From Physcia stellaris (taxonomy: Eukaryota; Ascomycota; Lecanoromycetes; Caliciales; Physciaceae): a stretch of 64,000 nucleotides of DNA. Below the pieces are notes generated by a model. It saw only the letters and a list, made by a program, of their open reading frames with translations, was not told the origin of the DNA and ran no database searches. Position numbers and translations under genes: made by a program. Location: NCBI GenBank assembly GCA_018902385.1, contig JABSSW010000010.1:248001-312000 (forward strand), given 5' to 3'. This document shows, in pieces, positions 1 to 64,000 of the stretch (its first letter is position 1; each line of letters opens with the position of its first letter).

Positions 1-1187
1 ACTCCTGCAAGTAAATTCACAATTGCCATTGTCTGGCCCCCGTCAGCTCCACGCCCCTGGCTATCAGAGGCATCAAACATACCTTAATGAGACCCAGTCG
101 TCTGGCTATCGAGGCTGCAACAATATTGGATGATGCTTGAAGCAGGTAGGACGCAAGGAACATGATGCCCAGTGTCCCCTCCTGAGCGTCGAATTTCTCG
201 TTGAAGTAATAAGCAATCCATGAGCTGGCATGGATGTCTAGTCAGCTTCATTAGTAATCTCCTTCCATGACAGACTTACGTGACTACTAGGCCAATTGAG
301 ATTGCTTCCAGCGCTTGTAAGAAATTGATCTCTCCAAGAACCACGAACGATTCTCTGTTCGCCGAGAAGCCCAGCCATGGCTTTCGCTCCGGTGGACGAT
401 CCTTGTAGCCATCGTTCAACAATGGCGCTTCTTCCGAAGAGCCCGACTGTGGCAATTTGTGCTCGCCAACCTCCATCTCGCACTTCGAGCTCAAAGCGAC
501 GGTCAATAGTAGCTTAATTAACCCAAGTCCTGCATACACAAAGAACACGACACGGTACGCTCCAAGTCTACTATATCCATACTTTGTTTCGAGAAGCTGG
601 GTCAGCCACCCGCAAGCCAAGGTCCCGAGTGCCTGGCCGAAGATTCCAATAGAGTTGTACCAAGAAAAGATGTCGCCGCGCTCCGATAAGGGGGTGAGCT
701 GGGTGAGGATAGACTCCTCGATTGCTCGAAAAGGGCCTACTTCATTTGCACTATCATCGATTAGGTAATGGAGAGACATTGATACAATCGCACAGGATTA
801 CCTCGGACTGATTACTCCAATTGTGGCTCCCACCAGAAGCACCCAGAAGTTATTACATAGCCCGAATATCACTCCGCTTGCTATCATAGCAATCGAACCC
901 AATCCCAAGACATTGCGACGCCCGAAGCGGTCTGCGATGAACGTGAATAAGATGCTGAGCAGCACGTCTCCCAACAGCGTCAAGGTCATGAAAATCCCGG
1001 TCTTATTGGCCGATGCTCCTAACTCTACCAGAAAAAGGGCGAGAATGAGTGATGAGCCACTGAATGCGAATAATCGAACGAATCTTTGGAGGCAGAACAA
1101 TTTGGCATCCCACGACGAACGGAATAGAGGGGACAAGCCAGATTCGTCGCCTACCCGCTTCCAGATCGTTTCCTTTGACCTAGACAT
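1..1187 (-). CDS. MFS transporter, 3' end beyond window
   Basis: Major facilitator superfamily membrane transporter, probably of the plasma membrane; substrate not deducible. Exons by splice signals: 802-1187 (ATG at 1187), 280-750, 83-224 and the first bases of a fourth exon at 1-4; introns 751-801, 225-279 and 5-82. The N-terminal half shows repeated hydrophobic helices and the MFS loop motif ADRFGRRNVLG between helices 2 and 3, followed by NEVGPFRAIEES, which I know from fungal MFS proteins of the YCR023C-like group. The third exon acceptor is CCAG at 225-228; it gives a continuous frame reading TSWIAYYFNEKF, whereas the nearer TAG would shift the frame. The C-terminal helices lie outside the window. 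Family call is firm; the substrate is unknown. Confidence 0.9.
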
Positions 1188-2832
1188 AGCTGCAAGGGCC
1201 TTGAATTGCTTCGTTTATAGTTCCTTGATCTTTCAGGATTTGTTTTTTCTCTCTTTCTTTGATTGATGTATCTCCCAAGAGCTGCAGAAATAACCCCGCA
1301 TCGCTTGCACCATCAATACGATTATGTACCTTACCTTAGTTGCACAAGATCTACTTAAGGCATTCGGTAGCGAAGTCCCCTTATCTCGGATCTCTTAACC
1401 GACATTATTACTTTTAAAGTAATAAGGCAGCCTAGCGCGAGATATTCCGAACGTCAGCCTTGTTTACATATCGTCTGACCACTTCCCACTTTGGGAAGAT
1501 TTACCTTAGCCAATCCAATCCTCAGTGGGAACGACATAGCTTACTTACTGGTATTGATGTTCGCAAGTACTGCCTAGCTAAGGCACGAGATCACCCTAAA
1601 ACCTATTGAAAATGGCGCCTAAAACCTAGCTGCCTTCCACAGTGCAAATCCGGCAGGATGGGAGGATTTGGCATCATTTGTCCCCTTCCAACAATCACAA
1701 AGCAGAAGATTATCACTCCTCTACTCGAGCATTGTTCGGTGTTCAAAAGACTTTCGCCTCCCTTATCACTCCTCACGAGCTTGCTATCAACCCCCGTTCC
1801 CTAGCCCCACTCCAGCCCTTACCCCCAAAACTCCAAAGCACGCACAACCTCTACATTAGACGTCTCGACTTCTGTCATGGTACTATTCTCATCATTCGTT
1901 ACTTGAATATTCAGTTCTCTTTCTGTGGGGTATTGGGAAATCCCCTTGTCTCATGAGATTACCATTCTCGTAAATGGGGCCATAAAGGGAAGAAATAACA
2001 GGAAAGCTGGAAATAGCAAGACATTGAAGTATGAGGGGATACGACTTCAGCTTAACGAGATCGTGAGATGTGCGATTCGGATTGGCAAATCGTGAGTTCG
2101 GGGTGAGACACTAGGAACTAGGGATGAGGAGTCAATACAGATCTGAGATCCTAGCCAATGCCTCTGTTGTTGAGAGCAAAAGAACAGAGGCACAACCTTG
2201 CGCGCAAACAGAAAAAGAGCGAAAGAACCAGAACCAGAATCTATGACCCTCTCCATCCCTATCAACTAGCTATACCCCGAAGCGCAGTTACCTCAAAGTA
2301 TCAATACATTAAAACCCCTTTTCAATCAATCGACCCACTTCTTATTCAACCCAAATCAATCCAAATCATCACTACCCCTTTCCTCCCCCCATTTCATCCA
2401 TATCATTCATCTACAAACCTCCCCGCACCACAAGCGATATTCAGAGTGTATATCACCATTGCAAACGGGGTAATGGGGACGCTTCTGGTTTGACATCCTT
2501 GAAGGCTGCCGGTGGAGAGTTTGTTTGTGGCGGGGGGGATAGATTTGAGGGGGAGGGGGTTTGAGGGAGGAGGATGGGGATGGGAGGGAGAAGCGAGGCG
2601 GAGAACAGAAGTGATGCCAAAGAAATAGTGTCAATGAGAGATATATGAACACCGAGCTACGACCCTCATCCGTACCTTCTCACAACACCGCATCACTCTG
2701 ACTAGGAAGTGTTAGAAGCGAGAACCTATTAAACGATCTCCTGAAAATATCTTTCTCTTCCCAAATCGCAGGCCCTTCTCTCCCAACCACCATCAAAACT
2801 CTCCCTCAAGTAGCAAAGCCTCAAACCAGCCA
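1188..2832. other. Intergenic, no supported gene
   Basis: This is the upstream region of the MFS gene. Short ORFs on both strands have no recognisable domain or splice pattern. The only structure seen is a perfect inverted repeat at 1405-1425. The part from about 2290 to 2640 is rich in C/A and G/A runs. Confidence 0.6.
1405..1425. repeat. Perfect 10-bp inverted repeat
   Basis: Arms TTATTACTTT (1405-1414) and AAAGTAATAA (1416-1425) are exact reverse complements around a single T. It may be a factor-binding palindrome upstream of the MFS gene or a chance AT palindrome. Confidence 0.5.
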
Positions 2833-2886
2833 AAGCACCCAAGCCCGCCAAACCACCCAAGCCCGCCAAACCACCCAAGCCCGCCA
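2833..2886 (+). repeat. 18-bp tandem repeat, three copies
   Basis: Three head-to-tail copies of an 18-bp unit (2833-2850, 2851-2868, 2869-2886) differ at only one base. In the frame of the ORF that starts at 2910 they read as repeated Lys-Pro/Ala-Lys-Pro-Pro units, with an in-frame stop at 2811. They may therefore belong to an N-terminal extension of that gene supplied by an upstream exon. Confidence 0.75.
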
Positions 2887-2909
2887 ACCCACTCAAAACC
2901 CCATCCCCA

Positions 2910-3638
2910 ATGTCCCCTCCAACCCCCAAAGCGCTAGCCCGCGCACAACTCCAACCCATCAACACCGCCAGCGCCACCGCCCTCTCCAACCTAAAAGCAT
3001 CATTAATCACCAAAACCGACCTCATGGACACCGAACTATCCACAGCCATCTCCGCCGCACTGGACGACTACGAAACCAAGTACCTGTCCCTAAAAGCCGC
3101 CCTCGACGCCTCTCTCGCTGGGTTAAAGGCAGCATACATGAAGGAGCTGGATGCGCGTTGCGAAGAGTATAGGAAAGCGCACGGGGAGATATTCGAGGGG
3201 TATCTGAATCAGAAGCTGGCTCTTGCGCGGGAGGAGGGGTATTGGGGCTTAGGGTGGGAGGAGGTGAGGGAGGTTCTTGGGATTGGGAAGGGGAAGGGGC
3301 GGGGCGGGGAGGGGCTGGAGGCTGATAGGGGCATCACCGCTTTGGGTTCCGAGGGTGCTGCTTTTGTTAGGGAGACGGAGATGGATGCCAAGGAGAAGGG
3401 CAGAAGCCGTGTCGGTTCCAAGGAAACTGCTTCTTCTCCGGAGACGGAGATGGATGTCAAGGAGAAGAGCAGAACCAGTGTGGTGTCCAAAGAGGCTACC
3501 TCTACCTCTTCTCTTGAAACAAGGGTACCTGGCACGAAAGAGCGCCCTGCCTACGAGCAAAAAGTCATGGTCTTGGATTCCGATCAAATGGCTGCTCTCG
3601 AGGCCAAGATGGCGAATGTGATGCGTCGCCGTCACTAG
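2910..3638 (+). CDS. Lys/Ala-rich hypothetical protein with internal repeat
   Basis: 242-residue protein of no family I recognise. Residues 1-115 are Ala/Leu/Lys/Glu-rich and look helical or coiled-coil. Residues 125-145 are Gly/Lys-rich. Residues about 154-200 hold two imperfect copies of a 22-23 residue unit beginning ETEMD and containing KEK and SKE. The C-terminus ends in basic MRRRH. ATG at 2910 is used because it opens the frame, but the same frame stays open upstream to 2814 through a Lys-Pro repeat, so an earlier exon is possible; an acceptor could lie just after 2811. Basic charge and a Lys-Pro tail would suit a nucleic-acid-associated protein, which is inference only. Confidence 0.55.
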   Translation: MSPPTPKALARAQLQPINTASATALSNLKASLITKTDLMDTELSTAISAALDDYETKYLSLKAALDASLAGLKAAYMKELDARCEEYRKAHGEIFEGYLNQKLALAREEGYWGLGWEEVREVLGIGKGKGRGGEGLEADRGITALGSEGAAFVRETEMDAKEKGRSRVGSKETASSPETEMDVKEKSRTSVVSKEATSTSSLETRVPGTKERPAYEQKVMVLDSDQMAALEAKMANVMRRRH

Positions 3639-4318
3639 TATACTTCTGGTCGCTAGAGGGCAGCCCATGGCCCGTTGGTGGGGCAGCCACAGCCTGAAAA
3701 GCGAAGACATCTCCTGGTGAAGCGACTTCTCATATTCCGATAACATACAAGGGTTGAGTAGCGACCTATTGATAGCTCGAGACAGGTAATCAAGAGGAGA
3801 TGTAAGGAAAGTACGGAGATGGCGAGGATGACGGACCAGCATACACGGAGAGAGAACTAGAGTGAATTGTACGCTCGTCGGGAGGTAACTGGTTCCGATA
3901 TGATAGTTGTTGAAATATTACTTTGCTGCTGGCTAGTATGGAGTAAATGGGCTTTGCTGCTCTATTTCTATACACTAGACCTGCCGTTAGATCAATTCTC
4001 TTTTTCTAGCTTCCATTTCTCTCTAGATATCGATATCGCTAAGATTGGTCATGCGCAGACAGGAAGGCCAAGTAGGCTACTGCATCAATGCTCCTATCGA
4101 AGGATAAAGAGTTGCTGAGAATACAGGCAGGAGCCGCTGTAGTGGTCAGTCTTATGTATTATGAGGAAGATCTGTTACTTACCTGTAGAGGCCGCAGCTC
4201 CAGTCTGTAGCGAGTCTCAGACGCCTGGCGGCGCCGGAATGATCCTAGCTGTGGCAGCGGGAATCTTTGGGTATCATGTACTAATAACAAAATCGTCAAG
4301 TCATTGCTCATCATCGTC
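3639..4318. other. Intergenic between convergent genes
   Basis: This lies downstream of the Lys/Ala-rich gene and downstream of the zinc-finger gene on the other strand. No ORF here has coding character. It probably contains both 3' untranslated regions. Confidence 0.6.
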
Positions 4319-5760
4319 TCAGGGGACCGATAGGTAATTCGGTGGCGTGATCTTCGCCCTGTTCATCCCGTGATGCCCTCTCTTGTAGCCCGGTGGAAAC
4401 CAATCGTCACTGATCTTTCCCCCAACGGCCCCAAGTGCATCTGGAAATTCGGCCAGTACGTATTTGCATTTTCGGAAATGTCGCGCCAGGTTCGGCCCAC
4501 GTGGGAATAATGTCCTTTTGCCATTTTTATTGCAGAATTCGCATTGGAATCTTTCGGATCTGTGCTTCTCGTCTTTGTGTCGTTTTAGGTTGGTAGCACT
4601 CGTGCATTGATGACTGCAAAGATCACAGGCAAAAATCTTCTTTTTCATATGTATGTTGGCAATATGCTCATCACGGACTGCCGCCGCCGCGAAACCCTCC
4701 GAGCACTCTGGACACTTGTACGGACGATATCCACTGTGACCCCACACATGTCGCTGAACACTGTTGGCATAGCGATGGTTTCCCACGGGACAGCCCAGCC
4801 AGCGGCAGAATACTTCATTCTTGATGTTGTGAGCGCTTTTGAGGTGGTCGTGTAATTCATCACCAAGGCTGAAGACTTCTCCACAAGGTTCTCCTTTCTC
4901 ATTGGCCCACTGGCAACTGTTCATGGTGTTATGATCAGCCTCTCTCATTTCGAAGGATTGAAGGATTAGAAGGCCCTGCATCGTATTCCTTGCTCACATG
5001 CCCTTGACTTAGCGGGAGGTAGGAGCTAAAGAAAAATAAATGTGAACACATACCTGACAAAACGGTGTGCAGGCGACTTGGTAACGGAGCGATGAGGACC
5101 TTCACTTTTGACTTCCTGAGATGAGCAGTCATGATGCACATGGCCGGAGCATGATCCTTGACTATGGGAGGCAGGCAAAGGACGATCGATACCACCATAT
5201 TGACTGTTACTGCCAGCAACGGCCGCCTGCATCAATAGACCTGCTGAGTACCGTAACGCATCGTAGGAGTTATCGTTTGGTGGTAGTGATGAATTTGCCG
5301 TCTGTCCCTGATGGGGGACATGTTCCCAAGACATCATCTCTTGAAGCCGATTGTTCTTGTCGCCAAATCTGGGATCAAGAGGCAGCTGAGGAAGACTGCC
5401 TCCAAGACCGAACATCTCGGCGGCCTGGTCCCCAAAGAGCTCAAAGCAAGAGCCATCGCAGACATAGTCTTTGTGGTATTCGCAATGTGGCCCGGTGCAG
5501 TCGACGAGATCCAGTATGCCGCAGTCATCTTGAGCACATCCTCCACAGCAGTCTGGGTCGGGCGGGCAGTCCTCGCAAACGCTCCTTCTTGCACACATTC
5601 TTCACAGCATTCTTCGTGATCGGAACACTCATCGCAGACGCTGTCGGGACATTCGGGATCGCGGCAGACAGGGGCTGGGTGGGTCATATTCTGGTCGTAA
5701 GGGCAATCGAAGTCGGCTCTGCACAAGGTGCAATCGGAGGAGAAGGAAGCGGGCGACATG
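4319..5760 (-). CDS. Cys-rich and C2H2 zinc-finger protein
   Basis: Probable nuclear DNA-binding protein. The 3' exon 4319-4988 encodes several C2H2-type fingers: CQW..C with H..H, CRWLGC, CPEC..H..H, CDLC..H..H and CEFC..H..C. It is joined by a 65-nt intron (4989-5053, donor GTATGT) to a 5' part starting at ATG 5760. That 5' part carries two CxxCx5CCxxC modules, CDECSDHEECCEEC and CEDCPPDPDCCGGC, which lie in different frames. The frame changes near 5590-5600. Either one base is missing at the TG run, or a 41-nt intron with the poor donor GTGTTC (5588-5628) removes the first module. Both modules look functional, which favours an indel. The finger region is secure; the N-terminal model is less so. 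Target genes are unknown. Confidence 0.75.
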
Positions 5761-6376
5761 TCGGCATAATAGGTCTAGATTGACCAAAGGAGGCTACTGC
5801 GCACTCTTGGGCGTCGTATGAGCCGATGACTGCTGGGTAGCACATGCGTGGGGGAACTCCGAGAATGAGGACCTTGATAGTCACGTTCCCACTAACTGTA
5901 AACGGTTAGCCTCTATCAGACCCTGACGACAGTGACGACGGAGCCTCAATATGATCACTTCACGACTTCACGACTTCACGATATCGTCCTTCTTCTCCCA
6001 GCGACAAGGGACAAGTCTTCTTGGCTGTTGATGAAGCAAGGCTATTGTTTGAAGATAGATACACAACTTCGGTAGCTATGGCTGCTTCCTCCCGCAAACG
6101 TGGTATGAACGAAGCATATCCTCATGCTGTCTCTTAATTGCCCTTCGATAGGACTCTCATCCTGCCCTAAACAATACTCGTCATCTCATCTGGTCGCCCA
6201 ACAAGTTTTATGTGATGGAAGAGACATATTTCTCCGAGGCCTATTGAGCCAGCTTCCCGGCTTAAACTCTAGATAGCGCGAGAAACAGCTTGCTAAATGT
6301 GATGTCACTGCAATGAGCGATTGAAATCGGTGGTATCTCTCAGATGAATACTTTCTATCCTGCTATAGCATGGTAA
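5761..6376. other. Intergenic, includes start of duplicated segment
   Basis: Upstream of the zinc-finger gene and downstream of BTB gene A. The stretch around 6081-6120 (core GCTTCCTCCCGCAAACGTGG) matches 8308-8345 and marks the downstream edge of duplicated copy A. A short triple repeat of CACGACTT lies near 5958-5980. No gene was seen. Confidence 0.55.
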
Positions 6377-8278
6377 CTAATGCACCAGTGATACCGCTGA
6401 GTCCAGGACTAGTAGATATAGGATTCTATCATCAGCTGCAAGGGAATCCGATAATTGTCTTTGTGACTCATCGTTGAGATCCTCCATATCCTTTGGCGGT
6501 GCTGAATCCGATGGATCACCAAAATCACAAAGCCCTTTAGAAATCTGTAACTCGTCTAGTATTCCATCTTTGGAAATATCAAGCTTCCATAGCTGCTGCT
6601 TGAAATGCGTCCGATGGACTTCCATCACTTTATAACCCCTATCACGGACTATCATGTCGAGCTCTCCATGTAAGGTGGATGACCAGCCACAATACTCGTG
6701 TCCGGCGGGTTGGGTATAGTAGTGATTTCTAGTGTAGTCTGTCGGAAGTATTGGGCTTTTCAGCTTTTTAAGATCTGCCCAAAGTGTCTCTATACTTATT
6801 GACTTCATACGATCGGCAATGTCTTGGGGATTTCCTGGCCATAAGTCGAGCTTTTGAAAGTGCTTGACCATATACCCATAGCAAAGTGAATCGCACGCTT
6901 CTCGGTTCGTTGATGACTTGCAGAGAAATTGGTCACCGGAGTAACCGTACTTGATAACCATAGATTGACAGGCTTCAATAAGCTTAGTGAGTGCAGCACA
7001 CCGAGCGGCAAGAAGACAGTCTATTGCACACAGAGCATTAGCCCTCGAAAACGTCGGGTAGCAATATGGACACGGAAAGGGGAGAACCTTAGAACAGGGT
7101 ACTTACCTGGAAGTCCAGGTGGAAGCTTGTCATCGAGCACCGTTCCAGATGAAGCAAGACATTGCTTGGAATCATTGGTCTTACACCTCCAGAGAAGTTG
7201 CTCGATAACACTCTCGAACTTCTGCTCATCGCCGACTGCCCAAGTAATAAACGCCCACTCCTCATGCTCTTCGTAAGTCAAGTAAACCAACCACGGTGAC
7301 ATCCAATTGCTGAGCCAAGGCCTCAAGACACGTAAGCAGTCATATTTGTCGCCAAGAACACAGAGGTGAAACAACTGCTTGAAATCGATGGAGCTCGGCA
7401 GCAAGTGAAATTTCAGATGGGACGCAAGCAGGATAATGAAGAATGCGTAAATGTCATCTTCGGGAAAGGTGATTGGATCAGCTCCTGGATTCGTCTCCTT
7501 GAAGCCATGAGAGAGCATTGCGCGCCATGCTTTGCTAGTAAGACACATAACCTTCGAAGAGACGCGGAATGTCTTCGCCTCAGTGTCGAGACCAACGGCC
7601 ACATCAAGGTCTCCATCAGGGTCGATATGAATGGTTCTGTCGGATGCAAGCTCCAGGGCATTGCTGAGACCATCCTTTGTGGCCATGCTGGAACGTTCGA
7701 TATTGGAATACGACCGCGGTGGTCCTCATGAACGATGCTTGTAGGAAACCAGGTACGGGTTCAAGTGAGGGTAGCTGAAGAAGTGTTATGGGTGCCGTAA
7801 TTTATCCAAAATTTCACTCTACTGCATTTACCCCAATTGATCATTCATCCGGCATGTATTCGGTCTTCTCGGCCACTCACATTCGCCACCATACTCTGGC
7901 AAGTAATCCGAGGTTTGCACTCTGTGCAAGTACCTGTTCGAACAGTCATCACGCTTTTGCTAGTTAACATTATCTGAAATTCATTCAGCAACGAAAGAGC
8001 CAGGTCGTGAGAGATAGAAACTTCATGTCTCCCATGTAGTTTCATCTTTCAACGGCTCTGTTCTATCAATGTTCGATCTGAGAAAAGATATTAGTCCATA
8101 AGTAGAACGACCTTCAATGGGGGTGGAATGAATATTAAGCTTGGAGGACCAGTGAAAGATCGTATCATCTTTCCTGCATCAGAACCTGTGCGCAGGTCAG
8201 GGTAAGATTGGCAACGGCGGCCCTTCAGGAAATACCTTCATATAACACTATCCCATACACCGTCACTAGTCCTAGACA
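6081..8278. repeat. Segmental tandem duplication, copy A
   Basis: About 2.2 kb unit containing BTB gene A. Its downstream marker (6081-6120) matches 8308-8345. Its upstream marker (8206-8278) matches 10886-10962, with roughly 80 percent identity by eye. Copy A's upstream marker directly abuts copy B's downstream marker, as expected for a head-to-tail duplication. Confidence 0.75.
6377..7686 (-). CDS. BTB/POZ-domain protein (copy A)
   Basis: BTB domain protein of the fungal type, likely a protein-interaction factor or a Cullin-3 adaptor; the partner is unknown. Exon 1 is 7109-7686 (ATG at 7686) and exon 2 is 6377-7020, separated by an 88-nt intron with donor GTAAGT and acceptor AATAG. Residues about 20-120 form the BTB fold: an IDPDGDLDVAVG strand, FRVSSKVMCLTSKAWRAMLS, FPEDD and FFIILLASHLKFHLLP. 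The segment after it (LGDKYDCLRVLRPWLSNWM) is also typical. The C-terminal part shares the layout of copy B but is unnamed. It reads clean, without breaks, unlike its neighbour. It lies in copy A of a tandem duplication. Confidence 0.85.
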
Positions 8279-8748
8279 AGTAATAGGCTTCATACACCCC
8301 AAACAGCTTCCTCCCGTAAACGCGGTAGGAACGGGCCATATGTGTGTCTTTAGTTCTATGTAAAGGACAAGTCGTCTTACAGCATCATAGCTTGAAACCT
8401 GGACATCACCTCAGGATAGACAACCGTCATCTAAAACACTGAACATTGAGTGAAACAAGGGTATTACTCATTGCCGTTATTCTATTCACAAACATACAGG
8501 AATAAGGTTTTGATCGAGGGTCGCTTCCACTGGTGTTTGTCGTTCATGCACCTGATATATGAAAATGCTTGAAGTCCAACGACAGCCTTAATGAATAGTG
8601 ATTGAAACTGTACACCCATACGGCATGATGTATGAGCACTGCTACCTCGATGAGAAACCTAGCACCATTAGAAGCTCTTGGTGTCTATCCATCCATCTGC
8701 TTGGCCGACCTCGAAGTGCTCAGTGCAGCTCATATAGCTCTTCAAGGC
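7687..8748. other. Spacer between BTB copies A and B
   Basis: It holds the upstream region of gene A (marker at 8206-8278) and the downstream region of broken gene B (marker at 8308-8345). ORFs here are short and without domains. Confidence 0.6.
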
Positions 8749-9527
8749 CTACAAGAATTTGATATCGGGGAAGAGCTCTTTGGAGGGTTGAAGCTTCTGC
8801 CGCTGCGCCTCTAGATGAATTCTGTAAGATTCATGAAGTAGCGACGCGGTTTTGTTCAACACAGTCCTTGTCTCAGCTCTCAGCGGTTTGACGAGGCCAC
8901 ATTTGGGATGGGTGTTTCCAGGGTCCCCTTGCTCGCGATAAACATGATTTGATATCCATTTGATCTGAGCGCACAATCGCTCGGGAGTAGTCTCCGTCAG
9001 TCGTGAGGCGATCGCGGATGGCTGGCCAGGCCATATTCCGAGCTTTCCAAACGAAATCACAAGAGCCCCTACAGAGAGCGCGTGACACGCGTCCTTGGCT
9101 TTTTGGCCTTTACAGCTCGTTGCTTCGGAATTGTCGATGAATTTGTGGCAAATCTGAATAATTTCCGTGAGCGTGTCCAGTCGCGCTTGCAAGATTCTGC
9201 CTGTTGAGTAAGTGGTTAGTGGATGGATAAAGTAGGTAGGTTGAGGAAGTCATGAGATAGGGAAGTCGCACCATGGCACTTACCTGGAAGTCCTGAGGGC
9301 AAGTCTCTATCTAAGTTTTTGCTGTTAGATGACAAACAATTCCCTTTCCTGTTGGTATAGCAAGTATCAACCAGCGCTTCTGTTATATTTTTAAACCTTT
9401 GCGTATCGCCTACGACCCAGGCGACGAACGCCTGACTTCCGAAATCGATAGGGTCTCCATGTTTGAGCCATGCATCCACCCAGGCGGAGATCCAGGGTCC
9501 TAGTACGGAAACACAATCATATTTTTA

Positions 9528-9612
9528 GCGTATGCATATCTCATCGGAAAGCTCGCTTAAATGCGGATCCGCAAATCCCCTCCCCGCATCAAATTTCGAT
9601 GTGATTTCTGGA
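9528..9612 (+). repeat. Left terminal inverted repeat
   Basis: About 85 bp. The first 64 bases match the reverse complement of the right end without a visible mismatch, followed by scattered mismatches to about 9612. Confidence 0.85.
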
Positions 9613-9768
9613 ATTTTCAATATTCAACGCAGCAAATTATTGATAATCAATGCTTTTTATTATCAGTGAGTATATCGCATTGAGTTTCTGTATATATCGC
9701 TTAACTTTGTTGTGATGTTGAAGTACTGACTCATCACGCAGTCAGCTCACTCCTTCGCTGTCACTTAA

Positions 9769-9802
9769 TCAGGGTTAGGGTCGATGCCAGCCCTAACCCT
9801 GA
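9769..9802. repeat. Central hairpin with telomere-like TTAGGG
   Basis: Arms TCAGGGTTAGGG (9769-9780) and CCCTAACCCTGA (9791-9802) are perfect 12-bp complements with a 10-nt loop. They lie at the centre of the MITE-like element. Confidence 0.8.
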
Positions 9803-9924
9803 GATGCATTTTGAACGAATAAAGCACCGAAATGATGAAAAATCATGAATTTGTTAAGCAAATTGTACAGAAATGCGATTTGAAGCTATGCAGTCAAAAA
9901 ATTCAAAGAATTGATGTTCGGGTT

Positions 9925-10010
9925 TTCCACAGATCACACCGAAATTTGGTGCGGGGAGGGGATTTGCGGATCCGCATTTAAGCGAGCTTTCCGATGAGAT
10001 ATGCATACGC
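9925..10010 (-). repeat. Right terminal inverted repeat
   Basis: Reverse-complement partner of 9528-9612, ending GATATGCATACGC directly before the flanking TA. Confidence 0.85.
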
Positions 10011-10405
10011 TAATTATCGCAGATACCGCAGATCGCCACTAAAAGCTCACGTGAAGTGTTCGCTGGAATCGCCTGAAACTTCAAATGGCTGGCAAGGAGC
10101 ACGATGAAGAACGCTTCAAGGTTATCTTCCGGGAAGTTGATATCTTCAGCACCGGAGACTGACTCTCGGAAACCGTATTTGGGAGAGAGCATCGCCTTCC
10201 ACACTGGACTAGCCAGCCGCATGGCGTGCGAGGAGACGCGGAATCTCTTCGACTCTTTATCATCACCAACAACTAGATAGATGTCTCCATCTGGATCAAT
10301 GTCAATCGTGCCGATAGGCCCAGGCGGAGGTTGGCGGGTAAGACCATTGCTCGTAGACAAAATATCGAGGTTTATCTTGGCGTCTGGCTTGTCATCTGAG
10401 TCCAT

Positions 10406-11064
10406 CGTGAGAATCGGCTTGATGTATGAGAGTAAAGGAAGGAGGTCGACGATTGAAATATTTGAGATCAACCAGAGGAGGATGTTGAGGTTGTGGATGA
10501 GGCGCGCGTCGCGGGAGAAAAGTTGAATTTCTTGACACATTCGCCCCTCCAGTTTTATCTCCTCATTGTAACTCTTGCTCCTAGCGTTTACGTAGAGAAT
10601 GTTCTGAGATAGTAGACTGCCCTAAGTCTTCTCAAGAACCATTATGCAATTAACGTCTCTTCAAAAGTATCGGCTCTACTCCATAACATGAATAATGACA
10701 AGATCAAATTAAACCTTTGATTCTTAATTAATCATGACGGCGTTCAAGGTTGAGACCGCTTATGTAACCAATATTTTGCAGGCATCAATCAACTTCAAGA
10801 ATGGAAGTCGACAATGTTAATAATAATAGGTGGAAAAGTAGATTTACCTTATTTCGCAACCGTGGGATATGTTCACGTAAAAAGATGGCGTTGGCAACGA
10901 CGGCCCTCCAAGAAATATCTTCATTTATCACTATCCAATAACCCATCACTAATCTCTAGACACTCCTAAATAAGAAATAAAATTCCAAATCCTGTAGTAG
11001 GCCCCTTATATCCCAAATAGATTCCACAATAAATGTCACAATTGGAACATACTTCAAGAAGTCA
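10406..11064. other. Upstream region of BTB copy B
   Basis: No separate gene. It contains the duplication marker at 10886-10962. The 3' end of the acidic-protein gene lies just beyond. Confidence 0.6.
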
Positions 11065-12383
11065 TCATCCATCAGTCTTAAACCAATCCTCATCAAAATC
11101 GCCCATCGTCCCTCCACCCATGTCATCATCCATGCCCCAGTCCCCTGAACCGCCAAAAAGGTCATCGAAGTTGCTTTCCAATGGCGCTGAGTCCATTTGC
11201 TGTGCCCCTTCATTCGTGGCATTCGGATCAGGGGCGGGAGCACTGGTATTCGCGATGGAGGCGGACGCGTCTGGTAATGTAGCGGTAGCTGGAATGTTCA
11301 TATCAAGCATCGAGAAGTCCGCACCATCATTGACATAGTTATCTAGGCCGGGCAAGAGCGAGTCAATATCTTCAGCGGTTGCGGCAGGTAAATTGAGGGC
11401 TGGGTCGTTGTTTGAGGTTGATGGAATCATGCTTTCGAAAGCGGCGTCATTGAGGAGATCAGGACCGGAGGAAGGGAAGCCAAGGTCGAAGTCGAGGGAG
11501 GTTGGGTTGGAGGGGTCTTCGAGGTCGTTGAACATCGATTCGAAAGGGGCAGCTTCTTGGTGGTCCGTGATTTGAAAGTCTCCGGATGCATTTGATGGAG
11601 GTTGAGAATTGAGATTTGTTTGTTCTTGTACCTTCGTTGTGGATTCTTTAGTGTCATCTGGTTGAAGGTTGATGGCAAGGCCGGCAGATGGGTCTAGCTC
11701 TGGAGGCTGCGTAACAACAGTTGCAGCTTGTGGATCGATCCCATTGGACTCATTGAACGTCAATGATTCAGTCTGAGGTGCAGTTTCTTCAATCTTGAGT
11801 TCATTCGGATCAACCTCTCCATTCAATTTAGCACTATCGGTAAGCTGAGATTGCTGCGTGTGTTCGGCCTCCTCGCGCTTCAGAACAGTATCCTTGTCAG
11901 GAGCCGGCGGGCTCTTCTTCTGGTCCATCTTCGGGCTTCTATCCTTGGTGATTCCAGCCGGTCTCGTGAGAATACCAGCAGCCCTCTCCTTCTCCGCGCG
12001 CTTTGCCCGTATCTTCCTCAGGTCTCTCTCCATCACAGCTTTTGCGCGAACCTATCTCGAATATCAGCATTCATGTTTCGTCCTTCATCTTCCTCATGGT
12101 CAGGCAACCACTCACTATCTCCACCTCGATTTCATCAAGCGCCTCATGAAAGCGGTCATTTACTGAGGTGGCCGTTGCTTGGATCCTCTTTTTCTCGAGG
12201 ATCAGCGGACGAGGATTGCTCGACGTGGCATTTTGGAAGAATTTGCCGGTTTGTACGAGCTGCATGAGCGTCAGCGTTGCTTTCGCGCGGGAGGTGCTGA
12301 ATCAGATGTAAAGAGCCTACCATGAGATTTGACATGCTGTTGAGCACCTTCAGAGGATTCTCGGGCGTTGGCAGATCCGCCAT
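11065..12383 (-). CDS. Acidic, Asn/Pro-rich protein with N-terminal helical region; possible Mediator tail subunit
   Basis: Exons 12321-12383 (ATG at 12383), 12116-12259 and 11065-12051, with introns of 61 and 64 nt, give about 398 residues. The N-terminal 100 residues (LKVLNSMSNLMLVQTGKFF, then REKEEK-like charged helix IEVEIVRAKAVMERDLRKIRAKRAEKER) look like a coiled-coil docking region. The rest is low-complexity, with Asn/Pro/Ser-rich stretches and an acidic Gly-rich tail (GDWGMDDDMGGG, FDEDWFKTDG) like transcription activation regions. The layout recalls fungal Med2-like Mediator subunits, but this is a resemblance of architecture, not a recognised motif. It could equally be another nuclear coactivator. 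Confidence 0.75.
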
Positions 12384-13438
12384 GGTTCAGTAGCACAAGG
12401 TACACTTGACAGCTTCGAGCTTAAATAGGATGACAATGTTGATACAATCGATGGCTATTATCGTAAGGTTGTGCTCTCGTCATTGGTGTCCTTTGTTGGA
12501 TACTCCTCGAAAGCTCAATGCATCAATTTAAGCTAGTAGGTTCATCTTGAGAGCCAACCATGGGCCAGCCATGTATGTGGATGGAGTGATGACTGCCGAG
12601 TGATGGTGAACAGCAATCGTGAAGCAATGGACAGCTAGAAGAGCTCACAGAGCTGGGATGATGATGATGGAGGTTGAGGAATAAGCTCCCAGGAGGGTCT
12701 ACACCCCTTTGCTTGGCATGGGAAGAATGGAGAATTAGCAGTGAGACCACAACTCCTCCTTCACCACTGTCAGATGGGTTTAGTGAATACTTCAGGGTGT
12801 TATTGATTTAGTCAATCGTTGATCCAGTAACAGCTGTACTTGAACGACAATGAACTATTCATAAACTTGTACAGTATCCACATTTCCCCGAACAAGCCAC
12901 AGGATCTCGATCTACCCCCTAACAGGACCTCTGACGCCAAGCAATCGACCCGTCTCCCATTCGCGGTTTCAACGTCCTTCCTCCTCTTCAGTCTTCACAC
13001 AGAACATCCTACCATCCCCCCCAATCTCCTATCGGCGTCGAGGGAAGAGTCGCCTTTTCCTTTCCTTCGTCTTTCCCTCTCTCTTTCCTTGGGTTCCTGT
13101 CTCTCTTCTGGTCAGTCGAATTTGGTACACGCTTGCGCCGCGCTTCTCCAGTCTCGAATTCCTTGCTTCTGCCAGTAGCTTCATCAGAACCATCTCCTCG
13201 ATATCTGAATCGTCAGTTCCTAGCTCTTTCGCCCGCCATTTATCCCATCTCGGCTGTTTGCGGATTGATAACAGGAGTTACGGCTGTTGCTCCTTGCGAT
13301 TCCTCAGATCTCTGTTCAAAAGGTTGACTGTCCGCATTCTTCCTTGACTTAGCTTCAGCTCTCTAGCTCGAGCTTCCTTTACCTTCCTTCCTTCAATCAT
13401 ATTACAGGCCGGTCCGATACTCCCAGAGAGCCTTTTCG
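12384..13438. other. Divergent promoter region and long 5' leader
   Basis: Shared upstream DNA of the acidic-protein gene and the Pub1-like gene. From about 12950 to 13110 the + strand is pyrimidine-rich (CTTTCCCTCTCTC type), common in 5' leaders of fungal housekeeping genes. No independent gene was seen. Confidence 0.6.
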
Positions 13439-15478
13439 ATGGCCGACACTCAGCCATCCACCTCCTCAATGTCTATACCTACCCTCCCACAGTATGCAGG
13501 AGCTCCTGGACAGCAGCCATATGATGGCAACACGAGCAATGGAGGCTCAACCCACATGCCTCCTCCACCACTTCCACCTGTGGTGATTCCTCAAAACAAC
13601 AATCCTATTCCTACGGCCATGACATCTCCTGGCGGCGGTGACGGCGACGCGAATTCTATGCTCTCTCCTTCTTCGGGCAGCGGGAGCTTTGTGCGTCGTG
13701 CTGCACCAGAACCAAACAAGCGTGCTCTTTACGTGGGCGGACTGGATCCGCGGGTTTCGGAGGATGTACTGCGCCAAATTTTTGAGACGACTGGGCACGT
13801 TCAGAACGTTAAGATCATTCCTGATAAGAATATGGGCGCTGTAAGTAGGAACATACCCTTCTGTTAAGCGTACTTTGGCCTGTAGACGCTCGGATTTCTG
13901 TTCGGATACCCACAAGTCGAATAACACACAACAAGCATCCATTTCCTCTAGCGAGGGGACTTTGCTGGTGTGGAGAAGCCTGGGTGCCGACAGATGTTCG
14001 TTGCCGCTTTTTGACCGCATATTGAAACAATACCCATCAGCAGCATCTTCGTTGCTTCTTCTGTCAAATCCATGTTCTGAGCCTTGTCCGCTAACCATTT
14101 GTGTTGTTAGAGTAAGGGTTTCAATTACGGGTTTATCGAGTACGACGACCCGGGTGCCGCGGAGCGAGCCATGTCAACACTGAACGGCCGTCGCGTCCAT
14201 CAAGCTGTAAGTAAAATCTTGTCGCGCAAAATCCTCCCCTACAATCACTTCCAAATTTCACACCTCGCTCAAGCTCGCTTCTTCTACTTGGCTAATCATG
14301 TCTCAACAGGAAATCCGGGTCAACTGGGCCTATCAGTCTAATAATTCGAGCAAAGAAGACACTTCAGGGCACTTCCACATCTTTGTTGGTGATCTTAGCA
14401 ACGAAGTAAACGATGAGGTCCTCCTCCAAGCTTTCTCCGCCTTCGGTTCGGTATCCGAAGCACGTGTTATGTGGGACATGAAGACTGGTCGATCTCGTGG
14501 CTATGGATTTGTCGCATTCCGCGAGCGTGGCGACGCCGATAAAGCACTGAGCTCTATGGATGGGGAATGGCTTGGTTCTCGCGCGATTCGTTGCAACTGG
14601 GCCAATCAAAAAGGCCAGCCGTCAATTTCGCAGCAGCAAGCTATGGCAAATATGGGAATGACACCTACCACTCCTTTCGGTCACCATCACTTTCCTACTC
14701 ATGGTGCCGGCAGCTATGATATGGTAGTGACGCAAACTCCTGCATGGCAGACGACTTGCTACGTCGGCAACCTTACTCCGTACACCACTCAGAACGATCT
14801 GGTGCCTCTCTTCTCCAACTTCGGCTACGTCACCGAGACCCGCTTCCAATCCGATCGCGGCTTCGCTTTCGTCAAAATGGATACCCATGAGAACGCGGCA
14901 ATGGCCATCTGCCAGTTGAGTGGATTTCATGTCAACGGCCGTCCTCTCAAGTGCAGCGTAAGTTCCCATCGATTCAAGCTATAGATTTTACATTTCTAAC
15001 AAATCCCCAGTGGGGCAAAGACCGCCCGCCAACCGGGCAATTCGACCAACCGCAGTACTCCCCTCAGCAACCCCAAACCCCAAGCTACGGCCAGCCCCAA
15101 CCAGCGTACGGCTTCCCTCAATACGGCGGTCCAATGACACCCCAAGGAGGTCCTCAATCCGCTACCTCTGCGCACCCCATGTCCGGCTACCCTCCAAGCC
15201 ATCAGTCTCCAATGGGTGGTCCGAGCCCCGGCGGTCGTGGCTACGGTGGTCAACCCCAAGGTGGATACGGCGGTCCGAGCATGGCTCCTCAGGGATACCC
15301 TCAAGTTCCCGGCTCTGCAGGCATTCCTCCTGGGAGCGCTGGCGGTTACGGTCCCGGTCGTGAGCAGGGCTCTGCAGGTGGATACGGAGGTCCGACTAGC
15401 GCTGGGGGTTACCCGCCTTCCAACATCCCCAACGGCGCCTACGGGAATTCTCCTGGCAGCGGCTATCCGGGATACTAG
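13439..15478 (+). CDS. PUB1: Pub1/TIA-1-like RNA-binding protein, three RRMs
   Basis: Binds U/A-rich mRNA; Pub1/TIA-1 proteins act in mRNA stability and stress granules. Exons 13439-13840, 14111-14206, 14310-14957 and 15011-15478 are all phase 0 and give 537 residues; the first intron is 270 nt. RRM1 starts ALYVGGLDPRVSE (RNP2), with RNP1 KGFNYGFIEY at the exon 2 start. RRM2 has HIFVGDLSNEV and RGYGFVAF. RRM3 has TCYVGNLTPYT and RGFAFVKM. The C-terminus (about 385-537) is Gln/Gly/Pro/Tyr-rich, like the prion-like tail of the family. The N-terminal 90 residues are Pro/Ser-rich and disordered. All four introns' borders are canonical. Confidence 0.95.
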
Positions 15479-17037
15479 TGTTCTCCTGTCGACATGAAGC
15501 AGCATGGAACGTTCTTCCCTTTTCGCCTTCTCGTCGGCAATGGAGGGGGACTTCGTTCGGAATCTGTCAGCACGGGGTCATGTTTTCTGTCTTTTTCCGC
15601 GTTTGAGAGATGGATGGACCTTTGCGATGGGGTATTCGAGGGAAACCTCACTCACACGATTGTACTCAGATGTCTGGAATACCTTACCTACTTGTATCAA
15701 ACTTCGCCGAAGGGTCTATTCCCTTTTTTTTTCCGGTTTAATCATTTGTTTTTTCATGGTTGCCTGCCCCTCCTTTGCTATGTATCAAAGATAGCCCACA
15801 CCTTTCTCCGGGAATATGGGGTGGCGGGATCTTGAGCACGAGCACGCGGGGTGATGGGGAGCAAAGGTACAAAAAGTTGTTATTAGGTAGTATGCAGAAC
15901 GATTCTCAATGGATGAGTGGGGAAGTCGCTGCTCCTCCTTCTTCTTCGTCTTCTTCGCATGGATGAAAGTGTGTAGGAGAGAACAAGCGTATGTTTGCGA
16001 GTTGCTTTTCTATTTTTCACGTCCTCCCAGTCCCCAGTTTCTCTCCTTCCTCGTGCTCCTGGTCCTCGTCCTCCTCTTCTTCTTCCCCCAATCCCAATTC
16101 CTAATCACTAAAAGCACGAGCACCCATTCCCCATCCCATTCCATCCCCAAATCTCGTTCCATACCCACCACCCATCCCCGTCCCCATCCCCCATCCCCCA
16201 TCCCCGTCCCCATCCCAACTCCCAATCCCAATCCCAACCCCAACTCCCAATCCACTTACAGTCCCTAAAACTATTTATCAATGCCAAGATCCCAGCCGCA
16301 AATCCCATCCCCATCCCCATCCCCCATCCCCATCCCCCATCCCCATTGCATCCCCCATCCCATCCCCATCTCATCGCCCACCGCTCATCCCCCATCCCCC
16401 AAATCCAACTTCTCCCGTTCAACTTCCTTCGCTTTTTTTTTAAAAAAGATCATGCATCACAAGCCCACGATCAGCTCACCCAAAAACCCGTCAAATCAAC
16501 TCCCTGAACTCAGCTTATGCCCTTTTCATGGACGCGATTTCTGGGCATATGAGAGAAAAGGGCGCGGGGGGGCAATTTAACAAACGTAAATTGGTAAGGG
16601 AGTTCGCTGCGCCGCTTGAGAACTATGTGATGGGCTTTTGTGCAACTTTGGGAGGCGTGTTTAGGGGATTTGAGGGAAATCCGCCGAAGGGGGGTTATAA
16701 GGGAGGAGATGAGTTAGCTATGGGAGATGGTATGGAAGAAAGGTAAGGAAGATGAACGGGATGGGGAGAGAGGAAGGGCTGTCTTGCATTTGCTGAGGGA
16801 TGAAATTAGGGAGGAAGGGGTTCAGGTTTTTCAAATCGAGCTGCTTCAACGAGAAGAACAATTCGATTGCTTCATTGTTCCCAGGTCTAAATATCCCATA
16901 CCTCATAGCCAGCCAGCCAGGCCCAGATCGTCATTGCAGAGAGAGGGTCATTAACTGCTCTAAATTACCATTACATTATTCCCTCCCCCATTCCCCTCTC
17001 CCCAAAATAGCAATACCCACCCGCCCAAAACATCCCC
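15479..17037. other. 3' region of PUB1 and simple-sequence DNA
   Basis: It contains the 3' untranslated region of the RNA-binding gene, then C-rich simple repeats (see 16126-16406), then G-rich DNA to about 16830. Long ORFs here are artefacts of the low complexity. Confidence 0.6.
16126..16406. repeat. CCATCCC-type simple repeat tracts
   Basis: Two blocks (about 16126-16260 and 16300-16406) of loosely repeated CCATCCC/CCCATCCC units. The opposite strand has runs of GGGG separated by AT, able in principle to form G-quadruplexes. Confidence 0.8.
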
Positions 17038-19406
17038 TCAAACAAGCTCCCACTTCGCCACGCCCTGAAACCCCATCGCCGCCCGCCCCTTCGCCTCCCC
17101 AAACTCCCGCTTACTCAACCCCCTCGCACTCCTCCCCCTCACCGTCTCGCACGCATAAAGACACACGCTCTGGCCCCTCGCGCCCAGCCTCCGCGCCTCG
17201 ACATCCGCCCACCAACTCCCGCCATTAGTCTCGAAAACCACGTAGTCGTCCTCCCTGCCATCTCGGCCGTGAATAGCCAGGAAGAAGACGAACGGCGCGC
17301 CGGGGCCATGACGGAGGGGATCCCAGTGGGGGCAGACGCGGGAGAATTGGAAGCGGATGGGGCCCGGGGTGGAGATGGGGATGCGGAGGTGCGCGGGGAG
17401 GAACGAAGGTTCGGCGAAACCCTCCTTCTCCACGACGCCGGAGTAGAGCACTAAGGGCTGGGCGCCGCTCGGGTCCGGACCGACGATGTATTCCTCCCAG
17501 GCGATCTGGGCGCGGCCGTCGGTGCGGTAGAATTGGGATTTGTTGCTTGGGAAGTGGCGGAGGCCGAAGTCGTTGTTGGTCATTGTGAAGTGGCGGGGCG
17601 TGAAGGACTTGTTGTAGGGTTTCCCCTTGCCGGCGACGTTGCCCGCGCCCCAGCAGCAGTCGATCAGTTTCCACTCCCCGTTGTCGATTTTGACTGCGTT
17701 CCAGGCGTGGTTGCTGCTCTCTGGCGGCACGCTCTCGCCTGGCCGCAGAGCTGTATGCCCAAACCCTTTACCATGTCCGCCAACCACGACACTTTCCATG
17801 CCCGCTTTGGTCGCCAGCGCCGTGAAGAGCCCAGCATAGCCTTCGCAGACTGCGAGACCGGTTTGGAGCACCGTGGCGGGCGTGGAGGGTTTGACGGCGT
17901 CGTTGAAGAAGGAGACGGTGTCGTACGCGACGTTGTGGTGGAGCCAGGTGAAGATCGCACGGGCTTTATCTGTGAGCGAGGGGAAGGGGGACGTTAGTTG
18001 CGTTGCGAGACTGTCGAGGGAGGGAACGGTGTGGCGGGGGAATTTGGAGGCGTGGGTGTCTGGCGCGGTGAAGTCGCGGCAGATGAGACAGGAGGGGACG
18101 GAGGAAGAGGAGGAGGAGACTAACGAGGAAGGTTTCGGTTTGGTGGCTAGGATCTTGAGAGGTCCGGGCGCGAGCCGATGGGAATTGGAGGGGGCGCTTT
18201 GGGGGCTGTTGCTGCTTGAGGGGCAATGTCGGTCTTTTCCGTGATGAATCGGGACATCCATTCGAGGTCCCATGACCATTGATATTCTTCTGGATGGGGG
18301 CTTCGTCCGTCGAACCATCTAAGGCTTGGATAACATTCAATATTGAAACGCGCTCCGAGGGCTTTTCGCTCGTCCGTTGAGGCTACGTCAATCTTGACGA
18401 TCATTATGCGGTCTTGTACGTGAGCGAAGCTGGCTGCTAAATCTGGATAGACGATGTCGAGCTCCTTGCAGGCTTTGCACCATGGCATATAGAAATCCAC
18501 AAAAGCGGCTTTGCCTGATCTAAGGACTACCTCGTCGAAGTTATCAGGTGTCAATTCGAGTACCGGGGATGCTGCAGCAGCAGAAGCTGGTACTGGTCTT
18601 GTTGATGGAATAGGAGGTGGAGTCCTTCCATTGACAATGTGGCCATTGGCCTTGTCCACGCCGTTGGACAACCCTGATCCTGCAGGTATTGAAGGGGCAT
18701 CTCGCGGCGGAAGCCTTCGTGTGGGCGGAGGCTTCGCAAACTCCTGAGTAGGCGTCCTCGATGGCAATGGTGGTATTTGGCGGACCTCTTCGACCGTCAC
18801 AACGTTTGGTGTGGATTTTGCGGACTTCAATGGCACCCTTCCCCCTTCCAGCTTTTGTGTTGGGGCACGCTTTGGTGGTAGAGGTGGCAGCTTTGTAGGA
18901 TCGAAGACGGGCGCCATTCTCCTTCCACCGTCCATGGAAGGGGTCCGCGAAGTTGATGTTCTGGCGGTGCCATTGGACAGGGCAGATATGGAGGAGATGT
19001 TGGAGGTCGTTGAGGCAATGGATTCATTAGAGTCGCGTCTACTCAATGGCTCGGTAGGTCTTCTAGGAGGAAGTGCTGGAGACGGTTGGGTCGAATTCTT
19101 GCGAGGAGGCAGTCGGGGAGGAGGTGTGGGCTTTGGAGGCTGGGCGACTTTTTGGCCTGTTCGTGTGATTGTGGGTGGTGGAAGAAGGCCATCTCTTCTG
19201 GGCCCGTTGGGCTCATTCCCAACAGCACTGCTCGATGGCGAAGTGGTGACGACTGTTGTAGAATAGGACCGCTGGTCCAGTTCAGGTCTACTGAATGCTT
19301 CATTGTCTCTTCTGGTCGCAGTAATCGGAGCTCTTCCCACTTGTCCAAGATTCAAGGCGGCAATGCGGGCATGAATCGACTGTGACTGGGTCTCGTCCTG
19401 AGCCAT
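17038..19406 (-). CDS. Proline-rich protein with thioredoxin fold and transglutaminase-like domain; frame broken
   Basis: N-terminal part starts at ATG 19406 (IHARIAALNLGQVG, typical of fungal transglutaminase-like proteins) and continues as a Pro-rich region with many PPLPP/PPPIP SH3-ligand motifs to about residue 285. Residues about 288-395 form a thioredoxin/PDI-type fold: VDFYMPWCKACKELD with a CxxC active site, and CYPSLRWFDG with the cis-proline. After SRPDLS the frame shifts by -1 at about 18155-18163. It continues at LKILATKPKPSS into CLICRDF and a transglutaminase-like domain with Cys in LAVCEGYAG, His in SSNHAWNAV and Asp in KLIDCCWGAG. No GT donor lies near the break, so an intron is unlikely; one extra A in CTCTCAAG would join the frames. 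Relatives act in cytokinesis (Cyk3-like), where the domain may be a scaffold rather than an enzyme. Confidence 0.82.
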
Positions 19407-20093
19407 GGTCGTCGATACTAGAGGAGAGAATTATTAGTTCATCATAGTTTGAGCTCAAAAGGTTGAAGCTGTGGGGATATTGGTTGAAGGAGTACTTGGG
19501 TGAAGGATAAGGCTGAGCGGCTGAACCCACGCGCCATCCTTCCGTGTCACTCGAGTCCTTGGGACAAGTGCATCTCCATATGCGAAGGAGCCGTGATGGC
19601 CGTGAACGTGAGCGCTCTCGAAATTGCATCGCTGCAACAAGAGGCGTTTATACGACTATTTTAGAGGAGCAGGATGTCGTTCAATTCACATGGTTAGGCA
19701 CAATGTTCACTATCAACAATGCAAATGTGCTATTCACTTTTGTTACAAGATGCCGCTTCCAGTCAAAGTAATATCCAGGTCCGACTACCGACCCAACCTC
19801 TGAAAAGTTTCAGCTTCCTTGCACGTCTCATTCCCAATACCCAATACCTGGCGTCATGGCCGTATCTCGTAATATGTTCGTCGCCTAATCAAACCTATGA
19901 GGAAGATATCGGAAGAAATTTCGCCTAAGTACAGAAGCGAGGAATGTTGCTTGAGACTCTCGAAACTATATGTGCAAATGTACAAAGAAGTGAATGGTCG
20001 TGCATTGCTGAGCTGTGTCTAGTGAAGTAGATCCAAGGAAATATACAGATCTGGGTATCAGGGGTATCAGAGGGTATAGGTCATCGCCGTGGT
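19407..20093. other. Intergenic
   Basis: Upstream of the thioredoxin-transglutaminase gene and downstream of the transcription factor gene. No supported gene. Confidence 0.6.
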
Positions 20094-23000
20094 CTATGAA
20101 CAATTGCTGATCGAGAGCTCCGCCCTTTGTTGCACATGCGTAGCTTGTGTTCGGAGTGATTGTGCAGCTTCAAGGGTAATTGGCCATACAGCGGCCTTTT
20201 CCAGCATGACTGCCGTTATCGTCAAAATCTTGCTGCCGTGACCACTCTCGAGAATGCTTGGAAGGCCACCGGCTGCACCACCGTTGTGGGCGAGCTTGAC
20301 TTCTGCGCTACGTAAGATCTCCTCGATTTTCTCTAGTAGCTTGATATCCTCGTCTTCCAGGAGCATGATAGCAGGCACCTGAGCATACTCTACTTCATCC
20401 TTTCCAAGAATACCAAGGTAGCGACCTACACGTTGCTGAACAGTTGACACCCATTCAGCTATGACCTGGGCACAGTCAATGGCACACATTGCTGACGACA
20501 TTGGCAGCTCTCGCGAGTCAAAATCGGCGAAGGTGACGCCGAGCTTGTCAGACATGGCGAGAGAATAGGCAGCGTAAAAAGCTGCTTTACGGAGATGCCT
20601 TTCTCGCTTTGAAGATTGCGCTGAATCTTGATGAGGCCCCTGGACATGGCCGTGACTTCCGATCAAGTCGTTCTCTGAGTTCTCAACTTTGATGTTCGAG
20701 TTGTCCGGAGCAGAAGAATCGTTCATAGCGCTAAATGATGCAGGTGATGCTGATTCCGAATGATCAGCGTGCTGTATGATGTCCCTGCCTTGAGCGAGCT
20801 CGTCTGCCATGCCTTCAAAGTCTCGCTTGAAGAAGGCCTCTTTAGAAGGCCCAAGGTTGACAAACAAACGGACATATGCCAGGTCCAACATTGGTATGCA
20901 GTCTGCAGACAGTGAACCAAGGCCTGATGGGTTAGGTCTCTCGAAGCTGTGCTGCGGGTTACTCGCCCAAGCTGCCTGCCACGCTCTCAAGGCGGGTTCA
21001 ATATGTCCGTGCATCGCATCAGTCTCCTGTGTCGTCCACTGGCGACCCATATGCCTCTGCCGTGTCTCCCAAATATAATTGTGCAAGGCATTGATGAGAA
21101 TTAGGCAGCCAAAGGTGCTAGGGCGAATTTCACTCTCTGGTAAATCCTCGATCTTGATTCCAGATCCGAAGGGCTGGTCGAATGTTTGCGATATACGGTT
21201 GTGCTGATACTGCGCTCGTTGGCTAGCTGTAAGCAGATTGCTCAAGGCAGAAGCGAAACCTATCGGTCTCTGCTCTTCTTGATTACCTCCACCTAGAAAG
21301 TGCCAGGACTCCGCCGACTCGGCAGCCCAAAGCTCTTCTTCACACGGAAGATCTAGTCTTATCTCAGAGTTCATCAGCGCAGGTGCATTGTTGTAAGCCG
21401 AAACTAGTAAACTGGAAAGGACGAAAACAGCGTATAGCGTCCTCTTCCTTTCTTCCGCCACCTTCCAATCAAGCCACTCATTCTGAGTGTCTGATACCTG
21501 GTTTTGCGCCGTTGAGTTCCAAATATTGGAGGTATTCTCAGTGCCGCCCATTTCAACATCGGCAGGTCTAACCCCCAGGTTGTCCGCTCGTAACGAGTAG
21601 TTCACAGGTGGTACAGCAAGCTCTGCCGCACGAGCAAGACTCACAAGAGAAGCACAGTGGGTACTAGCAATCCCTGCCGAGGTCTTATCGCCACAGTTAT
21701 GCCCATATATGACATTAAGCAGCATAGCCTGCACCAGCCAGAGCGGAGTATTGTGTGCTGAAATCTCACCATTGCAGCCATGGATGGCAGCAGATATATC
21801 AGCTTTACGACGTTCATCGAGATAAATGTGGATCATCTTTTTGGCCATCTCAAACAGGTCTTTCGAGGCCGCAGTGTCATACTCATAGAAAGCGCCGATG
21901 GCCGCCATTGCGAGAATGAGCGCTCCACCTCCACCCACGATGCCGGGTTGCCCAAGATTAGAAGACCCACTCGATGCTCGGAGGCTACTTGTGAAGACGG
22001 GTGAATCGAAAGCTAGGGAAGGGACATGCAAAAACGGAAGATGCGGGTGGAAGTATTGTATATACGCGGCGACGTACCGCTGAAGATCGTATGTGCTGGG
22101 CAAAGGTACACTACTTGTCTGTCGTGGTCTGGCGGCATAGTCTTGCGATAAAGGAGAGCTGACTGGAGGTTGAGAGTTCTTCAGATGATGATTGTACAAT
22201 GTAGACTGGGAAAGACTTGTGAGCATTGCTTGTCGAGTAGCGTCGGTTATAGAGTCGGTAGATACTGAAGTAATCGAGCTGTGGCGGTTGCTGCTACTGA
22301 TCGACGCAGCTGAGTTGCTGGGTGTTTCAGGTTCTGCAACCATGGGTGGGTGAAAGAACGGATTAGTAAGTCCATGAAGCATAGATAAAGGTGTTTGAGA
22401 AGTCAAGGGAGGTGGCGAAGAGAAATACTGTTCGCCCGCGTGCATCTGCCCATGGAAAGATTTCGGAGATACCTGACCAGGCGGAAAAAGATCTGGGAAA
22501 GCGGAACCAGAGAGATCAATGGAAAACTCCGACGGCATAGCCTGAGAAAGTATTGAGGGTTGCCACATGGAGCTTGTCATGGCATGGTTTGAGCCATCCA
22601 GCATGACTTCACTCAATCCTTCCGGACTTCCAGTGCTGTTAGCAGAAGGTGAAGAATTGTCTATAGCTTGCTCGTTGACATTGCCGAAGGACATCTGATG
22701 ATCAAATCCGTGAAGCCATCCGAAACCATTGTCTTCTTCCATCGTGCTTTGATGTGCAGGCATTGGTGCAAATCCCTGATGATAGGGTGAAGCTGGTGTA
22801 TCGAAGGCAAAAGATTGAGGAGAATCGGCGAAGTGAAGCTGCGCTGGGTTCACAGTGGTGCCAGGTCCATACCAGAGGCTTTGCATGTCGACATCGTTGG
22901 CAAACCCACCATACGGAGGAGCAGTACGTAAGCTCCCACCCAGATCAATGTTGATGCTATGCGTATCAATCTTGGGCAGAACATGAGGATTCCCATGGTT

Positions 23001-23748
23001 CCCAGTTGCTGTTGACATGCCTCGGAAGGTGTATCCGCCGACTCCAGGAAGCCCATGCTGTCCCGAGAAATGACGAGCACCAAAATTCATCTCCTCCGAT
23101 CTAGCTACGTTTATGTTGGCTGCGGCAAGCATGCCAAGCGTTGCATTGTCTACATGGCTAATGGTGTTCGCTCTTGGCCTCATAGAACCCGCTCCTGAAG
23201 CGGCAGTGGCGCTTCCAGCAGCATTGGCAATGGACGATTTACGGATTCGCCCCGAGCCACCAGCTGCACTGCTCGTGCTTTCTCGTCGAGAACCTCTTTG
23301 CCGTGAAGTGGGCATCGCAGTCATGTGGAGCTTTTGTTGATGCCGTAATAGTAGATCCCGTCTTGCAAAACACCTCGTGCACTCTGGACATTCGAACGGC
23401 TTCTCCTTCGTGTGTGATCTCTCGTGCCGTTTCAGATGTTCCAGGCGTGCAAATGACCTGGTACAGGTGGCACAGACATGGGGTCTTGGCTTGTCGGTCT
23501 TGGGAGGGGGAAATTGGGCACCTCCAGGTGGTGCCCCGTTCAAAGATTTGGCGTGAGGGCGACCTATGCAGCTCATTAGCTAATTATGTTGAAGCTTCAC
23601 CAACAATCCATCAACAGACTGCGAAGCGCGTACCGTTGCTATCAGTCTTGTTGTCTCCAATGGGATTGTCGACGCCAGCGTCAGTTGACCCATTACCAAT
23701 GGAATGTTCCAGTGCCGAGCTCGCGGGAGGGCTTGGGTCCGATATCAT
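20094..23748 (-). CDS. Adr1-like transcription factor: two C2H2 fingers plus fungal-specific factor domain
   Basis: Nuclear DNA-binding regulator of about 1194 residues. Two exons: 23634-23748 (ATG at 23748) and 20094-23563, with a 70-nt intron starting GTACGC. The splice joins SNG to RPHAKSLNG; the internal ATG at 23576 would start inside the intron, so the upstream exon is preferred. Fingers CATC-x12-H-x4-H and CPEC-x12-H-x4-H (residues about 68-120, [20 protein letters not shown] then [15 protein letters not shown]) match the Adr1 layout. A long Ser/Pro/Gly-rich middle follows. The C-terminal half (from [20 protein letters not shown]) is the fungal-specific transcription factor region with many helices. 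Relatives regulate carbon source use and development; targets here are unknown. Confidence 0.92.
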
Positions 23749-26700
23749 GTCGACCGTACAATTACAACCAATAAGCTGGTCCAGCTGAATATCTCGATCG
23801 CTACGCAAAAGGGTGACTCTTGCTGAGGAAGGCCCCACGCAACAGCGGTCTAATATCCCCTGATTTTTCTCTGATAGAACTAGTACTTCTTCCACCTCAA
23901 TAAACGTCCACAGTATATACCATAGGAGAAAAAAGCCGATTGAGTAAGCAAAGATGTAGATCTGATGATTCTGAGCTGTCAGTCAAGTTCCATTGAGTCG
24001 AAAGAAGAAGAGCTCTTGAGACGGCAACTCACCTCTTAACAAGACGTCCAAGCAGAAAGATCCGTAGACGCCAATGCAGCTAGCCGGCTTCGAGTTTTGA
24101 CGCAGCGCCCTGGGAGGATCCAGGCCGGAGCTGCGATGGAGATAAGGTGTTATTAGCAATCAATGCGGCCTCCTGCAATGTACGCCCAGTATCTCCACGA
24201 ATTGTCGGGACCTTGTTATTGAGTGGACTGAGCAAGGCTTTCAGAGTTCCAGCTTAGCACAACTTCAGTGCCGGGCAGTCGTGGCCGTGGAGTGGTATGG
24301 AAGGTCGTCTCAGGTTAGATATGACAGTTGCGATCAATCGGCCCGAGAGAAGGTCTCTAGGCCGTCTTGTGCGTTGTTGTCGCCTTGCGGAGGAGCTTGA
24401 AACAACCGAGTGGGCGGCAGCTATCCTTCAGTCAAGAGGACGCCGACATTCAGAGACCGGTGAGAAGACTCAATTGATATGGGATGCAGCGAAATGGGAG
24501 AGAAACACTGAACAATAACGAGCTCGAACCGTGGCTCTGGGACCATTGAAGAGTGTTATGAGAGACAGAATGGAAAGACAAGATGACGGTTCTGGGATGA
24601 GGGTACGGCGGTACTTGCTGGCGGGACGTCACCGAGGCCGTGGTTCTGCCGCGGCGGAGGTGATTGGTGGAATTGAGAGCCTGCAATTGGATGCTACCGA
24701 CCCACTTTGGTACCCCCGTTTCTTCTACCGGTGCATAGCATAAACCCAGGCATGCTCCTCGTCAACTGCAAGGGGACTGAAGAAACACGAGATGCGCACG
24801 TTCACCAGCTTGCCTCTTCATCAGCACCGAATGGAACCTCTGGTAACACAACTTATCGGCCTGAGCCTCGAGAGTCGAGAGTCTCGGCTAGCCGAGTGGC
24901 CCATGGCCATGGACTCTTTCCGCATGGATCATCCTCAGACTTTGCGTAGCATCAGAAGCTAACCTGCGAGTCTGCAACCCCAGGGATTAGCTAGCTTGGA
25001 GGCAAAAGCAGCGGCAAACGCCCAAGCTGCATGGCTAACGGTTTGGGGATAAATGCCGCACCCGAAAGGTTTGGGAAAGTCAGGTGCTCCATGTGCTGCC
25101 TCCCAATTTGCCGCCAACGGAGAAACTATTTGATGGGCAAGTGGTATGGAAGATTTCCAAGGGAAGAAAAGAACCGACCGCCATACCCGTATCGATCCTC
25201 GTGCAGCTGTTGTGGCAAGATAACCTCGTTGCATTGGAGGACCGACAAAAACTTCGAACGGCAAGCTACATTGCCGCAACCACAAGAGGTCTGCGCGTGC
25301 AGGGTTCCAATCACAAAAGGCAGTGCTCACGGTGGTAACGGCGACAGAGAACACTTGGCTTGAAGGAGACTGGTCCGAGACAAGGCAAGACATACCAAAT
25401 TGGAGGCCTGCGTCACTACTGAACAATATGCCTGTCCAGGTAGTAGTTGGGGTCTTGTCTTGCACAAGTTACGACGCTGGTTTTTTGGTTATTCGATTAA
25501 TCTCGGAAGCCTTTTCGCTTATAGCTTCGGCGTGCTCAGTCGTCTTACTTGGTACACGAGCGATCTCCGGCAGGATTCGGCTTCCCGAGATGGATCTCAT
25601 GTTGAGCTAGGATAGGTTGTAGAACGCTGGCAATTACGAGTAGCCGTACATATACAGATAAAGAGCTACTTCTTCTGTTGTTTTACTCTCTGCATGATGA
25701 TAACAGGTTCTAGGCCATCGCTGGCCCCCCCGCTGCTTCAAACTCCTCGTGTCAATCTAGCCATGTTCGGACAGGTTCATCCGTGGAAAATCTGGGGTCT
25801 AGCGCATTTTATTTGACGACCCATGTTGTGCATATGTGCCGAAGCCGTCAATCATCTGTCCAGCAGCATCGCGTAATACTTCCTCGGCGCCGAAAACTTA
25901 GCCTGCTTCACCAAGCGAATGAGAGCTGCTTCGTCTCTCGCCGCTCAAGTTGGTGGTCCTTGTTGCAACGAACAGCTTCTTCTTTCAGATCTTGCATGCA
26001 TCTTACCAACACTGTCATCGTTTGTGTTGGTCTTCCGGAATTGCGTGTGTTCACAAATATATATCGATCTACAGCGTATAGGGAGCAATGATATCCAGAT
26101 TCGTTATTTTGTCAGGTGCAAGTGTCAGAAGTAGGATCCGACACTGAAGCCAAGAGGCTAGGCTGTGCTGAGCGCCGAGTAATGTTCCGACATCGAGATT
26201 TGCGACAAGCCAAGAGGCTCAAAAGGAATGTGGTGGTCACTAAGAAATTCATCGATTGAAAAGCTAGGAGTTAGCTTCGGATTTGCAGAGTCGTGGGAAG
26301 TCACATGTGGATAATGATTGATGGACAGGATTGTGGATCTACGCTAAGAAAGCTTCAAGCAGGCCATACCGAATCTAAAACCCAGCCCGTAGCCTACACA
26401 AATAATCTCCGGTGGACCCTTTTATATCTTGCTATTACACGGATCAGAAGAGCTTTTGCCTCTTGCTTTATACCTATGCTAACACTAGTGGAAGAGAGCA
26501 ATTTTCAGCCATGCGAGCCACGCAACCCCAGGACTTGGCTACTGCAGCGGCTACCAGGCTCGTCGTAAACCTCAGGAGATCTCGGTTATCGACGGCTTAT
26601 TTTGACTCGAAGGTGGCCTATGACCATCCAGATCAGTATCTGATGATCTCCGCGGAGCATAATCGCAAATATCAGAGTCTTTGGAGTCCAGTTGACCTTG

Positions 26701-29149
26701 GTTACCTTGGATTGAAGAAGAGCCCGCTGTAGAAGTAGCAGCATCGCAATGTCGTACAGAAGTACTTACACAGAAGTACTTACTTTCGTGAGTAAGAGGT
26801 CTAAGACCTGAGCAAGCTGATCAATCAACACGATGTGTTCTAGGACTTTGATCTCGATGGTTTGAGCCTACAAAGCCTACAAGATTCTGTTGCTGATGAG
26901 TTTGACGGTCAATGCTTCACAGAGGCTCATACATGTCAGACATGCTGGGACCACCACCGTCGTGCTACAATCCTATTGAGGGTGGATAATCAGACCATGG
27001 AGAAATGCAATAATATAGGGATCAAAGGCTTGCCCAAGAGTCAAGACAAATGACCAACCCTCGATTGGGTGAGAGCACTTCATCACTGAACTGGTCAAGT
27101 TGATCTACGTTGAAAAGGCCGAGCGTCTGCACGTCAAGCTGTATGACTGCTTTGATTTCCGCGATGTTTCTCGATTTGTCTCAACCGTTGCACGATTCAT
27201 TCCAGGTGGGTCTAAGTGAACCATCCTAACGCAGTAAAAGGAAGAAATTCAAATAGACTTTCCTTTCGCTGGTAAAGCCCAGAGGCCACTGATTGGCGAT
27301 CTGGAGAAGATTCATTGATAGATGTCGATCAAATGACGCCACCTTCATGGAGCTGCAATCCACTGATGCAATACTCGATCAAATCAACGGTTTGGGGTTT
27401 GAGGAATGGCCGGTGTGTTAGTACCGCAAATGCAGGTCTTGTACTTCCAACCTCGTCCGAGTAGCCGGACGAATGAGTCAGCAGCGATGCAGTGAAGTCT
27501 GGCTGCATTGTGACGCTCGAATGCATTGCATCTTGCATCACGCCGACATCGTTGAAGAGTGAACAGCCCACTTGGTGCGCTTTTCAACATCCCACTTGGC
27601 GCCGTTTGACCTGCAGCACGATAACGATAGCGGACCCGGGAGCTAGACCATCTTGAGCTTAGTCCTCGGCTGGTGGAAGGTGGGGCGGAGACTGAGAGTG
27701 GGACAACAGAAACTAAAGAGTTGAGCATCCCGCCGCAACCCCCATCCTCTGGCCATGCAGGAAAGTTTGTAACTTTTTAAAAAGAAAACTGCCGCACTAC
27801 TAGCAATTAAGTTCATAACCTCCACGCCTAAAGAATAAAGACACATGTACCGCGTTAGGGCTAACGAACAGGCTATCTTACCTTGTTCAAGATCTACCTC
27901 CTAACGGTCTTGTGCAGAGACTGATCAACCGCAGATCTCGACGCGCATGCTGTCGAAGAACGGCTTCAAATCTCACAGACTAACCTCGCCCATCAAATGC
28001 TCTGCTTTGTCGCCATCAACGTCATGGCGTGTCCGGATGCTGTGACGGTCTCCCGAGAACCCTTTCTTCGTTTCTTGGGGCTTATGCATCCCATATTTCA
28101 CAATACCATGAAGCTTCAGATCTCGATACTCCTTTTCGCGGACGGAACTTTCCTGACAATCCATCCCGGGCACAAAGCTCCGCCGATTCCATGGAGTCGC
28201 AAATCTCGATTGCCCAACGCGTTGTTCTTTCTGTTGGCTCATGTCCTGTTCATGCAATCACATCGTTCTAGGATTCTGCATTGCATCGAGAAATTCCAGA
28301 CAATGTCTCAAGAACCCAACGACATGGTTGCCACATAAAAAAAGACTTGGAGTCCCTGAAGCTGTTCCTAGTCACATGGTGACAAAGGCCGTACTCACTG
28401 TGCACGCTCGCCTGGGATTCCGCGCGTTTAGACTTCATCTGCTCGCATAGCAGTAGTCTATGCTCCATCCATTAATCTAATTGGCAGTAGCTCTGCATTT
28501 TCTTTCTAGCGTTCGAATCATCTCTACTAACGCAAGACTTCTCATCGATGCTGTTCAAGCCACTCGTGAGGCGAGTGAAGAAAAGAAAACCCTCCGTCGC
28601 AAAGAGCAATTGACCGAAAGAAGACAATGTACCACCGAATTGACAGTCTATGCGTTCTAAGCTGCAACATCATCTGCACTCTTCAAGTAAGTTGCACCGC
28701 TAGACGGACCATATTTCCTCTCTGCACACTCCCACCGCACTCTGTTAATGCGTATCACCATATCGTAGCTGTTCGATTTATATCACGTGATGACCGACGG
28801 TGGGTCTTGTAGGGTTCGCACCTGTTGGATTCAATCATTCTGATCATGTGGTGTGAGCTCCGGTTTTCAGTGGTTATTTCCGTCGTGTTCTCTCTTTGCT
28901 TTCTAAGTTTGTCAGTAGACGAGCAGCCACGTTGTTGGATGTCGAACTCCCTGTCACCTCGATCTTGAATTCGTTTGCCCAATTTGAGAACAGAGCGTTT
29001 AGCTCCTATTTGGTGACCAGATATGATACAAGTTTTAAAAGGCATGCACAGTTGACACGACGTTCAGATAAAGCTCAATCAGCCTACTGAAATCAGTAGT
29101 TGCCGCCATCGTACCCAACCCTGAAACAGCTTCACCATCACCATTTGGC
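23749..29149. other. 5.4-kb gene-poor stretch
   Basis: The longest stretch without a supportable gene. ORFs of up to 168 codons (for example 24959-25465 minus) lack domains, start context or splice partners. A direct repeat ACAGAAGTACTTAC lies near 26757-26785. Some fragments near 26860-27050 look protein-like (regular Leu/Asp pattern) but match nothing I know. It may be a long promoter of the Adr1-like factor, decayed sequence, or non-coding transcription units. Confidence 0.5.
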
Positions 29150-30608
29150 TCATGCCCCTTGAGATCCAGCATCATCATCTTCCGGCTTCTCACCCTCTTT
29201 GTCCTTGTTTTCCTCATTCCCTCTTGTCTTCGATTTCTTCTTCTGGCCAAAGATCTTTCCCCAACCTCCAAAGGAAGCATCTCTTCTACCATTTCCTTCG
29301 CCCTCAATCTTCACACCGGCCTTCTTCAGCTCTCTCGCCGCCTCTTTACCTGCCTTCTTTGCTTCCTCGCCCTCCCTTTTTCTTTGGACATACGCCTCTC
29401 GTTTTGCTTTCCGTTCCCTGAGTTGCTTACCTGTTGGTGGAGGGCCTGTTCCGCCGGCAAAGTACCACATCACACGCGGTACTCGCTCATTGTCCGCAAA
29501 TCGATCTGATTTGCGACGGTCAGCACGATCACCACCTCCTCGCAGCTTCAGAACAGTTCCCGAAACCTCATTGTCATATTCGATGTCTTCTCTGTCAGTC
29601 CCTGCTCGGAAAAGGCTAGTCCCCACGCTGTCTCGGCACGTAGTCACACGAGGTTCTGTGAGTGGGATCCTTGCAATCTCGCTCTGATTTGAGTCGGCAC
29701 AGATGGCAGTGATGCCATTCTTTTGGATGGTCTGGTGGTAGGCTGTTGTGATAAGATCTCCGTTGAGGGAAGGAGGGCGAGAGGAGCTGCTCTGGACGGC
29801 TGGAGAGGGATTTCTGGAGATGGGTGGGGACTGGGGGGAAGCCACGCAACTCTCCTGTACCCGGTTGAGGTCCTGGTGTCTTGGCATCGGTAGACGACAG
29901 GGCGTCGGTAAGCAGACCGTGGGAAGAGGAGGGACGTGATTGGGACAAGGCTTCGAGGATATCGATGCTGTCAACATCTGCGTAGGTGTCGTCTCCTTTG
30001 TCAACGTCTCCAATAGGTCCATCCTCGATCTGCTCTCTGATGGTAGGAAGCTGTCTTCCTTTCCGCATTCTGGGTCTGTATCTTTCTCCTTCGCGCTCGA
30101 CGGTCCGCCGGCGTTCCTCGTCAGCAAACCATCGTTCCCAAACTGTTCGATCCCACTCTTCCATTTCCCGTCTTTCTGCTGCTTCTGTTTTCCCCTTTGG
30201 ATCATCCAGCTCTCCCGCGCCAACTTCAAGTTTAGACTGGGAATCTGTAAGCTTTTCTTGATCGTAAAGCGTGTCTGAGATCTGGTGCTCATGCTCGTGC
30301 TCGGCTTGTGCTGCTCCAAGGGACTCCACTTCCGCTCTAAACTCATTCCCATCATCAGGAGATACAGGTCGCGGCTCTAAGACCCTCAGTGGGCGCACAG
30401 GCGGGAGTGTCGGGCTCGGAGAATTGGATTCGCGAGAGTTCCGTGAGTAGAGAGCCGAGCAGGCTGCGAGCAACTTTTGAGAGAAGCTTTGAAGGGGTAC
30501 AGCGGGTGGAAGATGGACGTCGACCAGTTGGCTTGGGTCGCAGGGTCTGATGTTTTGCTTCGAAGGTTTTTTGTTGGTGGGTTTGATGATTTGGTCTATC
30601 GCTGACAT
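29150..30608 (-). CDS. Conserved fungal protein with LRGGG motif; frame break inside
   Basis: Unnamed protein of about 480 residues. The likely start is ATG 30608 (MSAIDQIIKPTNKKPS); an upstream in-frame ATG at 30740 adds an unlikely leader. The first part is charged (REMEEWDRTVWERWFADEERRR, residues about 148-175). The C-terminal part, in another frame, has VLKLRGGGDRADRRKSDR followed by a long Lys/Glu/Arg helix (GKQLRERKAKREAYVQRKREGEEAKKAGKEAA) and an acidic end. LRGGG followed by basic residues recurs in uncharacterised fungal proteins. The frames meet near 29833-29840 at a run of six C (coding strand), needing one base less. A 37-nt intron with a poor donor is the alternative. Confidence 0.7.
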
Positions 30609-33328
30609 TGCATAGCGTGCAGATATCGACGGTTGGTGGTTTGGGAGGGAGTGGCAGGTATAAATAGTTAGATGTGGAGATCTAAGAAGAGCCATGACCC
30701 ATATTTGGGCGAGACTGACATTACGCATCACGGAAGTCAATAGTCATGAGCTGTGATGATGGAGGTACGTGAGTACAAAGAGATCCAGGTCTACTCATTG
30801 TTATACATGTGATGACTGATATCGCTACTAGTTTCTCCCCTCAACTGACTCTACGGTCGTAAGCTGATGGAGAACATCATAGTATAACCCCTTCAAACAA
30901 AGAATATAGAATCGCAAACAATATACTCCAAGGACCTAGAAAAATCACGATGCCCAAGGTACTTGGGAATTTCCACTCCCTCCCTCCCTTTTCCATTTCT
31001 AGCATATCTCCATCACCAGCATGGCTTCCACGATCTCCATTATTCACAAATCAAAGCAGAAACCTCACACAACATTCTCAGATAGCAACGCGCCAGCACT
31101 TCCCGAACCTCAATTCAAGTCCACGCCAATCCCAATCCCAATCCCAAGCAAACATACCATCAATAACCCTCACGTTTGATTCTTCCCCGTTCTCATTTGG
31201 GGGGGGGGAGTTTCTCTATGCTCACTATTGCCCCCTTTACCAATCAGCACCAGGAAAAAGGCCTCCTCACGCATCGACCTCCTCCTCCGAGAATTAAAAA
31301 GCGCAGCTCGCAGTTCACGCTGCATACATCCCATTCCCAAGAAGAAGAGATGGCTGCCACCGTTGGATGCTTGAGGTTGCTACAGTCGGAATTGGCGGAA
31401 GTTCATTCGCATCTGCTCTTTCGCTTTAGCAAGAGGGGGAACCACAATCTAAAGCCAAATAAACGCACCCCAACGCCCATCTTCAACTTCCCAAGACCCC
31501 GAAGACCATTATCTTCCACATGCACAGCCATCGCATCGTACGAAGTATTAGCGTTGGAGGTGGCAGGAAGGATGGAGGGTGGTATGGAGCGAGTGTCTAA
31601 GAGCGGGGTTTAGGTGGTGATTCTAGGAGATATCGAGAATGAGTGGTAGGGATGGGGATGAGCACAAGGACGGAGGGGCATCGTATCATCCAGCATCTAT
31701 CCATTTTTTGAAGCTGGCGCTGGTGCTGATTCTGCGTTCTACGTCTGAGGCCGCGGTTACATTGTCCGAGTCCATCATCTATCACAATATATCTCAATCA
31801 TAGACACCCCTCCCCTTGAAAAAACAAACAAAAAAGGCAAAAGGGAGAAAGCAGGGAATACTCAAAGAAAAGAGCTCTCGAAAACCGCAAAGGATCTGAC
31901 TGAAGAAAGGGTGAAAGTTAGGGAGGGGGTGTTGGTTTGGAAGCCTCTCCGTACCTCCTATCTCAGATCCCTACCTTCTCCCCATCACGCCATCGTTCCT
32001 CACCATAACTGCTCTCCTCCCCTCCCCTCCCTCCCCTCCCCCTCCCCTCCCCTCCCCTCTCCTTTCTCCTCAAAAGCAAAGATCCAAACACCTAAACAAA
32101 CCCCAAATCAGGGAATAAAACTTCAAACCCCACGTCCTCCCCACCCCGCTCGCCATAAACCCCCGAAAACACCGCCCCCAACCACCACTAGTTCTAGTTC
32201 ACAAGATAACCGACCAGCTACCTCACTCCTCTAGTCGGTAACTCCAAGCGCCATTAAGCCAACGATCGTCTACATCTGCGCTGTATTTGAGAGGCTGCCT
32301 TAGAGTGGTTTGTATCTGATAGAATAGGATTGGGCAGCGATATGGACAACCGCATCCCTCCTAACAATGATGATGTTTTCTACCGAACGAACAATCCCTT
32401 CCTTCCAGCTTTCTGATCAAGTCCCGAGCGAGATACGAACCATCCAGTCCCTCCCAAACCGAAATAGAACTACCCAGCATGGACCTATCTCCTCCTCCCC
32501 CTCCCAACCTCGCCATCAAACCAGCCATATCTCCACCCCCCCCCCATCAACAACAATCTATATCCAGACCCCGAAACAGCAATAGCTTAAGAACGTAATC
32601 TTAGTGGCGAGGACTGGCTCTTTCCTACGAGAACCAAATCAGCCAGCTAGCAGGTCCGTAATGGCTTCCGTATCCCCCTCGTAGCACCAAAATGAAAGAA
32701 ACGCGTGATATGTCGACGAGAAAGGGGGTTTGGCTGTATCCCTGTGGCGCGATGAGCTGAGGCGCCAGGGCCAGGAAAGGGTGGGAGTGTTTTCAGGAGG
32801 TAGTGTCTACGTCGCCGGGGCAGTGGATATAGGTTGGCATAAGGTAGTTGGATGTATGATACTAGGGCAATTGAGGCCGGGAGCTGGGTTTGTACCCCGA
32901 AACGCCGATCCACGCTGGGATAATACTAACTCGTCGCGCTGCAACATTAAACCACCAAACATTGCATTTGGCGAGCTTACCTCCGACGACCTATTCCTGC
33001 TCATCTTCCATCAATTTTTCGACCGGCGTTACAACTTCAGGAGATCTTCAAAGTGCTGCGATGGATTTGAACATTCTTGGATTAGATATATCAACGAGTG
33101 TATTAATTGCCCATTCCAGCAACGCTACCTTATTCTGCCTGCCTTTGTGCTCAACGCTACCTTATCCTTAAATCCCTATACAATCTCTCAACCATTACCG
33201 GCTCAATCTCTCATCTATTAAAACTCTACGATCAGCACCTCCGCGGGGGGGGGCCGGTACACACATCACATCTAAAAACGATAAACACTCCCATAACCTC
33301 ACCAAAAACATATAGTAGAAAACGGGAC
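30609..33328. other. Intergenic, rich in simple sequence and G/C homopolymers
   Basis: 2.7 kb without a convincing gene. It contains a run of about ten G at 31199-31208, a 59-nt pure pyrimidine tract (32012-32070), a long C run near 32536 and a G run near 33245. The + ORF 32730-33221 has no domain and was not accepted. Confidence 0.55.
32012..32070. repeat. 59-nt polypyrimidine tract (CCCCT)n
   Basis: Uninterrupted C/T, mostly CCTCCCCT units. The complementary strand carries about ten G3-5 runs spaced by one A, a strong G-quadruplex or triplex-forming candidate. Confidence 0.85.
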
Positions 33329-33715
33329 TCACTCCTCCCGCCCACACCCCCAAAACCTCCGCCAATCAAACCGAAACACCGGCGTCGGAAACCGCGTATA
33401 AACCCTTCCGCCATCCCTCAATCTATGGCTCCGGATCCCCAACACCGGGTCCGCGGCGATGATCTCAAAGCGCACGCCCTTGAGGTGTTTATAGTCCGCG
33501 AAGGGGCGAGCGGGGAAGAAGGGGTTTGATTTGCTGCGGGGGAGGGGATAAGGGAAGGGGATGCGGTGAGGGGTTGAGGGACGATGTTTGAGGAGGAGGA
33601 GGTTGGAGAGGGCGATGGAGGCTGGGGATTGTGAATGTGGGGGGAGGGTGGTTGCGGATGTTGTTGGGCTGTTTTTTGGAGGCTGTGAGCCTGGGATGAG
33701 GTTGGAGGTTACCAT
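33329..33715 (-). CDS. Small hypothetical protein
   Basis: 128-codon ORF with an ATG at 33715, Pro/Ser-rich in the first half and more protein-like in the second (FADYKHLKGVRFEIIAADPVLG). No family is recognised and there is no splice evidence. It could be a chance ORF in the spacer upstream of the Rrb1 gene's 3' end. Confidence 0.3.
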   Translation of the reverse strand: MVTSNLIPGSQPPKNSPTTSATTLPPHSQSPASIALSNLLLLKHRPSTPHRIPFPYPLPRSKSNPFFPARPFADYKHLKGVRFEIIAADPVLGIRSHRLRDGGRVYTRFPTPVFRFDWRRFWGCGREE

Positions 33716-34089
33716 TGCTGGTTTGTATGCTCTGCTGTAGAGATATGGGTGTAGATTACTACTTTGAACCAGGGGAATTTGAGGAGAGACGGGGTGGATG
33801 GGGGAGATAAGGGGAGGGGGAGCAGTACGAGATGGGAATTTTCTTTACGCTCTTTGTTATGACCCTGCTAATGGATTGTGGGAGGACAATTGATTGACAA
33901 AGGCCTTATGGGGGGCAGCATGATTTCTTCAGGCTGACAACAAAGAGATTTCCTGAGACCTGCCACAGAAACATAGACTCTGACAGTCTCTGGTAGTATG
34001 TCTGGGAGACTGATCTTGTTCATCGGAGTTGGTAGGATGATCAAGCAAAAGCTATGGATCTCCAGCTTATCGAGTTTTGGTGGCTGGAT

Positions 34090-35760
34090 TTAGACACTGA
34101 TTGTCTTGAATACCCTATTCGTTATCCAAGTCAGCATGAATTCAGATCTTGAAAAGAAAAACCATAAAGCATCATACATCGCCAATCATGAAAAATGACG
34201 ATAAAAGACGTTTACGATGCAACTTACCCGAATCCCCCTTCCCCTGTCCCCATCACCGTACCCGGTATCTGTGGGTGCCAGTGACACTCTTTGACCCCTT
34301 CCATGTAATGCAGAAACAGCAATTGCGGGGGCACGTCCTTTGCATCCGCGGTATCTTTGCTCTCCTCGTCATCTAATTCTACCGCCAAATCCCACAGTGT
34401 GAGTGTATTATCACCCGCTGCAACAGCAACAATGCTATCATCTGTAGGATGCCAGTCGACGCTCGTGATTTGCTCCTTGTGGAAGTCGAACGAAGCTACA
34501 GGCTTGGGCTTCGGGCTCGACGATCCAGCCGAGGTAGGCTTCCAGTGTCGTAGATCCCAGACAGCCCAAACGCCATCGTCGGCGCCTGTAGCGAGCAGAT
34601 GAGGTGTTTGAGCCGACCAGCTTAGCACGTTGACATCAGTATTGCTGACTTTCACACTAACGGCTGCATTATGGGACTTCGAGCGCACATCCCAAATCTT
34701 GACGGTTCCGTCGCTGCTGGCTGAGGCAAAGACGTTGCGCTCGTTGGGAGACCACTGGAGGTCTTCTACGCTGCTTGAATGGCCGGTGAAAGGGCGAGAA
34801 TCTGTGGCCCATTTGCCGTCTGCTAGGGTTGTGACGAAGATCTTGCCGTCGTTGTCGCCGGTGAGAAGTTTTGGGTTCGTGGAGAGTGGTGACCAAGCTA
34901 ACGCGTAACCTTCTGATTTATGCATACGGAGAGTGGCGACGGGCTTGGATTGAGCGGGTATGAGGATTGTGCCTGGAACATCGAAGGAGGTAAGGTGCGG
35001 AGTAACGTCGTGAATAAGAACTTCAGCATTTTCAAGCAGGACTGCTGTAAAGGTAGTTGGAGGTTTGGATGAGTCTGAGCTTGGGACTTGATGCGCGCGG
35101 ATACGATTCGTTGTAGAACTTAGGGGTATGGACTTGGTTTCAAGGATGGGTTCTGCATCTTCAGCATCGGAGTCCTCATCCGAGTCTTCCTCGCCTTGCG
35201 TCCGGTCCATGCGGCTTAGACCACTCAGCTTCATGACAAGAAGCTGATTATCCTTTGCTTTCCTACTCTCGGCCTGGGTGCCAGCTACGGCATATACTGT
35301 CGCTGGGTAGCTCTTTCGGTTGTCTCCCAACGAATCCTTGAGTATGTCAAATGAGAGACATGGCCAGGGGGTAGTGAGGGTGTGTAACATTTGATATGTA
35401 GACAGATCAGGCGATAGGGACTCTCCAGCGGCAAGTTTGTCTCGGCCAGGTATGAATGTCCGCTGGTCTACGTCCATCGCATCTGCCTCCAGTCAGCAAA
35501 GTATACTCAAATTTCATTGACAGACAATCGCACAATGCCTCCAGCGTGAGCCACATACCCCTCTTCTCCTCAGCTTCTCGTTCCTCGTCTGGCCGACCGT
35601 CTACACCTGCCTCCATGACTTCATCCTCGCTGTCGAACTCGTCCTCAAACTCATCTTCAAATTCTTCCTCTTCATTACTATTCACCGATTGGACTGGCCT
35701 GTCACCAGCCTTCAGTGGGACTCCGTCGCTGCCCAAGGGTTCAGCCGCACGTTTGCTCAT
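34090..35760 (-). CDS. RRB1: Rrb1/GRWD1-like WD40 ribosome-assembly protein
   Basis: Nucleolar WD-repeat chaperone that binds ribosomal protein L3 (uL3) and is needed for 60S subunit assembly. Exons 35559-35760, 34228-35482 and 34090-34114 with introns of 76 and 113 nt give 493 residues. The tiny last exon restores the family's C-terminal end GGFG-VFKTISV. The N-terminus has acidic EEEEFEDEFEDEFDSEDE, then FIPGRDKLAAGESLSPDLSTYQMLH, the conserved segment before the propeller. WD repeats are seen as GYALAWSPL, SVEDLQWSPNE..VFASASSDGTVKIWDVRS, DVNVLSWSAQ..LLATGADDGVWAVWDLR and ITSVDWHPTD..VAVAAGDNTLTLWDLAV. The architecture is complete and no break was seen. Confidence 0.95.
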
Positions 35761-36205
35761 CGTGAGGTGATCCTAGTCGATGCTGTGATGGAATCCAATC
35801 TGGATCTGTGCCCCCAAGAAAGTATTTCGGAGCTAATATCTAATCGATAAGCGACGACTTAGGGTTTGACGCTAGTCGCTTGACAGCAACCAATCAACGC
35901 GTCGTCAATACTGGCCCTTCACCTCAATGCTTTCAGGAGACAATTGCAAGCTGGTATCTTAACAACTCTGCAACGCCAGCGACAATCGCGCAGCTCACTC
36001 GTTCAATTGTAGTGAAGTAGGCCTCATCCAGCTTTACGAGGGGGAAGATCTTGTCCTGTCATCGCCGGCTTCAACACCTCGTCTTGACGAGAACTTCAAT
36101 AGCCAGTTCTACCACGGCTACCTGGTCATTGCCGCTATCCCAGTAACAGACTTGCTTTCGTATCTAATTTGCTTTCCTAACTGGAGTGTACGACATAGCA
36201 ACCGC
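35761..36205. other. Divergent promoter between RRB1 and the GTPase gene
   Basis: 445-bp spacer between two divergently transcribed genes, containing both upstream regions. In-frame upstream ATG at 36152 could extend the GTPase slightly. Confidence 0.65.
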
Positions 36206-37279
36206 ATGAACATTTCCATGGATCCTCACTATCATCAGGAGCCAATGAACTCGAGTCATGCGGCCGATGAAGCCATGGGCGGAGCGGAGGATAACATGGG
36301 TACAACACAACCAGGCTATCAAAATGGCCAACAAAACTCACGCCGTCAATCTACCACCGATCACAATGGCTCAAACCCTCCTTTCTCACCTTCACACGAA
36401 GACCCAAACGCTCGCTACCCCTCTAACCCCACGTACCAGCAACAGCCCCAACCTTATTCACGACCTTCATCTGGATTGTCCGGCAATGGCTACTCTCAGA
36501 CATATCAGGAGCAAAATCAGAGGCAAGGGCATGGAGGGGAGAAGACACAGAGTAGCGTGGTGATCAAAGTAGGCATGGTGGGTGATGCGCAGATTGGCAA
36601 GACGAGCTTGATGGTCAAATACGTTGAGGGTAGTTGGGATGAAGACTACATTCAAACACTGGGTAAACCCTCGTGAGTTCAAGTGGTAATTGACCGGACA
36701 CTGAGTTTCAAGGGGTTAATTTCATGGAAAAGACGATCTCGATACGGAACACGGAGATCACCTTCTCCATATGGGATCTCGGAGGCCAACGCGAATTTGT
36801 CAACATGCTGCCTCTAGTATGCAATGACGCAGTCGCCATATTATTCATGTTCGATCTCACCAGGAAGAGCACCTTAAATTCCATCAAAGAGTGGTATCGG
36901 CAGGGGAGAGGCTTCAATAAGACCGCCATCCCATTTCTTGTCGGCACTAAATATGATCACTTCATTAACTTCCCAAAGGAAGACCAAGAGGAGATCTCGA
37001 CCCAAGTAAGGCTTGTTAGACGCTAGTTGGGTCTCAGCTGACATACATCCAGGCACGCCGCTTCGCAAAAGCCATGCGAGCGAGTCTCATCTTCAGCAGT
37101 ACTAGCCATAGCATCAATGTGCAAAAGGTAATACCCTATCCCTGTCTCTATTTACGACTTACTCAACTGCTCCTCAGATCTTCAAAATCGTCCTTTCCAA
37201 AGCCTTCGACCTCAAGTGCACGATTCCCGAAATCGAAAACATCGGCGAACCTCTCCTGCTCTACCAATCGGTCGTCTAA
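36206..37279 (+). CDS. spg1: Spg1/Tem1-like septum-promoting GTPase
   Basis: Ras-superfamily GTPase that switches on the septation initiation / mitotic exit network at the spindle pole body. Exons 36206-36662, 36713-37005, 37053-37127 and 37178-37279 (introns 50, 47, 50 nt) give 308 residues. Motifs are G1 GDAQIGKT, the switch region ending [11 protein letters not shown]3 WDLGGQ and G4 GTKYD. The next segment [26 protein letters not shown] is typical of the family, as is the end [14 protein letters not shown]. The first 110 residues are an Asn/Gln/Ser-rich extension longer than in yeast Tem1, common in filamentous fungi. ATG 36206 was chosen; 36152 is in frame but weaker. Confidence 0.95.
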
Positions 37280-39519
37280 CCCCGGGGCTCCTGTCCAATG
37301 TTGAGTGAGAATAGATATGATTGCTACGAGCTATGGGTGACAACGAAGGAAAACTTGGATTGGCTAGGTCTGACACATTTACAGCGAGCGGTTTGCATTC
37401 CACGGTAAGGGCAAGGTGCTAGAGGAGAACAGCGGCGTCCAGGCAGGCTGTGCTTTTGCCTTGTAACATACATTATTGGTAGGCTCACTGAAACTTGAAG
37501 TTCCCAACGTTCCAACCAGCGTTTCCGTTGATCTCTCAGCGAAGTGTCTAACCACAACTTGAATCTCCAGATAATTGATTCTCCAAAGCACACAATTCTA
37601 CATGACGCCAAAGAGATTGATTGTGGACGACCACCACCAGCTGGAAGAGGTTCATCGTCGCCTTTTCCACAACTGACCTCCCTATCAAGAGCATAAACGA
37701 AATACTTGTTTCGCTCTACCGTTTCCAGCAGGACCTCAATTAATCGATTACCAACATCTCTAAAGAGCTTGAGAACCAATTGAACAGCCAAAAAGTCAGA
37801 CAAACAAATTTCATCCTCAGTAGATCCTGCTACCTCGCTCGACCTTGACATTGAAGGTACGCCAACCAAGATCTATCCCAACGAGCGCTACCAGGAGTAT
37901 TCAGCTTCATCTCACAATCTTAGCAATCAGATCTCAACATCCGATCACGCTCTCTTGAACATCCCGGAACTCCCATTATATCCACCATAACCTTCGAAGT
38001 TCCAAACCCCTTACCGCGGGCAGCATATCAGAAGCTTCTACCGATAATCCCGTGCTTATGTAGGACCTTGCTACTCTGTACTTGTCTACTTTATGCTGCT
38101 CAGTACAGATCAGAGTCTCCATACGATCGAGATTTCACCTTCTGTTCTGTTCTGTGCTGCTGGATGGGGTTTGCTTTGCTGGTTCTTGCGTAGCATAGAA
38201 CTACTGAAAAATTTGGGGTTGAGAGGTAGCGATGGGGACGATGCAGTGAATCATTTGAAGGAAGTCCACGATTTTATTAAGCAGCAAGCGTCACGTTCCA
38301 TGGATTGCATACCACTCGATCTAAAGCCTGGTTGGCAAAATAAAATATTTTTGGGAGGCCTCAGGGGCTCCTATCCAGCTCGTCCTGCTTCCTCTCCAAA
38401 TCCCGGGATTCTTGCGTCTTCCACTCGCACGACCACCTATCAACCATTCAGCGCCAGGTACTCACAACGGCCGCCTCTCACCAAAATCGTGTCGGCAAAT
38501 GCTCTGCTCGAGAGGTCGTTGGTGCCGTGAAGAAATGGAAGGGAAGTCGTCAATAGTGGTATAACTGGTTATTGCTATGTTCGATATCGATATTGTTCGC
38601 GAAAACCACTAGAAATATCTTGCGTTTCCATCAAAGTTATCGACGTAACAATACGAGAAACGCAGGAAACTTGAAAAATTCCGGTCATTATGGTTTGCTC
38701 TATGTTATTTAGCTGCTACAGCCACTGCAGAGCAGACAAAGCGAAAAAAGGTTTCTAGTATATCCTTGTTTACTGCTCGATACTCGTTGAAGCATTCCCA
38801 AAAAGAGTCATAACGAGTGTAAGTTCGCACGAAAAGCTCTTCCTATTTGAAGTGAAACTTGCTGTATATGTTAAACGCCGAAGATCGCTACTTTCCCGAC
38901 TCGCTCGTACGAAGAACCCGGACCTTGCCCCTTCGATCGGACAGCCTTCAGCGACAGTATATGCAACAAAAGAGAGGAGTTGACCGAAAAGAAATCATCA
39001 AGTGCAAATGCTGGGAGATGTACGGTATAGCACGAGGGGTTCGCCCGTTGATGTTGACTGACCCTCTTCTGCCTAGCCGTCTACGAGAGCGCCGCCAATC
39101 GCCCTGGTTCGTCTGGAAGGGAGTTGACGGAATCGAGTCAATCAAAGCGGTAGAGTGAAGGATGTCCCACAATCGAAAGATGATGCCTCCATGTGCGCGA
39201 GTCTTAGCAAACGCCCAAAAGATGGTGATTTGCTGCAAGCTTGCCAGCCGCCATAATTCTTTGACTAGCCAGGTAAGCTTGAGATGATTGCTTAGATTGA
39301 GCCCGCGTTTGAAAAGAAATATAATGGCTCCACGCCAAATGTGCAGGCTGTATACAAACCAAAGTAATGGTGATCCTCCGCCATGGCGGAGCCGGAGGCA
39401 TAAAGCCAAGGGCAATTGTTAGGGGCAATGGAGGGGCCGTCAAGCTAAAGTCGTACTTCGACCGAAGGCATTGCCGCGATGAGAGTGGACTTGGCCTTCG
39501 TGGGACATTGGTCTGTGAT
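37280..39519. other. Intergenic, possibly with decayed coding traces
   Basis: 2.2 kb with no supported gene. A minus-strand ORF (37324-37869) and a plus-strand open stretch near 37790-37990 (LDLDIEGTPTKIYPNE) overlap, and neither has a recognised domain. The ORF 38093-38530 was also not accepted. Confidence 0.5.
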
Positions 39520-41730
39520 CTAAGGCTCCTTAAGGCTGGCTCGAGCCTTCTCTTCTTGCAAACGTTCGTTTCGTCTTTCATGCCACTGGAAGCCTCCCCA
39601 GACAATGAATGTTGCGGCCATAACAGGCACACAAACAGCAAGGTAGACATGCAGAGCGCCCGCTTGATAGTTCTTTTCTCCGTTGTCCCAGTGAATGATG
39701 TCCGTGCTCATGAGAGTCTACAATGCGACGCGCAAGAAAGTTAGCATTTCCTACAACGATTCGGAAATGGGGTTGAGGACTTGGATACCAATCTAAGAAA
39801 GGACTAGAAGACATGAAAAAATATCTCCGGCTGGTAGCTGACGCCGGCGCCAGTGGACCGCGGGGCATCGACTTACTATATAGAGACTGAGAAGCGACCA
39901 ACTTACAGCAATGAAGGTTCCAGGCAGGAAGAACAAGGTTACTAGTGTTATTATCTTCATTGAAACAGTCTCTGTTTTCGTTTTACGGGCGATTACGCTC
40001 ATGTCGGTGGTCATGATCTCCATTTTCTTGGTCGACTTTTGCGACTGCTGGGCGAGGAGCTTATTCGATCTAATGTTTTGGAAGTCAAGCAAGCCATACA
40101 GCTAGATTCTGTCAGTTCGGAGATATTCCCATCAGAAGAGGGAGGCAGTAGGAAAGTAACGTCAATTTACCAGCGTTTTGCGGTCGGCAATGAGTCGCAG
40201 CAAAGCAGCCAACTTTAAGATTTGAGCATTCATCGAGCTTTCAGCACCGTGTATCTTTCGTTCAAAGTTGGCCATATCCCCCTGCAATTCGTTTTGAGCG
40301 TACTGGGGAGCTCGTCACCTTCGAACAGTGTTCGATAGAATCTAGAAATTTGTTCGCAGATATTGAGGTTCAAATTCAGCACGAGCATTGTTTCGTTGAC
40401 GCTTTCTTCAAGATCTTGAATGTCTTGTAGATGGCGAAATTTGAACTGCCTCTGGCCATGTTTGTCTTTCTGGATGACTTTTTTGTCGGCAGCTCCATGT
40501 GACATTGTAGCGATGCCTGGTGGCAGAGGCTGCTTTTTGCCTGACCGGGGATTGGTATAGGTGTTCTGTGCAGGTAGAGGTTGCAATTCCGCCAATGTTG
40601 AGGATGTGTCAACCTTTTGCATCGCATAGCGCCAAGTCTTTGGAGAAGTCACTCGTGATCTGCGACTATCACTGGTAATTTGGGTGTTAGTATGAGGGCG
40701 CATAGTGAAAGCGTCCTCCATCTCTGTTGCGTTTATCGGCACGTCTGCGTCAATTGAAATAGCTCCTTCTGTTAATTCTTGGAATTTAGCTTCGAGAAAG
40801 TTTATATACCACCGCCAATTTTCTGCCGACCAATCGATCATAATGAGATGTGTCGCCAGAGATGCACCAAAGGCTCGGTCAATAGACTGATAAGATGAAT
40901 AAACTGGGGGACCTCGACCTTTTGTAGCAGACTTGACGCGGTTCTCGATCAACTGGTTCCCCTTGACTATCATCCAGGTCGACCTCACATTGGTAACGTC
41001 AAAAGCGTGATGGATGGCGCAGTGTCGGATCGACCAAGGCCAGTCCGTCTGCGATGGCGATTTCTCCACCGACTTCAGGCTGTAACAGATCTGAAAGCCG
41101 AGACCTGACCATGCCCGCTCTGGGATTTGCAACCCTTGGGTGGAAGGAGACAGGCATGTCTGTTGACAGAAGTCGACAGAATAGGCATCCTGATCGATAA
41201 GTCTATTCCCAAGCGGACGCTTTCCAAGGGGAAACAACATATCTAAAAAGCGCGGCACCACTTGAAGATAGGTCAAGCACTTCGTGAGCATTTCCCGGGT
41301 CGTCTTCAAGGTTTCCTGGGAATGTGGTGCGTGTACAAATCTGAACATGTCCGTGAGCCTTGGCACGAAATGAACTACGAGGTAACTCACAGGAAACGGC
41401 ATCTTGGATCGAGTTGCTGAGGACAAGAGTCATTAATGCCTAGGTGAGATCTCAATTCTTGCACATTGTAAATGTCAGTGTTCCAAAAAGCTGCAGCACT
41501 CGACAAGATCAGTTTCAGCGCTCAATTCCGCTTCGAACATACTGACTTTCGCCGTCTCTGTCCAAATCGCGAAAAACAAGCTTCGCCTCTTTCTCGTCTG
41601 AGAATAGACGATTTTGGTGTTCGTCAAGCCGCTGTAAGTACGACGACAGCTCATGTTCCAAGTAGCTTGTTGAAGGCAGGTTGAGGGGGTAAACTGTGCT
41701 CTCATTGCATGACGCGAGTACTTGATCCAT
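39520..41730 (-). CDS. CorA-like membrane protein; two frame breaks, possibly a pseudogene
   Basis: Fungal CorA-like domain protein, two-helix membrane protein related to Mg2+ transporters; transport is not proven for this group. The start is ATG 41730 behind a TATA box. Exons are 41391-41730, 40171-41340, 39907-40101 and 39520-39717; introns 41341-41390, 40102-40170 and 39718-39906. Landmarks: VYPLNLPS, KLVFRDLDRDGES, GINDSCPQQLDPRCRF, FVHAPHS, TYLQVVPRFLDMLFPLG, then the coiled region QQSQKSTKKMEIMTTDM. TM1 is ITLVTLFFLPGTFIATLMS and TM2 is LHVYLAVCVPVMAATFIVWGG. The frame slips at about 41518-41520 (ER to LKLILSSAAAFW) and at a run of five G (coding strand, 40278-40282). One extra base at each would restore it. 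Confidence 0.8.
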
Positions 41731-41798
41731 TGCAGAGACTTCAGTAGATTAAAGCAAGAGCCTGGTACACCATTGAATTCGACCGAACTAAAAGATCG

Positions 41799-41806
41799 TT
41801 TATATA
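41799..41806 (-). promoter_or_regulatory. TATA box of the CorA-like gene
   Basis: TATATAAA on the minus strand, 69 bp upstream of the ATG at 41730. It supports that start and separates this gene from the small ORF further upstream. Confidence 0.55.
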
Positions 41807-41929
41807 TGTAGCTCCAATTCCTTGAAATCAACTCAATCTGCCTGGTTTGAAGCCCGATCGGAACACAAGCCCAAGAAGATCTTGCCCTCCAGCTTCGCCA
41901 GACTACCGATCCAAGCTCTGCACAAGTGT

Positions 41930-42275
41930 CTAAGACTTTGGCAGGCGTTTTGCAAAGAGCTCTTCCTGCTCGCTCTACTTGATGTCAATGTCCGATGCCA
42001 CATGGCTATGGAGAAGGCGCTGCCGGAAAGGGGGCTAAATACCTGCCTGAGTTTCCTAGGGATCCAGAATTTGTATTTCTTCTCCGTGGGTCCCTAGCAT
42101 CAATCAGCTGCATTGGTCTGACACTTGAGCCTGCAAGGCAGCAAACGGTTATGAAGAATTCGTCGTAGTCACTCCACTTGCTTTGCAAAAATGCCTTGAT
42201 GATGTCTGGGTTGAGCCGATAGTGGGGGATCTCGTCCCACGTCCATTCCACCGTCTCAGGGTCGGGGCTTGGCAT
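41930..42275 (-). CDS. Small three-exon ORF, fragment of a larger fungal module
   Basis: Exons 42147-42275 (ATG at 42275), 42043-42093 and 41930-41974 with well-formed introns of 53 and 68 nt encode only 74 residues: TWDEIPHYRLNPDIIKAFLQ, then EKKYKFWIPRKLRQ, then EQEELFAKRLPK. This W-PHY-L / FW-PR pattern is seen as an N-terminal module of larger fungal CorA- or kinase-type proteins. One base missing after LPK would let the frame run on (VLDTCAELGSVV), so it is probably the remnant of a longer gene. It is divergent from the kinase gene at 42940. Confidence 0.5.
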
Positions 42276-42939
42276 GGCGAAATCGTTATTGTACTGACTC
42301 GTGATGGGCTTAGCCGAGGCGCAGCAGCGACAAATTCTCGTGTGCAGACCGCAGTCGCTCTCGCTGCCACCGTCTTTGATCTCGAGGCGACGTTACCGTG
42401 CAGGATACACGATATCGCACTGTGCTTTGACTGTGCTTTAATGTACATGGAGATACATGTCGAAGATCCGAATGGTTTGCTAGCATCGTGCAGGGGAGAT
42501 AGTGGGGCAGCCCACCCTCCTTCCCGAGCCATGCAATGGGGACAACACGGTCGGACTTTCACCTGTTGTTTACCTGTTGTTTACCTGTTCTTGGTGTCTC
42601 GAAGTCAGCAATAGCACCATGAGGTTTTATCTTCATCGCCCCATCGTGCTGACAGGACTAGCTTCGCGGAAAGTACATTTTCCATGGAACGCCCAACGGC
42701 CCGCCCAGATAAGCCATGGATCCCACTACCCTAAGGTACCAGTACCCCTCAGATACCTTATTAGTGCGGCTCTGGTCTCACCCAAGGGCATCACCCCGCG
42801 CAGCTATTTGCAATCCACACGCATCGGCGAAGCTTCGACGAACACTCCCATGGTCCCGTTTCGTCCCATAGCTTGAGGCTGCACCTATATAGCCAGCCCC
42901 GCCCCAGCCAGGTTACCCTCTCTACGTACCTCTCGAAAA

Positions 42940-45900
42940 ATGCCCGAACACTGCCTGGCATGCCCTCTCGCGCTGTCGATGGCACCTCTTTCGATGCTCG
43001 AGTCACAGCCAGGACACCACCGTGTATTGCAAGACTTCTTGCAATGGGCTGATAGCCCGGACACCCAAAAGAGAGGCCGCAAGGGCAAGGATAACTTAAC
43101 CGAATGCACATACCTACCGCAAGCCGCCTTGGAGAACTATCTCACCAAAGCAAGAATCAAGGCACTTCTCGAAGCACTCTTTGAAGCATCTGACGGTTCC
43201 CCGCCTGACGCAGAGCGGGTCAGGCAACACTACCTCCGGCCTTTCGCAACTCTACTTTCAGCTGGTCATGGTCGCATGATTCGTCTTTTTGTGGAACATC
43301 GAAATTTGCAAGATCAATGTTTACCGTTCACGCACAAGCCGAAAGAATTCCCAGAACTCGCGCACACTGATCTGTTCAAAGCCTTCTACGAACAACAATG
43401 GCGATTCTGCGCCGTGAAGCTCGAGTATAATATGAGTGATCGTCTTGGACCCGAAGACATATTACCGATAGAGGACCAAATTGAGATAGGAAATGGAGGA
43501 AGCGCTATATTATATAAGATAACCGTGGGCGAAGGCTACGAGCCACAGACCGGCACGGTAAATTCAGCACCAGAAGCACTAGCTGAAGACCCTACGCTAA
43601 TGAAAAACACAGGCGACGACACGACCAGCTACGAGGGTTTTCGCTTTGAAGACATACCGTACACCCGAGGCTGAAGAGTATTTCAAAGCCGAACGGGAGG
43701 CCTTCGTCAAATTAAGATACGACGAACAACCTCACCCAAACATCATCGAATACTATGGTAGTTTCGTTCGGGAGGGAACCTACAACATAATACTTGAATA
43801 TGCCGATCGGAAGTCTCTGGATGAATATATGAGAGATACGGATGCACCCACCAGCGTACAAGAGATAATGCTTTTCTGGAGTCGCTTTTTCGCCATCCTC
43901 GATGGACTTGTCCAAATTCATGGTACGCCAGGCACTGGCTCACAGGAGCCACACATATTACTTGGGTAAATGGCCTCCTAGCTTTTGATATCAAGGAGAC
44001 TTACGCAGAGATCCAGCTCTCACCAGGATATCGATCCCGCAAACATCCTTGTTGTGTCCAGGACGCAGGAGTCTCCATACGACTGCGACTTCAAGATCGC
44101 TGACTTAGGTCTTGTTCATTTCAAGCGCCATATGTCGAGTCTGAACGATCCGACAGATGACGAAAGATATGGGACAAATGCCTACGGTGAGTTTTCATAC
44201 CCCTAGGCGCGAGCTCTTTGGCTGATGGATGAAGGTGCTCCGGAGACCCATCGAAACAAGAGGTCGGAGAGATCCCATCTGCAAGTGTCACAGAACGTTG
44301 ATATCTGGTCAATGGGATGTGTATTCAGTGAGGTTGCTGTGTGGGTTACCGAAGGATGGAAAAAGCTACAAGAATATCGACGTCGACGCAAGATGGAGGT
44401 CATCACGAAGGATGGCAAGTATGAGGATCGTTTTCACTGCGATTGGAAGGTACTGGATGCGGTCAAGCAGGTCCATAAGGAAATAGTTGAGAACAGCCGA
44501 GGGAACGACCATGTCACACCTGCGGTGGTAACAAGACTTATCGATAACATGATCCTGGTTAATCATCGACATCGTGGCTCGGCTCAATCCTTGCAGGGCT
44601 TATCAGCGAGGATACATGGAGAGGGTGAGAGCATTTTGCAACAAGCACGGTCAAGATCCTCGGCACCTCATCCAAATCACACCATCTCCGAGGGGTCTCT
44701 AGACGTCAGAAGGCACAGATTACCTCCACAGTTGCCTCCTGAGTATCGTATTCAAGTGCCTGTGGCATCCAACGGAATCCAGGGCGACGCCAGTGCTTCG
44801 AGGCATCAAGCCCCGTCTTCTTCTTTTGACTGGCAAGCTATGAATGGTACGGCACAGGAGCTTGGATCAAGTCAACGACACAATCGATCTTTCACCGATA
44901 GACCTCCACATGCGGAACCCCCTCCTATAAGAACCGAAAGCAACACGAATGCAGACGTTACTAACACAGGTCAGCCGGCACCCTTTCCCTCACCTCTGCG
45001 ACAGTTCCACAGCGCACGCCCCAATGAACCGTCCAATGGTCCAGCAGCAACTTTTGGGAGAACTCGACGTGAAGACCCTGGGGTTTTCGAGACCTTGCCG
45101 CAGGAACAAGCGCCGTCTCCTGTTTCGACATCTGCGACAACGTTACCAGATACCAATGATCGATCTTCGGTCCCACAAAATCCACGAAAACCTTACATGT
45201 CGGTGGCTGATGGTCTTGGAATAAAGAGAGATAGGGACAATGGCAATTTGTGTGCCAGATACCCTGATCAAGGTGTAATTGAGGGTTTAGATGGAGTGTT
45301 AAAGCAGCGTGACCACGTCAGTCATGGTGCATCTTGTCTTGGAAGCGCAAGCTGACAGTGTCAGGCGATCCTTGTCGACAATGCCGCGTCTATGGCAGAG
45401 CATCGAGTCAAAGTGAAAGACGTCCTCGAATTGCTATCGAGCCTCGCTGAGCGTTACGACCCAAACGGTCTCGATCTTTATTTCACAACAGATCGTGTCA
45501 AACACAGACCAAAAAGCAGTCAGCAAGCGCTACAACTCCTGAACGGGCGACCAGCTCGTGGCATGCAGGATCTAAGAGAACGCTTCGCATCAATCATCGA
45601 GCCATATCAAGCGCAATTTGGCAAGAAACACAGATTTCGCAGACTTTTGCCCTTGACGCCTATGCCAGCTAAAGGTCCTCGTAAACTTACGCTTTTTGTC
45701 CTGACCGACGGAAAATGGGAAGGTGGAGGGGGCACGCTGATCCCAGAGATCACGAATCTGATCTCAGCAATGCACAAACACAACGTCGGAAGTAAACATA
45801 TCGGGATCCAGTTCATCAGATTTGGGAACGATCCAAAGGGCGTAGAGCGACTTCAAGAATTGGATTCTGGCTTAAATCTTGACCTGTAAGCATTTTCTCT

Positions 45901-46077
45901 GTTCTATTCCCGCACCGTTGGCTTTTCGTTCTTCAAATTGCCGTTCAGAGACAATTGGATGACCATGTGCTAATTTACGGCAAAAGCGACATAATAGACA
46001 CTACGTCGGCTGATGGCAACGTTTGGAAGATGCTGCTTGGAGCTGTCAACGAATGGTTCGACGGCGACCGCGACTGA
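42940..46077 (+). CDS. Protein kinase fused to a vWA-like domain
   Basis: 946-residue cytosolic signalling protein of a type common in filamentous fungi. Six exons: 42940-43557, 43613-43965, 44011-44186, 44235-45316, 45365-45885 and 45987-46077; introns 45-101 nt. Residues 1-180 are an N-terminal region of unknown role. The kinase has the Gly loop EIGNGGSA (about 181), VFALK with the ATP lysine (about 219), catalytic loop HQDIDPANIL (about 327), ADLG and GAPE, then DIWSMGCVF. The usual Lys of HxDIKPxN is Asp here, so catalysis may be weak. Residues about 560-720 are Pro/Ser-rich. The C-terminal part (from RDHAILVDNAASM, a MIDAS-like start) is the vWA-like domain: DPNGLDLYFT, LTLFVLTDGKWEG, IGIQFIRFGNDP, DGNVWKMLLGAVNEWF. 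Sits divergently from the CorA-like locus. Confidence 0.9.
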
Positions 46078-48247
46078 GATAAGATCATGAGACTCGAGGT
46101 CACTTTGTACCGTCTGATACCTAGTATTGAATGGACCGAGAGTCAGTCAAAAACCTAAATGGTACGTTTCCATCCAATCTTGCCGATTTTCGGTATTGAC
46201 GCTTGAAGTGATGAGCAACTAAACATCCTAATTCTAATAGTAGAAACTCGAGATCCACCATACCTCCCACATAATATAGCTACTATTCACATACCACATC
46301 ATGCCAACATAGCTGCACATAACTTTCACAACCACCCATTTACATTGATTACGACCCGCTGGATAAAGCATAGACGCCCTAATACGAATCACGAGCAATC
46401 GGGGCCGGGGCAGAGGAATCGGCGTTGGTAATACCCCCTGGCTGGCAGTTTGGTAGAATCTAGATGGTTTTGGATGTTTCTATGCATGAGATACCTAATC
46501 AGACGACTTTTTCTATGTATCATGATCAGAGGAGCCACTCAGTGCAAGGGCGTGGTTAGCGGGCAGATCTTCACACCCCTCCTCAACTGTCTAATTTTCT
46601 CGATAAATTCTAATAATAGCGCGTATACGCTCCTTTATCACCAACAAATTAATTAATTACGCCAACAAACAATCGAACGTTTAGATAACTCATGAGCTAG
46701 CTACTGTAGCGCATCAATACCATAGATCATGACTCTGGAGTTGATCAGCAACAAAGCCGAAGATCAAGTATATACTGAATCTTCCCCACACAATAACCTT
46801 ACTCCTACCAGACTCAGTCACAAAACCCATATCAAGCGCTCGCTACAATGCGTACAAAAAAGATATATATAGCACCTCTCCCGCAAGCAAGCACTTTATC
46901 TCTCTCCTCCATTCTTTCGCCCCCTTCCCCTCTCTACCATCCCCTTCGAAACCGCGCCGCAAGCGATCCTCCCCAGCATTCCAAACCCGGCCCTCTTAGA
47001 ATCATCTCCTTTTGCAAAGTCTTCTCTCCTGCGCTCTCACTCCTTTCCTCTCCATCAAGTCCACTTACTTACGCCACATCGATTCCTCCGCAAGAAATCA
47101 TCCGAGTTCCCAGAAACCTTCTGGTTTATAATCTGCGTAGTTGCCGCCACACTGGCTTTCTCCCCCTTCCCCCTCCCCGGCAACCTTCTTCGCTGTCTCC
47201 CCCGTCCTCCCTTCAATGACCAAGCTTCCAACCCCATCACGAAGACCCATCCCAGGAAACAGAACCACGCCCTACTTCCAATCCAGCTTCGCACAATCAG
47301 CGCCACGGGATCTCGGCCTCTACATGACTCAGCTCCTCAGCGCAAATTTAAAAGTCGTGATCACTATAGCCAGCAGCGCGTTGGCGAGGGGAGAAGGGCG
47401 GAATCGTTCTTTACAGGAGGGAGAGGATGGCGGAGGAGGAGGAGCTGGTGGATGGGATTGAGTTGTGCGGTATCTATCTCACGGGTTGAGGAAAGGGTGC
47501 TCAAGAATGCAAGGGGAAGAGATGGCCTCTGTCGGTGGGCGAGACGCTTGAGGGATGAGATGCGCTCCCAGGGGGTTTCTGTATCGTGGGTTGGGTTATC
47601 GGAGGTGAAGCATAGGACGCTATCTTTTGATGATAGTTATAGTCAAGTGTTTGGTGATCTGCCAAAGGGACCAGAGAAACAGATTCAAGGCTCTCAACCC
47701 TCATCTAGAAAGTGAAGAGGGTTGGACTTTTCGCTGCGGCTGGTGCGCACAACAAAGGCCACGGCTCATTGACCATGCCATGCGAAACTCTAGACACGAT
47801 GTGGACTGAACGTATTCGGAGCGGAGGATTTTTATCCAGCTCTACGCAGGTGCACTAGGCGATGGCTCAAGTGGAAATCGGCGGGGGAAGCGGGGAGAGC
47901 AGGCGATGATGGACGTGGAGGTGGACGATGAGGGTGCCCTGCTGCCATAGGCCAAGGTAGCATAGTCGCTTTTCTGCAGGGCTGAATGGATTCTTACCGG
48001 TACATGTTTCACCCCCTCATAAGCCTGTACGTGAGGTCTCAGGGCATGATAGGTGTCGAGGTGGAAGAACGAGTGCGAACCACTAGGTCGAGTGCGCATG
48101 CTGGAGTCGGGTGTTCGGAGGCAGACCTAGGGCCCTGCGTCTGGACATATCATCAGCAGCTCAATCTTCTCAGTCAAGCACGATAGATAGCTCAAATTGA
48201 ACTGATGTACTCTAGTTCCACCTGAACCGATATACCCCAGTCTCGAG
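46078..48247. other. Intergenic, no supported gene
   Basis: 2.2 kb spacer. A + ORF around 47141-47461 and a short Ser/Pro-rich ORF at 46848-47219 have no domain, and no splice pattern joins them. The stretch around 46900-47040 is C/T-rich. Confidence 0.5.
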
Positions 48248-49260
48248 ATGGAATCAAAAGAGAACAGCGGCTACCGTTACGAGAGTGGACGCCGGTACCA
48301 CAACCATGACGCTGGAGCGTACTACATGCCAAACGACGACAAGGAGGTTTCGCGACTAGGTTTGAGGCCTGACTTGAATCCAAACATGAAAAGGAGAGTG
48401 GCTGACATCCGCAGACACCCAACACAACATCTGGCTCGTCTCTCTAGACGGAGAGTTGCATCGTGCCCCCATCGCCGAGAACCCAACATCCGTCCTTGAC
48501 GTCGGTACGGGCTCTGGTATCTGGGCTGTGGACTTTGCCAATCGCCATCCCAACTGCAACGTCCACGGCATCGATCTCTCTCCGGTGAATCCTAACTGCG
48601 CTACTCCACCTAACTGCTCCTTCCGTGTCAAAGATGTGGAGACGGAGTGGGATTTCCACGACGTCGGCCCCTTCGATTTGATCCACTCTCGGATGCTGGT
48701 GCAAGGTATGCGTGACTGGCGCGGGTACTTCGCGAAGTGTTTCAAGAACCTCAAGCCAGGAGGGTGGGTTGAGGCCCATGAGGTGCGATATCCGAAGCAC
48801 AGTGCCAATCCTTCCGTCTCCGCTGATGCGCCGTACCTACGTTGGGGCCATGTTATCAACGAAGGGTTGGCGAAGGGGGGGATCAATGGTGGTGCTGCCA
48901 GTAAATTTTCGGATTATCTGACAGATTTGGGGTTTGGATGTGTTACAGAGGAAAAAATCGAATGGGCTCTTGGGCCCTGGAAAGAGGACGAGAAGGGGAG
49001 ACGGATCGGTGAGATGCAGTTGGCAAATATCCATAGCGGGCTTGAAGGGTTGACGACAAGAGTCGTGACCAAGAATTTGGGATGGACGCAAGAACAGGTG
49101 GATGAGTTTGTAAAGGAGATACACGAAGATATAGATAACCCCGAGAAGAAATATATCAGCACCGTGTAAGTCCACCCCAACTTCACATGCAAGACCTCGC
49201 AAATTGAGCCGGTTTTCTAACAGGAGCAGGTCGGTCCACACCGCACAAAAGCCTGTCTAG
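48248..49260 (+). CDS. LaeA-like SAM-dependent methyltransferase
   Basis: Class I S-adenosylmethionine methyltransferase of the group that includes LaeA-like and secondary-metabolite enzymes; substrate unknown. Exons 48248-48359, 48415-49165 and 49230-49260 give 297 residues. The N-terminal motif AYYMPNDDKEVSRLDTQHN is the family's entry motif. SAM motif I is VLDVGTGSGIWAVDFA, acidic strand end HGIDLSP, then FDLIHSRMLVQGMRDW and LKPGGWVEAHE. The last acceptor could also be at 49223 (CAG six bases earlier), which would add two residues in frame. The short final exon ends QKPV, close to the QKP end common in this family. No biosynthetic cluster genes are beside it. Confidence 0.9.
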
Positions 49261-50821
49261 AGTAGACAGAAGTCCAGCCGAAAATTTGTAAAACCCTCCG
49301 GCGATCGATTGGCTTGTAGATGATTGCAGGTTCCTTGTGGCAAGCCTTGTTCTGACTGTTTACCAACAATCAATGCTAACAAAGATATGCGGTGCATGTG
49401 GTTAGGTGGTATGTTCGCAGGTAGTACTCCGTGTATGGCCAGAGGCTGATCGTCTTCTGGTAGCACGAAAGCACACAATAAGGCTTGAGAGCACATGTGT
49501 AGCCTCATCGGGTACATAACAGGAACGTCACCCAAATGGCGTGGCGTCTGAGGTAATCTATGATCAGGGAGCCAACCAATTCTCTGAGTCTCGCACCGTG
49601 GAGATCAGTGAATCTGCAGTAGCCCGTCAGTGGGTACTGTGTAAACTTGACAGCCTTGCAGCTGTCTTGCAGATGGGTAGTGTAGGACGGTGACACCAAA
49701 GTCTAGAATCTGCTGTTACTTTTGCAAGTCCGTCTAGAGGATCACGCGGCACACCAATCCCACAACGACATTACAGCGTAGTGTATTTGGGTTGTCTATC
49801 TTGATGATTGACGTACGCACTACTTCCTCATCCAGATCCTGAGCGACCCACACCCTCGGGCGAAACAAGGTTCTGACGGATCGTGATCGTCGCCATAGAT
49901 CAACAGAGGCTCTGGTCCTCGGCTGACTCAGATGGTCGTCCAGGTCAGGAACGTCTGTACGGGCCGTTAAGTTGGAGCGGCGGCGCCAGGGCACACACAG
50001 GGGCAGGAGTAGACGAACACGGACTGACGTGAGCTTAAGGTACTGTATGTAGTCAAAGAGGAAACAGTGCCATCCAAATTCGAGGCAGTGCTGAAAGCCA
50101 AGAGTCTGGCGCTCCTTGCCGTTATTATTGGTTCAGGCTGAGGGGAAATTAAAGCAAAATCGCAGCCTTAGATGCGGCCCGTGCATACTCGGTGCCCTAA
50201 TCTCCGTACAGCCTTGCGACTGTCCACTTTCACCTTGATGAAGGAAGTTTCTCGCAACGGTTCTGCCCACGAAGACTGCCACTGAATGAGAAGCATCACT
50301 GCTCTCATTGAGGTAGATACCGCAAAGAAAGAGATGCGTAAGGAGCGCAATTTTAGCAACCGAGATTCCCGGAGATGTCAGCTCACCCACGTCTGAAACT
50401 GCGCCGCGTTCCTGTGTAGTAAGCCTTGAGGCTTACATGGGTCCTATGAGAGTGCCTCGTCCCATGCAGCGTTAAGCGAAAGGCTGGGGTAATGGTCTTA
50501 TCGAGGAGTCCAAAATAGCACTCTTGATTTTCAGCTGACTGGACTGGCCGGGGGCGCAATTTCCTCCGAGGGACTGATAATTGAAGCCATCCCACCCTCT
50601 TCACTCTCGACTCTCCACCTTCCTCGTCCTTGAGCCTCACTACTCTACTCCTCTTTCCCTTTTGTTGAAGACTTCTTCCCTTCCTTTTCCTACAAATCTC
50701 TCTCTCTCCTTCTTATTCTTCAATCACTGCACTCTAGTCCGTAGCACCACTTCAGGGTTTTCCATCACCGACAAAGGCTATCAAGCTTTAGTGAGACCAA
50801 TCTACATCAATCACTGCAACC
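49261..50821. other. Intergenic, promoter of the small secreted protein gene
   Basis: 1.5 kb without a supported gene. The end (about 50585-50720) is CT-rich with a TCTCTCTCCTTCTT-type leader before the next ATG. Confidence 0.55.
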
Positions 50822-51327
50822 ATGCTCGTCCTCCGCACCCTCGCTTTTTCGGCCCTCGCCCTCCTAACCGCTGCCCAAAGTCCCACCATCAGTCTGAGCC
50901 CGGCAGAGGTATGCTCTCCCCTCTTCATTTCATCCTCATCTCCTTCCGTCCCCGCATTTCGCTAATTTCCCCGTCACAGGCAACCAAAGCCGTCAATGAC
51001 CTTCAATCCTACCTCAGTGGTCTAACCACAAAAGCTGCCTACTCCACCGCAGTTTCCGTCATCGCTACCGCCGTCCCCAGCGACGTGCAAGACCAGATCC
51101 AGTTCGATCCGGAGGGATACATCCAGAGCCTAGCCACCGCCACTGCAGTACCCTCTTGGTACTCCGCTATGCCGACTCCGATACAGCAGTTCTGGAGCAG
51201 TGTTGGCGCTGCGGAGATTAGCATCGTCAGCAAGGACGCCAAAGGGCCGGCGCCGACGAATGCGGTCAATGTCAAATTGGCGGGAGCTGCGTTGGCTGCC
51301 GGTGGGGCGGTGATGGCTATGTTGTGA
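50822..51327 (+). CDS. Small secreted, probably GPI-anchored protein
   Basis: 144-residue protein from exons 50822-50908 and 50980-51327 (71-nt intron, donor GTATGC). Residues 1-19 (MLVLRTLAFSALALLTAAQ) are a signal peptide with the cleavage expected after Ala. The mature part is Ala/Ser/Val-rich without cysteines. The last 18 residues (KLAGAALAAGGAVMAML) are hydrophobic after a small-residue stretch, which fits a GPI attachment signal. Likely on the cell surface or in the wall; the molecular role is unknown. The start is set by the signal peptide. Confidence 0.85.
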
Positions 51328-54096
51328 AAAGATTGAACAAATTACTAGATTTGTTCCTGCCAATATTGTTTGTAGCTTAGGTGCTGGGTTGGAAGGATTG
51401 GGCTGGAGGGGGAACCATGAGAAGGTTGGCGTTTTTCGTGGTTCATTATGGTTTACTTTTATGAGCGATGGCGCTTACGAATGGGTCTCGACGGATTTGC
51501 AGGGTCTTCCATTATTCTTTCTTCTTTATGGGCGTCTGACGTCTGCTTAGTATAATTACTTGCTTGGAATAATCCCCAAAAGGGCCAATTGCCTTGCTCG
51601 GACTCTTACCTTCTTGCAATAACGAATGTCGCGTTCATTCTTATCTTAAGTCCTTCTCCTCACTCGCTCCTTTGTTTTCCCTCTTGTGACAATTCACGCC
51701 ATTCGTGCATACGGCTCCCAGAACCCAAACATCAAGCACCGGAGAATTCTTACCTCGCCTTACGTCTAACGCGCTTGTGCTTCTTCGCACCTACCATAGA
51801 CTCCATACCCTCTCCGCGAAGAATCTCTGTCTGTTCAATTGCGTATCTCAAAAGCTTCGATCAGGAGACTATTGATTCTTCCTTCATTTCAACGCCTGCT
51901 TTGTACAAAAGGCTACTCTTAAAGCTTTCGGCGGGGGAAGGGGCATTCTACTCCAAGCACCCAAGGCTCGAAATCCCGTCCCCCCGGCGCTCTGTAATTT
52001 TGAAGATGTATTCTCCCTTTGCTTACTCTTGGAGTTCTACGCTCTCGCATTCAAGCAAGAATGATTAGTCCTGAGTCTTGTTTTTGTTTGATGGAATTAC
52101 GAGTCAGGAGTCAATAAGGGCACTCTTCAGCATGCGTTAGGAGCATTAGAAAGGGATTGATGTCTAGTCTTCACAGTCACACCCTTGAAACGTTCAGCTT
52201 TGATCGAGCACGACTCAAGCTCTCTCAGGCTAGGTATATCTAGTCGTTGTTGAGCTAGGGAGCATGGACTGGGGAGGCGAATAATGGTGTTCATAGAAAT
52301 GGTGGTGCAGATCTGTGAGTGTGGAAGCTAGAAAGCGTTCATCAGTGCGGGAGGTTACAGCAGCTTGCGAGAAATGATGGTGGGACTTTATAGTGGGTAC
52401 GAGGCAGTTGGAAAGGATGGATTTGTCGTCGAATTTTCAAGGTGTGCCAAGCCGTTGGCACGACATGGGGTGGTTTTTTCTCTTCATGCTCAGCAGCAGT
52501 TGGGGCCCAAAACCTGACATTCATGCAACGTATTCTAACAGTCATCCAGTCAGAGCTTTTAGCTTCATTGAGCTTCTCAGGAACTGGGAGTGATCAAAGT
52601 CGAGATATCCTCACCATTGTGAACGCGAGTAACGTACGATTCTTTTAGTCTACCGAACTTTGTTTGAATCTTATGTTTGCATAACGCAAGCGGATAGTAG
52701 TGAAGGAATTTTGTAGAAGTGTCCTTACATGGGGCTTCCACATATGCAACGACGGCGTTGTGCCGATTGTCACCCGACTTTGGACAATCTCGTAAAACGC
52801 CCCTGGATTTACTACAAGAATATCACAAATCCACTTAGTATTCGCGACAATGTGATTTTTAACAGTCATCCTAATCAATCTCTCCTTTTACCGTGATCAA
52901 GTGGGGTTTTTTCAAACAGTGCATCAACCCTCTTTTGCTCAATCTCTCGGCTATCCTTCGAAATAGTTTAACCAGATGAGCGCAATCTAGAGTCTGTGAA
53001 TGCGACTGGAGGCGCCGCGTGAACACTTGACATTATTATTGTATGATTCAAGCGATAGTCGACATAGTTGACCTGAGACAGGGTGTAAGAATCCAAGGTA
53101 TTATTAGCCATCGTAATCGCGCCAAACCACCATCGAAGCCGCGGTCCTTTAGCGTTCTCTTCCATTCCATAACGGGGCCATGGTTCGTCTTCAAGAGGAA
53201 ATCAAAACAGGAAAGGCTCCGACATTCGCAGCAGGATGATGGAAGAGGATTGAGCAGAGGAGTTTGGGATGACAGCCTGGATTGGGAATAGTAGGAATAG
53301 TACAGCCACGACTCGGCTAAGGGTTTGGCGCCCAATCATGTGCAGGCTTCACCGTTTCACTTTCGACCTTCCAGTTTCAAATTGTATCTTCAAACTACCA
53401 CCCACGTAGTGGAAGAAGCACGCGGATCATGCTGCGACCGCGGCAACTTTTCTCAAGATTATTGTTAGCACCCCTGACGTGATGATTGGCCAGCAAGCTT
53501 GATCGGACAGCGCGAATTGGTCAGAAGTCGAGATTCTCGGTCATCGACAAGACCAATGCACTCCCACGGCGGCTGCCGCTGACCTCAACCTGGGCCCTTC
53601 TGCTGACCGTCTTTTCCTTTCCCTTCATCTATCACCATATTGTACTATTTCGTCGCAAGTCGATCACGATCTCGTCGCTACATTCATAATCATGCTATAC
53701 ATCTTCGCCCGGACTACCTCTCCAAAGGCATAATACATCCGCTACCGCATCTAGTGCATCGCTAGGATTCACCAACATTCCGAGTCTCATCTGCCTACAT
53801 TTGTTTTTCTCTAACCTACCTTGCGCCGACATTATAGGGTCATAGTTTCGGTATCTGGCATACTTGAACCTCCAAGACCTATTAACACTGTACATCTTTG
53901 CCCCGTGTGTGGGTCTCAACAATACCCCGGACATTGCCCGTCACAGCATCGGCTTTTCACAGCAGAGAGCACATCGCATTACTGCGTTAATTCTACTGAC
54001 GCAACTTCAATTCGGTCTGCGCCCTCAGGGCCTCCTTGACCTCACTTCTTGTTGTCCAACCCTTCCAGCGCTACCTTACAACGCTTCAGCTAGAAG
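51328..54096. other. Intergenic, 2.8 kb, no supported gene
   Basis: Contains the 3' region of the small secreted protein gene. A 159-codon + ORF (51589-52068) starts with TTG and lacks any domain. Nothing else was seen. Confidence 0.5.
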
Positions 54097-54945
54097 ATGC
54101 GCTCTATCAGCAAATCAATATTTTGGACAGCTTCCTTACTGCTCCTCGTACCGTCCACAGACGCAACCTCAAGTCCTTGGATCACGCTCTCCTCATTCCA
54201 GCAGATATCCGGATTCTCCAGCGTCTGTGCGAAAGCCTACAATACTCCGCTCACCCAATGCACAGAAAAGGACTTCGCCCCTGGCAGGGCGTGCTCGTTG
54301 AAATGCGTGGAACAATTGGAAGGGGTGTCAGCCCTCATCAATACTCAGTGCAAAGGCACCAAGGCATATCCGGACACGCTCATTGGCATGTTTTTCACGA
54401 AAGCCGGCGTCAGCACGCTCTGTCCCAATGTTCTTGACTCAACTGGTGGATCTGGAGGAGTCAGTGAGGGGGAAAGCTCGCAGAGCACAATGGCAACGTC
54501 GACTTCGAACACCCTCCCCCAGACTATTGCGCAGACGACAACGACGGAAATCTCTAGCACGAGCCTGAGCACAACGCTGTCCGTGGCATCTTCCACACCT
54601 GTCTCAAGCTCTACTCCCTCGGCTTCCTCCGCTGTATCCACTACGTCCTCCTCTGCAACGTCGGAAACTCAAGAAGCTGAACCGACCCTGAACCCCTCGG
54701 CGACCCTGACACAGTCACGCTTGTCGGGCATCGGATCGAGCATTGTGCTGGCTCCTAGCTCTACTTCTTCAAGCGCAAGCGCTACAGCTTCGAGTTCGCA
54801 AGACCGGGATAATAACCGTAATGGTGGAGGCGGTAGCGGCGGGACGCCCTTCGATATCTCCTCCGCCTCTAATCGCAATATCGCGCATATGTCCTGGGTT
54901 ATCCCAAGTCTAGTTTGCCTCCTCACTGGCATGTGGCTTGTGTGA
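54097..54945 (+). CDS. Ser/Thr-rich GPI-anchored cell-surface protein with Cys-rich N-domain
   Basis: 282 residues in one exon. A signal peptide lies at about 1-23 (SKSIFWTASLLLLVPSTDA). Residues about 30-110 contain six cysteines (VCAKAYNTPLTQC, ACSLKCVEQLEG, NTQCKG, STLCPN) and look like a small disulphide-bonded domain. Residues about 120-240 are a Ser/Thr stalk, expected to be O-mannosylated. Then come Gly/Asn-rich residues and a C-terminal hydrophobic tail (MSWVIPSLVCLLTGMWLV), a GPI signal. It would sit on the membrane or wall. The domain resembles fungal GPI proteins of unknown function. Confidence 0.85.
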   Translation: MRSISKSIFWTASLLLLVPSTDATSSPWITLSSFQQISGFSSVCAKAYNTPLTQCTEKDFAPGRACSLKCVEQLEGVSALINTQCKGTKAYPDTLIGMFFTKAGVSTLCPNVLDSTGGSGGVSEGESSQSTMATSTSNTLPQTIAQTTTTEISSTSLSTTLSVASSTPVSSSTPSASSAVSTTSSSATSETQEAEPTLNPSATLTQSRLSGIGSSIVLAPSSTSSSASATASSSQDRDNNRNGGGGSGGTPFDISSASNRNIAHMSWVIPSLVCLLTGMWLV

Positions 54946-55318
54946 AAAAGGAGTACTCCGTCATAAAGATCCTTATGTGTCAGAATTACCCAATCAAGAA
55001 ATACACACAACATGGCCACAGCTCATATGCATGGCGCACGGACCTGAAGAAGATCGAAGCTTCAGCAGAAGCTTGCATGAAGCTAGCAATCCATAGACTA
55101 AGTCTCTACATGAAGTATGAGTCCTAACATCGGGTCTTGACGGGTTCCATGGGTCACATTCTGCAACGCCGTCATAGAATCTATGACCCAGGGCATTGGT
55201 CACCTAATACATGACACCCGCACGATGTATAAAAAGTCTGCAACAGTATTGGAGGCCTTCCTCTCCAGGTACTTCTTCCGCAAACGATCACCTTTCGAAT
55301 CCTCTCTATCAAATCATT
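54946..55318. other. Intergenic with a partial inverted repeat
   Basis: Short spacer. An imperfect stem pairs TGGGTCA near 55149 with TGACCCA near 55185, possibly a 3'-end structure. No gene. Confidence 0.5.
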
Positions 55319-55702
55319 ATGACTGGGCTTGACCTGATAACAAAGCGGGAGATCTTGGACCTTGCCTGGAAGGCCGTCTTATTTGTGTTCGACAAAGTTC
55401 AGTGGCTTGAGCGAAAAGGGGTTGATAGGATCTACATTTTAGGCGGTGTTCTCCTCGGGCTTCTCGTTATCGACAGCGCACTCCTTTGGTTACTGAACTG
55501 GCTCTGGTGGCTTCTTGGTGCCGGGGTGGTTAGTATTGCGGCCAACGGCGTGCTTCAATTTACTAGCGGATCAACCACAGCTCTGAACAACGCGGGCGAG
55601 AACATTATTCGAAGCCTTGAAGGAGGAACCAATGATCAACCTGCAACGATAGAAGCTGCGGCAGATGCACCCACCGGTCACACCGAGGAAGAGGAAGTAT
55701 AA
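55319..55702 (+). CDS. Small membrane protein
   Basis: 127 residues from ATG 55319 (MTGLDLITKREILD); the frame is open upstream to 55211 but the added residues look non-coding. An amphipathic N-terminal helix is followed by a long hydrophobic stretch (IYILGGVLLGLLVIDSALLWLLNWLWWLLGAGVVSIAANGV) that could hold one or two membrane segments. The C-terminus is acidic (HTEEEEV). No family is recognised. Confidence 0.6.
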   Translation: MTGLDLITKREILDLAWKAVLFVFDKVQWLERKGVDRIYILGGVLLGLLVIDSALLWLLNWLWWLLGAGVVSIAANGVLQFTSGSTTALNNAGENIIRSLEGGTNDQPATIEAAADAPTGHTEEEEV

Positions 55703-56081
55703 AGGACGAAGGTTTTCGCAGAGAGAGGGGCGTTACCTCGAGTACGGCGTCGACAGGGGCACGATTCCTCACAGGTTTACGAAAGGTTGGTGAGTAGATG
55801 CTAAGGGGTGTTTACGAGTACATATGATGATTGACGAAAGTTGGATCTGAATTTGGCGATACCCTTTGAGCGAGATAATACACTGTGTTTGAAAATGCAT
55901 TTAAATCCAATTTGATCGCTTGACCGACAGATTTCTTCTCCCTGTTCAGATGCAGTAAGATGGTCGTGATATGAGAACTTGTAGACTGTGGGCTTCAGGT
56001 GGTGATAGTCCGCTACTTCGGGACTAGCGCTGCCTGCATACTTTTACGACCTCCACATCCAAACCTCGAAGTAGGGAAATC
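55703..56081. other. Spacer upstream of the PPIL2 gene
   Basis: No gene. Contains the promoter of the cyclophilin gene. Confidence 0.55.
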
Positions 56082-57879
56082 ATGGGCAAAGGTGAGCAGC
56101 TCCATTTTCGCCTGCCCGCTAAGGGACTGCGCTCACATACTCTCAGGTACTGATAAGCTTTACGTATGAGAGCCGATCCCCGTACTGCATCTTCGATTCA
56201 GCTAATACTCGTGAATAGATCACCCACAGCGAATGGGCCTCCGAAGATGCCTTCTCCGCCAGCGCAGGCTCAGGCCTCACGAAGGCTGCAGGGACTGGGG
56301 TACCTTTCAAACGCCTTCCATTCAACTTCTGCGCCATCTCCCTTCAACCCTTCAAGTCGCCGGTCTGCACCCCTGACGGCACAATTTTCGACATCGACAA
56401 TATCCTCCCCTGGCTCTTGAAGCATGGCACCAACCCGGTCAATGGTGCCTCTCTCCAATCTACAGAGCTAGTCAAGCTTAACTTCGCAAAAAACGATGAC
56501 GGCGAGATGGTGGATCCTGTTACATTCAAGGTCTTCACAGACAACACGCACATCGTCGCTTTGCGGACCACCGGCAACGTCTTCGCCCATGATACAGTCG
56601 AACGGCTCAATATAAAAGCAAAGATGTGGGAAGATCTCGTCAGCGGGCAAGAGTTTGGCAGGAAAGACATCATCACCCTGCAAGACCCACAAAACGTCGA
56701 ATCCCGCAACCTCAGCTCTTTCAAATACCTCAAAGACGGTACCAGCACGCTCACTCCCCAACAACAGCGCGAACGCAACGACCCATCCAAAAATGTCAAC
56801 CTCGATGCCCTGGGCAGCGCAGCAGACGTCTTTGCCCTGCGCCAAAACCCGGCCGAGATCGCCAAATCACTGACCAAGAACCTCAAAACCTCTACCCCCA
56901 AACCTACTGGCTCCCCCTCACCGTCGACTTCAACGATCTCCAAACCCGCTACAACGTCTTCAAATATCAACAACGCCTCAAAACCCTACAATGCCGCCCT
57001 CCACACCACCGGCCGCGCCGCCGCCTCCTTCACCTCCACAGGCCTCACCCCTCACACCACCGCCGAGCGCGCCCTCCTCTCTGACGAAGACTACATGCTG
57101 CACCCACGCCGCGTCAAAACGCCCGGCTACGCGCGCGTGAGCACCTCCCTCGGCGCCCTAAACCTCGAACTCCTACCCGAATTCGCGCCCAAAGCAGTGT
57201 GGAACTTCGTGCAGTTGTCCAAGCGGGGTACTACACATCCACGACCTTCCACCGCAACATCCGGAACTTCATGATCCAAGGCGGCGACCCGACCGGCACG
57301 GGAAAGGGTGGCGCGAGCTGCTGGGGCAAGAGCTTCGGGGATGAGTTCGACGGGCCGCTGAGCCATGCGCTGGGGAGAGGGATGGTGTCCATGGCGAATA
57401 AGGGGAAGAATACCAATGGTAGCCAGTTCTTCATCTTGTACCGCCCCGCCAAACACCTGGATCGGAAACACACCATTTTCGCGCGGGTGGTGGGCGGTTT
57501 GGAGACGCTGGCTGCGATGGAGATGGCTGAGGTTGGTGAGGCGGATCGGCCGGTTGAGGAGATTAGGGTTTTGGGCGTGGATGTCTTCGTTGATCCGTTT
57601 GAGGAGTTCCTTAAGAAGAGGAGGGAGGCGGAAGAAGCGGAGGGCGTGAAGAAGGAGGGGGGCAAGGAGGATGAGAGGACGACGTGGACGGGGAAGAGGG
57701 TTAGGGGAGAGGGGAAGGGGGATGCTGCAGCGGGCAGCGGGGTCGGGAAATACCTGCACGCTGCGGCCCCCGCGACTGGAGCTGGGCAGCAAGTGGCGGA
57801 GGAATGGGAGGGCGCCGAGGAGCCGGTTAAGAAGAAGGTTAAGGCTGGAGGGGGCTTTGGGAATTTCGACAGCTGGTAG
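56082..57879 (+). CDS. PPIL2/Cyp60-type cyclophilin with U-box; one frame break
   Basis: Nuclear peptidyl-prolyl isomerase with a U-box (ubiquitin-ligase type), spliceosome-associated in other eukaryotes. Exons 56082-56091, 56147-56163 and 56219-57879; the first two tiny exons spell MGKGTDKLY and join to ITHSEWAS. The U-box (residues about 35-105) has FNFCAISLQPFKSPVCTPDG, IDNILPWLLKHGTNPV and DPVTFKVFTDNTHIVAL. The cyclophilin domain (from LGALNLELLPEFAPKAVWNF) has FHRNIRNFMIQGGDPTGTGKGG, FGDEF, MANKGKNTNGSQFFI and KHTIFARVVGG. The frame shifts by -1 at a run of four G (57225-57228); five G would give SKRGYYTSTTFHR, as the family requires. This conserved gene is unlikely to be dead, so an indel error is the best explanation. 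Confidence 0.9.
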
Positions 57880-58979
57880 AAGTCTCCGAAATCCTAACCC
57901 CAACCAAGGCGAACCACGAAGATTTTGCGTTTCTGGTTTCCTCGTTCGTTCCATCAATGCCTACCTATGTACTGAAAGAGAGTTGCGATCCAAAGTATCA
58001 CGGATGACAGACATATAGCCTAAGGGGCTCTTATAACCAGCTCTCCCTCTTTGCTATCCCCATTCTTCTTCTCCCTCCGCGCTCCCTCCATCTAACATCC
58101 AACATCCATCTAAAAAAGGTCTAACCCTCGCCCCCCCCTCCCTTCTATATCCTCCTCACGACTTACCAGTCCTCCCATCCTATCCCCTCTATCTCGTCCC
58201 CCAAAGCTACACCGGTCCATCCCTTCCACCTAAAAAAAACATGCCAAAGACATTATAGCAACCAGCCCAGCCCAGCCCAACCGACCCAACAGAACCAAAC
58301 CAGCCCAACCAAACAGAGAGATAAAACGAAAGTAGGTATTGCTGTTATGCTATAACCTAGGTAGGGAGGTAGAGAGGCTGAGGGCAGATGTAGAGAGTAG
58401 CCGAGCGCAGATGTAGATAGTGATGACGCGTAGGATGGATAGGATCGGATGGGAAGGGATAGGATAGGTACGAGACCGTTTTCCATAGAAAAAGAAAGGC
58501 AAGGGCGGGCGGGGTGGTTAGTACGTGAGGTTTAAGGATGGGACTGTAGTCTTCATCTCAACTTTCCACTGGATCCCATCGGTTGTTGGAAGCACCCCCC
58601 GGAACCCAAAAAAAAAGCGTAGAGTAGACACAAGAAAACAATAATATGGGAGGCGCTGCAACATCCATCGATTCCATTCTAATAGATTAATCCCTCTCTC
58701 TATCCCAGGAACCGGAATTAATTGACAACAAAACCCAACAACAACAAACGGCGAAAGAGAAATCTCCCCTTTCCTGATCCAAAGTTTTTGCAAATGCCCT
58801 CACATGCCCCTCATCTCACATGATCGACATCTTCCTCTTTTTCTCTTTTCTTTGTGCTCTTTTGAAAAATCTTTCCTAAATCCAATGAACATCCCCAATC
58901 CCCTTGTCATAAACCCCCTCTTCCCATCCCTCCCCACTCTAACACCACCAACGAAAACCAAATAGAACGAAAAAAAAAA
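57880..58979. other. Region between convergent genes
   Basis: 3' regions of PPIL2 (+) and the Ste50-like gene (-). C/T-rich stretches with poly-A runs. No gene. Confidence 0.6.
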
Positions 58980-60694
58980 TCAAAGAACGCCCCCAGGCGG
59001 GAACTGAATCGCGCTTCCCCCCCTCCCACTCCCCAAACTCGCCGTCTCGCTCCCCGCCCCGCCCAAAAAGCCCCCACCGGTGCCCATCCCACTAGGACCA
59101 CTATGGCCCTCCATCGGCGCGGCGTGTTTCCGGAGCATAAACATCGGCTTGCGGCCCTCGCGGTCCAGCTGCTTGAATAAGATAAGCGGTTTCTCTTCCA
59201 AGCCCAGACAGCGCTCTTGGTCGCCGTAGACAATGTACAAGGCGTACTGCCGCCAGTCGGCGTTGATGTTGTATTTCTTGAGCGCGGCGGGGAGGACCTT
59301 GTGGCACGGATCTTCCATGCTGACGCGGAAGGATTTGAAGATTTCGGCGTTGGCGCCACCGCCCGAGTTGGGTGCCGAGGAAGCCGTGTCCGGGTCCGCG
59401 TTCGAGGTACTGATTTCACGGGGCGGGTTTCTTGTCGGACGAGCCGTCGAGCCGGGCGTCGGTGTTGGTCCGCTGCGGTCGCTGTTCGGGCCTAGGTTGT
59501 AGACTTCACGGGTGAGGGGTTCTTCCGTGTGGGAGTAGACGTTCGGGCGGGCGGTGGAAGGCGTTTGCGCTTCGCGGCCGTACGTTCGGTGGGGGAGGGT
59601 GGTTTGTGGGTTGGAGGAGACGTAGGTGTTTGGCGATGTGGGGGAGGGGATGTTGGCGCGGTTGGGAGAAGTGGCGCTAGGTGGGGCGTCACCGTTTATG
59701 GAGGCTGTGAGGTGGGAGGAGGCTGCGACGGCGGCGGCGGAGGGGTCTAGACTGGCGTTGTCGGATATTGCTTTGCCTTCTGGAATGGATTGTGGTATGT
59801 AGGTCGGAGAGTTGCTTTTCGGTGTCGAGCCTAGGAACAACCGTTTGGTGGAGAACTTTCTTGATAAACTACTGCCACTTTTCTCTGGCGGTAGCTGTGA
59901 GACTAACGGAGACATGACATCTTCGTGATGCTGTTGTAGGTCAGGGCTGTTCGCAGGGAAAGGAAGTGGTTGGGATCGATCCTTGGCCATTCGGAATATG
60001 GGCAGAAGTTCATCTCGTAATCTGCGGTACTCGTCCGTGACTCGTCTTATCTCGGTTTCCATCTGAACAAGGCGGTCATCCCGAAGCTTGATGGATTGAA
60101 TAATGCGGGAAAGGTCGTCCCGCGAAGCTGTCTGATCATGGAGGCTGGCATCGGCGGCTGGATTCTGATCAGCCTGGCTTGTGTGAAATGGTATCTCGGA
60201 CTTACATGGTGGTATATAATGATCAGACTCTATAGGTACGTCCTGTCTGATTTTGACATCATACACGCCTTTCAGTATTGTAAGCCGATGCCCTACGCTG
60301 ACTATAGACATCTCTTTCAGTTCTTCATGCTTGAGAGCTATCAAAGCTTCGCCAACAATCTCGTTCTCTGTTGAAAGATAATCGTTAGAAAATGTAGGTC
60401 TCGAATGTACGCGAGAGATATGACTTTACCCAAGAATATATCACAATACTGCGGAAGCCCAAGGCTGGAGACATAGTCTGCACACTGGCCTGTTGTCCAC
60501 TTCATTATGGAGTCTCCTGGTGAGAGCCTGTCGGTGTCCTGGCGACCAAAAGTAGGGGTCGGTTCGGTGGAAGGAGGGTCTGAGTCTGTAGGAGACGTGT
60601 CGTCGTCGGTAGGCAGTATTGGCGAAGGTATGACACTTCTCTCGTACTCGTCGTCGGCGTCGGAATCAGCATGGTAGGCAGTGTGGCCAGCCAT
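58980..60694 (-). CDS. STE50: Ste50-like MAPK adaptor (SAM and RA domains)
   Basis: Cytosolic adaptor that links Ste11-type MAPKKK to Cdc42/Ras and the membrane in pheromone, filamentation and osmotic pathways. Exons 60430-60694 (ATG at 60694) and 58980-60367 with a 62-nt intron give 550 residues. The SAM domain (about 62-130) reads MKWTTGQCADYVSSLGLPQYCDIF, ENEIVGEALIALKHEELKEM, VGHRLTILKGVY. A coiled helix follows at about 185-225 (RDDRLVQMETEIRRVTDEYRRLRDEL). Then comes a Ser/Pro-rich linker of about 200 residues. The Ras-association domain (about 430-515) reads EIFKSFRVSMEDPCHKVLPAALKKYNI, YALYIVYGDQERCLGLEEKPLILFKQL, FMLRKH. All elements of the family are present and in one frame. Confidence 0.95.
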
Positions 60695-61429
60695 GCAGGA
60701 AGCCTCTCAGGCCTCTGAAAGACCTGAGAGCGTGGTGAAGATTGCCGGACCAGAGGATAATCTATATTCATGCGGAACAGAGGGTTCCGGTGGTGGTGAC
60801 GGTAAGCGCTGGCTGATCTCCGGACACCAAAAGCCAATTACCCAGACTCTGCAATTTCCAGTGTCGGGCAGTCTTGCAAGCAGAAGTCGTAGCAGGCTCG
60901 TCGAGATTGCAGAGCCGGACGGGAGACGAGCAATATGTGGGAGTATTCGTCCGAGGAGAGGACGGGCTGAAAGTAAGATTGGGGTCCGGTGTCTTGGCTA
61001 CGTCATGTGTACCTGAATTCTGTCTATGTGGCGTTGCTGAAAGGTAACAGATTTGTGTAGCAAGATCGGGTAAGCTTTAAAAAGCAGAGTGAGAGGAGTC
61101 AGACATGTTGGAAGGTCGTTGCACCCCCTCGGCCAAAACAGCAATCGAGACAGTGAAGGGTCCAGATAGTAGAAACAACAAGGGAGTCGATATTATGGTA
61201 GGGCACAATTGGGTGATAAAGGTGGTTAATTTACTATCTACGGTCAGAGGCCAGATATGCTGTTTGATGACTAATTAGCGGCCATGCAAGCCATAGCACT
61301 TGCAGATTTTACACTATCCCTTCTTAAATCCTTTGATCTTTTAATCAAATTTTTTGACCTCAAAGTCATTTGCCATAACATTTCTATCTGTCGTTGTTGT
61401 AGTGAAAGAACTGAATAGACCTTGAGCGG
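60695..61429. other. Upstream region of the Ste50-like gene
   Basis: No supported gene. A + ORF (60681-61016) overlaps the Ste50 start on the other strand and is a shadow. Repeat-like DNA begins soon after. Confidence 0.55.
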
Positions 61430-61870
61430 TTTGCGCTCATCAATGGTCCCGGCCGTAATGCGTTCTCTCCAAGGTAGACGAAAACAAAATAAGAGAAATC
61501 TGAAGTAAATCACCAAGTGATTGCCCCGGCCGTAGTGCGTTTCCTGATCAAGATGAGCTGAGAGTCGAAAGTTAGGAATGTCGAAAATGAATCAGAATTT
61601 GAGCGGTTTGGTGCCCTGCCGTAGTGCGTTCCTTTTTTGGGAGATAGGTCAAAGTAGACGAAGAAATGAATTCAATGACCCTGGCCGTAATGCGTTCCTT
61701 TTTGGGAGGTATGCCAAGGTAGACGAGAACAAAATAAGAGAAATCGGAAGTAAACCACCAAGGTACGACTCCTGTCATAGTGTGTTCCTTTTGGGAGATA
61801 GGCCAAAGTAGACGAGAAATCGGAAGTAAACCATCAAGGTACGACTTCTGCCATAATGCGATGTAGGGCT
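61430..61870 (+). repeat. Decayed tandem array, units of about 66-90 bp
   Basis: Six copies of a core like CCGTARTGCGTTCC start near 61453, 61530, 61619, 61685, 61775 and 61851. They are followed by shared sequence (TTTTGGGAGATAGGCCAAAGTAGACGAGAA, ATAAGAGAAATCGGAAGTAAACCACCAAGG) in different combinations. Copies differ mainly by C/T and G/A changes. A seventh core lies at 63026, beyond the AT-rich block. Confidence 0.8.
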
Positions 61871-64000
61871 AGTTTTTCAGCGCTGTGTCGAAATCTTGAG
61901 TCTCCGTCTCTGAAAATAAGAAATCGTGATTTCTTGCTCGTATAATAATCTTTTTGCTTTTTTTCGTTTTCGTTGTCAATCTTTTTCTTTAGCTAATCGA
62001 ACGAGTTTCTCTGTGTTCATTTCTAGATCATCTAAATACGCTTTGAAAGTGTTATTTTCCGTTTTCAACGAACGATTTTGTCGTTTCAGCTTTTCAATTC
62101 GTGTACGAAAAATTCTTGTCGATTTCAATCATAATGCGAATTGTTTTTTATTGACAATTTCGTTAGCGACTTGTTTTCGAATCAATTTCACAACTTTGTT
62201 TTCAATCGTTAATCGAGTTTTTTTCATTTTGAACATGAACTTGTCGATTTTGCATGTAATGAATTGATAAATTAAATTGACACGCGTTTTTTTGATTTTT
62301 TTTGCTTTTCGATGTTTTTGTTGTTTTTCGAAATTTTCTCGTAAAGAGATTTTTGTTTTGTTTCAATTGTTTCATTCGTTTCTTTTTGATTTCAGTTTTT
62401 GTTCGAAACAAATTGAATTCGCGAATTTTGTTTTTGAAAAAGTCGAATTCGATTGCTCAAAGTTTTTTAAACGTTTATTCGATCATATAAATTCGTCGTT
62501 GTTTTTTTTAACATCAAATGATAATATTTTTCGAACAAAACATTTTTAAAATTTCAAACGTATGAAATTATGATTCATCGTTTTTTAATCGTAAATGACG
62601 TGTCGTTGTTTAATTTCAATAATTTCTTCTCGCTAAATTTATTTTTCATGAAAACGTTTTTCGTGACGTGTTCATATTTTTGTTTTTGTTTTGTTGTCGT
62701 TTTTCGTTTTTTCTTTTTTGTTTTGTTCGATTCAACAATTTTTGTTGTCGATTTCTTTTTAACATTCATCGTTTGTTTTTGAAATTTTTGAAGAATTTTC
62801 TCTGTGTATGAAAAAATTTTTTTCGTGTTTTTTGCAATTTTTTTCGTGTTCATTGTTTGTTGTTTTGTTGTTTTTTCTTGCTTTTTTTTTTTTTATTTTT
62901 ATTCTTTTGCTTTGCAATCTTTTTTTGTTTTTCTGTATTCATTGTCTGCATAGATGCTTTTTGCACATTAATTGAAAATATGAGTGATGATAAAGTGAAT
63001 AAAAAAAAAGTGTGCGAATTTCTCGCCGTAATGTGTTTCTCAGTCGAGTAGTGAGATTGAGCTGAGTGAAAAGATGATTTCGGAAATGAGAAATTTGATA
63101 ATTCGTTCATGATATTTTTGTCGATCGCAAAGTTCTGTAATTTTGTGAAATTGAAATGTCTTTGAAATTAAAACTTGAATTGAATGAAACAGGCGATTTT
63201 ATAAGATGAAATCTAGTTTGAAATATTCTGAATCGAAAAACGTATCGTCGAAAATTTGAATTGCGCTAAATCATAATGAAGATATTACGAAAATGAATAC
63301 GACGAAAATCATCATATCGTCGCGAAAAAATTCGCGAAATTGTTATCGTCTTGCGTGCATCTCGTTTCGCTCAAATATGTCATTTTGTCATAAGTGATTA
63401 CATTTTTCATCGACGTTTTTAGATTTGAACAGTCTGTAATCGATTGTTTATCTTGATATTTCGAATTTTACATTTTTCAGAATGAAAATTTAACGTCATC
63501 GTGTTTTGAACGAGATGAAAAAATTCATTATTTTATTTTTTTCGAATTTTTCTCGAAATCTTTTCTGTCGAAACAAAAATCGAAAAACAATACACGATAA
63601 ATATTAATGAATCATGATTTCTGTGAAGTCTTTCAATAGTGTCGATGATGATCGTCTGTCATAATTGATAATTCGTTTCGCGCAATTGTGAAATCTCATT
63701 ATTTGATTTATTCATTGAAATTCATAATTTGAACACAACTTTTTGAGTCTTGTGATTCACACTCTGCTTGAAAGTAATGCTAGTTGAGATTTTTCAAATG
63801 TTATTTTACGACAGGCGTTTTTGAATTGAAAAATTTCGTTAAGTTTCGATCTTCATAGTGATTTGTGTGATGATATTTTGAAAGTTTCTAAATCTCGAAA
63901 TTAAGTGAATGCTGAGAGAGACACTCGTTCGTTAAAGTATTATCGTCGATTATTTTCGAGCACACTTTCAATGACTGTAAGTTGAATAATGTAGATTATT
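61871..64000. other. AT-rich domain with CpG excess
   Basis: About 70-75 percent A+T by eye to the end of the window, T-rich on the + strand from 61930 to 62960. TTCG/CGAA patterns are abundant, CC and GG do not occur at all in 62101-63020, and TA is scarce. This is unlike the rest of the window. A related repeat core sits at 63026. No intact gene; see the decayed frame at 61885-62374. Confidence 0.75.
61885..62374 (-). pseudogene. Decayed Lys/Arg-rich coiled-coil reading frame with TGA stops only
   Basis: One minus-strand frame stays protein-like for about 160 codons. Segments include KTKISLRENFEKQQKHRKAK, RLTIENKVVKLIRKQVANEI and RIEKLKRQNRSLKTENNTF, which look like a coiled coil with heptad spacing. 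It is interrupted only by TGA, at 62372-62374, 62363-62365, 62129-62131 and 61976-61978. CGA is the main Arg codon, so CGA-to-TGA change explains the stops. It may be the remnant of a retroelement or other mobile-element protein; no transposon motif is visible. Confidence 0.4.

Follow-up and report, generated by a model that had tools for sequence, protein, structure and literature searches.

In a stretch of 64,000 nucleotides of Physcia stellaris DNA (hereafter the window), one of two paralogous genes is interrupted by a short element with inverted ends. This raises the question of where exactly the element ends, which bases were duplicated upon its insertion, and what kind of enzyme moved it.

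The insert and the gene it interrupts

As listed in Table 1, the element is bounded by two arms that are 96% complementary over 89 nt (85 of 89 positions matched), the first mismatch occurring at position 65, and these form the sole long inverted arm pair in the window. A 34-base pattern of the ends was found in the window at these two arm sites only, and not once in 100 shuffles, and the element strand folds with -144 kcal/mol, compared to -55.1 (sd 4.28) for 100 shuffled versions (z -20.8). The mirror-image ends noticed in the first-pass annotation are thus confirmed, whereas the length that it gave, 483 bp (9526..10012), had to be corrected to 489 bp. Its description of the insert as a non-autonomous inverted-repeat transposon also holds. 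The element combines the features of a MITE, i.e. a length of 489 bp without coding capacity, 89-bp inverted ends, several dispersed copies, and outer parts of 220 and 186 bp that are common to three long transposase-bearing copies. In the centre of the element, at 9769-9802, telomere-like sequence forms a stem of 12 perfectly paired bp, TCAGGGTTAGGG / CCCTAACCCTGA, where the aligned C4 and C51 copies are variable.

Table 1. Coordinates of the element, its flanking duplication and the two paralogous genes in the window
Feature	Position	Strand	Remark
MITE, TTAGCG...CGCTAA, 489 bp	9525..10013	.	inverted arms, copy comparison, joined genes
Left terminal inverted repeat, 89 bp	9525..9613	+	4/89 positions differ between arms
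Right terminal inverted repeat, 89 bp	9925..10013	-	pairs with left arm
Outer 220 bp common with long transposase-bearing copies	9525..9744	+	78-83% identity; L010 copy from element base 14
Centre, 83 bp, without significant match in long copies	9745..9827	+
Outer 186 bp common with long copies	9828..10013	+	81-83% identity
Target-site duplication TT, left copy	9523..9524	.	copy comparison
Target-site duplication TT, right copy	10014..10015	.	copy comparison
Gene B, coding part upstream of insert, starts MDSDD	10016..10405	-
Gene B, coding part downstream of insert, up to GTAAGT donor 9283-9278	9284..9524	-	splice site by eye
Gene B, second exon	8749..9196	-	acceptor by eye
Paralogue A, region of the first exon, no insert at GDKYDC	7021..7686	-
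Paralogue A, second exon region	6377..6961	-

The interrupted gene (gene B) resembles paralogue A on both sides of the insert, with 47% over 116 columns upstream of it, 46% when the two parts of the first exon are joined, and, in the second exon, 30% over 123 columns, in agreement with the earlier statement that one of two paralogues was broken. The BTB domain in which the insertion was thought to lie is less certain. The joined gene contains the BTB-like stretch ICDKYDC, but the Pfam family PF00651 matched the joined protein below the cut-off of 20.5 bits (E 0.24, 12.0 bits) and did not match paralogue A. A paralogue at C1 likewise remained under the cut-off (E 0.036, 14.7 bits), and one at C4 gave no match to this family.

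The first exon of gene B contains no stop apart from the one in the element, and its current frame ends with DN* at the element border, the in-frame stop being brought in by the insertion. Because there is no other stop, it is plausible that the element was caught just as it had broken the gene, as suggested in the first-pass annotation, and, judged from the sequence, this lack of stops and the plausible splice sites (assigned by eye) fit a fairly recent, undated insertion. The stop-free first exon, and a GTATGC in the element end on the coding strand, could also speak for an insert that acts as a new, introner-like intron, with gene B still being produced. However, the same element end places an in-frame TAG ahead of this GT, so that the frame closes with DN* before the possible donor. 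This argues against splicing out of the host transcript, which defines an introner, and the barely conceivable intron reading was set aside on that ground.

Copies in the genome and the target-site duplication

Searching the genome (43.97 Mb, 147 contigs) with the element gave at least 58 matches, of which only the best candidates were scored, and the copy counts are therefore lower bounds. In total, at least 16 copies and one fragment were found, so the lack of any other copy, which had been named beforehand as an argument against a transposon, does not apply. They comprise at least three window-type copies (C10, C4 and C51), at least 10 copies of a sister family of ~505 bp, which has ~63-71 bp at the ends in common with the window type (C50, C69, C32, C25, C73, C38, C13, C57, C7 and an insert-split copy at C14), and at least three long copies (two at C29 and one at C58); the fragment, at C38:411814, is a lone end reading CGCCAA. 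A 22-base end pattern with up to three mismatches gave 32 matches. The 28 with at most two mismatches all lie at known copy loci, and the remaining four, with three mismatches, equal the number obtained with a reversed control pattern. The sister-family copy at C14 (C14:471277-474886; L067, L025) is split by an insert of ~3.1 kb, and 5 bp of the query are covered by both halves, possibly reflecting a 5-bp duplication.

The 13 copies with both ends intact all read TTARCG...CGYTAA, and thus the TA on either side of the window copy, which had been taken for the target-site duplication, is part of the element itself; the true duplication is the TT just outside. An identical outer dinucleotide was present on both sides in 13 of the 14 copies in which both ends could be placed: TA in six, TT in three, and AA, AT, CA and AG in one each. 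The single exception, C57, has an altered left end and is flanked by AG and TA. Aside from C57, three loci were left out of the 13: C4, which lacks its left end, the second C29 copy, which lacks its right end, and the C38 fragment. We scanned the boundary at offsets from -3 to +3 and for duplication lengths of 1 to 6, with the flanks re-paired in 2000 trials, and only the chosen boundary combined with a length of 2 beat every re-pairing, with 12 of 12 copies matching, compared to 3.75 on average and at most 9 after re-pairing. The C14 copy, with TT on both sides, lies outside this 12-copy set and is the thirteenth match. The TA inside the ends also matched in 12 of 12 copies, as it did under every re-pairing, since it is invariant among the copies. 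Among the duplicated dinucleotides, TA accounts for six of the 13 compared to 4.2% of window dinucleotides (P 7e-6), and dinucleotides consisting only of A and T for 11 of the 13 compared to a background of 24.5% (P 9e-6). The IS630-Tc1-mariner group is marked by a TA duplication, whereas the duplication found here is of 2 bp and reads TA in only six of the 13.

Such elements are usually expected to target TA strictly, in which case the insert would be a canonical Tc1/mariner-type MITE of 483 bp between two TAs, at TTAA-like sites. The window copy and the 12 complete copies of the re-pairing test do have TA at either end, and TA is also the normal target of the type of transposase found in the long copies; PMC10045372 names it as the duplication general to the IS630-Tc1-mariner group. 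However, this invariant TA matches under any re-pairing, whereas the outer dinucleotide varies and matches in true pairs only. As a control, we used a second DDE_3, Tc1-like family from the same genome, with ends TACTACGTA. Eight of its copies were inspected by eye and five had both ends, while C24, the second C4 copy and the second C9 copy dropped out because of an altered or lost end. All five had TA on both sides, but in none was the next dinucleotide outward repeated, and shifting the boundary outward by one base gave one match in five (C37, CT/CT), which chance could produce.

The junction can also be read from the genes into which copies have inserted. When the sites of 12 copies were joined, three gave long frames (304, 318 and 372 codons), the next being 160 codons. 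In the window, removal of the element together with 2 bp turns gene B into AICGICDKYDCVSVLGPW, which restores the BTB-like ICDKYDC, and the matching stretches in paralogue A (LGDKYDCLRVLRPW), the C4 paralogue (LADKYDLARKLQPW) and the C1 paralogue (VICDKYDCAVAIQAW) show DKYD without additional residues at the insertion position. The C32 copy interrupts a PLD-like gene at HPKFLIVD, which we take to agree with the HxKxxxxD motif of the PLD type. The joined C32 protein matched Pfam PLDc_2 (E 6.2e-10) in two stretches, the best of which (277-315) does not reach the insertion site at residue 170, and a C9 paralogue of this gene aligns over the site (query 143-218, E 5.2e-6). The C38 copy splits a third gene, and its site lies within a HET domain match (E 2.5e-14, residues 22-107 of the protein aligned with 1-89 of the profile). 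This HET-domain gene, like the genes with introns, would suit a filamentous fungus. Excising the element plus 2 bp restores the frames of all three genes, whereas the TA reading leaves DN*KYDC, HLNPKF and RY*YLW, that is, two stops and one lost HxK spacing. Insertions in three recognisable genes thus fix the junctions to the base. Based on the re-pairing of copies, the control family and the joined genes, a TA duplication was rejected, and strict TA targeting is highly improbable. Repeats of the copy flanks were also sought as empty sites within the examined loci, and none was usable.

Long relatives and the probable enzyme behind the insertions

The element had been put forward as a seed for finding its autonomous partner, and it did lead to three long relatives that bear a decayed DDE_3 transposase gene between the same ends. 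These copies share a core of ~4 kb with two convergent coding regions, and the first C29 copy and C58 contain additional inserted DNA. The DDE_3 region occupies the same location in all three, and it is the type of catalytic domain by which the IS630-Tc1-mariner group is recognised. With stops read as X, the domain passed the cut-off of 28.6 bits in the long copy L009 (2.8e-7, 30.9 bits) and fell just below it in the long copy L010 (3e-6, 27.6 bits); locus L064 was also above the cut-off (35.3 bits). In a genome-wide profile scan, both C29 copies passed the cut-off (32.0 and 30.9 bits, the latter being L010), and C58, in which this region is frameshifted, was absent from the list and detected by tblastn only. 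Related DDE remnants with 68-72% DNA identity are present at C15, C2 and C40; searches for inverted repeats and for element ends placed no ends for these older copies. Among eight copies, the first catalytic residue is D in three, N in three and outside the pattern in two, and the second catalytic D is N in all eight, which may reflect a mutation hot spot or an old loss. From this second position to the last E there are 34 residues in five of the eight, the other three not being measurable. An intact transposase of this family was not found in this genome, and a profile of these transposases had no match among the solved structures of the PDB.

The second coding region is a frame of 279 codons, uninterrupted in the two C29 copies but broken up in C58, for which no Pfam family was matched. 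Stretches with weak similarity to it adjoin the DDE_3 remnant at C15 (E 9.7e-4, 30%) and lie ~10 kb from the one at C40 (E 2.7e-5, 31%), and because of this proximity the two-gene layout may be of old origin. The C58 copy spans 35.7 kb and was considered as a cargo carrier, which was rejected, as it aligns with the common ~4-kb core; its surplus of 29.7 kb and 2 kb consists of insertions inside the core, largely AT-rich, in which one frame resembles a retrotransposon integrase by eye.

Taken together, we consider it likely, with a probability of roughly 0.8, that the 489-bp insert belongs, as a MITE moved in trans, to a Tc1/mariner-like family (IS630-Tc1-mariner, DDE_3) with a relaxed, TA-leaning targeting of 2 bp. 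In this mechanism, the transposase of the long relatives would recognise the MITE ends and act in trans, cutting just outside TTA...TAA and joining the ends to target strands two bases apart, after which gap repair would duplicate the target dinucleotide. The 2-bp spacing is that of Tc1/mariner integration, and the TA requirement would be relaxed to a preference. Several findings argue against this reading: the second D is N in eight of eight copies, the transposase is not intact, the C57 flanks do not match, there are only three long copies among the matches listed, and the second reading frame could be relevant to mobility.

This last point leads to the alternative that another enzyme mobilises the family, either the real transposase encoded by, or accompanied by, the second frame or one from an unrelated CACTA- or ISL2EU-like superfamily with 2-bp duplications, and that the DDE_3 gene is a passenger. 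The second frame is common to the three long copies, has weak matches at C15 and C40 and matched no Pfam family, and Tc1-type enzymes do not usually leave 2-bp duplications that are free in sequence. Yet DDE_3 is found in the same place in the three long copies and beside the second-frame remnant at C15, and both the 2-bp spacing and the preference for TA suit a DDE_3 enzyme. CACTA/EnSpm and ISL2EU elements are recognised by CACTA ends or by matches to family proteins; here the ends are TTAGCG, and the scanned parts of the long copies gave no Pfam match to either. Mobilisation by another enzyme is therefore unlikely. Within the preferred Tc1/mariner-like MITE reading, it is conceivable, at somewhat less than even odds, that the family forms a separate two-gene fungal branch whose transposase no longer depends strictly on TA and takes A/T dinucleotides for the most part, with the second convergent protein perhaps helping. 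At present, the family probably can no longer move in this genome, since the sequenced partner copies have stops in frame and have lost the second catalytic D (it is N), in addition to containing frameshifts.

Relation to known transposons and decay of the family

TA targeting is an accepted hallmark of Tc1/mariner-type transposons and is used in the classification of MITEs. The family resembles them in its DDE_3 domain, the DD34E-type spacing of the five measurable copies, its 2-bp duplication, preference for TA and short derivatives that keep the ends, but differs in that seven of the 13 duplications are not TA, the ends are ~89 bp and there is a second convergent frame. Fungal Fot and Fot-like pogo transposons, for which PMC7386202 gives TAA and TAAA duplications, belong to the same wider group and also depart from TA, but have longer, fixed duplications and DDD enzymes, whereas here the duplication is 2 bp and variable and the last residue is E. 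Tc1/mariner enzymes can use non-TA sites, as reported for 28 thousand insertions of Sleeping Beauty (PMC5801840) and for a few insertions of Mboumar-9 with manganese (PMC2581405), a minor or induced use that contrasts with about half of the natural insertions here. Among MITEs of Mycosphaerella graminicola, nine of 13 families have 2-bp duplications, eight being TA and one CT, according to PMC4522978; compared by description only, each of those families keeps to one dinucleotide, and here it varies. The ciliate TBE and Tec elements combine a DD34E transposase with further frames, one of them in the complement (PMC7325037), and, again by description only, have three reading frames compared to two in the long relatives. 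In the consulted passages of the literature, including PMC12730594 and PMC4188875 and outside Repbase and most subscription journals, we found no description of a Tc1/mariner-type family with a free 2-bp duplication, and TTAGCG did not occur in the literature among the matches listed. If our reading is true, a natural relaxed-TA family that retains the 2-bp spacing would uncouple the spacing of the cuts from the recognition of bases, and TTA...TAA ends would mislead TA-based annotation and cause the family to be misfiled.

In the 505-bp family, nine of the 10 copies were compared and differ by 3-10% from their consensus, and C-to-T plus G-to-A make up 110 of the 254 changes. Counted on both strands, C-to-T changes are more frequent than expected from the supply in the consensus in the contexts CT (38, supply 34) and CC (26, supply 18), and less frequent in the context CA (33, supply 60). 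The bias in this family (e.g. L015 1144-1650) resembles repeat-induced point mutation, the usual context of which is CA, but with an unusual CT/CC context. In the long copies, the indices for repeat-induced point mutation are not raised (TA/AT 0.36 and 0.44), and the L010 core has mostly 25-31% GC.

Elsewhere in the genome, C22:253895-255357 (L049 639-2101) holds an element that is close to single-copy, matches DDE_3 weakly and has inverted ends of ~61 bp, with CATGC on both flanks, possibly a 5-bp duplication. The window itself contains an array of short CCCATC-like direct repeats (16133-16399) and, at 61469-61858, direct repeats of 45-73 nt that border an AT-rich stretch; the GC content of positions 62001-64000 is 28%.
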